This document shows positions 1 through 36,850 of a stretch of 36,850 nucleotides of DNA, piece by piece. The notes under the pieces were generated by a model. That model was not told the origin of the DNA and did not search any database. It saw only the letters and a list, made by a program, of their open reading frames with translations. Both the position numbers and the translations under genes were made by a program. Position 1 is the stretch's first letter; the number at the start of each line of letters is the position of its first letter. Source of the DNA: a virus; the IMG/VR virus record IMGVR_UViG_3300021077_000018, positions 1 through 36,850 of that record. One strand, given 5' to 3'.

Positions 1-55
1 ACTTCCTTTATTAAATTGTGTGCTGAATATTTTAGACATATCTATTCTTTTGTGA
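1..55. repeat. Terminal direct repeat marking a circular assembly (left copy)
   Basis: The first 55 bases are identical to the last 55 (36796-36850). A 55-base exact overlap is what a de Bruijn assembler run at k=55 leaves on a circular contig, so I read it as an assembly overlap, not a biological terminal repeat. Joining the ends brings the stop of the 32-1243 gene onto the start of the 35185-36834 gene, with an 8-base overlap that fits the rest of the genome. Confidence 0.93.
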
Positions 56-1243
56 ATTATAAAGACGAGTTATTTCGGTTTGAGTTAAAGCCCTATTCCA
101 AGTGTTGACTTCACCGATTCTACCAGCAAAGTTTACTGGAGGTGTAGCTGTATATTTAGTTCCTATGCGAAGAAGCTCCGAAACAACTTGTATATTTCCA
201 GCGGCTACATTAGAAACCAATACTCCGTTTTTATATCCATAAAGTTGTCCGCCTGTGTGTACTAAAACTATATTTACCCATTCATCATTATTGTAAGTGA
301 TTCCAACTTTCCTTTCCACTCCGTCCCAAACATTTACCCAAATTCTATCATTACCACCAATTATTGTTCTTGAAATTGATATATATCCACCAGTCGCACC
401 ACCATCTGAATCAATCACTATATCTTGTCCGTCATAGGAAGCTGTTCTAGTCGGGGCTATTCCAGTTGGTCTACACCAAACCGAAATAGTACAAGTAGAA
501 GCTGAGAATAAAGATGATATAGCCCTATTGGTTAATACTGTACTTGTAGTTGTTGGTAATAAAACATTTACTCCACCATCATTAGTTACACTTGCACCTG
601 TGTTTGTTATTGTTGCTCCCTTGCTATCGTTTAAATATCCATTCAAGCAATTAAAATTAAAAGTGTAGTCTTTGGCTGATTGAGGAAAAGTGTAAAGGTC
701 ATTCTTATAAAGTTCTGCGACTTCGGTGGCTGTGAGAGTTCCTTTATAAATTTCAATTATTTCAATATCACCATTAAATACATTACTTGCTCCAAAGCTT
801 CCTACTCTCATAGCTGAAGTTGTGCCAGTTGAGATTGTCATTCCTGATACTACAATATCAGCCCAAGCTCCTGATGGTAGATTTATATTAGCTACTCCGT
901 TGATATAAACAGTCCCAGTAGAAACAGCTAAAGCTAAACTATTAGTATCTTTATAAATAAATCCAGTTCCTGAAGCCGTACCACCAACTGAAGGATATCT
1001 GAAGTCTAAAATAAGACGAAGTGTAGCGATAGAAGTTGTCTTAATTTTCATTCTAACAGTTCCAACAGTTATGATTTCGGGGGTGTAGTAAAGGTTGGAA
1101 GTTGTGCCATTAAAAGTTAGAACACCATTATTAATAGTAGCGTTAGTTAAAACGCCACCATCTTTAGCCACATCATCAAATGAATTGAATGTGCTTCTAA
1201 AAATTACTCTTGAGTCAACTGATTTTAATGACTCTTTTGCCAT
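32..1243 (-). CDS. Tail appendage protein with two LamG-like domains
   Basis: This 403-residue protein looks like two concanavalin/LamG-type beta-sandwich domains, roughly residues 35-180 and 195-400. Each ends in the LamG-typical pattern of a short acidic strand followed by a helix (LTATEVAELYK near 170-180, LTQTEITRLYNSQ near 385-395). Such domains bind glycans and are common in phage receptor-binding appendages. It starts one base after the stop of the 1245-1487 gene. Across the circular junction its last codons overlap the start of the next gene, a second LamG protein, by 8 bases (ATGTCTAA). The two are probably paralogues. There is no signal peptide or membrane segment, as expected for a virion component. 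The fold call rests on pattern recognition; the receptor role is inferred from position. Confidence 0.75.
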   Translation of the reverse strand: MAKESLKSVDSRVIFRSTFNSFDDVAKDGGVLTNATINNGVLTFNGTTSNLYYTPEIITVGTVRMKIKTTSIATLRLILDFRYPSVGGTASGTGFIYKDTNSLALAVSTGTVYINGVANINLPSGAWADIVVSGMTISTGTTSAMRVGSFGASNVFNGDIEIIEIYKGTLTATEVAELYKNDLYTFPQSAKDYTFNFNCLNGYLNDSKGATITNTGASVTNDGGVNVLLPTTTSTVLTNRAISSLFSASTCTISVWCRPTGIAPTRTASYDGQDIVIDSDGGATGGYISISRTIIGGNDRIWVNVWDGVERKVGITYNNDEWVNIVLVHTGGQLYGYKNGVLVSNVAAGNIQVVSELLRIGTKYTATPPVNFAGRIGEVNTWNRALTQTEITRLYNSQKNRYV

Positions 1244-1244
1244 A

Positions 1245-1487
1245 TTATTCTTCTGGAGTTATTGGTAATTCTTCAGTTTGAGATGCTTTCCATTCTGCTT
1301 CTATTGCTATACTCCATTCAATAGGGAGGAATGCTTGTGTAAAAATATCGCAAGGTGAAAAACCTGCGTTTAAGAGAACAGTGATTTGAGCTTTTTGCTC
1401 GTCTGTTGGCTCTAGTTTTGGACTAGGGGTTAGTGTATCTTGTGTATTTAATGCTATTACTTCTTCTACTGTTGGTGTTTCTTCCAT
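1245..1487 (-). CDS. Small acidic protein in the tail-fibre operon, function unknown
   Basis: This 80-residue acidic protein is rich in Glu, Pro and Thr. Its N-terminus is low in complexity (many PTVEE/TPSPKLEPT-like residues); residues 30-70 look helical and contain two Trp. It sits between the 1497-1733 gene and the LamG gene, so it is co-transcribed with tail-fibre genes. Small proteins here can be fibre chaperones or adaptor subunits, but nothing in the sequence shows that. No Shine-Dalgarno (SD) sequence precedes the ATG; the upstream context is A/T-rich. Confidence 0.65.
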   Translation of the reverse strand: MEETPTVEEVIALNTQDTLTPSPKLEPTDEQKAQITVLLNAGFSPCDIFTQAFLPIEWSIAIEAEWKASQTEELPITPEE

Positions 1488-1496
1488 AAAATTATT

Positions 1497-1733
1497 TTAG
1501 TTAATTATAATATAGTCAAAAGTTTCAGTTCCTGCTGCAGCTAAAGTTGTTAAAGTAAAACTACCTGCTGCCTTAGCTGAAACATAAGGTGTTAATGCAA
1601 TAAAAGCTACACTTGTAGGTTCAATCATAATAACTGAAGTAGTTGTAACATTTGCATTAGTTACTGTTGTTGTTACTCCTGCTGTTAGAGTTCCACTTCC
1701 TTTTGGTACGTTTTGTAATTTTTTATCAATCAT
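1497..1733 (-). CDS. Small beta-rich tail-fibre or tip domain protein
   Basis: The 78 residues contain a run of alternating Thr/Val strands followed by a hydrophobic C-terminus ending DYIIIN. This resembles the small beta-sandwich C-terminal domains found on many phage appendages, where a Gly-Ser-Gly-Thr start is followed by Val/Thr strands and a final hydrophobic strand. Here the domain is a free-standing protein. It starts one base after the stop of the 1735-2745 gene (TAATATG), so it is probably translated by re-initiation. A free-standing fibre tip or trimer cap is an inference from resemblance and position. Confidence 0.65.
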   Translation of the reverse strand: MIDKKLQNVPKGSGTLTAGVTTTVTNANVTTTSVIMIEPTSVAFIALTPYVSAKAAGSFTLTTLAAAGTETFDYIIIN

Positions 1734-1734
1734 A

Positions 1735-2745
1735 TTAGTATCCTTTTGTTACATAGAACGTATCGATAGTTCCATCTGTACCACCATCCGTTCCCATCAT
1801 AACTTGAGCTTGTAAATAAGGAATTACATTGTCTACTTTTGCTTTTAATATGTATAAGAAGTTTGCACTATCTGGGAATTTTACTATTTCTGTAGATATA
1901 GTATCAAGACCTGAAGAAACTAATTCTATAGGTATTGACCACGCTTCAGAACCTCCATAAGTATGATAAGCAAGAAGTTTAAATTGAATATTTGTTGATT
2001 GCTGAACTGTACATTTTATAAAAAATGCGATTGTTTCATACCCTCTACAATCTACAACTGGACCAAGGTTAGCGAAAGAAGTTGTAAGAGTATAAGCAGA
2101 AGATAAAAGACTTTCTACATCTGTCCTACGAGTCCACGTTGGGGATTGGTCTATCGTTTTTGTTATATCTAGAGTTGCATCATACGCTTTTAAGACACCA
2201 GAGAAGCCAACTTCATAAACATCACCTGAAAGAAATGGTGTACCTACTCCATAGATTGTTATAACACCAGTTGAAGGAACTATCTGCATCGTGCAACCAT
2301 TGTATCCATTGAAATATACATTTGAAAGATTTGTAGTTGTTACTTGTTTTATATATCGTATCTGCGAACTATCTGTTACTGTGAAAGGAAGATTTGAAAC
2401 TGTTATAGTGCTAGACGAGGTGTAGGCGGCTGTGAAATCATCGGGAGATTTATATTCTGCTAAAAGAGGGACTGCCCCGTTGGTTGTTACGTCAATAAAA
2501 ATCTGAAGATTATCAGTATTATTCATTGAACCTGTGTTAAATGCTAGAGTTAATACTCCTGTTCCAGGAACATAAGTACCACCTAACCCAGAAACAGCAA
2601 AGTTATAAATTATTGTGTTACTTGTTGTGTTTGTTATTAAAAGTATCTGCTCCAAAGTGATAGGTGGAATACCACTTAAAGTAACAGTTTTGGCTGTTTT
2701 ATCAAATGTATATGTTCCTATGTCGTGTCCTACTAATTTTTTCAT
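1735..2745 (-). CDS. Tail fibre or baseplate-like protein, beta-rich
   Basis: This 336-residue protein is dominated by Thr/Ser/Val beta strands and has no catalytic motif I recognise. The first 100 residues (SGIPPITLEQILLITN, then VTTNGAVPL) resemble beta-sandwich modules seen in phage appendage proteins. The C-terminal half has two charged segments around residues 200-330. It lies in the fibre operon downstream of the 303-residue collagen-like fibre protein. A TGTTATAAT extended -10 element ends 7 bases before its ATG, so it may also have its own leaderless transcript. Structural role is likely; exact part unknown. Confidence 0.65.
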   Translation of the reverse strand: MKKLVGHDIGTYTFDKTAKTVTLSGIPPITLEQILLITNTTSNTIIYNFAVSGLGGTYVPGTGVLTLAFNTGSMNNTDNLQIFIDVTTNGAVPLLAEYKSPDDFTAAYTSSSTITVSNLPFTVTDSSQIRYIKQVTTTNLSNVYFNGYNGCTMQIVPSTGVITIYGVGTPFLSGDVYEVGFSGVLKAYDATLDITKTIDQSPTWTRRTDVESLLSSAYTLTTSFANLGPVVDCRGYETIAFFIKCTVQQSTNIQFKLLAYHTYGGSEAWSIPIELVSSGLDTISTEIVKFPDSANFLYILKAKVDNVIPYLQAQVMMGTDGGTDGTIDTFYVTKGY

Positions 2746-2752
2746 ATATTAT

Positions 2753-2761
2753 ATTATAACA
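2753..2761 (-). promoter_or_regulatory. Extended -10 promoter element (TGTTATAAT) before the 1735-2745 gene
   Basis: On the minus strand TGTTATAAT ends 7 bases before the ATG at 2745, a geometry that would put the transcript start at or next to the start codon. No good -35 hexamer is visible, as is usual for TGnTATAAT promoters. The same 9-mer occurs at 33845-33853 and ahead of the metallophosphoesterase gene. Confidence 0.5.
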
Positions 2762-2772
2762 TTATTTAATAA

Positions 2773-3684
2773 TTAACTTAATGCTAAGGACATTGCGATG
2801 GCGAACGCTTGGTCATTAGCTGAGTTTGTTGCTAATCCTGTATTGACTGCATTTACTGTTGGATATTTAGTTGCACTTGCTGTTAAGTCTGTCTGTTTGT
2901 TAGAAAGTAATTCATAGTTAGTTAAATCTGAAGCAAGGGCTAAATCAGATATTTTCTTTCCTCCATCTTTGATTAGTTTACCTGTAGCTCCATTGTAGAC
3001 TGCTATATCGTCTCCTGTAGCTCCTGCTGGTCCTGTTACATCACCTGTACCATTCGTTGTAAATTCAAGTCCTGAAGCATCAGATTTTACACTAACGACT
3101 TTACCTCCTTGCCCTGAATAAGAGGCTGGGACATCTGAGAGTTGTGTAAATTTAGTTACTCCTGAACTTGTTACTTTAAGAGGTGAATCATTTGTTCCAT
3201 CACCAGAAAGAGTATTATCGTGATTTACTTTAAGAATACCTCCGACTATATTTCCTTGAATAAATTGGTCTTTAGCACCCTTAAGCCATTCTGTATCTTT
3301 AAGAGATAATACTGAAAGTCTTTCAGCCCCCTCAAGGGAAGCTATTTTGTCTCGTACTTGTTCTGCTGTATCTGGTGAACCATCTATACCATTCTTTGGT
3401 TCTGGGATTAAAGGTTTTATTATTTCTAACAGTTTTTCATCAGAGGGATTTTCAGCATCTTTTCCTTTAAGTGGTTTTGGTATAAGAGGTTTTAATATAT
3501 TGATTAATTTTTGTTTAGTTTCTTCTTTATTATCTAGCGCAAAATCATAAGTATCATTAAATTTTTGTTCAATTTCTTTTACTTTAGTATCAAATTCTTG
3601 AAGTTTCTCAACTGTGTCTAATAGTATTTCTTCTGGCTTAGATGTTTTTATATATGCTTCTGTTAGTTTTTTCTTTTTATCCAT
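2773..3684 (-). CDS. Tail fibre protein with coiled-coil N-terminus and collagen-like segment
   Basis: This 303-residue protein is modular. Residues 1-75 are highly charged and probably coiled coil. Residues 75-115 are Pro/Lys-rich with repeated KPLIPKP/KPLIPEP motifs. A fibre-type segment follows (LSDVPASYSG near 180, typical of phage fibres), then a short Gly-Pro-Ala-Gly collagen-like turn (TGPAGATG near 218), and a C-terminal repeat region (TDLTASATKYPTVNAVNTG) of a type common in side-tail-fibre tips. It starts one base after the ATP-grasp stop, so the two are co-transcribed. Fibre assignment is good; adsorption target unknown. Confidence 0.8.
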   Translation of the reverse strand: MDKKKKLTEAYIKTSKPEEILLDTVEKLQEFDTKVKEIEQKFNDTYDFALDNKEETKQKLINILKPLIPKPLKGKDAENPSDEKLLEIIKPLIPEPKNGIDGSPDTAEQVRDKIASLEGAERLSVLSLKDTEWLKGAKDQFIQGNIVGGILKVNHDNTLSGDGTNDSPLKVTSSGVTKFTQLSDVPASYSGQGGKVVSVKSDASGLEFTTNGTGDVTGPAGATGDDIAVYNGATGKLIKDGGKKISDLALASDLTNYELLSNKQTDLTASATKYPTVNAVNTGLATNSANDQAFAIAMSLALS

Positions 3685-3685
3685 A

Positions 3686-5185
3686 TTAGATTATTATTTT
3701 TTTTAATGCTTTGCGAACTTCTTGTCTTTTCGCTTCATCTTTCTGTGCTTTGATTTCTTTTTGGTGCATTTTTTTCTTTTCAGTATCGGCTATGATATAA
3801 CCCCAAGCTTCTAAGTCGTCTTTGCATTTATGAAAGTTTGAATTTGTGAAATCATTTCTCCAGAATGCTTTTGGCACGATTATTTTCTTTAAGAGTTCGT
3901 TTAGTTTTTCACCAGCTTGTTCAACAGTTGTATCTTGTACTGACGCTGTGAGTACATACCCATCTTCGTTGGCTATTTCAAGTCTGTCATCTTTGAATCT
4001 TAAACCATCGGGATATATATGCGACCAATCTTCTTTAGTGAAGTCTTTAGTAAAGTTAAGTTTTATACCTTCTGAATTAGACATCTTAAAAGATATAGCT
4101 TGTTTGATTTCTTCAAGGCCTTGAGGGTTTTCAAATTCTTTATTTAGCTTAGAAAAGTTTACTGCTGGAAAAGGTTTAGTGTAGAGCCAAGATACTATAC
4201 AGTATCTGTCGTCGTATTTAAAATTTTTATCTTGCTTGCCATCTGCCATAGCTTTTAGAAACTCAAACCAACTTGATTTGTGTATTTCTAATTGCGCTGA
4301 AGTTGCTGGTACTCCCATTCTAGGTGTGAACTCTAAGAAGTAAGCACCTTTTTCTGTAACGATTGTATTTATATCTATATCGCCTCTGAAGTCTATTGAT
4401 TTAAGAAGTACTCGGCATTTATCTAAAGTCTCTTTAAAGATTTTAGAATACTTTGCTTTAGTGTATTGCATTACAGTATATTGTTCACCAGTAGACTCGC
4501 CAAGATTACCAGGGAAAAGAGATTTGTGTTCCCAGTTTTCTTCACAGATTTCATCGCCATCAGAATCTTTCATAAATTCTTGACCATTCCAATAAGAGCC
4601 GACTGCCATTTCGTGGCCTTCAACTTTTTCTTGAAGTACAAAGTCTTTTTCAACGCCATCTTCCCAACGTTCTTCGAGTATAGGCAAGAAGTCTAACAAG
4701 TCTTCTGAATTAGGCATCTTTGCTACGAAGTTAAGACCTTTAATCTCGTCAATCTTGCCTTGTTGTTTGAGAACCCACTTACCTCCACGTTCTTTGATTA
4801 TGTCTCTGACTTCTTCAAAAGAAGATATTTCAATCATTTCTGGCACTAAAATACCAGACTTTTTAGCTATGTTATTAGCCCAAGTTCTATCTAGTTCTAG
4901 TTTGTCTGTTAGTTTATCACCACCGATTACGCTTAAACCTTGCTTTCTAAGGTCGCTAGATTCTCCTTTGTTAGACTTGTCCTCATAGATTACTAAGTCG
5001 CAAACTGAAGCAAATTCAAGCCTGTCAGAGTACTTTATACGCTTTAATGTGCCTTTGAGTATGTTTGTAGGGCGTTTTAAGGCTAAATTAACATCACAAC
5101 CTTCATTTTGTAAGCAAAGAGCCAAAGAAGGAGCGAGCCATTCGTCGGAGATAATTAAAACTTTCTTAACTTCTTTTTGTTTCAT
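3686..5185 (-). CDS. PurD-like ATP-grasp ligase encoded within the tail region
   Basis: The first 320 of 499 residues follow the layout of glycinamide ribonucleotide synthetase (PurD). There is a Rossmann-like N-domain (KKVLIISDEW, residues 7-16), then an ATP-grasp fold with the ATP-binding Lys in WVLK (K140), the hinge LQEKVEG (184-190), a Gly-rich FPGNLGESTG loop (224-233), and the metal-binding LEFTPRMG (284-291), which matches the LEFNxRFGDPE signature of PurD. Residues 320-499 are a Lys-rich extension not typical of PurD. ATP-grasp enzymes join a carboxylate to an amine through an acyl-phosphate. True purine synthesis seems odd for one isolated gene beside fibres; modification of a small peptide or virion protein is an alternative. 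It follows a small HTH gene and directly precedes a fibre gene. Enzyme class is well supported; substrate is unknown. Confidence 0.8.
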   Translation of the reverse strand: MKQKEVKKVLIISDEWLAPSLALCLQNEGCDVNLALKRPTNILKGTLKRIKYSDRLEFASVCDLVIYEDKSNKGESSDLRKQGLSVIGGDKLTDKLELDRTWANNIAKKSGILVPEMIEISSFEEVRDIIKERGGKWVLKQQGKIDEIKGLNFVAKMPNSEDLLDFLPILEERWEDGVEKDFVLQEKVEGHEMAVGSYWNGQEFMKDSDGDEICEENWEHKSLFPGNLGESTGEQYTVMQYTKAKYSKIFKETLDKCRVLLKSIDFRGDIDINTIVTEKGAYFLEFTPRMGVPATSAQLEIHKSSWFEFLKAMADGKQDKNFKYDDRYCIVSWLYTKPFPAVNFSKLNKEFENPQGLEEIKQAISFKMSNSEGIKLNFTKDFTKEDWSHIYPDGLRFKDDRLEIANEDGYVLTASVQDTTVEQAGEKLNELLKKIIVPKAFWRNDFTNSNFHKCKDDLEAWGYIIADTEKKKMHQKEIKAQKDEAKRQEVRKALKKIII

Positions 5186-5190
5186 CTAGT

Positions 5191-5220
5191 ATAGGTTTAT
5201 TATTTTGTATAATAACCTAT
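5191..5220. promoter_or_regulatory. AT-rich palindrome between HTH gene and ATP-grasp gene
   Basis: The outer arms ATAGGTT and AACCTAT pair perfectly and continue inward through TATTAT/ATAAT with one bulged base, giving about 12 pairs around a small loop. It overlaps the HTH gene's stop codon and ends 5 bases before the ATP-grasp start. It could be a DNA operator for the adjacent HTH protein or an mRNA hairpin controlling ATP-grasp translation. It lacks a following T-run, so it is not a classic terminator. Confidence 0.45.
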
Positions 5221-5399
5221 TATAACATATTTCTAGTTTTTTTAACACAATTATTTAACTTTTCCCAATTTTTTAGTGTGAAACTATGCTTTCCATTGAG
5301 CCAATTATAGATTGTTTGCCTAGAAACACCCAATTTCTTGGATGCTTCTTTTATTGTTTTTCCTTTAAGGAAATTTTTTAGGTTTTGTAGTGGGTTCAT
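5220..5399 (-). CDS. Small helix-turn-helix DNA-binding protein
   Basis: This 59-residue protein contains one clear HTH: IKEASKKLGVSRQTIYNWLNG at residues 16-36, with the classic Gly turn and a recognition helix beginning at Ser26. That pattern is typical of small Xre/transposase-type HTH proteins. Its ATG overlaps the TGA of the preceding 82-residue gene by four bases (ATGA), which strongly supports it as a real gene despite its size. An AT-rich palindrome overlaps its stop and could be its operator. It is probably a local regulator of the ATP-grasp/fibre genes or of the strong promoter at 6.58 kb; this is inference. Confidence 0.8.
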   Translation of the reverse strand: MNPLQNLKNFLKGKTIKEASKKLGVSRQTIYNWLNGKHSFTLKNWEKLNNCVKKTRNML

Positions 5400-5644
5400 T
5401 TTATTTTTCTTAACTCATCTACAATTAATTGAGCAAGGTCTATTTCTTTTTTTTTCTTTTGTTTAATTATTTTGTTTAAAGGTACTACTATTGGTTGACC
5501 ATTACCTCTATCAAGAACTACATAACCTTCAACACTTGAAGCCATTACATAAGTTCCAGTTCTGTGTTCGCCACCAGAAGCTATATATTTTATTTTCTGT
5601 CCTCGTTTAAAGTTTAGTTTCATTTCGTTTAATAGTGAGTCCAT
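5396..5644 (-). CDS. Small basic protein with SH3/KOW-like beta segment, unknown function
   Basis: The 82 residues show a probable small beta-barrel core at about 12-58 (GQKIKYIA, GTYVMASS, GYVVLDR, PIVVPLNKI), a Lys-rich linker (KQKKKKE) and a C-terminal amphipathic helix. The core resembles SH3-like or KOW-like folds that bind nucleic acid or protein, but I cannot name a family. It overlaps the HTH gene by four bases and starts six bases after the Cys-rich gene's stop, so the cassette is co-translated. No SD sequence precedes the start; the context is A-rich. Confidence 0.65.
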   Translation of the reverse strand: MDSLLNEMKLNFKRGQKIKYIASGGEHRTGTYVMASSVEGYVVLDRGNGQPIVVPLNKIIKQKKKKEIDLAQLIVDELRKIK

Positions 5645-5650
5645 AATTTT

Positions 5651-5851
5651 TTATTTATTATCTACTAATGATTCCGACCAACTGTTTCCATTCATAATAC
5701 ATTTATCATTTTTACCTCCAGTTAAAGAATATTGTTTACCTGGAATTGGTTTATCTTCACATTTACATACCCCGCAATTAGCACAACCTAGTCCGCAACA
5801 ATCTGAAATTATCATATCACTTGCCACACAATCCTTTTTTTTATGTATCAT
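5651..5851 (-). CDS. Small Cys-rich protein
   Basis: Of 66 residues, nine are Cys, most of them in the tight block DCCGLGCANCGVCKC at residues 17-31. This looks like a metal-binding knuckle or a disulfide-rich peptide. There is no signal peptide. The C-terminal half (GKQYSLTGGKNDKC) is polar. It is the second gene of the cassette that ends in the ATP-grasp ligase, so one possibility is a substrate peptide for that enzyme; another is a zinc-binding regulator. Neither can be decided from sequence. Confidence 0.6.
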   Translation of the reverse strand: MIHKKKDCVASDMIISDCCGLGCANCGVCKCEDKPIPGKQYSLTGGKNDKCIMNGNSWSESLVDNK

Positions 5852-5855
5852 ATAT

Positions 5856-6413
5856 TTAATAAATTACTTTATAACTTGGTATCATTTTTCCTTCTCGACT
5901 ATCGAAGAAATATGATGTTGCTCCGTCATTGTCAAATCCCCAATCAGTAGCTTTATTCCAGTAACTCCAACTTTGTCCAGTTCCTTTTTTAGTTGCAAAA
6001 CTTGTTGTATTGTTTAGAGTAACTTCTGTATCTCGACTTCTATCTGGGAATTGAGAGTTTTCAATTCTAACTTTTTTACCGACTGTTAAAAATTTCTTTA
6101 AAGCTCCGAGAGTAGCTGGCTTTCCATTCGTTACTACACTTTTAATAGTCATATCTACTTCTGGGAACAATGGCTGATTAATTCCTAACTCCTTGATAAA
6201 CTTGTTAGCTAGAACGTGATGCTTAGCATTATCATAATCACTAACAGTAACTTCATCTCCATTATCTATGTATTGTTTAGCATATTTCAATACACTTTTC
6301 TGAGTTGATAAAGCCCAAATTCCTGGAAAGTAATCTGTCATTACATCTTTATCAGTCTCATTAACCAAACTAAAACTTGAATCTCCACTTATAATCAATG
6401 TATATTGTCTCAT
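5856..6413 (-). CDS. Hypothetical protein, first gene of the ATP-grasp cassette
   Basis: I do not recognise this 185-residue protein. It begins with a beta-strand region (QYTLIISGDSSFSLV), has a helical middle (residues 35-85), and a C-terminal part (residues 100-185) with several Trp and aromatic residues (GQSWSYWNK, ATDWGFDND, SYFFDSREGK) that suggests a compact beta fold. It is the first gene after the TTGACA/TATACT promoter at 6567-6595 and its 150-base structured leader. It is therefore probably expressed strongly, and perhaps at a different time from the virion genes upstream. Confidence 0.65.
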   Translation of the reverse strand: MRQYTLIISGDSSFSLVNETDKDVMTDYFPGIWALSTQKSVLKYAKQYIDNGDEVTVSDYDNAKHHVLANKFIKELGINQPLFPEVDMTIKSVVTNGKPATLGALKKFLTVGKKVRIENSQFPDRSRDTEVTLNNTTSFATKKGTGQSWSYWNKATDWGFDNDGATSYFFDSREGKMIPSYKVIY

Positions 6414-6438
6414 AGTTATTTATAATAATTAATAATGA

Positions 6439-6525
6439 ATGATTGATGACGAGTCAATCATAATTTTCAAAAAGAAAATTAAAAATAATTTCTCCCTGGA
6501 ATTGCTGTCAGTTATATCCAGGGGG
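6439..6525 (-). promoter_or_regulatory. Three-hairpin structured 5' leader of the ATP-grasp cassette
   Basis: Between the promoter at 6567-6595 and the ATG at 6413 the transcript would fold into three hairpins in series. H1 is at 6492-6525 (CCCTGGA/TCCAGGG, extendable to nine pairs, 16-base loop). H2 is at 6462-6480 (AATTTTC/GAAAATT, five-base loop). H3 is at 6439-6461 (ATGATTGA/TCAATCAT, seven-base loop). H1 is followed by a T-rich stretch and might act as an attenuator. No known riboswitch class was recognised. With the promoter and the end of the kinase gene this accounts for the 310-base gap 6414-6723. Confidence 0.6.
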
Positions 6526-6566
6526 AAACTTAAGATTTGAAAACTCAAAGAACAAACTACATATAG

Positions 6567-6595
6567 AGTATATTCTTTCTTTATTTAAATGTCAA
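6567..6595 (-). promoter_or_regulatory. Strong sigma70-type promoter (TTGACA-17-TATACT) of the ATP-grasp cassette
   Basis: The -35 TTGACA (6590-6595) and -10 TATACT (6567-6572) are separated by 17 bases, reading leftwards. This is one of the two closest matches to the sigma70 consensus in the window. The 16-mer TAAACTGTGGATAACT (plus strand 6609-6624) lies just upstream and recurs upstream of the other TTGACA promoter at 30.1 kb. Confidence 0.8.
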
Positions 6596-6608
6596 GTTTT
6601 GTTTACAC

Positions 6609-6624
6609 TAAACTGTGGATAACT
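6609..6624. promoter_or_regulatory. 16-mer with perfect DnaA box, copy 1
   Basis: TAAACTGTGGATAACT contains TGTGGATAA (6614-6622), the complement of the consensus DnaA box TTATCCACA. An identical 16-mer lies at 30130-30145. Each copy sits a few bases upstream of a TTGACA/TATACT promoter. It could be a DnaA-regulated promoter element or part of an origin. Confidence 0.65.
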
Positions 6625-6635
6625 TTTAACCCGAA

Positions 6636-6773
6636 TTAACCTATATCTTTACTGGTTTTTAGTGCTTCCAAAGAAGCTTTTAGAAAAATACTATTAGGAT
6701 TATTTACAATAATCTTTTTTCCTTTATTTAATGAGAGCTTCGTATTGAGCTTTTGTGATTGTTTTGTTTTCAT
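6636..6773 (-). CDS. Possible small basic protein overlapping the kinase gene end
   Basis: A 45-residue Lys/Asn-rich frame starts inside the last 50 bases of the zeta-kinase gene and runs past its stop, ending SKDIG. Its non-overlapping part includes a small hairpin (GATTATT/AATAATC). No recognisable domain or ribosome-binding site is present, and A/T-rich DNA makes such frames by chance. I list it because it is the only frame that would fill the space before the promoter at 6.58 kb. Confidence 0.25.
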   Translation of the reverse strand: MKTKQSQKLNTKLSLNKGKKIIVNNPNSIFLKASLEALKTSKDIG

Positions 6774-8904
6774 ATAATTTCTTTGTTTCATTAATAAATA
6801 ATTTTTGCAAACCTTCTTTAGAGTCAAACTCCAAAGAATGAAACTTACTGATTTCCATTATTGTTTGGTTTCCTTTTCCAAGAGAGTTATCAATCAAGTT
6901 GATTTCAACTTCTCCTGTACTGAATGAACCACGGCTCAACAAGTCCTTAATAGTATTATAACTCCCAATATGATTTTCTGCAACTACCGAAGCGGGTACT
7001 GCTCTTCCCATCTCTAATTCATTACTAAGCATTCTATGTACTACACTATTCCAAGATTCTACTGGGTCTCTGTAAACATAGTTAATTTTTGCTGCTTTAC
7101 CGGCCGAATGAGCTTCTCCTATTCTTGCTTCTGCTGATTTTATTGTGGATAGGTTACCATCCAAAACAACAGATGCGTTATCCAAAGCTTCTTTAATATG
7201 GCCTAAAGATTGAGCTGCACTTGTTTTTCCTGTTCCTGAGCCACCAGCAAAAATAAAAGCATCACCTTCATTTTTTAGACCTTCTTTGTATAAATGTTTT
7301 GCCAAAGCTGAAGCTGGTTCTTGTACGGCGGCCGCGTTAGTTCCTTTATAGCCTTCTTTTATAAATAGACGTCTAGCACTATCACTATTTACTATTTTAC
7401 CGTTCTTTGTGTCTGGTAGTTTTTTATATTCCTCTATTAACTTTTGAGGATTATCTTGTAGTTTTTTGATAGCCGCAGATTCAACCTTTCTGTCTTCTGG
7501 AGAAAGATTCTCTGCTGGTTTTATTTCGTTGAAAGTTTTGACTGAATTTGTTTCGTTAGTTGGTCGGATTTCGCCGTTACCTTTTAAACTTCCTTGCAAT
7601 TTAGGTTTTAAGATATTGTTTAATTCAGTAGTAGCTTCTTCCTCTGTCTTAGCACTTAGAGCTTTAGTTAGAGATTCCAAATTCTTTTGTAGTCCTTTTT
7701 CAAGGTCTAGAGCGTTCATAATTTTAAGGCCTTCACCTCTAGGAACAAAAGATTGAACAAATCCTTTTAATCCTCCGCCTGTTATTTTATCAGCAACTTG
7801 AAAGACTAGTCTTCCTAATTTTTCTCCCCAACCTCTTTCAGTTACTCTTTGTTTTAACTTGTTGACACCTTCTTCTACCTTACCTACTAAATCTTTAGTT
7901 CTTATTGTATCTGAAATTTGTTTATCAAGTGCTTTATATTCAGAGCCTCCAAAAATATCTCTAGCCGTTGTTTTTAATCCTGTTCTAGTATTTTCAGCAG
8001 CCTGTTTTGTAAGTCCTGAAGCAGCTTGTCCGTTTGCATTAAAAGCATTTATTGTATTTCCGTGTAGTTTAGCAAGGTCATTTATTTCTTTTACGGTTAA
8101 ACCTTTTTCAGTTGCTTTAGCTTCTAACTGATTTATCTTTTCTAAGCCAGCAATATCATTTACTGAGGTAAAATGTGATTTTAGTTGTTCTAAGGCATCT
8201 GTAACATAGTTATGAGATACAGTTTTATCGCCTATTTTAATTCCAGTAGATAAATCATTTAATTTTTTTACTGTTGTATTTTTCTCTAAGATAGAATCTA
8301 AAGAACCAGAAACTGTTTTAACTTTTTCATCTAGGGCTTTAGTCAAGTCAGCATAAGTTTTTATTTTTGAAGTATCTACTTGGGACAATACTTTTTGAGC
8401 TTTTGGAATATCCTCTATTTTACCTTGAACTATTTTACCAGTTAATTGTTCTGCTGTTTCTGTTTTACCGGCAGCTTTTTCAATTAAACTTGCTCCAGCC
8501 TTTTCAATTGTTGGGATAGTTTCCTCAGCTCCAAAAGGTATCGCAAGTTCTCCAATTTTTTCTAAATTTTTACCCATTGCCTGGTCTTTGTTGCTTGCTT
8601 TAGTTGCTTGGTCTATTTTAGGTTTTACGTTAAATATATCTGCACCTGTTATTCCGGGAGTTGCAAAATTAGATTGTCCTAACGTTTCTCCTACCCCTTT
8701 AACTAAACCTTTTCCTAATTCTACTAGATTAGGTTTAGGTAGTTGTGAACCAGGTACTAAGCTTTTCATTTTATCTGTATAAGAAGGTGCTGGTGCTTGA
8801 GGGGTTGCAACAGGGGCTGGTTGTCCAGGCTTCCAAACTTGAATACCACTAGCTGATGGTGTCGGTGTAGCTGTTGCTTTTGGATTAAATGGTGTGATTG
8901 GCAT
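6724..8904 (-). CDS. Virion ejection protein with C-terminal zeta-toxin-like kinase domain
   Basis: This is a 726-residue multidomain protein. Residues 1-45 are Pro/Ala-rich. Residues 60-420 are mainly helical and resemble helical regions of phage ejection proteins (LAKLHGNTINAFN near 282-294, then a GLKTTARDIFG segment). From about 500 the sequence matches the zeta-toxin/P-loop kinase style of polyvalent proteins: NSDSARRLF, then VQEPASALAKHLY, then the Walker A AGGSGTGKTS (553-562), followed by VVLDGNLS and a basic GRAVPASVVAENH segment. Zeta kinases phosphorylate UDP-sugar precursors of peptidoglycan or other small substrates. Being part of a virion-type protein suggests it is injected with the DNA. 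It starts two bases after the stop of the 687-residue gene. Kinase fold is well supported; substrate and ejection are inferred. Confidence 0.75.
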   Translation of the reverse strand: MPITPFNPKATATPTPSASGIQVWKPGQPAPVATPQAPAPSYTDKMKSLVPGSQLPKPNLVELGKGLVKGVGETLGQSNFATPGITGADIFNVKPKIDQATKASNKDQAMGKNLEKIGELAIPFGAEETIPTIEKAGASLIEKAAGKTETAEQLTGKIVQGKIEDIPKAQKVLSQVDTSKIKTYADLTKALDEKVKTVSGSLDSILEKNTTVKKLNDLSTGIKIGDKTVSHNYVTDALEQLKSHFTSVNDIAGLEKINQLEAKATEKGLTVKEINDLAKLHGNTINAFNANGQAASGLTKQAAENTRTGLKTTARDIFGGSEYKALDKQISDTIRTKDLVGKVEEGVNKLKQRVTERGWGEKLGRLVFQVADKITGGGLKGFVQSFVPRGEGLKIMNALDLEKGLQKNLESLTKALSAKTEEEATTELNNILKPKLQGSLKGNGEIRPTNETNSVKTFNEIKPAENLSPEDRKVESAAIKKLQDNPQKLIEEYKKLPDTKNGKIVNSDSARRLFIKEGYKGTNAAAVQEPASALAKHLYKEGLKNEGDAFIFAGGSGTGKTSAAQSLGHIKEALDNASVVLDGNLSTIKSAEARIGEAHSAGKAAKINYVYRDPVESWNSVVHRMLSNELEMGRAVPASVVAENHIGSYNTIKDLLSRGSFSTGEVEINLIDNSLGKGNQTIMEISKFHSLEFDSKEGLQKLFINETKKLYENKTITKAQYEALIK

Positions 8905-8906
8905 AA

Positions 8907-10970
8907 TTAAATTCTTGTATAATCGCTAGTAATTTCATTGTCATTATCTGCGAGCGCTGTTTCACCTGTTGCATTATTTATGATTGCAATTTTTCCTTTT
9001 GGTACTGATTTTATAAAGTCATCATATTTCATTCCGAGATTTGTTAAAACAGTATCAACGAATTGATTAGAAGTCATTTGTCCTTTTGCTATTGGAGCAT
9101 TAACTGTTGGTTGTTCTGTTTTAGTACCGACAGACATTGAACCAGAAGTTTCTTTGATTTGTGTATCATATCCTTGAATAGTTGTATCCATTTCTTTCTG
9201 TAAGAGTCCAAGGGTGTCAGAAAGTTGTCCGTTTGTAAGAGCAGTAGAAATAAGAGATGCTGCTTCTTGTCTAGCTGAGTCTGAAGAACCTGCTGCTGAA
9301 CCAGTTGAGCCTGCCATAATCTTTGCATATTCATTTGAGAATGTGATAAGCGCGTTTGAAAGTAATTTAGCTGGTGTATCTCCTTTTTGAATCTTAAACG
9401 CAACAAGGGCTGAGTTAACTGATTGCCAATTATCTCTTGTAACACTGTCATTCAATGAAGGTACTTGTTTACCTGATACTGGGTCTTTATAACCATTTAA
9501 TATCATATCAATCTGAGCTTTAGCTTTGTTTTCATAAGCTGCGACTGTAGATTTCATTGTGATGAGTTTACCGATTGCTGTACTATTTGCTTTATAAGCT
9601 GCTGTTAATTCTGTTTCGGTCATTCCAAGTGAAGCTGCAATGTTAGCTGCTTTTGTTTTAACTGCTGTATCGTATGCTTTAGCTGAAGGCTTACTACTCA
9701 TACCCATTTTCTGATATTTACCAGTTTGTGCATATCTAACTGCGTCTTCAAATACTTGGCCGTAAGTTGCACCAAGTGTTCCAGGATATGCTGTATTTCT
9801 ATTCTCATCAGTTGGAGCATCTGGTACTTTAGCAAAGTCTGTATAGGTTACATTACCTTTAGATGTATTAACTGCGCTTGATGATATATTACTTCCTTTA
9901 GAGCCAATAGAAGAACCAGAACCAATCAATGTTTCTTTACCTGTTGAATCTATCTTAACTGACTTACCTGAAAGATTTACGAAGTGTTCTCCAACCTTAC
10001 TACCGTCTGAATAATCATTTACTTTTTTATAACCTGATTGGATTAATTTATCTTCGAATTGTTTTTGTTGAATTGCTGTTTTAGTATCAAATTGTTCTTG
10101 TTGAATTCCTGTTTTGGTTGCAAATTGAGACTCTTGAGATGCTTGTTTTTCTTTAGCTAAGTCTAAGTTTGCTTGTTTAGCTGCTTGATTTTGAGCATTA
10201 GTATAGTCTCCTTTGGCTTTTTGATAGTCTTGATTTGCTTTTGTGTATTCGTTTGCAAGTTCTTTTCGGCGAGCAAGGAGAGGTTCATTTTCTCTTAGAA
10301 GTTCAGAAGTTAGAGAAGCTTCGTTTACAACACCGCCAGAACGAGCGATTTCGTCCATTTTTGATTGTTTAAGAGCTGCAAGTTGTTTGTCTATATCGTT
10401 TACTGCTTGCTGTGCTGATTGTTGTGTTGCATACGCTGTATCTACGCTCGTTTTGGCTGTAGCGATAGGGTCGTCAACGGGTGCTTGAGGGGTTGCTGCT
10501 GCCGCTACTGTGCCTCCTACTGTGTTAGTTGTGTCAGTAGTGTTTATTGTATTGTCTGTATTAGTTGTATTTGTAGTATTAGTTGAAATTGCACCAGGTA
10601 CAGTTGGAGGAGTTACTGGTTTTCCACTTTTAATAGCATTCAAAAGAGCCATATTGCCTTCTGCTGTTCCAACATTTGTTATTCCGTATTGCTGGCCTAG
10701 TTTTTGACGATTAGCCATTGAAGAATCTTGACCAACTGAAGTTAAATAATCAACAATAGAATTTGGGTTTAGTTTAGCGTGGGTGTCTTTTAGATTAGCT
10801 AGAGTTTGAATAGGAGAGTTTTGATGTGTAACTACTTCGTGAGGTGTTGCATCACGATTTAATTGCTGATTAAAAATATCATTGATTTGATTTGGTTGAA
10901 GTCCACCCGGTTTAGTTTGTTGTAATGTTCCTCCTAGCGAATCTTTTTTAGTTAAGTCTGTTGTGTCCAT
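8907..10970 (-). CDS. Large virion protein with hendecad coiled coil (internal or ejection protein)
   Basis: This 687-residue protein is rich in Ala, Thr, Gln and Ser. Residues 1-100 hold a short domain with NRDATPHEVVTH. Residues 125-165 are a Thr/Asn-rich low-complexity linker. Residues 165-310 are a long coiled coil with a nearly exact 11-residue tandem repeat (TKTGIQQEQFD then TKTAIQQKQFE). The C-terminal 300 residues are helical. No enzyme motif is visible. Position between the nozzle-like gene and the kinase-tailed protein suggests an internal virion or DNA-ejection protein. A TGGTATAAT promoter element ends 8 bases before its ATG. Confidence 0.7.
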   Translation of the reverse strand: MDTTDLTKKDSLGGTLQQTKPGGLQPNQINDIFNQQLNRDATPHEVVTHQNSPIQTLANLKDTHAKLNPNSIVDYLTSVGQDSSMANRQKLGQQYGITNVGTAEGNMALLNAIKSGKPVTPPTVPGAISTNTTNTTNTDNTINTTDTTNTVGGTVAAAATPQAPVDDPIATAKTSVDTAYATQQSAQQAVNDIDKQLAALKQSKMDEIARSGGVVNEASLTSELLRENEPLLARRKELANEYTKANQDYQKAKGDYTNAQNQAAKQANLDLAKEKQASQESQFATKTGIQQEQFDTKTAIQQKQFEDKLIQSGYKKVNDYSDGSKVGEHFVNLSGKSVKIDSTGKETLIGSGSSIGSKGSNISSSAVNTSKGNVTYTDFAKVPDAPTDENRNTAYPGTLGATYGQVFEDAVRYAQTGKYQKMGMSSKPSAKAYDTAVKTKAANIAASLGMTETELTAAYKANSTAIGKLITMKSTVAAYENKAKAQIDMILNGYKDPVSGKQVPSLNDSVTRDNWQSVNSALVAFKIQKGDTPAKLLSNALITFSNEYAKIMAGSTGSAAGSSDSARQEAASLISTALTNGQLSDTLGLLQKEMDTTIQGYDTQIKETSGSMSVGTKTEQPTVNAPIAKGQMTSNQFVDTVLTNLGMKYDDFIKSVPKGKIAIINNATGETALADNDNEITSDYTRI
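10056..10121. repeat. 33-bp tandem repeat (two copies) encoding coiled-coil hendecads
   Basis: Two adjacent 33-bp units (10056-10088 and 10089-10121) differ at a handful of positions and encode 11-residue repeats in the 687-residue virion protein. A degenerate third unit follows. Hendecad length fits a coiled coil, so copy-number change would lengthen the rod without breaking the frame. Confidence 0.75.
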
Positions 10971-10978
10971 TGCTTTAT

Positions 10979-10987
10979 ATTATACCA
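10979..10987 (-). promoter_or_regulatory. Extended -10 promoter element (TGGTATAAT) before the 687-residue virion gene
   Basis: TGGTATAAT on the minus strand ends 8 bases before the ATG at 10970. Together with similar sites at 2753, 23999, 30731 and 32252 it suggests short or absent leaders. No clear -35 is seen. Confidence 0.45.
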
Positions 10988-12688
10988 TTATTGAGTAATT
11001 AAGTTAATCTCTCGGATGATTGGTCTCCAAGTTGAATTGACTGTCGATAATTCTATCTTTATTTTATCTCCCACAAAACCTTTAAGGTCTAAACGAGTTC
11101 TTTTTTGATTTAAAAAATTGGTTGGTGTGATTGCATCTAGTGTAGTAGTTGAAGTTCCTGTGATTATATCTTCGCCATCTCCATAAACTGTTACATTTAT
11201 TGCGTCAGTACCTGATTGTGGAGGTGTATCATAAATAATATCAAGTCCTTGAGCATTCTTACAAGGAATCCATTGAGAACGATATAAAATTGGTTGACTT
11301 GTTGTATTTGTAAGTGGATAGTAATATAAATTTGAAACCCCATTTGGAATAAACTCACAAGCATACAAAATACCATCTGAACCTAAAATTATTTGATTAA
11401 ATTGATTTCCTGAAGTTAATATAAATTCTGATTTTCCTACTGGTGAATTACCATAAACCATTAAAGGAAAAGTTAAATCTGAATTAGAAGTTAGTCTAAG
11501 TCCTATGTTATTTTGATAGTTAAATAAACAATAAAGGTCTATGTACTGATAGTATGGACCACTAACATCTATTTTAGAATATTGTGGTTCAAATACTTCT
11601 TTTAAATTTGTACCACTTAATTGATACACAACAGTTTTGTTTGTATTAATAGCAACTACAACATAAAGAACACTATTAATTACTTTCATGTCTACAAACT
11701 TTCCTGGTATCTTCATTGAGTAGTTATAAGTATCATCTCTACCATTCCATAAGAATAAACAATTATTAGTGAAGTCGTTTCCAAGTTGTGCTGCTATCGC
11801 TAAATATTTATCATTATAGTTTTTAAATCCTTGAATATTCCAACCAGTACCTAAATTAAGTCCAGTAAGTAAAGAATATGAATTGTCTATTTTTTTAATA
11901 ACACTTGAAGTAGTATTTATAATACAATATTCTAAAAATGGTTCTAAATAAGTATAAAGTCCTATATATGCACTTGATGTAATAAATGGAGTCCAAAGTG
12001 TTTGTGAATATATTTGTACTCCTGATTGAGTTCCTGAAGTATTAATTGGTGCTCCACCTGAAGTTAAAGATATTTCAAAAGTGTTTAAAGTAAGTCCTGC
12101 CGCAAGAACAAAGTATGTTGTTCCAGCTGTTATACCAGTTGGTAATGTTCCTGATGTTCCAAATTGAATTTGGTTATCTGCTATAAGTCTATGATTATTT
12201 AAAGTTATTACTGCTGGTGTTCCTATAGAAATAGAAACAACTTTAGAAGCAAGTAAATTACCTGTATAATATAGTCTGTTATCATTATATAAACCTGCAT
12301 AAATATTATTATTTACTACAGTTAGTTTTCCGGTTGGCATATTAACTTGTGCTGTTCCTGATGGATAACCAAAAGAAACAATACCTGTTGGACCATTATT
12401 AGAAGTAATTCCATATACTTGAGAAGTATTTGTCATTAAAAATATTGAATAACTAGCACTGATTGAAGCTGGAATCATAGCAATTATATTTCCATCTAAA
12501 GATGATGTTATTGCTTTCCAATCAAGTGATGCTATAAGAGGCGCTATTTGTTCTTCTTGAGTTCCTGAGGTGTCTAAATAGTAAGTTGGGTTTGCACCAG
12601 ATATTAAATAATGCTGATTTCTATCAGTGTATTGAGGGGCTTCAGGACTCATCTTTAAAAAATTGTTTAGAGATATTATTTTACTCAT
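10988..12688 (-). CDS. Probable tail nozzle / beta-propeller structural protein
   Basis: I choose the ATG at 12688 (566 residues, beginning MSKIISLNNF) over one 12 bases upstream, because it gives the 8-base ATGAGTAA overlap with the previous gene that recurs in this genome. The protein is beta-rich throughout with repeated SxxxY/NIYAGLYNDNRLYY-like blade patterns, suggesting a beta-propeller. Residues 150-225 carry a module (VITLNNHRLIADNQIQFGTSG, then GTTYFVLAAG) familiar from phage tail proteins and sometimes misnamed a ubiquitin-activating FCCH domain. Short-tailed phages have a propeller-type nozzle after the adaptor, matching the position here. No tape-measure gene exists nearby. Nozzle is an inference. 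Confidence 0.65.
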   Translation of the reverse strand: MSKIISLNNFLKMSPEAPQYTDRNQHYLISGANPTYYLDTSGTQEEQIAPLIASLDWKAITSSLDGNIIAMIPASISASYSIFLMTNTSQVYGITSNNGPTGIVSFGYPSGTAQVNMPTGKLTVVNNNIYAGLYNDNRLYYTGNLLASKVVSISIGTPAVITLNNHRLIADNQIQFGTSGTLPTGITAGTTYFVLAAGLTLNTFEISLTSGGAPINTSGTQSGVQIYSQTLWTPFITSSAYIGLYTYLEPFLEYCIINTTSSVIKKIDNSYSLLTGLNLGTGWNIQGFKNYNDKYLAIAAQLGNDFTNNCLFLWNGRDDTYNYSMKIPGKFVDMKVINSVLYVVVAINTNKTVVYQLSGTNLKEVFEPQYSKIDVSGPYYQYIDLYCLFNYQNNIGLRLTSNSDLTFPLMVYGNSPVGKSEFILTSGNQFNQIILGSDGILYACEFIPNGVSNLYYYPLTNTTSQPILYRSQWIPCKNAQGLDIIYDTPPQSGTDAINVTVYGDGEDIITGTSTTTLDAITPTNFLNQKRTRLDLKGFVGDKIKIELSTVNSTWRPIIREINLITQ

Positions 12689-12815
12689 TGTCGTCTTCAT
12701 TAAATTCTAATTGAACATCTTCTGTATCTGTTGCTTCATCATAATGTGAAACTTCTGAAGCTGGTTCTCTTTCATTTAGTCTATCTATAAAATTGTTATC
12801 TTGTTCTGGTGTCAT
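12681..12815 (-). CDS. Very small acidic protein between adaptor and nozzle genes
   Basis: This 44-residue protein, starting MTPEQDNNFIDRLN, has about 16 Asp/Glu and no Cys or membrane segment. Its ATG overlaps the TAA of the adaptor gene (TAATG), and its stop overlaps the nozzle start by eight bases (ATGAGTAA), so it is embedded in a translationally coupled chain and is very likely real. Strongly acidic mini-proteins in head-tail regions can be chaperones or DNA mimics; no evidence separates these. Confidence 0.7.
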   Translation of the reverse strand: MTPEQDNNFIDRLNEREPASEVSHYDEATDTEDVQLEFNEDDNE

Positions 12816-13585
12816 TATGCCATTGAGTTAAAACCATAAGGGAATTCCCATCCTCCTGCTTCTTCTTGTCCTTCAACTATACCAAGTTCTATTGGAATAT
12901 GGTTTGAAGCATAAGCTTTAAGTTCGTTCATTCTTTTCTTAAACATAGCTTGTGCGTCTGATTTCTTTTTATCATTTCCTAGTCTATCATGTACTTCTAT
13001 TAAAGCTCCGTAAGTTATTACATCGTGAAGGTCTGGAAATAATTTAGGTTTATCTGTATCGCTAGTTAGTTTATCTAAAGTTGGTACATAGTATATTTTT
13101 ACACCATTTTTAACTGGATATCTTGTTGCATCTGTTACTAAAGGAAGAAGAACAAAATAATCTCCAAAGATTAAAGATTTTGATGACTCTGGTGAATATG
13201 TATATGCTGGATTTACTATTGAGTCTGGGTCTACTGATTGAGCTCTAACAAATTCTTCTGGTTTCGGTGCTGTTATATCATTAGGAGTAAATGCTGCCCA
13301 AATTGATTTTACTTTTTGATAAGCAGGAGCAGAAGTTCCATCTGGCCAGTTATATGAACCATCTCCGATTGCTAAGTCTGCTGTTGCAACTGTTAAATAA
13401 AAATTTTCATTTATCTCTCTTATTGTTTCTTGCGCTTGAGCATAATATTTATTAATTATTCTATTCATATCTCCATCTGAAATAGATTGTGCATTACATT
13501 TACCAAGAAAGTAAATATCTTGCTTTAACCCTGCTAGGGTTGCTGTTGCTGTATCATTATATTGAAGTCCTTGATATTGTGCCAT
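12815..13585 (-). CDS. Head-tail adaptor (connector) protein
   Basis: The 256 residues fit the adaptor/tail-tubular family of short-tailed phages. There is a helical N-terminus (residues 10-60, including DGDMNRIINKYYAQAQETI), a beta-rich middle with GDGSYNWPDG and an FVLLPLVTDA strand region, and a C-terminal helical bundle (LHDVITYGALIEVHDRLGN at 195-213). The central pattern of a sheet that ends in a helical KIYYVPTLDKL segment is typical of proteins that sit under the portal ring. It follows a coiled-coil gene and precedes the acidic mini-gene and the nozzle candidate. Confidence 0.65.
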   Translation of the reverse strand: MAQYQGLQYNDTATATLAGLKQDIYFLGKCNAQSISDGDMNRIINKYYAQAQETIREINENFYLTVATADLAIGDGSYNWPDGTSAPAYQKVKSIWAAFTPNDITAPKPEEFVRAQSVDPDSIVNPAYTYSPESSKSLIFGDYFVLLPLVTDATRYPVKNGVKIYYVPTLDKLTSDTDKPKLFPDLHDVITYGALIEVHDRLGNDKKKSDAQAMFKKRMNELKAYASNHIPIELGIVEGQEEAGGWEFPYGFNSMA

Positions 13586-13586
13586 T

Positions 13587-14006
13587 TTATATAATTAAAT
13601 AACTAATAATACTATTGTCGCCTACATCACTGCTATTTATAATAGCTTGTCCTGATGTTATTACTGAACTTAAAAATCCTAAACTACCATTTGCTGTATT
13701 AACTGAAAGAAAGATATTTGAATTAGTTGATATTCTTTCATCTTTAAGAGTTGTAGTTCCACCAGATAAAGTTACTTGTCCAACAGGAAATTGTTCTTTT
13801 ATTAAGTCTATTGTTTCTTGAGTAAGTGGAAAAGTTAATTGTCCTGATGCTTCTTGTAAATCACTAATAGTTGAAGACTGGTCATCTAGAGTGCTTTGTA
13901 AATCACTTGTTGAACTATCAACAGAATCAGACAAATCACTAAAAGATGAATCATTTTCATCTAGTCTTGATAATATGTCGTCAATTTGTGATTGAATATC
14001 GTCCAT
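13587..14006 (-). CDS. Small virion protein with coiled-coil N-terminus and beta C-terminus
   Basis: The first 55 of 139 residues are a Ser/Asp-rich coiled coil (SQIDDILSRLDEN, then LQSTLDDQSSTISDLQ). Residues 70-139 are beta-rich and end SSDVGDNSIISYLII, which resembles the small capping beta domains of phage appendages and of the 1497-1733 gene product. A coiled coil feeding into such a domain suggests a short trimeric spike or decoration. Its start overlaps the stop of the 596-residue gene by one base. Confidence 0.65.
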   Translation of the reverse strand: MDDIQSQIDDILSRLDENDSSFSDLSDSVDSSTSDLQSTLDDQSSTISDLQEASGQLTFPLTQETIDLIKEQFPVGQVTLSGGTTTLKDERISTNSNIFLSVNTANGSLGFLSSVITSGQAIINSSDVGDNSIISYLII

Positions 14007-15796
14007 TAGATTAATATGCTTGTTGCTGATAATGCTTTACCTATTGGGATAAGTTTATTTGCTATAATTGGACTCTCTGAACTATTAACTGGTGTTAATA
14101 CTCCTGAAACTATATTATATGTCCCACCTGTTATAAGTCCTGTTTGATTTACATCTAAACCTCTAACTAATACATTAACTGCTTGTCCGACTGTAACTGC
14201 TGATTGTGCTATACCTATGAAATTATTAGACATTCCTGAAATATAGTAATAAAGAACATTCATACTCCAAGTGAAACTAATATAAAGACTTCCCAAAGAA
14301 ATTGGGTATGTTGGTGTTTGAGCACCAAATCCATAAACCAAATAACCCGCATCTGTTAATGTATTTCCACTTATAGTATATAGTTTTGAAAAATAAGCTT
14401 CTCCTGCTATCCGCCCGAAAAAGACAAAAGATGAAGAAGAATTTACTACTATTCCATAAGCACCGTAAGAAATATTTGTTAATATAGTTCCGAAAGACGG
14501 CGTTGTTCCAGATATTGTTCCACAAACTAAATCAGATTTAATATTAGTGTTATCTTCATTTATCAAAATTACTACTGTATCTGTCGTTGGCACTATTAAA
14601 AATTCAGAACCTAAAGAATTAGTGATAGTTGTTGTAAATTGAACTTCAGCACCGCCTGTAATAGTTGTTCCACCAGCACAGGTGCATACTTGGCAATAAC
14701 CATTATAAGTAACTACCATAAATTTATCTGTATTTGTTGTTCTAACTTGAATATTATTAGAAGCTGCTTTAACGTGTGTTGAAAGAGTTAAAGGTGTTCC
14801 AAATGTTCCCACTGTTCCTGATGCTGTAAATACTACTGCTACTCCATCATTTCCTGCTGTATTTACTGCTAATACTCCTTTGTTTGTAGAGATAAAATCA
14901 GAAGATAATCCAAAAATATTACTTGATGATGTGTATGCTGTTGTTTCAGAGCCAAATGTTATTACTGTTCCTGAAACTGTTCCAATTCTATATTTTACAA
15001 TTACTGCTGAAGCATTGTTCACATAAAAAACTATAAATTTATCTGCATCTAGTTTGGATACAGAAACAAAAAAAGAAGTATTAACAGAAGAAGTAACTAA
15101 AACTGGTGTGCCTAGAGCTAAAGTTTTATTAGTTTCTGTAATTGTTCCGATTGTTGCATATAAATTATTGTTAGTATAGTTTAATTGAACTATTTTATCT
15201 GTATTTATTTGAACTGTATGGTCTAAGCTATATCCATTTACAGAACCTGATGGTGTCATAGATAAAGTATCATACATCCTAAAAGCACTAGCTGCTTGAC
15301 CTGCTTCATTCACTCCAACTGGCTGTCCTGCTGCTAAAGTCATACTTGCATTTAAAGTTTCTTCAATTACTTGTCCTGTCACTGCAGGTGCTTGCCATAT
15401 CGCTGTATGGTTATCTACAGCTGTAAGAATCTGGCCTGCGCTAGGAGCAGATGCCGCTGACACAATCACTGAAGTAGTAGCTGATTTCAATCCGCCTGCT
15501 ACTCCAGTAGTATCTTGATTAAGCGTTGGAAATGTATTAGTTCCAGCTGTTAAATTCTTGTTAGTCAAAGCTTCTGAACCTGTCAATGAAACTGCTTTAT
15601 CTGAACTAATAACTCCAGAAAGTTTATAATCATGTGAATTATGGTCTGTAGAACTATTTACTCCTACTTTAGTTTCAAGAGCTAAAATAGCATCATTCTT
15701 GTCTGTGATTTGTCCTGCAAGTGAAGGATTATCACGAGGACTATTTGGTGTTGGGTTTACGTATGTATCTTTTGTTGTTGGAAATGTTGTACTCAT
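14006..15796 (-). CDS. Large beta-rich tail or appendage protein
   Basis: In this 596-residue protein the N-terminal 65 residues form a recognisable appendage anchor (FPTTKDTYVNPTPNSPRDNP, then ILALETKVGVNSSTDHNSHDY), a pattern I associate with many environmental phage tail proteins. Residues 150-545 are repetitive beta strands of about 45-50 residues, each with an FVSVSKLDADKFIVFYVN-like core, suggesting a beta-propeller. The C-terminus (QSAVTVGQAVNVLVRG, then GKALSATSILI) resembles bacteriophage surface domains. It lies upstream of the connector genes. Probably a head fibre or tail spike. Confidence 0.65.
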   Translation of the reverse strand: MSTTFPTTKDTYVNPTPNSPRDNPSLAGQITDKNDAILALETKVGVNSSTDHNSHDYKLSGVISSDKAVSLTGSEALTNKNLTAGTNTFPTLNQDTTGVAGGLKSATTSVIVSAASAPSAGQILTAVDNHTAIWQAPAVTGQVIEETLNASMTLAAGQPVGVNEAGQAASAFRMYDTLSMTPSGSVNGYSLDHTVQINTDKIVQLNYTNNNLYATIGTITETNKTLALGTPVLVTSSVNTSFFVSVSKLDADKFIVFYVNNASAVIVKYRIGTVSGTVITFGSETTAYTSSSNIFGLSSDFISTNKGVLAVNTAGNDGVAVVFTASGTVGTFGTPLTLSTHVKAASNNIQVRTTNTDKFMVVTYNGYCQVCTCAGGTTITGGAEVQFTTTITNSLGSEFLIVPTTDTVVILINEDNTNIKSDLVCGTISGTTPSFGTILTNISYGAYGIVVNSSSSFVFFGRIAGEAYFSKLYTISGNTLTDAGYLVYGFGAQTPTYPISLGSLYISFTWSMNVLYYYISGMSNNFIGIAQSAVTVGQAVNVLVRGLDVNQTGLITGGTYNIVSGVLTPVNSSESPIIANKLIPIGKALSATSILI

Positions 15797-15812
15797 ATTT
15801 GTTAATTAATTG

Positions 15813-15974
15813 TTAATAACCTGTTTGAACTGTCCAAACGACTGGATAGCCACGACTTGTTCCATCATAGAAGTCATTATTATTATCATAAATATCTCCT
15901 GCACTATCATAAGCAAGATTTTCTTCTATCGGAACTAATGCGTCTGGTATATATTCTATCCAATGTGTTGTCAT
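15813..15974 (-). CDS. Small protein of unknown function in the structural operon
   Basis: This 53-residue acidic protein, starting MTTHWIEYIPDALV and ending VVWTVQTGY, is rich in Asp and Tyr. Its ATG has the AAAATATT context shared with three capsid-module genes, and it fills the gap between the basic 95-residue gene and the large tail gene, both of which support it. No domain is recognised. Confidence 0.6.
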   Translation of the reverse strand: MTTHWIEYIPDALVPIEENLAYDSAGDIYDNNNDFYDGTSRGYPVVWTVQTGY

Positions 15975-15993
15975 AATATTTTGTGGTTAGTAA

Positions 15994-16030
15994 CCACTAT
16001 TGGAAGCACCTTTCGATGCTCCCTAAGTGG
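15994..16030 (-). other. Two-part intergenic hairpin after the basic 95-residue gene
   Basis: Immediately after the stop of the 16031-16318 gene the RNA can pair CCACT with AGTGG (outer stem) and GGAGCA with TGCTTCC (inner stem, one bulge). An alternative hairpin GTGGTTA/TAACCAC at 15983-15997 uses the same CCAC bases and is mutually exclusive. There is no T-run, so RNA processing, stability or translational control is more likely than termination. Confidence 0.5.
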
Positions 16031-16318
16031 CTAGTAACCCATTGTTTTACGAACTGATTTTAATACTGAACCTTTTGAAGGAGATTTTACTGCTTTCTTT
16101 CCTTTCATAGGGTTAATTATTTTAGCCATTTTTTCTGGCATTTTTTTTGCTACACTTTTAACTGTTTTTTTCATTGTATTCTTCATAGGTTTTTCTCCAC
16201 CCCAACCTGCACCAATAGAATTACCTTTTACAATACTTCCTGTTGCTGTTCTGATTGGTCCATCAATTTTAGAAGGTTTCATTGAACCTAATTTACTTTG
16301 ATTTTGCTGTTGTGCCAT
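16031..16318 (-). CDS. Small, very basic virion-associated protein
   Basis: The 95 residues are extremely Lys-rich and nearly free of acidic residues after residue 20. Segments such as KNTMKKTVKSVAKKMPEK and MKGKKAVKSPSKGSVLK resemble DNA-condensing or DNA-binding internal proteins. It sits between the 137-residue gene and the large tail protein. A role in DNA packaging or ejection is plausible from charge and position alone. Translation starts one base after the previous stop (TAA...AAAATGG context) with no SD sequence. Confidence 0.65.
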   Translation of the reverse strand: MAQQQNQSKLGSMKPSKIDGPIRTATGSIVKGNSIGAGWGGEKPMKNTMKKTVKSVAKKMPEKMAKIINPMKGKKAVKSPSKGSVLKSVRKTMGY

Positions 16319-16319
16319 T

Positions 16320-16733
16320 TTAATATCCGTATAATTGCTTGCGCTTATCTAATAATTCTTCTTTAAACGCTGGAGTACAGAACGACCATTCTCGTACACC
16401 TAGAAGTCCATAATCTCTAGTGAAATTTCTTTTTCCTGCATTCTCTGCTGGGTCTGCAAGAAATAATCTCTCTTTCTGAAAATCATTTTTCATTCTAACT
16501 GTTACAGATGGGTCTTTTAATTTCTTAACTGTTTCCCAGTGTTCTTCTTGTATTCTTATTAGGTCTTCTGCTTGACCTTTAGAAACTGTTACACTTCCAA
16601 CATAAAGCTTTCCATTAACGTGGATACCGCCAGCTGTCATTTCTTTATCTATAAAGATAGTTACTTTTTCATCTTTGTCTGTTACAACTTTAGATGTAGC
16701 ATTTACTGCTTTTACTTTTGGTGTAGTATCCAT
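16320..16733 (-). CDS. Capsid-module protein of unknown function
   Basis: The 137 residues begin with a beta-rich half (VTIFIDKEMTAGGIHVNGKLYVG) followed by charged helices (DLIRIQEEHWETVKKLKD) and a basic C-terminus ending KQLYGY. The form is reminiscent of small head or head-completion proteins downstream of N4-gp56-type capsid genes, but I cannot assign it. It begins one base after the upstream coiled-coil gene ends. Confidence 0.6.
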   Translation of the reverse strand: MDTTPKVKAVNATSKVVTDKDEKVTIFIDKEMTAGGIHVNGKLYVGSVTVSKGQAEDLIRIQEEHWETVKKLKDPSVTVRMKNDFQKERLFLADPAENAGKRNFTRDYGLLGVREWSFCTPAFKEELLDKRKQLYGY

Positions 16734-16734
16734 T

Positions 16735-17067
16735 TTATTTTTTTGATAGTTTTTTTGATAACTTTTCGGCCTCTGCCATAGTCTTTTGAGCCAACTCTTT
16801 AGCTTTCATTTCTTCTTTAAGAGAAGCATCTAATTTTGCAACTTCTGCTCGTCTTCGTTCTGAAGCGTTTACAAGTAATTGCTTTTCATTGATTTCTCTC
16901 TCTTGAACTGCGATGAATGCTTTTGTAAGTGCTGTATCTATTTGATTGATTTGTGCTTCAATTTCTTTTTCAGAAAGAGTTGCATTATCAGAATGTACAG
17001 TTGCTGTAAAACTAACATTTTCACTACCAAATTGTCTTAATGTTGAAAACTTAAATTCATTGTTCAT
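16735..17067 (-). CDS. Coiled-coil protein downstream of the major capsid gene
   Basis: The first 30 of 110 residues are beta-like (FKFSTLRQFGSENVSFTATV). Residues 30-110 are a continuous charged helix rich in Glu, Lys and Ala (EREINEKQLLVNASERRRAEV), almost certainly coiled coil, ending in a KLSKKLSKK tail. It is separated from the major capsid gene by 119 bases that hold two hairpin elements. It starts in the AAAATATT context, not an SD. Function unknown; minor capsid or assembly role likely. Confidence 0.6.
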   Translation of the reverse strand: MNNEFKFSTLRQFGSENVSFTATVHSDNATLSEKEIEAQINQIDTALTKAFIAVQEREINEKQLLVNASERRRAEVAKLDASLKEEMKAKELAQKTMAEAEKLSKKLSKK

Positions 17068-17082
17068 AATATTTTTATTTGT

Positions 17083-17102
17083 GAGCGTATTTGAATACCC
17101 TC
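17083..17102 (-). repeat. Repeated intergenic hairpin, copy 1 (GAGGGTAT/ATACGCTC arms)
   Basis: The 8-base arms GAGGGTAT and ATACGCTC pair except for one internal G-G mismatch, around a four-base loop TCAA. A second copy at 19541-19560 has identical arms, including the mismatch, but loop CGCA. Both are followed by the same flank CACAA and both precede a gene start by 15-30 bases. Conserved arms with a changed loop point to a selected element. Confidence 0.65.
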
Positions 17103-17120
17103 GTTAATTATAATGTTTAC

Positions 17121-17162
17121 GACCTCATTTGGAGAGAGCTTTTAACTCTCCCCTTTGAAGTC
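17121..17162 (-). other. Bipartite hairpin downstream of the major capsid gene
   Basis: On the minus strand GACTTC pairs with GAGGTC (one G-T wobble) outside, and GGAGAG pairs with CTCTCC inside, separated by an asymmetric internal loop. It begins 24 bases after the capsid stop codon. With no U-tract it may protect the capsid mRNA 3' end or slow polymerase, and it could lower expression of downstream genes. Confidence 0.6.
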
Positions 17163-17186
17163 ATAAACTATTTAGTTTTTAAATAA

Positions 17187-18158
17187 CTAAGCAGTTGTGC
17201 CACTTAATGTAGCAGAAACTTCGTTACGAACGATACGATTGTTGTCTAAGATTGCTGCAACACCTTCCCACTTCCAACCAACGGTTGAACGTTGTTCTAG
17301 AGGGTCAGAAGTATCTTGTACTCCACCAGTGTGGATATAAGTCTTCAAACCACCACTAAATTCGGAAACTGCATAAGCGCCTTTACCATAGCAAAGACAT
17401 CCGTAAACAGCTTGTGAGCTTGCTCCTGCTGCTGCGTAAACTGGAGACATAGTAGTCGAGATAACTCGAACACCTTGCCAGTAACCAAGTTCACCAGTAA
17501 ACAAATCACCTCTCTTATCGTTTGAAGGAGTTGGAGAAGAGTAATTTACTGCTGAAATCCAGTTAGTATCGTTTCTTAGGTTATAAGCTACGTCTGGGTG
17601 AATAACAAAAGCGTAAGCATTACCAATAATTGGCATTGCATCAAACTTTTCTACATTGTTTCTTTCAAGGAAACGAACGTCTCTTGTGATAAGAGTTGAT
17701 GTCAAATACATTGTTGAACCAACAGTTGCACGAGTTGAAACTGTTCCATCTCCGTAAATAACGTTTGTTCCTGCTGATACTACGTTCATTATAACTGTAT
17801 CGATTGTTTCTGAAGATTGAACTCCAAGAACATCAGAAGCGTCTTTTACTAAAGAACGGTCATATAGGAACTCTGCTACATCTGTGATGTATGTAAAATC
17901 ACCATATTGTGATAGAACAGCTGTTACACTATTCATTGTTAAGTTTGAACCCATTGGGCTAACACCTTCATTCAATGGTGTTAAGGCTAATGCTAGGCGA
18001 TTAAAGCCACGAAAGATAACTGTTTTACTGTTTGAACCTTTACTTACTGGGTGAACCTTAGCGGTTTTGTACCAGACTAGTTTTTGTTTCAAAATATCAA
18101 TCAGTTCTTTCGTAACTATCTTTTGTCCAACATCTATTGCTGAAAAAATTGTACTCAT
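17187..18158 (-). CDS. Major capsid protein, N4-gp56 family
   Basis: This 323-residue protein resembles the N4-gp56 family of HK97-fold capsid proteins. Its N-terminus (KELIDILKQKLVWYKTAKVHPVSK) and its C-terminus (PLEQRSTVGWKWEGVAAILDNNRIVR) both match the family pattern closely. In between, HPDVAYNLRNDTNW (about 203-216) and a PMGSNLTMN region are typical. The length is near the lower end for the family, so no extra decoration domain is inserted. It is preceded by the scaffold and a small head protein and followed by two conserved hairpins. Translation starts at ATG after AAAATATT, with no SD. Confidence 0.9.
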   Translation of the reverse strand: MSTIFSAIDVGQKIVTKELIDILKQKLVWYKTAKVHPVSKGSNSKTVIFRGFNRLALALTPLNEGVSPMGSNLTMNSVTAVLSQYGDFTYITDVAEFLYDRSLVKDASDVLGVQSSETIDTVIMNVVSAGTNVIYGDGTVSTRATVGSTMYLTSTLITRDVRFLERNNVEKFDAMPIIGNAYAFVIHPDVAYNLRNDTNWISAVNYSSPTPSNDKRGDLFTGELGYWQGVRVISTTMSPVYAAAGASSQAVYGCLCYGKGAYAVSEFSGGLKTYIHTGGVQDTSDPLEQRSTVGWKWEGVAAILDNNRIVRNEVSATLSGTTA

Positions 18159-18194
18159 AATATTTTTTAATTAATTCTAATAATGTTTATAATA

Positions 18195-18210
18195 ACGGAT
18201 TATTTTCCGT
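18195..18210 (-). other. Small hairpin at the end of the head-protein gene
   Basis: ACGGA pairs with TCCGT around a 6-base loop that contains the TAA of the 18200-18775 gene. It has no long T-run, but it adds to a series of stem-loops between capsid-module genes (15994, 17083, 17121, 19541). Confidence 0.4.
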
Positions 18211-18775
18211 CTTGACCGTAATTACTTGTATAAACGGTCGTTATACTTGCTGCATCTAGAGCAGTTGTTCCAGGAACAAATACTGCTGTTGTTTCGTTTT
18301 TGATATATACATATCCAATTTCAACTGAAGTTGATAATGGAGTGTGAGCTATATCTGATTCTTGTGCTTGTCTGTGCTTTGGAAAATCTGCACCGGCTAA
18401 CCAATAAAGGCTAACTGTCCCTGCTTCGGTTTGTGCTGAGTCTGCACACAAGGTGTAGATTCGGCAAGAACCTGTTGATGTTGCAACTGTGCCGTCATCA
18501 AAAGCTAGATTTCCAACAGCTGTTCCTGCAACACCTCCAAAACAAAGCTGATTGCTTACGATTGAAGGAGAACCACCAGCTACTCCTGTGTTAACAGAAG
18601 GGGAAACTAGTGTAGCTTTTGTCAAAGCTGGTGCGTTTTGTGCTGCTACACCCATACTTCGGCTATTTACTCTAAAGTAACAAGTTGTTCCAATCTTTGC
18701 GAGAGTAGAACCTCCTGCACTTATAGCAAGGCCGGGGTTGGATGTACAATTATTTACTGCGTGTACGTTAGGCAT
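18200..18775 (-). CDS. Head protein, probable capsid decoration protein
   Basis: The 191 residues are rich in Gly, Ala, Ser and Thr with few charges, a beta-sheet protein style typical of decoration or head-stabilising proteins. It contains five Cys, unusual for a cytoplasmic virion part. It lies between the scaffold candidate and the major capsid gene, where phages often place decoration proteins. No domain recognised. It starts at ATG after the AAAATATT context. Confidence 0.6.
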   Translation of the reverse strand: MPNVHAVNNCTSNPGLAISAGGSTLAKIGTTCYFRVNSRSMGVAAQNAPALTKATLVSPSVNTGVAGGSPSIVSNQLCFGGVAGTAVGNLAFDDGTVATSTGSCRIYTLCADSAQTEAGTVSLYWLAGADFPKHRQAQESDIAHTPLSTSVEIGYVYIKNETTAVFVPGTTALDAASITTVYTSNYGQDGK

Positions 18776-18800
18776 AATATTTTAATGTTAAGTTTATAAT

Positions 18801-19514
18801 TTACTGTTTTTGACTTTCTAAAGTTGTATATAACTGTTCTAAAGTCATTTCATCTGTGTTTACTTTTCCACCACGATTAGGTGAAGAAGGCGTCTTCTCT
18901 ATAGGTTTTACTTTATTCAATTGAAGGTCTGCTATAGTCTCTCCAATCAATGCTTTAAAGGACTGATTAGGATTACGAAGAAAGGTTTTTTTCAAATCGT
19001 TTTTATAATCTGATAAACCATCTATCTTCTCGTATTTACTAAACTCTGTTTCAAATTTAGTTTCATTGTTCTTTTGTTCTATTGGTGCAAGTATAGTAGA
19101 AGTTTCTGCTTTAATTACTCCATAGAATTTCTCTAACAATTTACGGGAAGGCTCATCTTCAACTGCGTCTAGAAATTCCTTAACGTCTTTAAATTTATAG
19201 GAGTCATCAGGTTTAGGTTCAGGAGACTCTTCAGGCAATGTTTTTATTTCATCGGCTTTGGCGTCTGCTAATTCCTTAACTTTGTCTGCTAGTTCTTTAA
19301 TACGCTTTTGAGCTTTAGGGTGTAGTTTAGATATTTCTTCTTCACTAATATCCCCATCGTCATCTGTGATTTCACTTTCAGAAGGTTTCTCTTCTGTAGG
19401 TTTCTGGTCGTCCGCCGCCACAGTTTCCTCTACTGCTGATTCATTTTCAAGGGTTTTACGCAATTCAGCGTATAATTCCTCGTTAGAATCTACGGACTTT
19501 GTTTTTTCATCCAT
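18801..19514 (-). CDS. Scaffolding protein
   Basis: This 237-residue protein is strongly acidic in its first 100 residues (ENESAVEETVAADDQ, then EITDDDGDISEEE), largely helical, and becomes basic toward the C-terminus (LQLNKVKPIEKTPSSPNRGGK). That charge layout, plus its place between portal and capsid genes, is typical of phage scaffolds, which bind the inner capsid surface through the C-terminus and leave before DNA packaging. A copy of the conserved GAGGGTAT hairpin lies just upstream of its start. Confidence 0.75.
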   Translation of the reverse strand: MDEKTKSVDSNEELYAELRKTLENESAVEETVAADDQKPTEEKPSESEITDDDGDISEEEISKLHPKAQKRIKELADKVKELADAKADEIKTLPEESPEPKPDDSYKFKDVKEFLDAVEDEPSRKLLEKFYGVIKAETSTILAPIEQKNNETKFETEFSKYEKIDGLSDYKNDLKKTFLRNPNQSFKALIGETIADLQLNKVKPIEKTPSSPNRGGKVNTDEMTLEQLYTTLESQKQ

Positions 19515-19540
19515 ATAAGTTTGGATTAACTATTAATTGT

Positions 19541-19560
19541 GAGCGTATTGCGATACCCTC
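19541..19560 (-). repeat. Repeated intergenic hairpin, copy 2 (GAGGGTAT/ATACGCTC arms)
   Basis: Arms identical to copy 1 at 17083-17102, loop CGCA. It lies between the 99-residue gene and the scaffold gene, 27 bases upstream of the scaffold ATG. The bases AGGAGGG at its 5' edge look like a Shine-Dalgarno but are too far from the ATG and lie in the stem. Confidence 0.65.
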
Positions 19561-19566
19561 CTGGCC

Positions 19567-19866
19567 TTATTCAGGCATTATCTTCAAGATTTCTTCTTGT
19601 AAAGATTTACTCATACTGTTCGTATCAGTAACCTTTAACAAAGCAAGTAATGTTTGAATGTTTAAATCATCTTTAACTAGAAACATAATTCTAGCTTCAA
19701 GTTCTTCACGTATTTTCTTTTCAATAAGTTTCCATCCCTCAGTACGTTTCATTTCTTCAATCTTTCCAATTTCTAACTTAGCGAATCTAAACGAATCAAT
19801 AAAAGACTTTGATGCTTCATCATAAGAATCTCTTTCTGCTATTAGTTTTTCTAAGTCTTTATCCAT
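19567..19866 (-). CDS. Small helical protein between portal and scaffold
   Basis: The 99 residues are charged and predominantly helical (RDSYDEASKSFIDSFRFAK, then EKKIREELEARIMFLVK), without Cys or membrane segments. Its ATG overlaps the stop of the portal gene by one base, indicating coupled translation. Small helical proteins at this position can be portal-assembly or head-closure factors; no family was recognised. Confidence 0.65.
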   Translation of the reverse strand: MDKDLEKLIAERDSYDEASKSFIDSFRFAKLEIGKIEEMKRTEGWKLIEKKIREELEARIMFLVKDDLNIQTLLALLKVTDTNSMSKSLQEEILKIMPE

Positions 19867-21665
19867 TATTGTTTAGGTTGATTATTATTAATCATAGGAG
19901 GTACTTGAGATGCTGCTCCTTGGCCTGTAGCACTTAATAGAGCTGTTGCATCAGTCATTGGTTTATCTTCTGGTTTAGTGGCTTCTGGAGTGGCTGGAGG
20001 TGTAGCAGTTGCTTGAGTAACATCTTGTGGTTGTTTTGCTTCTTCTGTAAACCAGTTTTCAATTTCATCTGGGGATATATCAAAAGTCTTAGCTACACTT
20101 CTTCGCATTGCTATCTGGCCAGGAATCTTTGGGTCGTCTTTAAAGAGTGTAAACAAGTCCATTTTAGCTTTTTGTTTGATAGCTTTGTTTTGTTGTGAAT
20201 CTTCTGCTGGACTTGCTTTAGCTACTATCTTTACGCCTTCAAAGTTCTTTTTAGTTACGTCATTGATTGTTAGACTTTTATAACCAGATACTTTTACTTT
20301 ACGAGGTTTTGTCATCTTAGTTGAAATTATATCTGACATAAGCTGATACAATTCTTCACAAGCAAGTGTCGCATTTCGTTTCATTACAACTACCTTTGCT
20401 TCTACTTCGGAATTTAGTTTAGCTTGCTGAGTTACTGATACTTTACCTTGTTTAGGAGTTATGTTTGGAGACATACCAGATGCGCTATCCGCAAAGCCTT
20501 TAATAGTTTGCATCGTAGTTAAAGCTGAAGTGATTTCTGGTGGTACAAATTGCCATACTTTATCTTTTACGTTTTCACCTGGAGCGCAAGTAACTGAAGT
20601 AACCCCGAGAGGTCTAGGAACGATTGATGATTGTTTAAGGCCAGAAGAAGACGCTACAAACATCATTCCAAAGTTTCTGTAAGTATTGTTATCTATAGCT
20701 TGGTTTATATTTACATCTATTGCAAGGTTTGGGTCTCTATAAACATCTGCTACTGAAGGACACCAGAATGTTATTCCACGAGTATATGTTCCCCACGATA
20801 TGAATGGAGGTCTCTTTAAGCCTAAGTCTTTAGCTTTTTGTTTTCTAAGTAAGTATAAATCGTTAGCAACTGTAAGAGCGCAAAGTTCACCATCAATGTA
20901 AGTCCACCATTCTGTAAGTTCGGCTACCTTAGAGCCAAATTGAGTAGTATTTGATAATCCCATTTGAGCAAAACGTAAGTTCTTAGCTGAAGCTTCTGAA
21001 TTATTAGTTTGTTCTGTTTCATTAGGAATTTTGTTAATCTTGAGTTTATTAACTTCTTCCATATCATATTCCATTTTATCAGCATCATCTTCTATTTCTT
21101 CTATTGTTTTATATATAAATTGCTGGCCTTGATATAAAGCTGTCTTGGTATCTTTAGCTATAGGAGAGATAAGAAAGGCTAAAGTATCAACTAACTCAAT
21201 CGTTTGTTTATCATTACCAGGGATTATTTTGTAAATTGTTCTGCCGTATATACCAGCTTCTGTTTTAGAGTTCTCATAGATTAGTTCCCAGTTAGTATCA
21301 TCTAAGTCTTCTTTGACAACGTGTTTCATTAAATCAGGAACGTTCTCATATCCTTCAGGTATAGTCTCAAAGTCTGCGTCTGGTGCTTGGCCTAGTTTTG
21401 AAGACATATTTTGCACGCCTTCAAATACTATTGGAACGTGTAGATTAGAACGAGTTAAAAGAGTTCTTTGAGTTACACCATTATACTGTTCTTCATTCTT
21501 TAACCAGTTATTTATCTTAGTTTGGCGAGCTTTTATAGCATAGTCTTTTTCTTTCTGATATTGCTTAATAACATCAAGTTTGTCTTTGATTACATTAGCA
21601 TATTGCGGGGTTGATTTCTCATCTTTTGAATCTACTTGTGGATTTGTATTTTCTTTTTTGCTCAT
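19866..21665 (-). CDS. Portal protein
   Basis: The 599-residue length suits a short-tailed-phage portal. The N-terminal helical wing (residues 30-60, IKQYQKEKDYAIKARQTKIN) is followed by LLTRSNLHVPIVFEGVQNM, a motif I associate with large portal proteins, then a beta-rich clip region with WWTYIDGELCALTV and the stem helices LTTMQTIKGFADSASGMSP. The last 60 residues are Pro/Thr/Gln-rich and disordered. It sits directly downstream of the terminase genes, as expected. The portal forms the dodecameric ring for DNA entry and exit. A TGATATAAT element 20-28 bases upstream may give it its own promoter. Confidence 0.85.
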   Translation of the reverse strand: MSKKENTNPQVDSKDEKSTPQYANVIKDKLDVIKQYQKEKDYAIKARQTKINNWLKNEEQYNGVTQRTLLTRSNLHVPIVFEGVQNMSSKLGQAPDADFETIPEGYENVPDLMKHVVKEDLDDTNWELIYENSKTEAGIYGRTIYKIIPGNDKQTIELVDTLAFLISPIAKDTKTALYQGQQFIYKTIEEIEDDADKMEYDMEEVNKLKINKIPNETEQTNNSEASAKNLRFAQMGLSNTTQFGSKVAELTEWWTYIDGELCALTVANDLYLLRKQKAKDLGLKRPPFISWGTYTRGITFWCPSVADVYRDPNLAIDVNINQAIDNNTYRNFGMMFVASSSGLKQSSIVPRPLGVTSVTCAPGENVKDKVWQFVPPEITSALTTMQTIKGFADSASGMSPNITPKQGKVSVTQQAKLNSEVEAKVVVMKRNATLACEELYQLMSDIISTKMTKPRKVKVSGYKSLTINDVTKKNFEGVKIVAKASPAEDSQQNKAIKQKAKMDLFTLFKDDPKIPGQIAMRRSVAKTFDISPDEIENWFTEEAKQPQDVTQATATPPATPEATKPEDKPMTDATALLSATGQGAASQVPPMINNNQPKQ

Positions 21666-21684
21666 AGTTTTTTAGTTATCTTAT

Positions 21685-21693
21685 ATTATATCA
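21685..21693 (-). promoter_or_regulatory. Extended -10 element (TGATATAAT) before the portal gene
   Basis: TGATATAAT overlaps the stop codon of the 45-residue membrane gene and lies 19 bases upstream of the portal ATG. A weak -35 (TTTGTT, 17-base spacing) is present. It could start a second structural transcript. Confidence 0.4.
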
Positions 21694-21823
21694 TATTTTT
21701 AATTGCAAACAAAATTTCTTGGAGTGAATGATATATTAAAGTTAAAATCACTAAACCATATATAGCAAAGGCTATTTTAGTTACTTGAACCAAGTTAAAT
21801 TCTTCTTTAAGAAACTTCTTCAT
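21686..21823 (-). CDS. Small single-pass membrane protein between terminase and portal
   Basis: This 45-residue protein has a charged N-terminus (MKKFLKEEFNLVQ) followed by one hydrophobic segment (IAFAIYGLVILTLIYH, about 17-32). It overlaps the end of the preceding 61-residue gene by 17 bases. The ordered charge-then-hydrophobic composition supports a real membrane microprotein. Its role is unknown. Confidence 0.55.
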   Translation of the reverse strand: MKKFLKEEFNLVQVTKIAFAIYGLVILTLIYHSLQEILFAIKNMI

Positions 21824-21992
21824 AGTGTTTGAATTTATACATATAATCTGTATATCGTTGCCAATATATATCTTCAGGTGTACTTTTAATTTCTTCTAAA
21901 TTTATTTTAGTAACTATTCTTTTAATCTTTTTCAAAAGATTCATCTTATGGTTTATCTCATAGTTTTTTAACATTTCATTAAAATTACTCAT
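21807..21992 (-). CDS. Small helical protein after the terminase large subunit
   Basis: The 61 residues are basic and helical (NEMLKNYEINHKMNLLKKIKR) and end HYEEVS. I prefer the ATG at 21992, which overlaps the terminase TGA by four bases (ATGA) and is preceded by GGAG, over a TTG six bases upstream. No family recognised. Confidence 0.6.
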   Translation of the reverse strand: MSNFNEMLKNYEINHKMNLLKKIKRIVTKINLEEIKSTPEDIYWQRYTDYMYKFKHYEEVS

Positions 21993-23296
21993 CTCCAATA
22001 TCCTGTTCTATCGTCAACATTCATTTCTTCACGAACTTCATCATAACGAGTTCGCTCTCTGAATGGTGTAGGAGTTATCTGCATTAATTGCACTGCTAAT
22101 GCTATCGCAATAACTATATCATCGTGCTTCCCGACTGGAGCATTGTAAGTTATGTTATTTGCTGTTGTTAATTCATATTCATAAGAGTTCAATTCGTCTT
22201 TAATTTCTTCTATATCGGGATAGGTTATATATCTATTCTCAAAGAACATTACAGCTTTTTCTATTAAATTTCGCTTTACTTGATTAGATATTATTTTAAA
22301 CGGAATTACATTTACTCCAGCATAGACCAACTGTTCAGCAAAACTATCTCCCATACCAGTGGCATCGATACAAGCTTGAGCATTATTATACTTCCTTAAG
22401 ATTGAGGTTATCGTTCCTTTTTGAAGTTCCCAGCTTTCATTTTGAAGAGTTTTAAAGAATACTAAATGATTAGTATGTGTATCGAACCCTACAATCGCTG
22501 TTCTATCGAATGTTCTAGCCAAATCTATGCCGAAAACATATTGGTGTTGTGCAATAGGTTCTTCAAGATTGCCTTCAATACACTTTTGATGGCCTTTGAA
22601 TACTGTCATAGCACCATCTACAACTTTACAATAGTACTCTTGGTCTACTATCTCAGGACGCACAGCATTACGCTTAATATCGTCCATTTCTTCTTTAGTA
22701 TAAATTCCAGTATCTTCAACTGTCTTTCTACTACTCCACCAATCTGTTTGAGTTGGGTCTTGCCCGAGCTTTCTTATATGTTCAAAGTCATTGTTTCCTT
22801 TAGGTGTTCCAGCATAATCAATCCAACCACCAGACGAGTGAATAGAAGGCTCTAATATTTCTTCTCTTATTTTACTTCCCCAACGATTAGATATTTCTCC
22901 ATATTCATCTACTACTATTCCAACTGGTTTAGGTCCACGAAGTGAATCAGGTTTATCTGCTCCTTTAATCTGCCAGACTGAACCATTAGGAAAGGTTATA
23001 GAATGGTCGCTATGATTTACTTTCAATTCTTTAAGCATCTCTTCTGGTATCCATCTGAATACTGAGGTGTTTGGGTCTGTCCATATAGTTGAAACAGTTT
23101 GGTTAAGATAAGGACCAAGAAACCAATAAAGACCTACTTGTTTAAAGCAGGCCACTAATTGGTTGTTTAGAGTATCAGTTGTCTTATGACTTCCTCTATG
23201 CCACATAATTACTCTGTATCGTGGCTTAGCTGTTAAATACTCTTTCTGATAATCTTTTAAATTATCAAGATATTCATTTGTCGGAAGTGTTATCAT
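21989..23296 (-). CDS. terL: Terminase large subunit
   Basis: At 435 residues this is the packaging motor and nuclease. The ATPase half carries a deviant Walker A, HRGSHKTT (33-40), where the usual Gly before Lys is His, and a Walker B GIVVDE (126-131) with catalytic Glu131. The nuclease half has the three acidic clusters of the RNase H-like fold: FGIDLAR (D258), ACIDATG (D311) and KHDDIVIA (D392, D393). It overlaps the end of the small subunit by 23 bases in another frame. Assignment is secure; the unusual Walker A deserves attention because the motif is normally constrained. Confidence 0.92.
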   Translation of the reverse strand: MITLPTNEYLDNLKDYQKEYLTAKPRYRVIMWHRGSHKTTDTLNNQLVACFKQVGLYWFLGPYLNQTVSTIWTDPNTSVFRWIPEEMLKELKVNHSDHSITFPNGSVWQIKGADKPDSLRGPKPVGIVVDEYGEISNRWGSKIREEILEPSIHSSGGWIDYAGTPKGNNDFEHIRKLGQDPTQTDWWSSRKTVEDTGIYTKEEMDDIKRNAVRPEIVDQEYYCKVVDGAMTVFKGHQKCIEGNLEEPIAQHQYVFGIDLARTFDRTAIVGFDTHTNHLVFFKTLQNESWELQKGTITSILRKYNNAQACIDATGMGDSFAEQLVYAGVNVIPFKIISNQVKRNLIEKAVMFFENRYITYPDIEEIKDELNSYEYELTTANNITYNAPVGKHDDIVIAIALAVQLMQITPTPFRERTRYDEVREEMNVDDRTGYWR

Positions 23297-23714
23297 CTCT
23301 AAAAGAAACTACTTGAAACTGCAACTTTTCTCCTCCTGTTGTATGGTCTATTTTATCACCATATTTCTTTGGTTTCATTCTAGCCATAACCCATTTCATA
23401 TTATCTGCTTTTAGCTTATAAGCGCTTACTACTGCATTACTAGATTTTGGGTTTACATTCTTTGCCTCTTCAATAGAAATATCTCCCATTTCATTTAATT
23501 GTTCTAGTTGATATTCAGTTCTATCTACTGTTGCTTGCGTGTAGTTATCAGCAAATTCTTTATGTTTTCTATTCCAAGAATAAAAAGTATCTAAACTCGG
23601 CATTCCTTCCATATCACAAATAGATTTTACACTTCTACCTTTAGCAATCATAGAACATAAATTCTCTCCTATTTCCTTTGTGTATGTTTCTGGTTTTCCT
23701 ACTTTATTTGCCAT
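23274..23714 (-). CDS. terS: Terminase small subunit
   Basis: This 146-residue protein is of the Sf6-like type. It has an N-terminal HTH region of the form KPETYTKEIGENLCSMIAKG, with RSVKSICDMEGMPSLDTFYSWN giving the recognition helix (about residues 28-49), a helical oligomerisation middle, and a C-terminal basic block KPKKYGDKIDHT (114-125) common in this family. It recognises the packaging start on viral DNA and stimulates the large subunit. The structured G-rich element 470-550 bases upstream is a candidate target. Next to terL, as usual. Confidence 0.88.
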   Translation of the reverse strand: MANKVGKPETYTKEIGENLCSMIAKGRSVKSICDMEGMPSLDTFYSWNRKHKEFADNYTQATVDRTEYQLEQLNEMGDISIEEAKNVNPKSSNAVVSAYKLKADNMKWVMARMKPKKYGDKIDHTTGGEKLQFQVVSFRDDNTSDK

Positions 23715-23720
23715 AATGTT

Positions 23721-23840
23721 TTAATCCGCATTCCTTAATCCATATATTACTATCCCGGCGACTGCCATAGCTATAAATCCTAGATTTACCAGTATGTAGG
23801 CCAGAAAGCATAATATAAGTAAGTTCTTTATTAATCCCAT
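23721..23840 (-). CDS. Small membrane protein upstream of terS
   Basis: The 39 residues are almost entirely hydrophobic: LLILCFLAYILVNLGFIAMAV (about 7-27), then GIVIYG, enough for one long or two short membrane segments. It follows the 49-residue gene by one base and precedes terS by six. It could be a holin-like protein, but many such microproteins exist and nothing specific is seen. Confidence 0.55.
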   Translation of the reverse strand: MGLIKNLLILCFLAYILVNLGFIAMAVAGIVIYGLRNAD

Positions 23841-23841
23841 T

Positions 23842-23991
23842 TTATTCTCTTAGTTTTAATAATAAGTTCTCTTTGTAGAGTGTAAGCGCTTCAATCATAG
23901 TTAGTGTGTGGTTTTCAAGTCTCCAGTGTAGAAAAGGAAGTGTCTCTTCGTAAATCTCACCTTTCTTAATATCTAGTTTTTCTTCATCCAT
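23842..23991 (-). CDS. Small protein, first gene behind the terminase-operon promoter
   Basis: This 49-residue protein, starting MDEEKLDIKKGEIYEE, is probably helical throughout and has no motif I recognise. Its ATG lies 7 bases after TATAAT of a near-consensus promoter (TTTACA, 17 bases, TATAAT), so it may be read from a leaderless mRNA. The coupling to the next gene (stop followed after one base by ATG) supports it. Confidence 0.6.
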   Translation of the reverse strand: MDEEKLDIKKGEIYEETLPFLHWRLENHTLTMIEALTLYKENLLLKLRE

Positions 23992-23998
23992 TGTATAT

Positions 23999-24027
23999 AT
24001 TATACTTTATTCTTATTCACTTGTAAA
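23999..24027 (-). promoter_or_regulatory. Promoter of the terminase/structural operon (TTTACA-17-TATAAT)
   Basis: TTTACA (24022-24027) and TATAAT (23999-24004) with 17-base spacing give 11 of 12 matches to the sigma70 consensus, reading left toward terS and terL. The -10 ends 7 bases before the ATG at 23991. It lies inside the end of the zinc-binding 58-residue gene. Likely the late or middle promoter for packaging genes. Confidence 0.7.
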
Positions 24028-24176
24028 CGTTTTTTCTTGTCCATTTTTCTTTTAATTGCATCTGCGATACTTTCACCGACATATCGTTCGTTGTTCATTC
24101 TACGGTGTGCTTCACAGCAGAATTTTTTACTAGACCTAAGACTTGTTATTTCTTTGTTACAGACTGGACATTTCAT
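24000..24176 (-). CDS. Small zinc-finger-like basic protein
   Basis: This 58-residue protein has CPVC at residues 3-6 and FCCEAH at 19-24, giving a CxxC...CC/H zinc-binding arrangement, followed by a basic helical tail (AIKRKMDKKKRLQ). The layout resembles small phage or plasmid DNA-binding or HNH-like zinc knuckles. It sits between the G-rich structured element and the terminase promoter, so DNA binding near the packaging region is possible. Confidence 0.65.
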   Translation of the reverse strand: MKCPVCNKEITSLRSSKKFCCEAHRRMNNERYVGESIADAIKRKMDKKKRLQVNKNKV

Positions 24177-24186
24177 ATACTAATTT

Positions 24187-24262
24187 ATTCTATGATGAAC
24201 TGGTGGGGGAAAGGACGTCTTCGCCTAGGATTTACTTTGATACCTAGCATTCCCCCCATCAG
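24187..24262. other. G-tract structured element flanked by 12-bp direct repeats, candidate pac or RNA element
   Basis: In an AT-rich genome this stretch holds GGGGGAA (24205-24211) facing TTCCCCC (24250-24256), with an inner CTAGG/CCTAG stem (24225-24229 with 24243-24247) and a GACGTC palindrome. The 12-mer CATATACTAATT occurs on both sides (24174-24185 and 24268-24279). A 24-codon minus-strand frame (24185-24259) also crosses it. It lies about 0.5 kb upstream of terS, where pac or cos sites often occur. Could instead be a structured RNA. Confidence 0.5.
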
Positions 24263-24282
24263 CTCACCATATACTAATTACT

Positions 24283-24411
24283 TTAAGTTAATTTCACTCT
24301 TGATAATAAATTCTTTAAATGGTCTACTTTATAATAATCTCTTTTAGACTTATAGAGTTTTATTAATCCTTTGATTCTTTTTATTGAGTTTGTTTTATCT
24401 TGTCTATCCAT
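24283..24411 (-). CDS. Small basic protein after the DNA methyltransferase
   Basis: The 42 residues, starting MDRQDKTNSIKRIKG, are Lys/Arg/Leu-rich and probably a single amphipathic helix. Its ATG overlaps the methyltransferase stop by one base (TAATG), supporting translation. No motif is recognised; nucleic-acid binding is possible from charge. Confidence 0.55.
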   Translation of the reverse strand: MDRQDKTNSIKRIKGLIKLYKSKRDYYKVDHLKNLLSRVKLT

Positions 24412-25757
24412 TAAAATAAAGTGTTGCTTATACTTGATAATCTAGCTTCAATTATTGGTATATACTCTTCAGTCATTTCAATTCCGATATACCCATAACC
24501 ATTTTGTTTAGCCGCAACTAATGTGCTACCACTTCCTGCAAATGGGTCTAATACTATCCCCCCTTTGGGAGTAACCATTTTGATTAGGTATTCCATAAGA
24601 GCGATTGGTTTAACTGTTGGATGGAAGTTAGATTGTTTAGCAACTCCTTTTTCTTCAAATGTTCCCATACCAGTTTCAGTTCTTTCATCTGGTCTTTTTT
24701 CAGGCATACCCTCACACCCCTTATTCCTCTCACTCTTACTTGCTTTAGCTTGATATATTATTGATTTGAAGAAACGGGAGGCGTTGCCTGAACCTGCGTC
24801 TAATAATTCAACATCATCAGGTTCGTTCTTATTCATACCCCAACCAACTTGTTCAGGTTTTGCTGACCTGGATAATTTTCTTGCCTTGCCACTTCCATTA
24901 CTCTCAGGAAAACATTCTCTTACTTCTTCACTGCCATCTGTAATTAGGTTGGCAGGAAAGCGACCAGTAGGTTTGTTTCTACTTGTGCATTTTCCTTTCT
25001 CTGTAAATGTGCTATCTTCGTTCCAAGTTTCACTACCACTCCACCCACTATTATCTCCTTCTGGTATTTCCACCCTACTCTCATCTATATTTATTCCACC
25101 TGTTCCATACTTTAAGACATTCTCTGCTACTGTTTTTTCTGCTAAAGGTTTTCGTGCCATACAGATAGGTTCGTGGGCTGGTTTAAGAGCAGTTCCCCAA
25201 CCTTCCCATTCGGAAGTGCCTTTGGTTAAATCATATTCACCACCAGTATAATCACCTGCCATACAGTTTCTCTTGCTACCACTCTTGTCTTTGCCACTTA
25301 CTTCTCTCTCATTCCCTTGTATCTTATCCACCGCCTTGCCTATATTCAAACTTTTCGGAAATCCTGAACCATATACCCATTCAATCATATCTCTCACTTC
25401 AAACCCAGCGTTTTCAATAGCACAAGCCATTCTATGATAGGTTCTAGTTCCACCAAAAGACAATAGATAACCACCTGGCTTTAATACTCTTAAACATTCT
25501 GCCCACATTAAAGGGTTGTTTGCTATACCTATTCCATCTTCTCCAAGTCCATCCCAAGTCTTTCCCATAAATCCACCAGATAATCTAGCAAAACTTCCAT
25601 CCTTGCCTTGTTTCGCTGGAGCAGAACCTTCTTTACCAAATCTCTTTACTATTGAAACTAAATGATAGGGTGGGTCAGTAACAATACTATCAATACTCTT
25701 ATCGGGTATATCTTTCATCGCCACAAGACAATCAGCACATATTACTTGGTTTTCCAT
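24411..25757 (-). CDS. DNA methyltransferase (N4-cytosine/N6-adenine type)
   Basis: This 448-residue protein has the catalytic motif DPPY at residues 28-31, near the N-terminus, and the S-adenosylmethionine-binding motif DPFAGSGST (404-412) near the C-terminus. That order is the beta-class arrangement. The closing HPTVKPIALMEYLI segment before the SAM motif is also typical. Between them lies a long variable region (about 130-350) holding the target-recognition part, unusually rich in Gly, Ser and Glu. It probably protects the phage genome from host restriction. The upstream leader carries a repeat shared with the next two upstream genes. Confidence 0.9.
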   Translation of the reverse strand: MENQVICADCLVAMKDIPDKSIDSIVTDPPYHLVSIVKRFGKEGSAPAKQGKDGSFARLSGGFMGKTWDGLGEDGIGIANNPLMWAECLRVLKPGGYLLSFGGTRTYHRMACAIENAGFEVRDMIEWVYGSGFPKSLNIGKAVDKIQGNEREVSGKDKSGSKRNCMAGDYTGGEYDLTKGTSEWEGWGTALKPAHEPICMARKPLAEKTVAENVLKYGTGGINIDESRVEIPEGDNSGWSGSETWNEDSTFTEKGKCTSRNKPTGRFPANLITDGSEEVRECFPESNGSGKARKLSRSAKPEQVGWGMNKNEPDDVELLDAGSGNASRFFKSIIYQAKASKSERNKGCEGMPEKRPDERTETGMGTFEEKGVAKQSNFHPTVKPIALMEYLIKMVTPKGGIVLDPFAGSGSTLVAAKQNGYGYIGIEMTEEYIPIIEARLSSISNTLF

Positions 25758-25758
25758 A

Positions 25759-25794
25759 TATTTCTTAGATGGCTATTTACCATCGGTTAGTTAC
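25759..25794 (-). repeat. Shared leader repeat, copy A (before the DPPY methyltransferase)
   Basis: A 28-base block (25765-25792) is identical to 26492-26519. On the minus strand it contains GATGG and CCATC, which pair around a 7-base loop just upstream of the start codon. Its 3' half (CTAAGAAAT then ATG) is also shared with copy B at 26261-26281. Confidence 0.75.
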
Positions 25795-26261
25795 TATTTA
25801 ATAATAATCATTTCTACTTCCCAAGTATCTTGTAATTTCATTACTACACTTCCGAAAGCTGGCGAAGTTCCTTTTTTACCTAAACCACTTTGAAAGTTAA
25901 TACGACCATTTGGAATATATATTTTTCCCCCTTTTACTGAATTGTGAAATCTTGCCGTTGTAATAAACTCTATCGGGAATAAGATATATATTTCATTTTT
26001 TGCTTCTTGATATGTCTGCCACGCTTTCTCTAAAAACTTATGCTTTATAGTAAATGGTGGGTTTATCCAAATTCTCTTGTATTTAGTCCAGTCTTTAGAA
26101 AGTCCGTCAGTTTCTATTGTGTCGTAGTTTATTATACACAAATCTTCTGATTTTTCCTTTGTAGTTGCTGGGTCATAATCAAACTCGCCAAACCTATCAA
26201 CGAACTCTTTAGGAGTATAGTATTCGTTGTCTTTTGTAAATTGTACTTGTGATTTTGCCAT
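25794..26261 (-). CDS. dam: Phage Dam-like DNA N6-adenine methyltransferase
   Basis: The 155 residues match the short phage DNA-adenine-methylase family. It has the opening YYTPKEFVDRFGEFDYDPAT (14-33) and the catalytic NPPF (67-70), preceded by KRIWI. The C-terminal part holds FPIEFITTARFH and GRINFQ, also typical. Family members methylate adenine in viral DNA, blocking host nucleases or marking the genome. It is followed, after a shared repeat, by the larger DPPY methyltransferase, so the phage may modify two different sites. Confidence 0.87.
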   Translation of the reverse strand: MAKSQVQFTKDNEYYTPKEFVDRFGEFDYDPATTKEKSEDLCIINYDTIETDGLSKDWTKYKRIWINPPFTIKHKFLEKAWQTYQEAKNEIYILFPIEFITTARFHNSVKGGKIYIPNGRINFQSGLGKKGTSPAFGSVVMKLQDTWEVEMIIIK

Positions 26262-26281
26262 ATTTCTTAGATGGCTATTTA
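26261..26281 (-). repeat. Shared leader repeat, copy B (partial, before dam)
   Basis: The 21 bases TATTTCTTAGATGGCTATTT plus A match the 5' portion of copy A (25759-25779) but lack the half that would form the GATGG/CCATC hairpin. It includes the base before the dam start. It looks like a truncated copy. Confidence 0.65.
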
Positions 26282-26487
26282 ATTAATAATTCTGCATATC
26301 CACATACGACACAATATGGCTGACCAAAGGTAAAATGCTTTCTTAAAATGTTATGTATAAACCATTCTTTTGGATTACAAGAATATAATTCTGGTTTAGC
26401 AGGTTCCCACTGCATTGTTTTAGTGTTTAAGGTAGCACTATCTTTACTCGTATATAATTCATCTTTTCTAATTTTTATGTATCTCAT
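26275..26487 (-). CDS. Small protein with CxxC motif, unknown function
   Basis: This 70-residue protein has a charged N-terminus (MRYIKIRKDELYTSKD), a middle with Trp28 and one Cys, and CVVC near residues 59-62, which together could bind one zinc. Its 5' leader carries copy C of the shared repeat. It lies between a Cys-rich protein and dam. No family recognised. Confidence 0.55.
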   Translation of the reverse strand: MRYIKIRKDELYTSKDSATLNTKTMQWEPAKPELYSCNPKEWFIHNILRKHFTFGQPYCVVCGYAELLIK

Positions 26488-26491
26488 TTGT

Positions 26492-26519
26492 TTAGATGGC
26501 TATTTACCATCGGTTAGTT
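26492..26519 (-). repeat. Shared leader repeat, copy C (before the 70-residue gene)
   Basis: Identical over 28 bases to copy A. The GATGG/CCATC hairpin is intact. It begins directly after the stop of the 166-residue gene. Three of three consecutive genes here carry this leader, and none of the others in the window do. Confidence 0.75.
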
Positions 26520-27020
26520 TTACTTTAAGTTGTTAATTGATTCTAATAATCTTTTTTTGGTTCTATAAGTAGGATTTACAGTAAACCATTGCTCGGCAAT
26601 TTCACAACACTCTCTCTTTGTAGATTCTTTAGCTTTAGATATTTCAGCAGAGAAAAACTTTGTAATATCTTCTATAATTTCTTTAGGGATAATATAGTAT
26701 TGATTTCTATCTTTCCATTCTGCTTCCCAACTTTCTTGTTCTAATTCAGGAGGATAATTATTAGGAATTACTGGTTCTTGTTCTACTGGTTGTTTAGGTT
26801 CATCGTGGCAGATACATTCACAAACTACTTCCTTATGATAGTCAGCATATCCTTTTTCTGGGTGGCAATTACTACATTGAAATGTTCTACCTATTTGCAT
26901 AAAATTACATTCTTCTTCCTTATGACACTTACAACTTTCATCACTACAATCAGCAGATTCTTCGCCGTCTTTATCTCTTGTTATGTTTTCACATTCACTA
27001 CAGCAGGAATTTTTATTCAT
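26520..27020 (-). CDS. Cys-rich zinc-binding protein
   Basis: Of 166 residues, the first 75 hold about 15 Cys and several His in CxxC, CKCH and CSNCH patterns (CCSECEN, ESCKCHKEEEC, FQCSNCHPEKGY, VCECICHDE). That suggests two or three zinc-binding knuckles. The C-terminal half is helical and charged (IPKEIIEDITKFFSAEIS). It may bind nucleic acid or a host protein. Its ATG overlaps the upstream gene's stop by eight bases (ATGAATAA). Confidence 0.65.
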   Translation of the reverse strand: MNKNSCCSECENITRDKDGEESADCSDESCKCHKEEECNFMQIGRTFQCSNCHPEKGYADYHKEVVCECICHDEPKQPVEQEPVIPNNYPPELEQESWEAEWKDRNQYYIIPKEIIEDITKFFSAEISKAKESTKRECCEIAEQWFTVNPTYRTKKRLLESINNLK

Positions 27021-27159
27021 ATTCTTTTATTAGTTCTTTTAATATTTCCATAATAACTTCCTTGTTTATAGCATACTCGTTTATTTCCTTTTCTAATATC
27101 TTTATTTCAATATCTTTACAAAACGATTTTCTTATTAAGTTTTCTATTTGTTTATTCAT
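27013..27159 (-). CDS. Small helical protein with duplicated leader
   Basis: The 48 residues, starting MNKQIENLIRKS, are helical and charged. The start codon, first five codons and the preceding leader are nearly identical to those of the upstream 73-residue gene, a duplicated translation-start region. The stop overlaps the next ATG by eight bases. Function unknown. Confidence 0.6.
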   Translation of the reverse strand: MNKQIENLIRKSFCKDIEIKILEKEINEYAINKEVIMEILKELIKEYE

Positions 27160-27169
27160 AATTATTTAA
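27142..27169 (-). repeat. Duplicated start-region repeat, copy 1
   Basis: Matches 27370-27397 over 28 bases with one mismatch. It covers the leader TTAAATAAT, the ATG and the first codons MNKQIE. Duplication of a start region suggests gene gain by short-homology recombination or selection on a translation signal. Confidence 0.7.
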
Positions 27170-27387
27170 TCAATTACTGGTAAATGTTTTATAAATCTAA
27201 TAATGTCGCAAGGGTATATTATTCCTATATTACCAACTACTGCACAAGTTTGACCTCTCAATTCTTTCATAAGTTTTGGATAACTTATTTTAGCTTCTCT
27301 GCACATTTTTTTTAATTGATAAACAGGCACTCCAGACACTGTATACAAATCTACTATTTTTATTTGTTCTTCTATTTGTTTATTCAT
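27166..27387 (-). CDS. Small protein with possible HTH, unknown
   Basis: This 73-residue protein has LYTVSGVPVYQLKKMCREAK (14-33), which has the helix-turn-helix rhythm of a DNA-binding motif, and a C-terminal half of hydrophobic strands (CAVVGNIGIIYPC). It is flanked by a ribbon-helix-helix gene and a small helical gene. A regulator is possible, not certain. Confidence 0.55.
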   Translation of the reverse strand: MNKQIEEQIKIVDLYTVSGVPVYQLKKMCREAKISYPKLMKELRGQTCAVVGNIGIIYPCDIIRFIKHLPVID

Positions 27388-27397
27388 AGTTATTTAA
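27370..27397 (-). repeat. Duplicated start-region repeat, copy 2
   Basis: Partner of 27142-27169. Here the block overlaps the stop of the ribbon-helix-helix gene and the start of the 73-residue gene. Confidence 0.7.
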
Positions 27398-27548
27398 AGG
27401 AACTCATAGATTCCTTAATACTTTGTCTAATAAAGTCCGACTTTTCAAAGTGATTGTCCTTTAATAGTTTTAGCAACTTCTTTTTCATTTCTTTCGGGAG
27501 TCTAAAAGACATTGACTCTGTATGTTTTTGTTTTGGTTCTAGTTCCAT
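27390..27548 (-). CDS. Ribbon-helix-helix DNA-binding protein (Arc/CopG-like)
   Basis: The 52 residues match the RHH layout. There is a short N-terminal arm, a beta strand MSFRLP (13-18), helix A KEMKKKLLKLLKDN (19-32), and helix B beginning KSDFIRQSIKESM (36-48) with the typical Ser-Asp-Phe-Ile start. RHH proteins dimerise and insert the ribbon into the major groove. The ATG overlaps the preceding HTH gene by 10 bases. Probable repressor or transcription modulator of early genes. Confidence 0.8.
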   Translation of the reverse strand: MELEPKQKHTESMSFRLPKEMKKKLLKLLKDNHFEKSDFIRQSIKESMSSFK

Positions 27549-27802
27549 AATGTTACTTCTTTATCTAATCCGACTACCTTATAAGTTATTTTCTTCTTTG
27601 GAGAGTTTATTACTTCGTAAACAAAATCCCCTTTTTCGTGTTTTCCTTCAATTTGCCATCCTTCGCCGTTTAATATGTTTATAATAGCTCCCAGACGGGT
27701 TATATTTGGTCTAATTTGAATGTTATAGAGGTTTAAACAGTAATTACGAGTAATGAAGCCATCTGTGTTTAATTTGTTGATTACGAAGTCTTTTTGGGTC
27801 AT
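27539..27802 (-). CDS. Winged-HTH-like small protein of the recombination operon
   Basis: I use the ATG at 27802, one base after the upstream stop, instead of a longer frame that overlaps that gene by 112 bases. The 87 residues include DFVINKLNTDGFITRN, TRLGAIINILNGEGWQIEGKHE and a final strand region YEVINSPKKKITYKVV. This matches a winged-HTH pattern seen in many phage proteins whose core reads roughly 'ITRLGAxIxxLrxeGwxI'. Its role is probably DNA binding during early expression. Confidence 0.65.
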   Translation of the reverse strand: MTQKDFVINKLNTDGFITRNYCLNLYNIQIRPNITRLGAIINILNGEGWQIEGKHEKGDFVYEVINSPKKKITYKVVGLDKEVTLWN

Positions 27803-27803
27803 T

Positions 27804-28151
27804 TTAGTTAAGTTTAGATTTAACTCCTTCAATAATAGATTCCATTTTAGTTTTTCTAAAGTTATCAAACAAGCCAACATACCGACCAGCATCTGTTTCT
27901 TGTTTATACCAAACAAACAAAACTGCTCTTAATCTCTCACTAGGTGTCTTTTCACCTATTTCTACGTTTCCAGTTGGAACTTCAATCTCTGCTTCATTTG
28001 GTGCAAAGCAAAGCCATCCCTCTGACTGTCTTAAACTCATAATCGTGAATATTTCTTCTGCTGATAACTCTCTAGTATCAAAAGATATACTAGCTGAGCC
28101 GTCTTTTCTTAATCTTGGTGGTGCTATTTGTGCTGGTAGTATTATTTTCAT
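27804..28151 (-). CDS. Conserved-looking hypothetical protein of the recombination operon
   Basis: The 115 residues begin with beta strands (KIILPAQIAPPRLRKDGSA), have a middle helix (SAEEIFTIMSLRQSEGWLCF), and end with a helical basic region (ERLRAVLFVWYKQETDAGR, then FRKTKMESIIEGVK). It overlaps the stop of the SSB-like gene by one base, so it is translated together with it. Genes at this position often modulate recombination, but I have no domain match. Confidence 0.55.
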   Translation of the reverse strand: MKIILPAQIAPPRLRKDGSASISFDTRELSAEEIFTIMSLRQSEGWLCFAPNEAEIEVPTGNVEIGEKTPSERLRAVLFVWYKQETDAGRYVGLFDNFRKTKMESIIEGVKSKLN

Positions 28152-28426
28152 TAGAATGGAATATCATCAGGATTAATGTCTTCAGGGTATTCGACTCCTT
28201 CTGTCATTGGTACTGGACCCTGTTTTTCTACTGGCTTTTGATATTGCTCTCTGGGTACTATTGGAAATACACTAGCTTTTAGTCCTATCGCTGGAATTTC
28301 TACTATTCTTGAAGTAGTACCATCTTGTTTGGGAAACTCCGTCATTGTACCTACGTTTGACCAGAATGTTTTTTCTACTCCATTACTTATATATTTTTGT
28401 GGAACTGATAAGTTATATTTTTTCAT
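28151..28426 (-). CDS. Small SSB-like protein with DDIPF tail
   Basis: The 91 residues end with INPDDIPF, the acidic-hydrophobic tip used by bacterial single-strand DNA-binding proteins to recruit partners. The first 65 residues are strand-rich (YNLSVPQKY, EKTFWSNVGTMTEF, SRIVEIPAIGLKASVFPIV) and could form a small OB-type fold, followed by a Pro/Gln linker as in SSB. It lies between YqaJ-type exonuclease and the 115-residue gene. Binding ssDNA made by the exonuclease is a reasonable inference. It is shorter than cellular SSB (usually 150-180). Confidence 0.7.
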   Translation of the reverse strand: MKKYNLSVPQKYISNGVEKTFWSNVGTMTEFPKQDGTTSRIVEIPAIGLKASVFPIVPREQYQKPVEKQGPVPMTEGVEYPEDINPDDIPF

Positions 28427-29010
28427 TATTTTAATTGTTGTTTTATTAATTCTTGACCTTTTTTAATACCTATTTTTAATTTTTCAAAAGTTTCTTCATT
28501 TGGCTCTATTCTGAATATAACCATAGACTTCTCAAAGTTTGGATTATAAAACACTAAGTCGCACCATTTTCTTTTTGTTATGAGCATCTGCATTTGAGTC
28601 TGCCAGATATATTGGGTATCTATTCCACCATATCCGTCTCTTATAATGCAATAATGATTAACGTCATTCAAACATTTTATTTCAAGTAATCCTTCTTTAC
28701 CGACCAACCCATCAGGACTACAACCAACGTGCTTACTTTCTTCAATAAATCCTACTTGCTCTACTTCAACTCCTTGCTCTAGTTCGTACATTTCTCTAGC
28801 TACTGGTTCAAGTTCGTTTCCCCGTTCTGTATCTTTTCCAGAATAGTTTTCTTTTTCTGCGCTTGAATAGTATTCTGCCATCATATTAGTTATTAAAGTT
28901 TCAAGACCTGCTTTCGCGTTTCCTATGGCCTGTGCCTTACTTGCTGTTAGTTTGAGTTCTCTAACTTTAAACCACTCTTCACTTTTTTGTTCGCAATTAT
29001 AAATTTTCAT
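28426..29010 (-). CDS. YqaJ/lambda-exonuclease-type recombination nuclease
   Basis: In this 194-residue protein the start (CEQKSEEWFKVRELKLTASKA) is the usual YqaJ opening (W...R...TAS). Then come ERGNELEPVAREMYE (about 63-77), VGCSPDGLV (98-106, catalytic Asp) and LLEIKCL (112-118, catalytic Glu and Lys), the active-site set of the PD-(D/E)XK exonuclease family. It degrades one strand from ends to leave single-stranded tails for the RecT-like annealase, which overlaps it by 14 bases. Confidence 0.9.
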   Translation of the reverse strand: MKIYNCEQKSEEWFKVRELKLTASKAQAIGNAKAGLETLITNMMAEYYSSAEKENYSGKDTERGNELEPVAREMYELEQGVEVEQVGFIEESKHVGCSPDGLVGKEGLLEIKCLNDVNHYCIIRDGYGGIDTQYIWQTQMQMLITKRKWCDLVFYNPNFEKSMVIFRIEPNEETFEKLKIGIKKGQELIKQQLK

Positions 29011-29674
29011 TTTTAAGTTGTGATTTTTTTATTAATACTGCTTTATCAAATGCTTTTCCTTTTCCTTTATTGGCTAGGTAGTATTTTTTAAGTTCATCAG
29101 TAGTTTTTATTGCATCTATTTCTTCTTGAAATTTATCCTCTACTATGTCCTCGACCGTCTCTTTTTGCATTTCTTCTTCCACATACGCTTGAGATAGTTC
29201 TTCAGGACAAGCTGACCTTAAGGCGTGCATTTCTGCTACTTTCGCAATCATTGTATAAGGTTTTGTTACCCAAAGATTTTTTCCAGTATTGTATTCATCA
29301 AAATATACTGTAGCTGTGTAATCTCCAACATAATCTCCAGTTTTCTTTTTAATTGTAATAGTACAAGTATTTATTTTTCCTTCTACTGGTTCATATTTTG
29401 GTTCACTCTTACCTACTACTCCAGACTTAGCACCAATCTTTCTTGCATAGTCTATTGAAGTAATAAGAGAATATTTATCTTTAAAAGGAATTGCATATAC
29501 GTCTTTTTGTAAGAAGTTCTTAAAAGAAAATCCTCTACTCATTCCTTCAAACATAGCCATCTTCATATTTCCTAAACTTAATCCTTTAAAAGTTGTTGCT
29601 AGTAAAACTTTTTGAATCTCTACTTTTTCCAACTCGCTATTTATTTCTTTTGTTATTAGTTCTAGTTCACTCAT
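28997..29674 (-). CDS. RecT-like single-strand annealing protein
   Basis: The 225 residues include GNMKMAMFEGMSRGFSF, VYAIPFKDKYSLITSIDYARKIG (58-80), then KKKTGDYVGDYTATVYFDEYNTGKN and KPYTMIAKVAEMHALRSACPE (about 137-157), all typical of RecT/Bet annealases. It pairs with the YqaJ-type nuclease directly downstream. The last 50 residues are an acidic then basic linker (EDIVEDKFQEEIDAIK, then KGKGKAFDKAVLIKK). Confidence 0.88.
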   Translation of the reverse strand: MSELELITKEINSELEKVEIQKVLLATTFKGLSLGNMKMAMFEGMSRGFSFKNFLQKDVYAIPFKDKYSLITSIDYARKIGAKSGVVGKSEPKYEPVEGKINTCTITIKKKTGDYVGDYTATVYFDEYNTGKNLWVTKPYTMIAKVAEMHALRSACPEELSQAYVEEEMQKETVEDIVEDKFQEEIDAIKTTDELKKYYLANKGKGKAFDKAVLIKKSQLKNENL

Positions 29675-29675
29675 T

Positions 29676-29798
29676 TTATTTAGGTGATACTACATAGAGC
29701 ATCATCATTATTATGTATATTACTCCGACAAGTAATATGGCTTGCACGAACATTGCACTAAAACTTTCTCCATTAAACCATCTAGTTATTTTTTTCAT
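29676..29798 (-). CDS. Small single-pass membrane protein upstream of RecT gene
   Basis: The 40 residues start with MKKITRWFNG, followed by one strongly hydrophobic segment (AMFVQAILLVGVIYIIMMML, about 15-34) and a short tail. It overlaps the end of the 49-residue gene by 17 bases and ends two bases before the RecT-like ATG. Membrane association is clear; function is not. Confidence 0.6.
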   Translation of the reverse strand: MKKITRWFNGESFSAMFVQAILLVGVIYIIMMMLYVVSPK

Positions 29799-29931
29799 TG
29801 TTTTCTATTTTATTGATAATATTTTTAAAGACTACTTTTGTTGTGTTTGATAGCCAACCTTCTGCTATTACATATTCTAGATTAGTTATTAATAGTTCTG
29901 CTTCTTGTTCTGTTAGTTCTATTTTAATCAT
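29782..29931 (-). CDS. Small helical acidic protein of the early operon
   Basis: I use the ATG at 29931, which overlaps the stop of the upstream zinc-knuckle gene by eight bases (ATGATTAA), instead of a longer frame that crosses that gene. The 49 residues (IELTEQEAELLITNLEYVIAEG at 3-24) form amphipathic helices common in small phage proteins. No name can be given. Confidence 0.6.
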   Translation of the reverse strand: MIKIELTEQEAELLITNLEYVIAEGWLSNTTKVVFKNIINKIENNEKNN

Positions 29932-30049
29932 CTTGGCAATCACATTTTCTAGTAATGTCGTAACTGTCATCTGTTCCCGACCATTCTGTTTTTTCAAAGT
30001 AACCCTTATCTTCACACCTATCACAATTAAACTTTTCTTCTTTATCCAT
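29924..30049 (-). CDS. First early-operon gene: 41-residue zinc-knuckle protein
   Basis: This 41-residue acidic protein has CDRC at residues 9-12 and CDC near 36-38, a pattern like the rubredoxin/zinc-ribbon minis found in phages (CxxC...CxC). It is the first gene behind the TTGACA/TATACT promoter at 30101-30128 and is separated from it by a 52-base leader. It is coupled to the next gene by an 8-base overlap. Confidence 0.6.
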   Translation of the reverse strand: MDKEEKFNCDRCEDKGYFEKTEWSGTDDSYDITRKCDCQDD

Positions 30050-30100
30050 AATTTTAATATTTTATTAATATGTTCGGGGTGACGAATCCCTTACATATCT

Positions 30101-30128
30101 AGTATAGCAAGTGTAATACATCTGTCAA
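30101..30128 (-). promoter_or_regulatory. Strong promoter of the recombination operon (TTGACA-16-TATACT, TG extended)
   Basis: TTGACA at 30123-30128 and TATACT at 30101-30106, with TGC directly before the -10. It is a near-consensus leftward promoter. The 16-mer with a DnaA box begins 2 bases upstream of the -35. Probable early promoter for the genes from 30049 to the methyltransferases. Confidence 0.8.
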
Positions 30129-30129
30129 A

Positions 30130-30145
30130 TAAACTGTGGATAACT
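30130..30145. promoter_or_regulatory. 16-mer with perfect DnaA box, copy 2
   Basis: Identical to 6609-6624. The DnaA box TGTGGATAA is 30135-30143. It lies 2 bases upstream of TTGACA and touches the stop codon of the 110-residue gene. Confidence 0.65.
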
Positions 30146-30476
30146 ATTTTATTTTTAAAGCTCCCCAAAAACATTTACTAAAAGTATTTCTTACCCTACT
30201 TCCTTTTGGATAAGTTCCAGCATATTTACAACATTCTCTATAAAACCATCTTAAATCGTCTATCTCTTTTAAAGCTACAAGTTTCTGTCTTACCACAATA
30301 AAATCAAACTCTGGCTTTTTTTCTTTTCTCATATCTTTATTTATTCTTTCTTTAAAACAGTTTACTGCATAGTTCCAATCTTTCTGGTATTCTTTTCCTT
30401 TAACTCTTAAAGACTCTTTAGGATTTTGTCTAAAAGCTTCTATTCTTTCTTTTAATATGTCTTCTGTTGATTGCAT
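30144..30476 (-). CDS. Helical basic protein of unknown function
   Basis: I use the ATG at 30476 (110 residues, starting MQSTEDILKERIEAF), not an ATG 14 codons upstream, whose extra N-terminus is just translation of a pyrimidine-rich tract. The protein is helical and Lys/Arg-rich, with DFIVVRQKLVALKEIDDLRW (about 58-77) and a C-terminus FSKCFWGALKIK. I cannot assign a family. It is the only unassigned gene near the early promoter large enough to be a replication accessory factor, but there is no evidence for that. Confidence 0.55.
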   Translation of the reverse strand: MQSTEDILKERIEAFRQNPKESLRVKGKEYQKDWNYAVNCFKERINKDMRKEKKPEFDFIVVRQKLVALKEIDDLRWFYRECCKYAGTYPKGSRVRNTFSKCFWGALKIK

Positions 30477-30525
30477 TGTATTTGGATAATCTAAAAATGA
30501 AAAACTTAAAGAAAACAAGTCCTAA

Positions 30526-30568
30526 GAAAAAAGAAATGAAAAAGAAAAAAAGGGGGGGTGAAAAAATA
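30526..30568. other. 43-base homopurine/homopyrimidine tract with G7 run
   Basis: The plus strand from 30526 to 30568 is almost entirely A and G, including GGGGGGG at 30551-30557; the minus strand is therefore T/C-rich. Such tracts can form triplex DNA or act as replication or transcription pause sites. A 29-codon hydrophobic frame (30506-30595) crosses it on the minus strand but is probably a by-product of the composition. Confidence 0.6.
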
Positions 30569-30619
30569 AATCACTATTACCCAAATTAGAGCCATCCTTT
30601 TTTAATGAACCGATATAGC

Positions 30620-30650
30620 AAAAAACACCTTTCTTACGATTGGTGTTTTA
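30620..30650 (-). terminator. Intrinsic terminator of the short transcript at 30.7 kb
   Basis: AAAACACC (minus strand, 30649-30642) pairs with GGTGTTTT (30629-30622), 12-base loop, followed by TT. The stem is eight perfect pairs with a short T-run. It terminates the unit started at 30731-30759. Confidence 0.7.
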
Positions 30651-30724
30651 AGTGTCTGACCAAAGACACAGCTAAAGACTTTGTGGTTGCAGAATCTTTA
30701 ATTGTGTTCTTGCCTTTGGTCATA
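30620..30724 (-). ncRNA. Candidate small RNA (about 105 nt) or leaderless 29-codon gene
   Basis: A TTGCTT-17-TATAAT promoter (30731-30759) and an intrinsic terminator (30620-30650) bracket about 105 bases between the NinG-like gene and the 110-residue gene. The RNA can pair TGACCAAAG (5' part) with CTTTGGTCA, plus a weaker CACA/TGTG stem, giving a long-range hairpin. The predicted start falls at an ATG (30723) opening a 29-codon frame that stops in the terminator loop (30634). Either a regulatory RNA or a leaderless microprotein; I cannot tell which. Confidence 0.55.
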
Positions 30725-30730
30725 TAAGAA

Positions 30731-30759
30731 ATTATAAATCTAATATATTTCCAAAGCAA
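30731..30759 (-). promoter_or_regulatory. Promoter (TTGCTT-17-TATAAT) of the small transcript
   Basis: TTGCTT (30754-30759) and TATAAT (30731-30736) with 17-base spacing, reading left. The -10 ends 7 bases before the ATG at 30723, the same geometry as at 2753, 23999 and 32252. Confidence 0.7.
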
Positions 30760-30776
30760 CTGTTAATATCTTTATA

Positions 30777-31163
30777 TCATAAACTCTTATATATTGTCAA
30801 CTGTTTGATATAATGGTCTATCGCTTTTGTTGTTTGTTGTTTTAGTTCAAATAGATTATCAATATGTTCTTGTCCTTTCTCTTTTACAAGTCTTCTATAA
30901 AATTCACTTCCATTTCCTCCTAAATTTATGTTGCAATAGTAGCATTGAAGACGAAGATTATTTAGATTATAACGAAGCAATGCACCTCCGACAGAGTTTG
31001 GAATAAAATGACCTAGCTGACAATTACTTCCAGCTATTTCTTTATCGCAAGTGAAACAATAGAATTTATTATCTTTTAGATACCTTTCTTTTGTTATTCT
31101 TCTGCACTCTTCCCACAACTCGTCTTGTATTTTCCTCGTTAGGCTTTTTGATTTTTTTCTCAT
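30777..31163 (-). CDS. ninG: NinG-like HNH/zinc recombination protein
   Basis: This 128-residue protein matches the phage lambda NinG/Rap family. It has a helical start (SLTRKIQDELWEECRRI), a zinc pair CFTC (36-39), then GHFIPN (51-56), the LRYNLNNLRLQCYYCNINLGGN block (63-84) with the second pair CYYC (74-77), and the closing region FYRRLVKEKGQEHIDNLFEL. Rap is a structure-specific nuclease that acts on branched DNA and aids recombination. It probably completes the RecT/exonuclease pathway encoded nearby. Confidence 0.87.
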   Translation of the reverse strand: MRKKSKSLTRKIQDELWEECRRITKERYLKDNKFYCFTCDKEIAGSNCQLGHFIPNSVGGALLRYNLNNLRLQCYYCNINLGGNGSEFYRRLVKEKGQEHIDNLFELKQQTTKAIDHYIKQLTIYKSL

Positions 31164-31218
31164 AGTGATTTTGAACCCACTTAGTTATTATATAATCTTG
31201 TAAACTTATCTTTTCCAT
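31069..31218 (-). CDS. Possible 49-residue basic protein overlapping ninG
   Basis: A frame starting MEKISLQDYIITKWV at 31218 runs 18 codons before entering ninG in another frame and then 31 codons inside it. It fills the 67-base gap before ninG and contains a basic C-terminus. The long overlap lowers confidence; the frame may instead serve to couple translation. Confidence 0.3.
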   Translation of the reverse strand: MEKISLQDYIITKWVQNHYEKKIKKPNEENTRRVVGRVQKNNKRKVSKR

Positions 31219-31230
31219 CAAATTATTTTA

Positions 31231-32244
31231 TTAGTTTATTATCATTCCATTCACAAGTTGGATATTTTTTACTTTATAATTTCCATTTGGTTCTGTTTCA
31301 ATATATGCGAAGCCGTGCTGATAGTTATTTCCGAAAGGGGTATAACTTGGGGAAAGTTCTGAAAGACAACCTGTTGAGTAGCATACTATTGTTTTGTTGT
31401 TTAGAGTAGTTTCGGTATGTGTTGATACTTTGTGTGAGTGTCCGATTAAAACAGATGCTTTGGCTTTTAAGAAAGCTCCTCTGGCCGAGTTTACTGGCGA
31501 GAATACTCCACGAAGTAAAAGATGTCCGTGTGTGATATTTAGCTTTCCTGCTTTTACTAGTGTTGTGTCTGGGATTACTTCCATATTGTGCTTCTCTGCT
31601 TCTAAGAGGAAGTCTAGTCTAAATTCTTCTACATCTAAAAGTTCTGGAGCTTTGTTGGCTAAATACATTTCTAATCGGTTACAGTGATTTCCTTTTAGAT
31701 AAAATATCTTTGCATCTGGAAAGTGTTTGTTGAGTGTAGAAAGAAATTCTTTTGTCATTTCTATTTCTTCGGCTACACTTCGTCGGCGTTCCATATTAAT
31801 AAAATGGCTAATCTGATAGAAGTCTATCAAATCGCCATTGATTAAAATTGTATTTATATTTTGTTTCTTTCCATAGTCTAGGGCTACTGTGAGGGCCTGT
31901 ATATCGTGATATGGTATATGCAAGTCAGAGATTACTAGAATACGATTATTTTTGCTGGGGATTGTAAATGTCTTTGGTTTCTTTGCATCTGAATTAGGTA
32001 GATTATATGGGTTCTTTAGAGAGTTTGGTTTCACGAAGAACGTTTTATCTGGGACAGCTTTTCGGTGTGATTTCCCGTGTAGTCCTCGTTTTTCTCTTAT
32101 CATACTTCTGACAGTTTCAACACTAGTAAACTCTGCAGAATTTTCTGCATATATTTTTTTTGCTAAAGTGGTTGATTGAGTATTAGGAAATTTTTTTAAA
32201 TAATTTTCTACAAGCACACCTTTATACGTCTTGTGCATTCCCAT
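31231..32244 (-). CDS. Calcineurin-like metallophosphoesterase with N-terminal HTH-like domain
   Basis: I prefer the ATG at 32244 (337 residues, starting MGMHKTYKG), since an earlier ATG at 32268 lies upstream of the -10 box. Residues 1-65 form a helical, HTH-like segment (STTLAKKIYAENSAEFTSVETV). The phosphoesterase core shows SDLH (106-109), GDLID (137-141), GNHCNR (185-190), THGH (238-241) and GHSH (268-271), the complete set of metal-binding and catalytic motifs. Such enzymes cleave nucleic acids, nucleotides or phosphoproteins. Being the first gene of its transcript suggests an early function, perhaps host takeover. Confidence 0.85.
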   Translation of the reverse strand: MGMHKTYKGVLVENYLKKFPNTQSTTLAKKIYAENSAEFTSVETVRSMIREKRGLHGKSHRKAVPDKTFFVKPNSLKNPYNLPNSDAKKPKTFTIPSKNNRILVISDLHIPYHDIQALTVALDYGKKQNINTILINGDLIDFYQISHFINMERRRSVAEEIEMTKEFLSTLNKHFPDAKIFYLKGNHCNRLEMYLANKAPELLDVEEFRLDFLLEAEKHNMEVIPDTTLVKAGKLNITHGHLLLRGVFSPVNSARGAFLKAKASVLIGHSHKVSTHTETTLNNKTIVCYSTGCLSELSPSYTPFGNNYQHGFAYIETEPNGNYKVKNIQLVNGMIIN

Positions 32245-32251
32245 ACCATAT

Positions 32252-32281
32252 ATTATAACATACAACAAAAAAACTACACAA
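32252..32281 (-). promoter_or_regulatory. Promoter of the metallophosphoesterase gene (TTGTGT-18-TATAAT)
   Basis: TGTTATAAT (-10 at 32252-32257 with TG upstream) lies 7 bases before the ATG at 32244; TTGTGT (32276-32281) is 18 bases further up. It overlaps the T-run of the upstream terminator, so termination and re-initiation are adjacent. Confidence 0.7.
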
Positions 32282-32301
32282 CATCTGTTAGATTATGTAG
32301 T
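32264..32301 (-). terminator. Intrinsic terminator after the lytic transglycosylase unit
   Basis: On the minus strand ACTACA pairs with TGTAGT, extended inward by four more pairs with G-T wobbles, and is followed by seven T residues. It ends the transcript from 33039. A G/C-rich hairpin CCCTG/CAGGG at 32314-32329 lies just before it. The 117-base gap 32269-32385 holds only these elements. Confidence 0.75.
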
Positions 32302-32385
32302 CTTTTTTGGAAACCCTGCGTCGACAGGGGAAGATATTAAATTATTTGGCTATCCGACTTTATGGTATTTGTGTGTTCGGTGCAT

Positions 32386-32790
32386 CTATATTTTACCATT
32401 TTTGTGTAAAATACGGAAACACGTCCATTGATGTTTTTGACCCTTAGAAAACATATATGCTCCTAATTTGATTTGGTCAAAAGGAGAATCCCAGTTCAAG
32501 TCTTCGTCTATCTTCTTTTCCCACGTTAGGAAAGTAGACTCTTGAAACTGTAGTAAACCTATTGAATTATGTCCCGACCCTCCATCGTTGTATGCTATGG
32601 AGTTTATATCGTAATCACTTTCACACTTTATTACGGCTTTTAAAGTGTTTGTATCTGTCTTGTAATAATCTGCCCAGTACTCAATTTGCTCATCAATGGG
32701 TTTGTCTTTTAAAAGTGCATTGGGAGCTTGAGCGTGTATTGTAGTAACAAAGAAACATAGTGCTACTATTGTGATGAGAAAGTACCTCAT
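32386..32790 (-). CDS. Secreted SLT-type lytic transglycosylase
   Basis: The 134 residues start with a signal peptide (FLITIVALCFFVTTIHA at 4-20, probable cut after A20). Then comes the SLT/goose-lysozyme core: VIKCESDYDINSIAYNDGG with catalytic Glu57, and SIGLLQFQESTFLTWEKK (about 76-93). The end region SPFDQIKLGAYMFSKGQKHQWTCF resembles a C-terminal motif I associate with Patescibacterial transglycosylases. It cleaves peptidoglycan glycan strands with formation of anhydro-muramic acid. The ribosome-binding site is inside a hairpin (32796-32826), so expression may be delayed. Likely acts in lysis with the upstream membrane protein. Confidence 0.82.
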   Translation of the reverse strand: MRYFLITIVALCFFVTTIHAQAPNALLKDKPIDEQIEYWADYYKTDTNTLKAVIKCESDYDINSIAYNDGGSGHNSIGLLQFQESTFLTWEKKIDEDLNWDSPFDQIKLGAYMFSKGQKHQWTCFRILHKNGKI

Positions 32791-32795
32791 AATTG

Positions 32796-32826
32796 CCCTT
32801 GAACGCTTGAAATTGCGTTTTAAGGG
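32796..32826 (-). promoter_or_regulatory. Hairpin hiding the ribosome-binding site of the transglycosylase
   Basis: CCCTT pairs with AAGGG and AACGC with GCGTT around an 8-base loop. The AAGGG of the outer stem lies 5 bases before the ATG and is the only Shine-Dalgarno candidate, so in the folded RNA it is blocked. This would hold back a lytic enzyme until the fold opens. Confidence 0.65.
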
Positions 32827-32835
32827 GATTAAAGT

Positions 32836-32994
32836 CTATGTAGTAGTATTTCCAGCTAAAGCGTGTTCTACGAAGCCTAAAACCGCTAAAACTAGAGTAA
32901 AATCGCCCCCCACACTACCTTTTATGGCTTGTAGTCCAGCTATTACGAATACTATTGCTAAAATACCGATTGTTCTTAAACTATGATTATTCAT
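32836..32994 (-). CDS. Small two-segment membrane protein, holin candidate
   Basis: I use the ATG at 32994, not an in-frame GTG at 33027. The 52 residues have two hydrophobic spans, IGILAIVFVIAGLQAI (9-24) and FTLVLAVLGFV (about 32-42), and short polar ends. Position directly before the secreted transglycosylase fits a holin. A perfect 13-base match to the 16S 3' end lies 28-40 bases upstream, which is unusually far. A 9-codon CTG-started leader between them would end 1 base before this ATG. Confidence 0.6.
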   Translation of the reverse strand: MNNHSLRTIGILAIVFVIAGLQAIKGSVGGDFTLVLAVLGFVEHALAGNTTT

Positions 32995-33021
32995 TTTATT
33001 TGAAAGTGATAAGATTAGCCA

Positions 33022-33034
33022 GATCACCTCCTTT
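33022..33034 (-). promoter_or_regulatory. Extended Shine-Dalgarno fully complementary to the 16S 3' end
   Basis: AAAGGAGGTGATC on the minus strand is the perfect 13-base complement of GATCACCTCCTTT, the conserved 3' terminus of bacterial 16S rRNA. No ATG, GTG or TTG occurs at normal spacing. It may feed a short CTG leader or act as a ribosome loading site. Position relative to the next ATG is odd. Confidence 0.7.
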
Positions 33035-33038
33035 ATTA

Positions 33039-33047
33039 ATTATACCA
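33039..33047 (-). promoter_or_regulatory. Extended -10 promoter (TGGTATAAT) of the lysis unit
   Basis: TGGTATAAT lies between the terminator at 33052-33084 and the extended Shine-Dalgarno. A 16-mer TTAATTATACCATATT covering it is identical to 33690-33705, the promoter of the next upstream unit. The -35 is poor. Confidence 0.6.
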
Positions 33048-33051
33048 TATT

Positions 33052-33084
33052 AAAAAAGAACCCAAACATATAGTCTAGGTTCTT
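33052..33084 (-). terminator. Intrinsic terminator after the 60-residue gene
   Basis: AAGAACC pairs with GGTTCTT around a 15-base loop and is followed by TTTT on the minus strand. It begins at the stop of the 33083-33265 gene. Confidence 0.75.
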
Positions 33085-33265
33085 AACTTGTTGCATAACG
33101 CTCACCTGTTTCAAAAATAAGGATTACTCGTTTTTTACTTTTAGAGACAAACATACATCTATCGTTTTTGCGATAAACATTGCAATTATTTGCATCACGA
33201 ACAAAAATCCATTGTTCTTTTTGAAGCTCCTCATCTGTTACAATATCGCCTTCTTTGATTTTCAT
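33083..33265 (-). CDS. Small protein of the SD-rich cluster, unknown function
   Basis: I choose the ATG at 33265 (60 residues, starting MKIKEGDIVTDEELQ), which overlaps the previous TGA by four bases and has GGGGGAAG ahead of it as SD. The strands QWIFVRDANNCNVYRK and CMFVSKSKKRVILIFE suggest a small beta fold. Not assigned. Upstream in-frame ATGs give an implausible Arg-rich extension. Confidence 0.65.
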   Translation of the reverse strand: MKIKEGDIVTDEELQKEQWIFVRDANNCNVYRKNDRCMFVSKSKKRVILIFETGERYATS

Positions 33266-33468
33266 TTTTCTTCCCCCTTTCTTATCCATCTTTCGATAGA
33301 CATAGTTCCTGAAGTAGATTTGAAATCTACACCTTGTTTTTCTATACAAACTCCACAACTACAAGTATAAAATACTTGACTGTCATAAATATCTACAAAG
33401 ACAAAATCGTGCGCTGTGTCTCTATTACAAATTCTGCAAAAGAGAGTTTTTTGAAAGTCGTAGTTCAT
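33262..33468 (-). CDS. Small zinc-ribbon protein with strong SD
   Basis: The 68 residues hold CRIC (11-14) and CSCGVC (36-41), a zinc ribbon, and a basic end IERWIRKGEEK. It starts in an AAAGGAGGTAATTT context, a strong Shine-Dalgarno, and overlaps its neighbours by four bases at each end (ATGA). A host-directed early regulator is plausible. Confidence 0.7.
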   Translation of the reverse strand: MNYDFQKTLFCRICNRDTAHDFVFVDIYDSQVFYTCSCGVCIEKQGVDFKSTSGTMSIERWIRKGEEK

Positions 33469-33650
33469 AAATTACCTCCTTTCCACTCTAAAGATAAGTC
33501 GGTAATAGGTACGTCAATAGTTGTCTGGTCGTTTGAGATAGTAACTTTAATGTTTGGATAACATTGTTGGTAGCGTGGGAATAAGTCTTGGCAAACTGGG
33601 GATTTATACGCATATAAATCGTCTGCATAATACACTAAAAGTAAAAACAT
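33465..33650 (-). CDS. Small protein with hydrophobic start, first of the SD-rich cluster
   Basis: The 61 residues begin MFLLLVYYADDLYAYK, short for a membrane segment but possibly a signal-like anchor. A Thr/Ile-rich strand region follows (IKVTISNDQTTIDVPITDL). It has AAAAAAGGAGG five bases before its ATG. The extended -10 at 33693 is its promoter. Function not recognised. Confidence 0.6.
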   Translation of the reverse strand: MFLLLVYYADDLYAYKSPVCQDLFPRYQQCYPNIKVTISNDQTTIDVPITDLSLEWKGGNL

Positions 33651-33692
33651 AATAACCTCCTTTTTTAATTGTAAATAACAATATTTATATTA

Positions 33693-33701
33693 ATTATACC
33701 A
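33693..33701 (-). promoter_or_regulatory. Extended -10 promoter (TGGTATAAT) of the SD-rich cluster
   Basis: TGGTATAAT, embedded in the same 16-mer as the promoter at 33039, lies 43 bases before the ATG at 33650 and directly downstream of a terminator. It starts the unit of three small genes. Confidence 0.6.
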
Positions 33702-33710
33702 TATTCCAAC

Positions 33711-33734
33711 AAAAAAATACGGGAGTCGCCCGTA
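33711..33734 (-). terminator. Intrinsic terminator (TACGGG/CCCGTA, T7)
   Basis: A GC-strong stem of six perfect pairs with a 5-base loop is followed by seven T residues on the minus strand, a textbook rho-independent terminator. It ends the short unit that starts near 33838. Confidence 0.88.
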
Positions 33735-33838
33735 CTTTATGTTGCCTAGAAAGGTTTTATTATTAAAATTAAATTGTAGTCCAATGCGACTATGAGTTGT
33801 GGTGAAGAACATTTTGGATAAGGGCAATATATCCAGTT
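33711..33838 (-). ncRNA. Candidate small RNA (about 128 nt), upstream of the SD-rich cluster
   Basis: A TGTTATAAT promoter (33845-33853) and the terminator at 33711-33734 bracket about 128 bases. The RNA has a 5' stem GGATA/TATCC. A 40-codon frame (33690-33812) runs through the terminator and into the next promoter, which argues against coding. The -35 is poor. Confidence 0.5.
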
Positions 33839-33844
33839 GTATAT

Positions 33845-33853
33845 ATTATAACA
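33845..33853 (-). promoter_or_regulatory. Extended -10 promoter (TGTTATAAT) of the second small RNA
   Basis: TGTTATAAT on the minus strand, the same 9-mer as at 2753, lies 8 bases downstream of the terminator of the preceding unit. No convincing -35 because that position falls in the terminator stem. Confidence 0.55.
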
Positions 33854-33860
33854 TTTTAAA

Positions 33861-33886
33861 ACAAAAATCCCTCATATTGGGATTCT
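33861..33886 (-). terminator. Intrinsic terminator of the late operon / first small RNA
   Basis: AATCCC pairs with GGGATT (7-base loop), followed by TTTG then TTTT. It is the first terminator after the lysin gene and thus probably ends the late transcript. Confidence 0.78.
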
Positions 33887-33986
33887 TTTGTGCGTTTACT
33901 CCAGTAGAGAACTCAATCAAAACCAGAGAGACATCGAACATATTTTATTGGTGTGAGACATTAAATATTTTTTGTTCTCTCCCAAT
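33861..33986 (-). ncRNA. Candidate small RNA (about 126 nt) downstream of the lysin gene
   Basis: A TTGCAA-17-TATAAT promoter overlaps the end of the lysin gene; the terminator at 33861-33886 closes the unit. AGAGAAC near the 5' end pairs with GTTCTCT about 60 bases later, forming a closed domain. No frame longer than about 14 codons is present. Could also simply be the late-operon 3' UTR. With the unit at 33711-33838 it fills the 354-base gap 33651-34004. Confidence 0.5.
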
Positions 33987-33992
33987 ACTATA

Positions 33993-34021
33993 ATTATATT
34001 ATTATTAAGAAAGTTTTGCAA
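33993..34021 (-). promoter_or_regulatory. Promoter (TTGCAA-17-TATAAT) at the end of the lysin gene
   Basis: TTGCAA (34016-34021) overlaps the last codons of the lysin gene and TATAAT is at 33993-33998; spacing 17. It would start a transcript of about 126 bases. Confidence 0.55.
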
Positions 34022-34934
34022 ATGTCAAAGGTCCAGCGATACCATCTCCAACAAGAGAATGTTCTAATTGAAATTTTATAACTGTTTGTTTTGTGAGTGG
34101 ACCAAAGTAACCATCTGCTGTGATTCCTAATTTTAATTGTAGCTGTTTCACATCAAACCCTTTGCTTCCTAATTTCAAAGTTTTAGTAAAAATATATTTG
34201 GCTTCTGAATTTACTGCTGTTAGTATTTCTACGCAACGTGACATATAATCCTGAGCAAAATATCCAATACCATTTCTACCCCAAGCACTACTCCAACTGT
34301 TGATAAAATAAATATAGTTTTCATCATAGGCATAAGCTACTACCCAGTGAGCTGAAGTAATAGGTATATTAGTTTTTAAAGGTAAAATATCTTTTTCTAA
34401 CCAAGATGGTGTCCAAAATTCTGCACCGACACGAAGCAACATTATTACTGCTTTGTGGTCATATATAGCTTGTTTGAGTTGTTCCCAAGTTGGATTCCAA
34501 GATGCCGCATAAGTTGAAATTGTATGCTGTAATGCTTCTGAAACCATATCTGGTGTTAGGGTTGATGGGTCTACATAATCTTTATTAGAAAGAGAATAAT
34601 TGTTTGGCATTGTTTTGATTGAACATATACCAGTCTTTTTTAAGACTTGCATTATAGTATCACCAGTTGAACCATCATTTGGTGTTAGTTTATCAGCAAG
34701 GCGAATTTCTTTCCAAAGAAACTCTGGTGAACCTTCAAAGTTTTCTAAAACTTGTTTCAATGCTTGTCCTGCGTGTGCTCCACAACTAGGCGTTTTTGCT
34801 TGCATTTCTATCACACCATTGAAAGATGGCATATAGGTAGCTGGTCTGGTAGCTACAGGAGCGAATGAACCCAATAAGACATCTTGTTCTTTTTGTTCTC
34901 TTTCTATACCTCCGAAATTACATTGATTTTCCAT
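34005..34934 (-). CDS. Papain-family (C1) peptidase with peptidoglycan-binding domain, probable endolysin
   Basis: This 309-residue protein has the C1 catalytic set: TPSCGAHAG with nucleophile Cys51, SAHWVVAYAYD with His196, and FINSWSSAWGRNGIGYF with Asn212. Residues 252-309 form a PG_binding_1 domain (LKLGSKGFDVKQLQLKLG, then DGYFGPLTKQTVIKFQ). No signal peptide is seen. Its start overlaps the holin-like gene's stop by one base. A Cys peptidase joined to this wall-binding domain would cut peptide cross-links or wall proteins. Papain-type endolysins are uncommon. Enzyme class is well supported; the lytic role is inferred from the domain and neighbour. Confidence 0.85.
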   Translation of the reverse strand: MENQCNFGGIEREQKEQDVLLGSFAPVATRPATYMPSFNGVIEMQAKTPSCGAHAGQALKQVLENFEGSPEFLWKEIRLADKLTPNDGSTGDTIMQVLKKTGICSIKTMPNNYSLSNKDYVDPSTLTPDMVSEALQHTISTYAASWNPTWEQLKQAIYDHKAVIMLLRVGAEFWTPSWLEKDILPLKTNIPITSAHWVVAYAYDENYIYFINSWSSAWGRNGIGYFAQDYMSRCVEILTAVNSEAKYIFTKTLKLGSKGFDVKQLQLKLGITADGYFGPLTKQTVIKFQLEHSLVGDGIAGPLTFAKLS

Positions 34935-35185
34935 TATTTTAATTCAATTAATTTTAATAATAAATATCCTAAATAACTTATGAGACCTGTGCCGACTGTT
35001 ATAGCAAACCAAATTAATACTTTCTCCACCCATTTATCTGCTTTATTAGAAACAACTTCTTCAAGTTTTTTCATTAAAGCTATATGTTGTTCTTTATTTT
35101 CTGCTTGAAATTCCTCAAGTTTATCCATAATGTTTGTTACGTTAGTTTCTAATACTGCTATGCGTGTTACTTCTTTCTCACTCAT
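34934..35185 (-). CDS. Holin-like / XhlA-type membrane protein
   Basis: The 83 residues are a coiled coil (about 5-48, VTRIAVLETNVTNIMDKLEEF) followed by one transmembrane segment (VLIWFAITVGTGLISYLGYLLL at 57-78). That layout matches XhlA-like haemolysin/holin accessory proteins. It overlaps both neighbours by one base (TAATG) and directly precedes the peptidase, forming a lysis pair. Confidence 0.75.
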   Translation of the reverse strand: MSEKEVTRIAVLETNVTNIMDKLEEFQAENKEQHIALMKKLEEVVSNKADKWVEKVLIWFAITVGTGLISYLGYLLLKLIELK

Positions 35186-36834
35186 TATAATGTTATACCA
35201 TCTTTAATTTTAATAAGTGCGATTTTATCGTTTGCTTGTGCTGATGTGAAAGTTAAAAGTCCTCCAGATAATGCAACTCCTGTTACTGGTGCTCCAAGTA
35301 AACCAACTCTATTTGCCCAAGTTGAACCATTCCAATACCAATAAGAAATTTGATTATAAGCATTGACTGTAGATGGTGCTGGCAAAATCATTGTTCCTGA
35401 ACCTGTAAAATTTAAAACTTTTATTCCTTTTTTAATGAACTGATTTTCTGTAGTTGTTTGTTCTTGAATTGATGCAGTTGTTGTTCCAGCTCTCCATCCC
35501 TCTGGTGGTTTTACTACCCCATCAGCTCCATTATTTGAGAAGTCTTCTAGGAGAGTGGTTTTTATTTGTGAGTTGTGGTATTTTCTAGCTTCAGCTGCAG
35601 TTATACCACGATTATAAACACGAATATCTTGTATTTCTCCTGAAAAGTTATCTCCGAATCCTGACCTACCACCAATACATAACGGAACAATCCCTGATGG
35701 TTCAACTAGTCCAGCCGTTGAAGATAGAGTATCAGCTACTCCATTAACATAAGCGAAATATACTCCACCAACTCTTCCAGCTATTAAAGTTGCTTTTGAG
35801 CCAGTACCGATTGGTAAAATTCCAACTCTACCTACTCTAGCAGCAGAATAATAACTATTTATACCTATTAAATTATTGTTAATACAAAAACCTGTTCTAT
35901 TAGTTCCATTAACATTGTCTAAAATATCATATTGACTAGTCCCAGGGATTAAATTCACTGTTGCCATAATAGTATAGTCCGAAGTATCGGTTATCGCTAA
36001 AGGTGTGTTTGAACCAACATAAGAAGTTGAAAGTGGAAATCTAACTCCATCTGTTCCTGTTGTTGAATTAACCATAAGAGGTAAATTATTGCCATTTCCT
36101 GAAATATCATTAAACTTGCCACCTTGTCTTGTCATATTCCAAGCCGCAGTAAGTCCACTCTCCTTTAAAGCATTAGGTTTCATCTTTAAGATAGACTTTG
36201 GTTTTTTGATGTTGGTAGCTTTTAGAAATTTAGAGTAGTCATTGTTTACATCGGTTTGAGTCCAAGCTGTGTTGTGGACTTCGCCTTTTAAAACATCTTG
36301 CTGGCTATAATTTGTAGCAGCGACATCATATCCTATATTTAAAGTTCCTGAAGTTAGAGTTTGGGTTGGGATTGTTCCTACATAGGTTAGAGTTTGTTGT
36401 ACTCCATTTACATACGCTTTTATTTTAGCATTACCCGCTTGCGTTCCATCATAAACCATCACTACTTGCATCATATTATGATAGTTAGTCAACGCACAAT
36501 ATCCATATCTTCCTACTGTATCACCAACAGAAAAATACCAGTTTCCATCACTAGCAGAGTTCATCCAAAGTAAAGGCACATTTCCCGCTGACGCTATATT
36601 TAAACCAGCAGAATTTTGAAGTTTATAGTTTTTACCCCACCAAACTATTGTTGCTTTTGTCAAAGCTCCGAAAGAAGTTGCAAGTGTTGCTTTTTGAGTA
36701 GTGCCTGAAGTGCTAAAAGCCATTCCTTTTTCAGTATCTTTTAAAACAGGTGAACCAGTAATAGTTAAAGCTGTCGTACTAACATTGTCTATCAAACTTC
36801 CTTTATTAAATTGTGTGCTGAATATTTTAGACAT
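35185..36834 (-). CDS. Tail appendage protein with two LamG-like domains (second paralogue)
   Basis: This 549-residue protein has two LamG-like domains, roughly 1-205 and 225-425, each containing the strand/loop pattern FSVGDTVGRYGYCALTNY or YFAYVNGVADTLSSTAG and ending in a short helix (GITAAEARKYHNSQ near 412-425). A shorter beta-rich tail domain follows (430-549, ending ALIKIKDGITL). The ATG at 36834 overlaps the stop of the 32-1243 gene by eight bases once the circle is closed. Both proteins probably form the receptor-binding outer parts of the tail. Confidence 0.78.
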   Translation of the reverse strand: MSKIFSTQFNKGSLIDNVSTTALTITGSPVLKDTEKGMAFSTSGTTQKATLATSFGALTKATIVWWGKNYKLQNSAGLNIASAGNVPLLWMNSASDGNWYFSVGDTVGRYGYCALTNYHNMMQVVMVYDGTQAGNAKIKAYVNGVQQTLTYVGTIPTQTLTSGTLNIGYDVAATNYSQQDVLKGEVHNTAWTQTDVNNDYSKFLKATNIKKPKSILKMKPNALKESGLTAAWNMTRQGGKFNDISGNGNNLPLMVNSTTGTDGVRFPLSTSYVGSNTPLAITDTSDYTIMATVNLIPGTSQYDILDNVNGTNRTGFCINNNLIGINSYYSAARVGRVGILPIGTGSKATLIAGRVGGVYFAYVNGVADTLSSTAGLVEPSGIVPLCIGGRSGFGDNFSGEIQDIRVYNRGITAAEARKYHNSQIKTTLLEDFSNNGADGVVKPPEGWRAGTTTASIQEQTTTENQFIKKGIKVLNFTGSGTMILPAPSTVNAYNQISYWYWNGSTWANRVGLLGAPVTGVALSGGLLTFTSAQANDKIALIKIKDGITL

Positions 36835-36850
36835 ATCTATTCTTTTGTGA
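36796..36850. repeat. Terminal direct repeat marking a circular assembly (right copy)
   Basis: Identical to 1-55. It includes the first codons of the 35185-36834 gene and the last codons of the 32-1243 gene. True genome length is therefore 36,795 bases. Confidence 0.93.

What the first reader, a model, noticed from the sequence alone, without database searches (positions are those of the whole stretch)
3686..6595. ATP-grasp cassette inside the tail region: a candidate undescribed system
A near-consensus promoter, a three-hairpin leader, a 185-residue unknown protein, a Cys-rich 66-residue peptide, an SH3-like protein, a 59-residue HTH and a 499-residue PurD-like ATP-grasp enzyme form one co-directional block between the ejection proteins and the fibres. 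A lone PurD homologue is hard to explain as purine synthesis. Peptide or virion-protein ligation (the Cys-rich peptide being a possible substrate), or nucleotide theft, are alternatives.
Basis: partly seen in the sequence, partly recalled or inferred. Interest (0 to 1): 0.78.

Follow-up and report, generated by a model that had tools for sequence, protein, structure and literature searches.

The report
Phage PurD-like ligase beside ejection genes
Many uncultured phages carry, right behind the gene for a large protein thought to be injected into the host, a relative of the purine enzyme PurD whose substrate-binding signatures have been replaced in a uniform way, so it probably joins different molecules; the small genes next to it in this window are only a local insertion.

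Summary
The "cassette" is not a unit. Four phages whose enzyme is 65-76% identical keep the ATP-grasp gene at the same place but lack the 185-, 66-, 82- and 59-aa genes. One of them has an HNH-type ORF in the same junction. The small genes are best read as a moron with its own promoter.

The ATP-grasp gene is the real finding. It belongs to a large phage clade: at least 581 IMG/VR stretches, 66 groups at 70% identity, and sporadic Paraburkholderia prophages. The clade is split from PurD by a 100/100 branch. AlphaFold gives a full PurD fold (pLDDT 91; Z 31.7 to human GAR synthetase). ATP-grasp core residues are kept. PurD signatures are replaced uniformly: GREH 0/62, TGGMG 0/62, GDPE 0/62; instead E234, D271, T287 and R100 in 62/62.

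In 58 of 63 representatives with room, a co-directional ORF of 217-1527 aa, usually large and ejection/polyvalent-like, precedes it directly; 30 overlap it by exactly 4 bp. Purine synthesis is unlikely. I favour a late-expressed amide ligase that modifies, or travels with, the ejection protein. Its substrate is unknown.

The parts
3686..5185 (-). 499-aa PurD-fold ATP-grasp ligase, founding sequence of the phage subfamily described here
   Evidence: GARS_A 28.9 bits against a cut-off of 27; TIGR00877 purD 75.4 bits against 288; AF2 pLDDT 91; VIA-align Z 31.7 to 2qk4; residue table
6724..8904 (-). 726-aa large virion/ejection-type protein with a C-terminal zeta-toxin-like kinase segment; positional counterpart of the protein that directly precedes the ATP-grasp in other phages
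   Evidence: Zeta_toxin E=2.2e-7; position compared with relatives
2773..3684 (-). 303-aa tail/fibre protein directly downstream of the ATP-grasp; homologues in the same place in L001-L004
   Evidence: phrog_11660 tail protein E=2.5e-7; blastp 33-41% identity to the downstream gene in L001-L004
6414..6595 (-). promoter (TTGACA 6595-6590, TATACT 6572-6567) and hairpin leader of the inserted small-gene cassette
   Evidence: 11 of 12 consensus; MFE -37.2 kcal/mol, z=-3.39
5220..6413 (-). inserted four-gene cassette (185, 66, 82 and 59-aa HTH proteins), probably a moron, not part of the conserved unit
   Evidence: absent from the same junction in L001-L004; 30.8% GC against 35% in its neighbours; no viral relatives of the 185- and 82-aa proteins

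Best explanation
The 499-aa protein is a late-expressed, ATP-dependent carboxylate-amine (amide) ligase. It belongs to a phage-specific subfamily that arose from a PurD-type ATP-grasp and has exchanged its substrate pocket. ATP presumably phosphorylates a carboxylate, which an amine then attacks, as in PurD, but the substrates are not phosphoribosylamine and glycine as PurD holds them. Because its gene is the fixed, often translationally coupled (ATGA overlap) follower of a large ejection/polyvalent-type virion protein, its most likely target or travelling companion is that protein: either it modifies it before packaging or it is delivered with it. Shown: the clade, the fold, the kept core, the replaced PurD signatures, the gene linkage. 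Inferred: activity, chemistry, target. The four small genes between the two partners in this window are a separate local insertion.
For: Clade: 62 phage rows and 8 PurD rows separate at 100/100; the one extra row inside the phage side, L118, is identical to phage row L108. Residues: 62/62 keep the ATP-grasp core (K140, E192, K221, G229, E285, R289, G291, P293, R443, D445), and 62/62 change PurD D214 to E, G229 to E, Y271 to D, N288 to T and K105 to R; GREH, TGGMG and GDPE occur in 0/62. Fold: full-length PurD, Z 31.7, next best PurK at 23.8. Linkage: 58 of 63 representatives have a co-directional ORF of at least 200 aa directly upstream, 30 of the 58 at exactly -4 bp; controls give 18% for -4 overlaps among other pairs, and 15% against 65% for a gene of 400 aa or more just upstream. 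Payload domains in the upstream proteins: Zeta_toxin, ART-PolyVal, SLT, HNH. Tail-fibre genes downstream. Three members carry inteins at the conserved TGE loop, as inteins usually do at essential active sites (general knowledge). Host genomes of five members have their own strong PurD.
Against: No activity, substrate or virion proteomics is known for any member. The upstream proteins are mostly unrelated in sequence and most have no family match, so 'ejection protein' rests on position, size, composition and a few domains; in L012 the upstream gene is portal/Mu-F-like. No fusion of the enzyme to an ejection protein was found: the long ORFs L020 and L136 are read-through frames, not fusions. 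Late-operon position alone could also reflect expression timing.
Confidence: 0.5

Rival explanations
1. It makes a small molecule (an amino-acid conjugate or modified nucleotide/sugar) in the infected cell, for instance to counter defence or alter the cell surface, and sits in the late operon only for timing.
For: ATP-grasp ligases of this fold group often act on small molecules: PylC, PurK and PurT are the next structural neighbours. No partner enzyme is needed for a one-step ligation.
Against: Does not explain why the gene follows one large virion gene so tightly across clades of about 25% identity. No conserved second enzyme next door.
Confidence: 0.25
2. Auxiliary metabolic PurD: a functional GAR synthetase that boosts purine synthesis, as automatic annotation would call it.
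For: All 38 members tested hit TIGR00877 purD and GARS_A. A report of purD as a phage auxiliary gene exists (PMC11097641), though it is not known whether that gene is this family.
Against: Window scores 75 bits against a cut-off of 288. The GREH, TGGMG and GDPE signatures are missing in 62/62. GARS_N is matched by 0/38. No purine genes nearby. Hosts have their own PurD.
Confidence: 0.06
3. A structural or chaperone protein of the virion that uses the PurD fold without catalysis.
For: Invariable place among virion genes.
Against: Core ATP-grasp residues are invariant across a clade with identities down to 21%. Inteins sit at the active-site loop.
Confidence: 0.1
4. One reading: the enzyme works with the 66-aa Cys-rich peptide and the other small genes.
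For: Co-directional in this window, with no terminator-like site between them.
Against: None of the four genes occurs in the junction of L001-L004 or in any of the other enzyme loci tested by phmmer. The peptide's only relative lies in a record in which the family search found nothing.
Confidence: 0.03

Closest known systems
GAR synthetase PurD (EC 6.3.4.13; TIGR00877; structures 2qk4, 2yw2, 2xcl, 1gso)
   Same: Whole fold over 396-403 residues (Z about 31); ATP-grasp core residues; C-terminal R-x-D motif.
   Different: Phosphoribosylamine motif GREH absent; TGGMG replaced by TGE[QM]; E-F-N-x-R-x-G-D-P-E replaced by E-F-T-x-R-x-G-[WYV]-P; an invariant Asp replaces Tyr in the strand before the catalytic Glu; no purine operon; phage-only clade.
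R2K ATP-grasp clade in phages and NCLDVs (Burroughs et al. 2015, PMC4431377)
   Same: Phage-borne ATP-grasp proposed to modify proteins.
   Different: A different ATP-grasp branch; no Pfam ATP-grasp match here other than the GARS domains.
LUZ24-like phage ATP-grasp next to amidoligase and glutamine amidotransferase (UFV-P2, PMC3890496)
   Same: ATP-grasp amide-forming enzyme in podoviruses.
   Different: That one is 291 aa, early region, with amidoligase and amidotransferase neighbours; this one is 430-500 aa in the late ejection/fibre region with neither.
Polyvalent proteins delivered by phages (Iyer et al. 2017, PMC5512222)
   Same: The upstream genes resemble them: large proteins among virion genes, with ART-PolyVal, zeta-toxin-like or lysozyme-like domains.
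   Different: The ATP-grasp is a separate gene, not a domain. The passages of the paper that I read mention ATP-grasp only for RNA ligases.

Membership tests
PurD / GAR synthetase | NCBIfam TIGR00877 equivalog score of at least 288 bits | tested here: not met
   Window 75.4 bits; all 38 members match, best E=3.4e-35
PurD / GAR synthetase | N-terminal G-x-G-G-R-E-H motif (phosphoribosylamine site; role from general knowledge) | tested here: not met
   GREH in 0/62 phage members; R, E and H at their three columns invariant in 8/8 PurD
PurD / GAR synthetase | N-T-G-G-M-G loop and E-F-N-x-R-x-G-D-P-E motif | tested here: not met
   TGGMG and GDPE in 0/62 against 8/8
PurD / GAR synthetase | Overall fold with N, ATP-grasp and C domains | tested here: met
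   AF2 pLDDT 91.1, Z 31.7, 398 residues aligned to 2qk4
PurD / GAR synthetase | Phylogenetic placement among PurD | tested here: not met
   Separate clade, 100/100 support, 62 phage against 8 PurD rows
PurD / GAR synthetase | GAR synthetase activity | not testable with these tools
   Needs enzyme assay or complementation
ATP-grasp superfamily | ATP-grasp fold with the conserved Lys/Glu/Arg core | tested here: met
   K140, E192, E285, R289 invariant in 62/62; fold
R2K ATP-grasp clade | Match to R2K/DUF4343 models | tested here: not met
   hmmscan of all 38 members finds only GARS_A, GARS_C and one weak DUF166
Polyvalent/ejected virion protein (upstream gene) | Large protein among virion genes with several effector domains, packaged and injected | tested here: inconclusive
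   Size and place met; effector-type domains found in some only; packaging not testable here

The most novel reading that the evidence does not exclude
A widespread, undescribed phage enzyme that post-translationally ligates an amino acid or small amine/carboxylate onto the genome-ejection protein (or is injected with it to do so to a host protein), a covalent modification step in phage ejection that has not been reported.
Probability: 0.35. Interest if true: 0.8.

Novelty: new variant of a known kind. Interest (0 to 1): 0.6.

Why it matters
Hundreds of environmental phage contigs carry a gene that automatic annotation would call purD and could list as an auxiliary metabolic gene. The evidence here says it is a different enzyme, bound to the virion ejection module. 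If it modifies or accompanies the ejected protein, it would be a new chemical step in phage assembly or infection. It is testable in Paraburkholderia lysogens.

Tried and rejected
Cassette as a unit: rejected. Small genes as a known family: no Pfam or PHROG match for the 66- and 82-aa proteins; the 185-aa protein has only a sub-threshold TumE hit (16.6 bits, cut-off 23.4), and its single-sequence model is poor (pLDDT 54), so no fold search was made. Leader as a known RNA: Rfam gives only chance hits. Natural fusions of enzyme and ejection protein: L020 and L136 are out-of-frame read-throughs, L045/L050/L054 are inteins. Cultured phage members: only MW202796, an environmental record; other database hits are ordinary PurD or unannotated. 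Bacterial hits near 140 bits in Pseudomonadota: ordinary PurD with GREH and TGGM in the three examined. Literature: no held paper found on this family; the 'purD' text hits checked were names such as Purdue. No specific acyl or amine substrate could be assigned from sequence.

Full report
WHAT IS THERE. The window is a 36,850-bp linear virus record, 33.8% GC, with nearly all large genes on the minus strand: Sf6-like terminase small subunit, terminase, capsid, SU10-type adaptor, two large genes at 8907-10970 and 6724-8904, then the block in question and fibre-like genes.

THE CASSETTE IS NOT A UNIT. In L001-L004, whose enzyme is 65-76% identical to the window's, the order is adaptor, large genes, ATP-grasp, fibre homologue, with 2-86 bp in front of the ATP-grasp gene in three of them and none of the four small genes. 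L003 has a different insertion in the same junction, a 166-aa ORF that by eye looks like an HNH homing endonuclease; Pfam finds no match. No relatives of the 185- and 82-aa proteins were found in viral contigs or phages. The 66-aa peptide shares only its C-terminal 32 residues with a protein of an unrelated GC-rich phage, in whose record a family search found nothing. With its own promoter and lower GC (30.8% against 35%) this is best read as a moron.

THE ENZYME FAMILY. The 178 loci in hand, five of them from bacterial genomes, fall into 66 groups at 70% identity. In bacteria the family appears in 5 of 146 Paraburkholderia genomes at 580-615 bits, in phage-like surroundings in the loci inspected; in 398 Pseudomonadota genomes the only other hits over the 1e-40 limit score about 140 bits, and the three examined are ordinary PurD. 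Five host genomes or MAGs that carry members also carry strong PurD hits at 181-273 bits. A maximum-likelihood tree splits the 62 phage members from 8 PurD with 100/100 support.

NOT PURD. The AlphaFold model (pLDDT 91) is a complete PurD fold: Foldseek's first 15 hits are all GAR synthetases, VIA-align Z 31.7 to human GARS against 23.8 for the best PurK. But the window scores 75 bits against the 288-bit purD cut-off, and GARS_N is matched by none of 38 members. On a joint alignment, residues of the ATP-grasp core are unchanged in 62/62, while PurD-invariant positions change to a different invariant residue: D214 to E219, G229 to E234, Y271 to D271, N288 to T287, K105 to R100; GREH, TGGMG and GDPE are found in 0/62. 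Uniform replacement with a kept core suggests an active enzyme with another substrate. From general knowledge, an acidic residue in the strand before the catalytic Glu is usual in amino-acid-ligating ATP-grasps; PurD lacks it and this family has it (D271). Three members carry intein-like insertions at the TGE loop, two of them with a LAGLIDADG match.

GENE LINKAGE. Of 63 representatives with enough upstream sequence, 58 have a co-directional ORF of 217-1527 aa directly in front, most of them over 500 aa; 30 of these overlap the ATP-grasp by exactly 4 bp. Among other adjacent pairs in the same contigs 18% overlap by 4 bp, and 15% of comparable genes have a gene of 400 aa or more just upstream, against 65% for the ATP-grasp under the same calling. 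The upstream proteins are mostly unrelated to each other, Gly/Ala-rich, often begin with tandem short motifs, and some contain zeta-toxin, ART-PolyVal, SLT or HNH domains, as described for injected polyvalent proteins (PMC5512222). Downstream genes are often tail-fibre-like.

MECHANISM. The most economical reading is an amide ligase made together with the ejection protein, acting on it or travelling with it. Catalysis, substrate and target are inferences; position and family facts are shown. Alternatives are weighed in the rival list.

NOVELTY. The fold and superfamily are known; the phage subfamily, its distinct active site and its link to the ejection gene were not found described in the held literature. 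That search covers open-licence papers only, and the 2009 amidoligase review of Iyer et al. could not be read.

Noticed in passing
L045:5824-8121, L050:5540-7825, L054:4864-7134: Intein-like insertions (about 310-325 aa; LAGLIDADG_3 match in L045 and L050) at the conserved TGE loop of the ATP-grasp.
   Followed up: partly
L001, L016, L030, L031, L032, L036, L037, L044, L047, L053 (protein directly upstream of the ATP-grasp): N-termini start with two to four copies of a short motif that differs between phages (FDPSTA, IVDPF, PPLESFL, GPWExY, GFEVVK and others), perhaps a packaging or docking signal.
   Followed up: partly
window 1-36850: Only 1 of 35 main genes has a Shine-Dalgarno-like sequence; the 20 nt upstream average 82% A+T. 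This points to a host that initiates without Shine-Dalgarno.
   Followed up: partly
window 25765-25777, 26267-26279, 26492-26504: AATAGCCATCTAA occurs three times exactly, each just before the start codon of an early gene (N6/N4 methylase, Dam-like methylase, 70-aa ORF): a shared leader or operator.
   Followed up: no
window 6724-8904: The large virion-region protein ends in a zeta-toxin-like kinase segment (Pfam Zeta_toxin, residues 577-656).
   Followed up: no
L119:2548-3108: The 32-residue C-terminus of the window's 66-aa Cys-rich peptide recurs at the end of a 186-aa protein in an unrelated GC-rich phage, suggesting a small mobile domain.
   Followed up: partly
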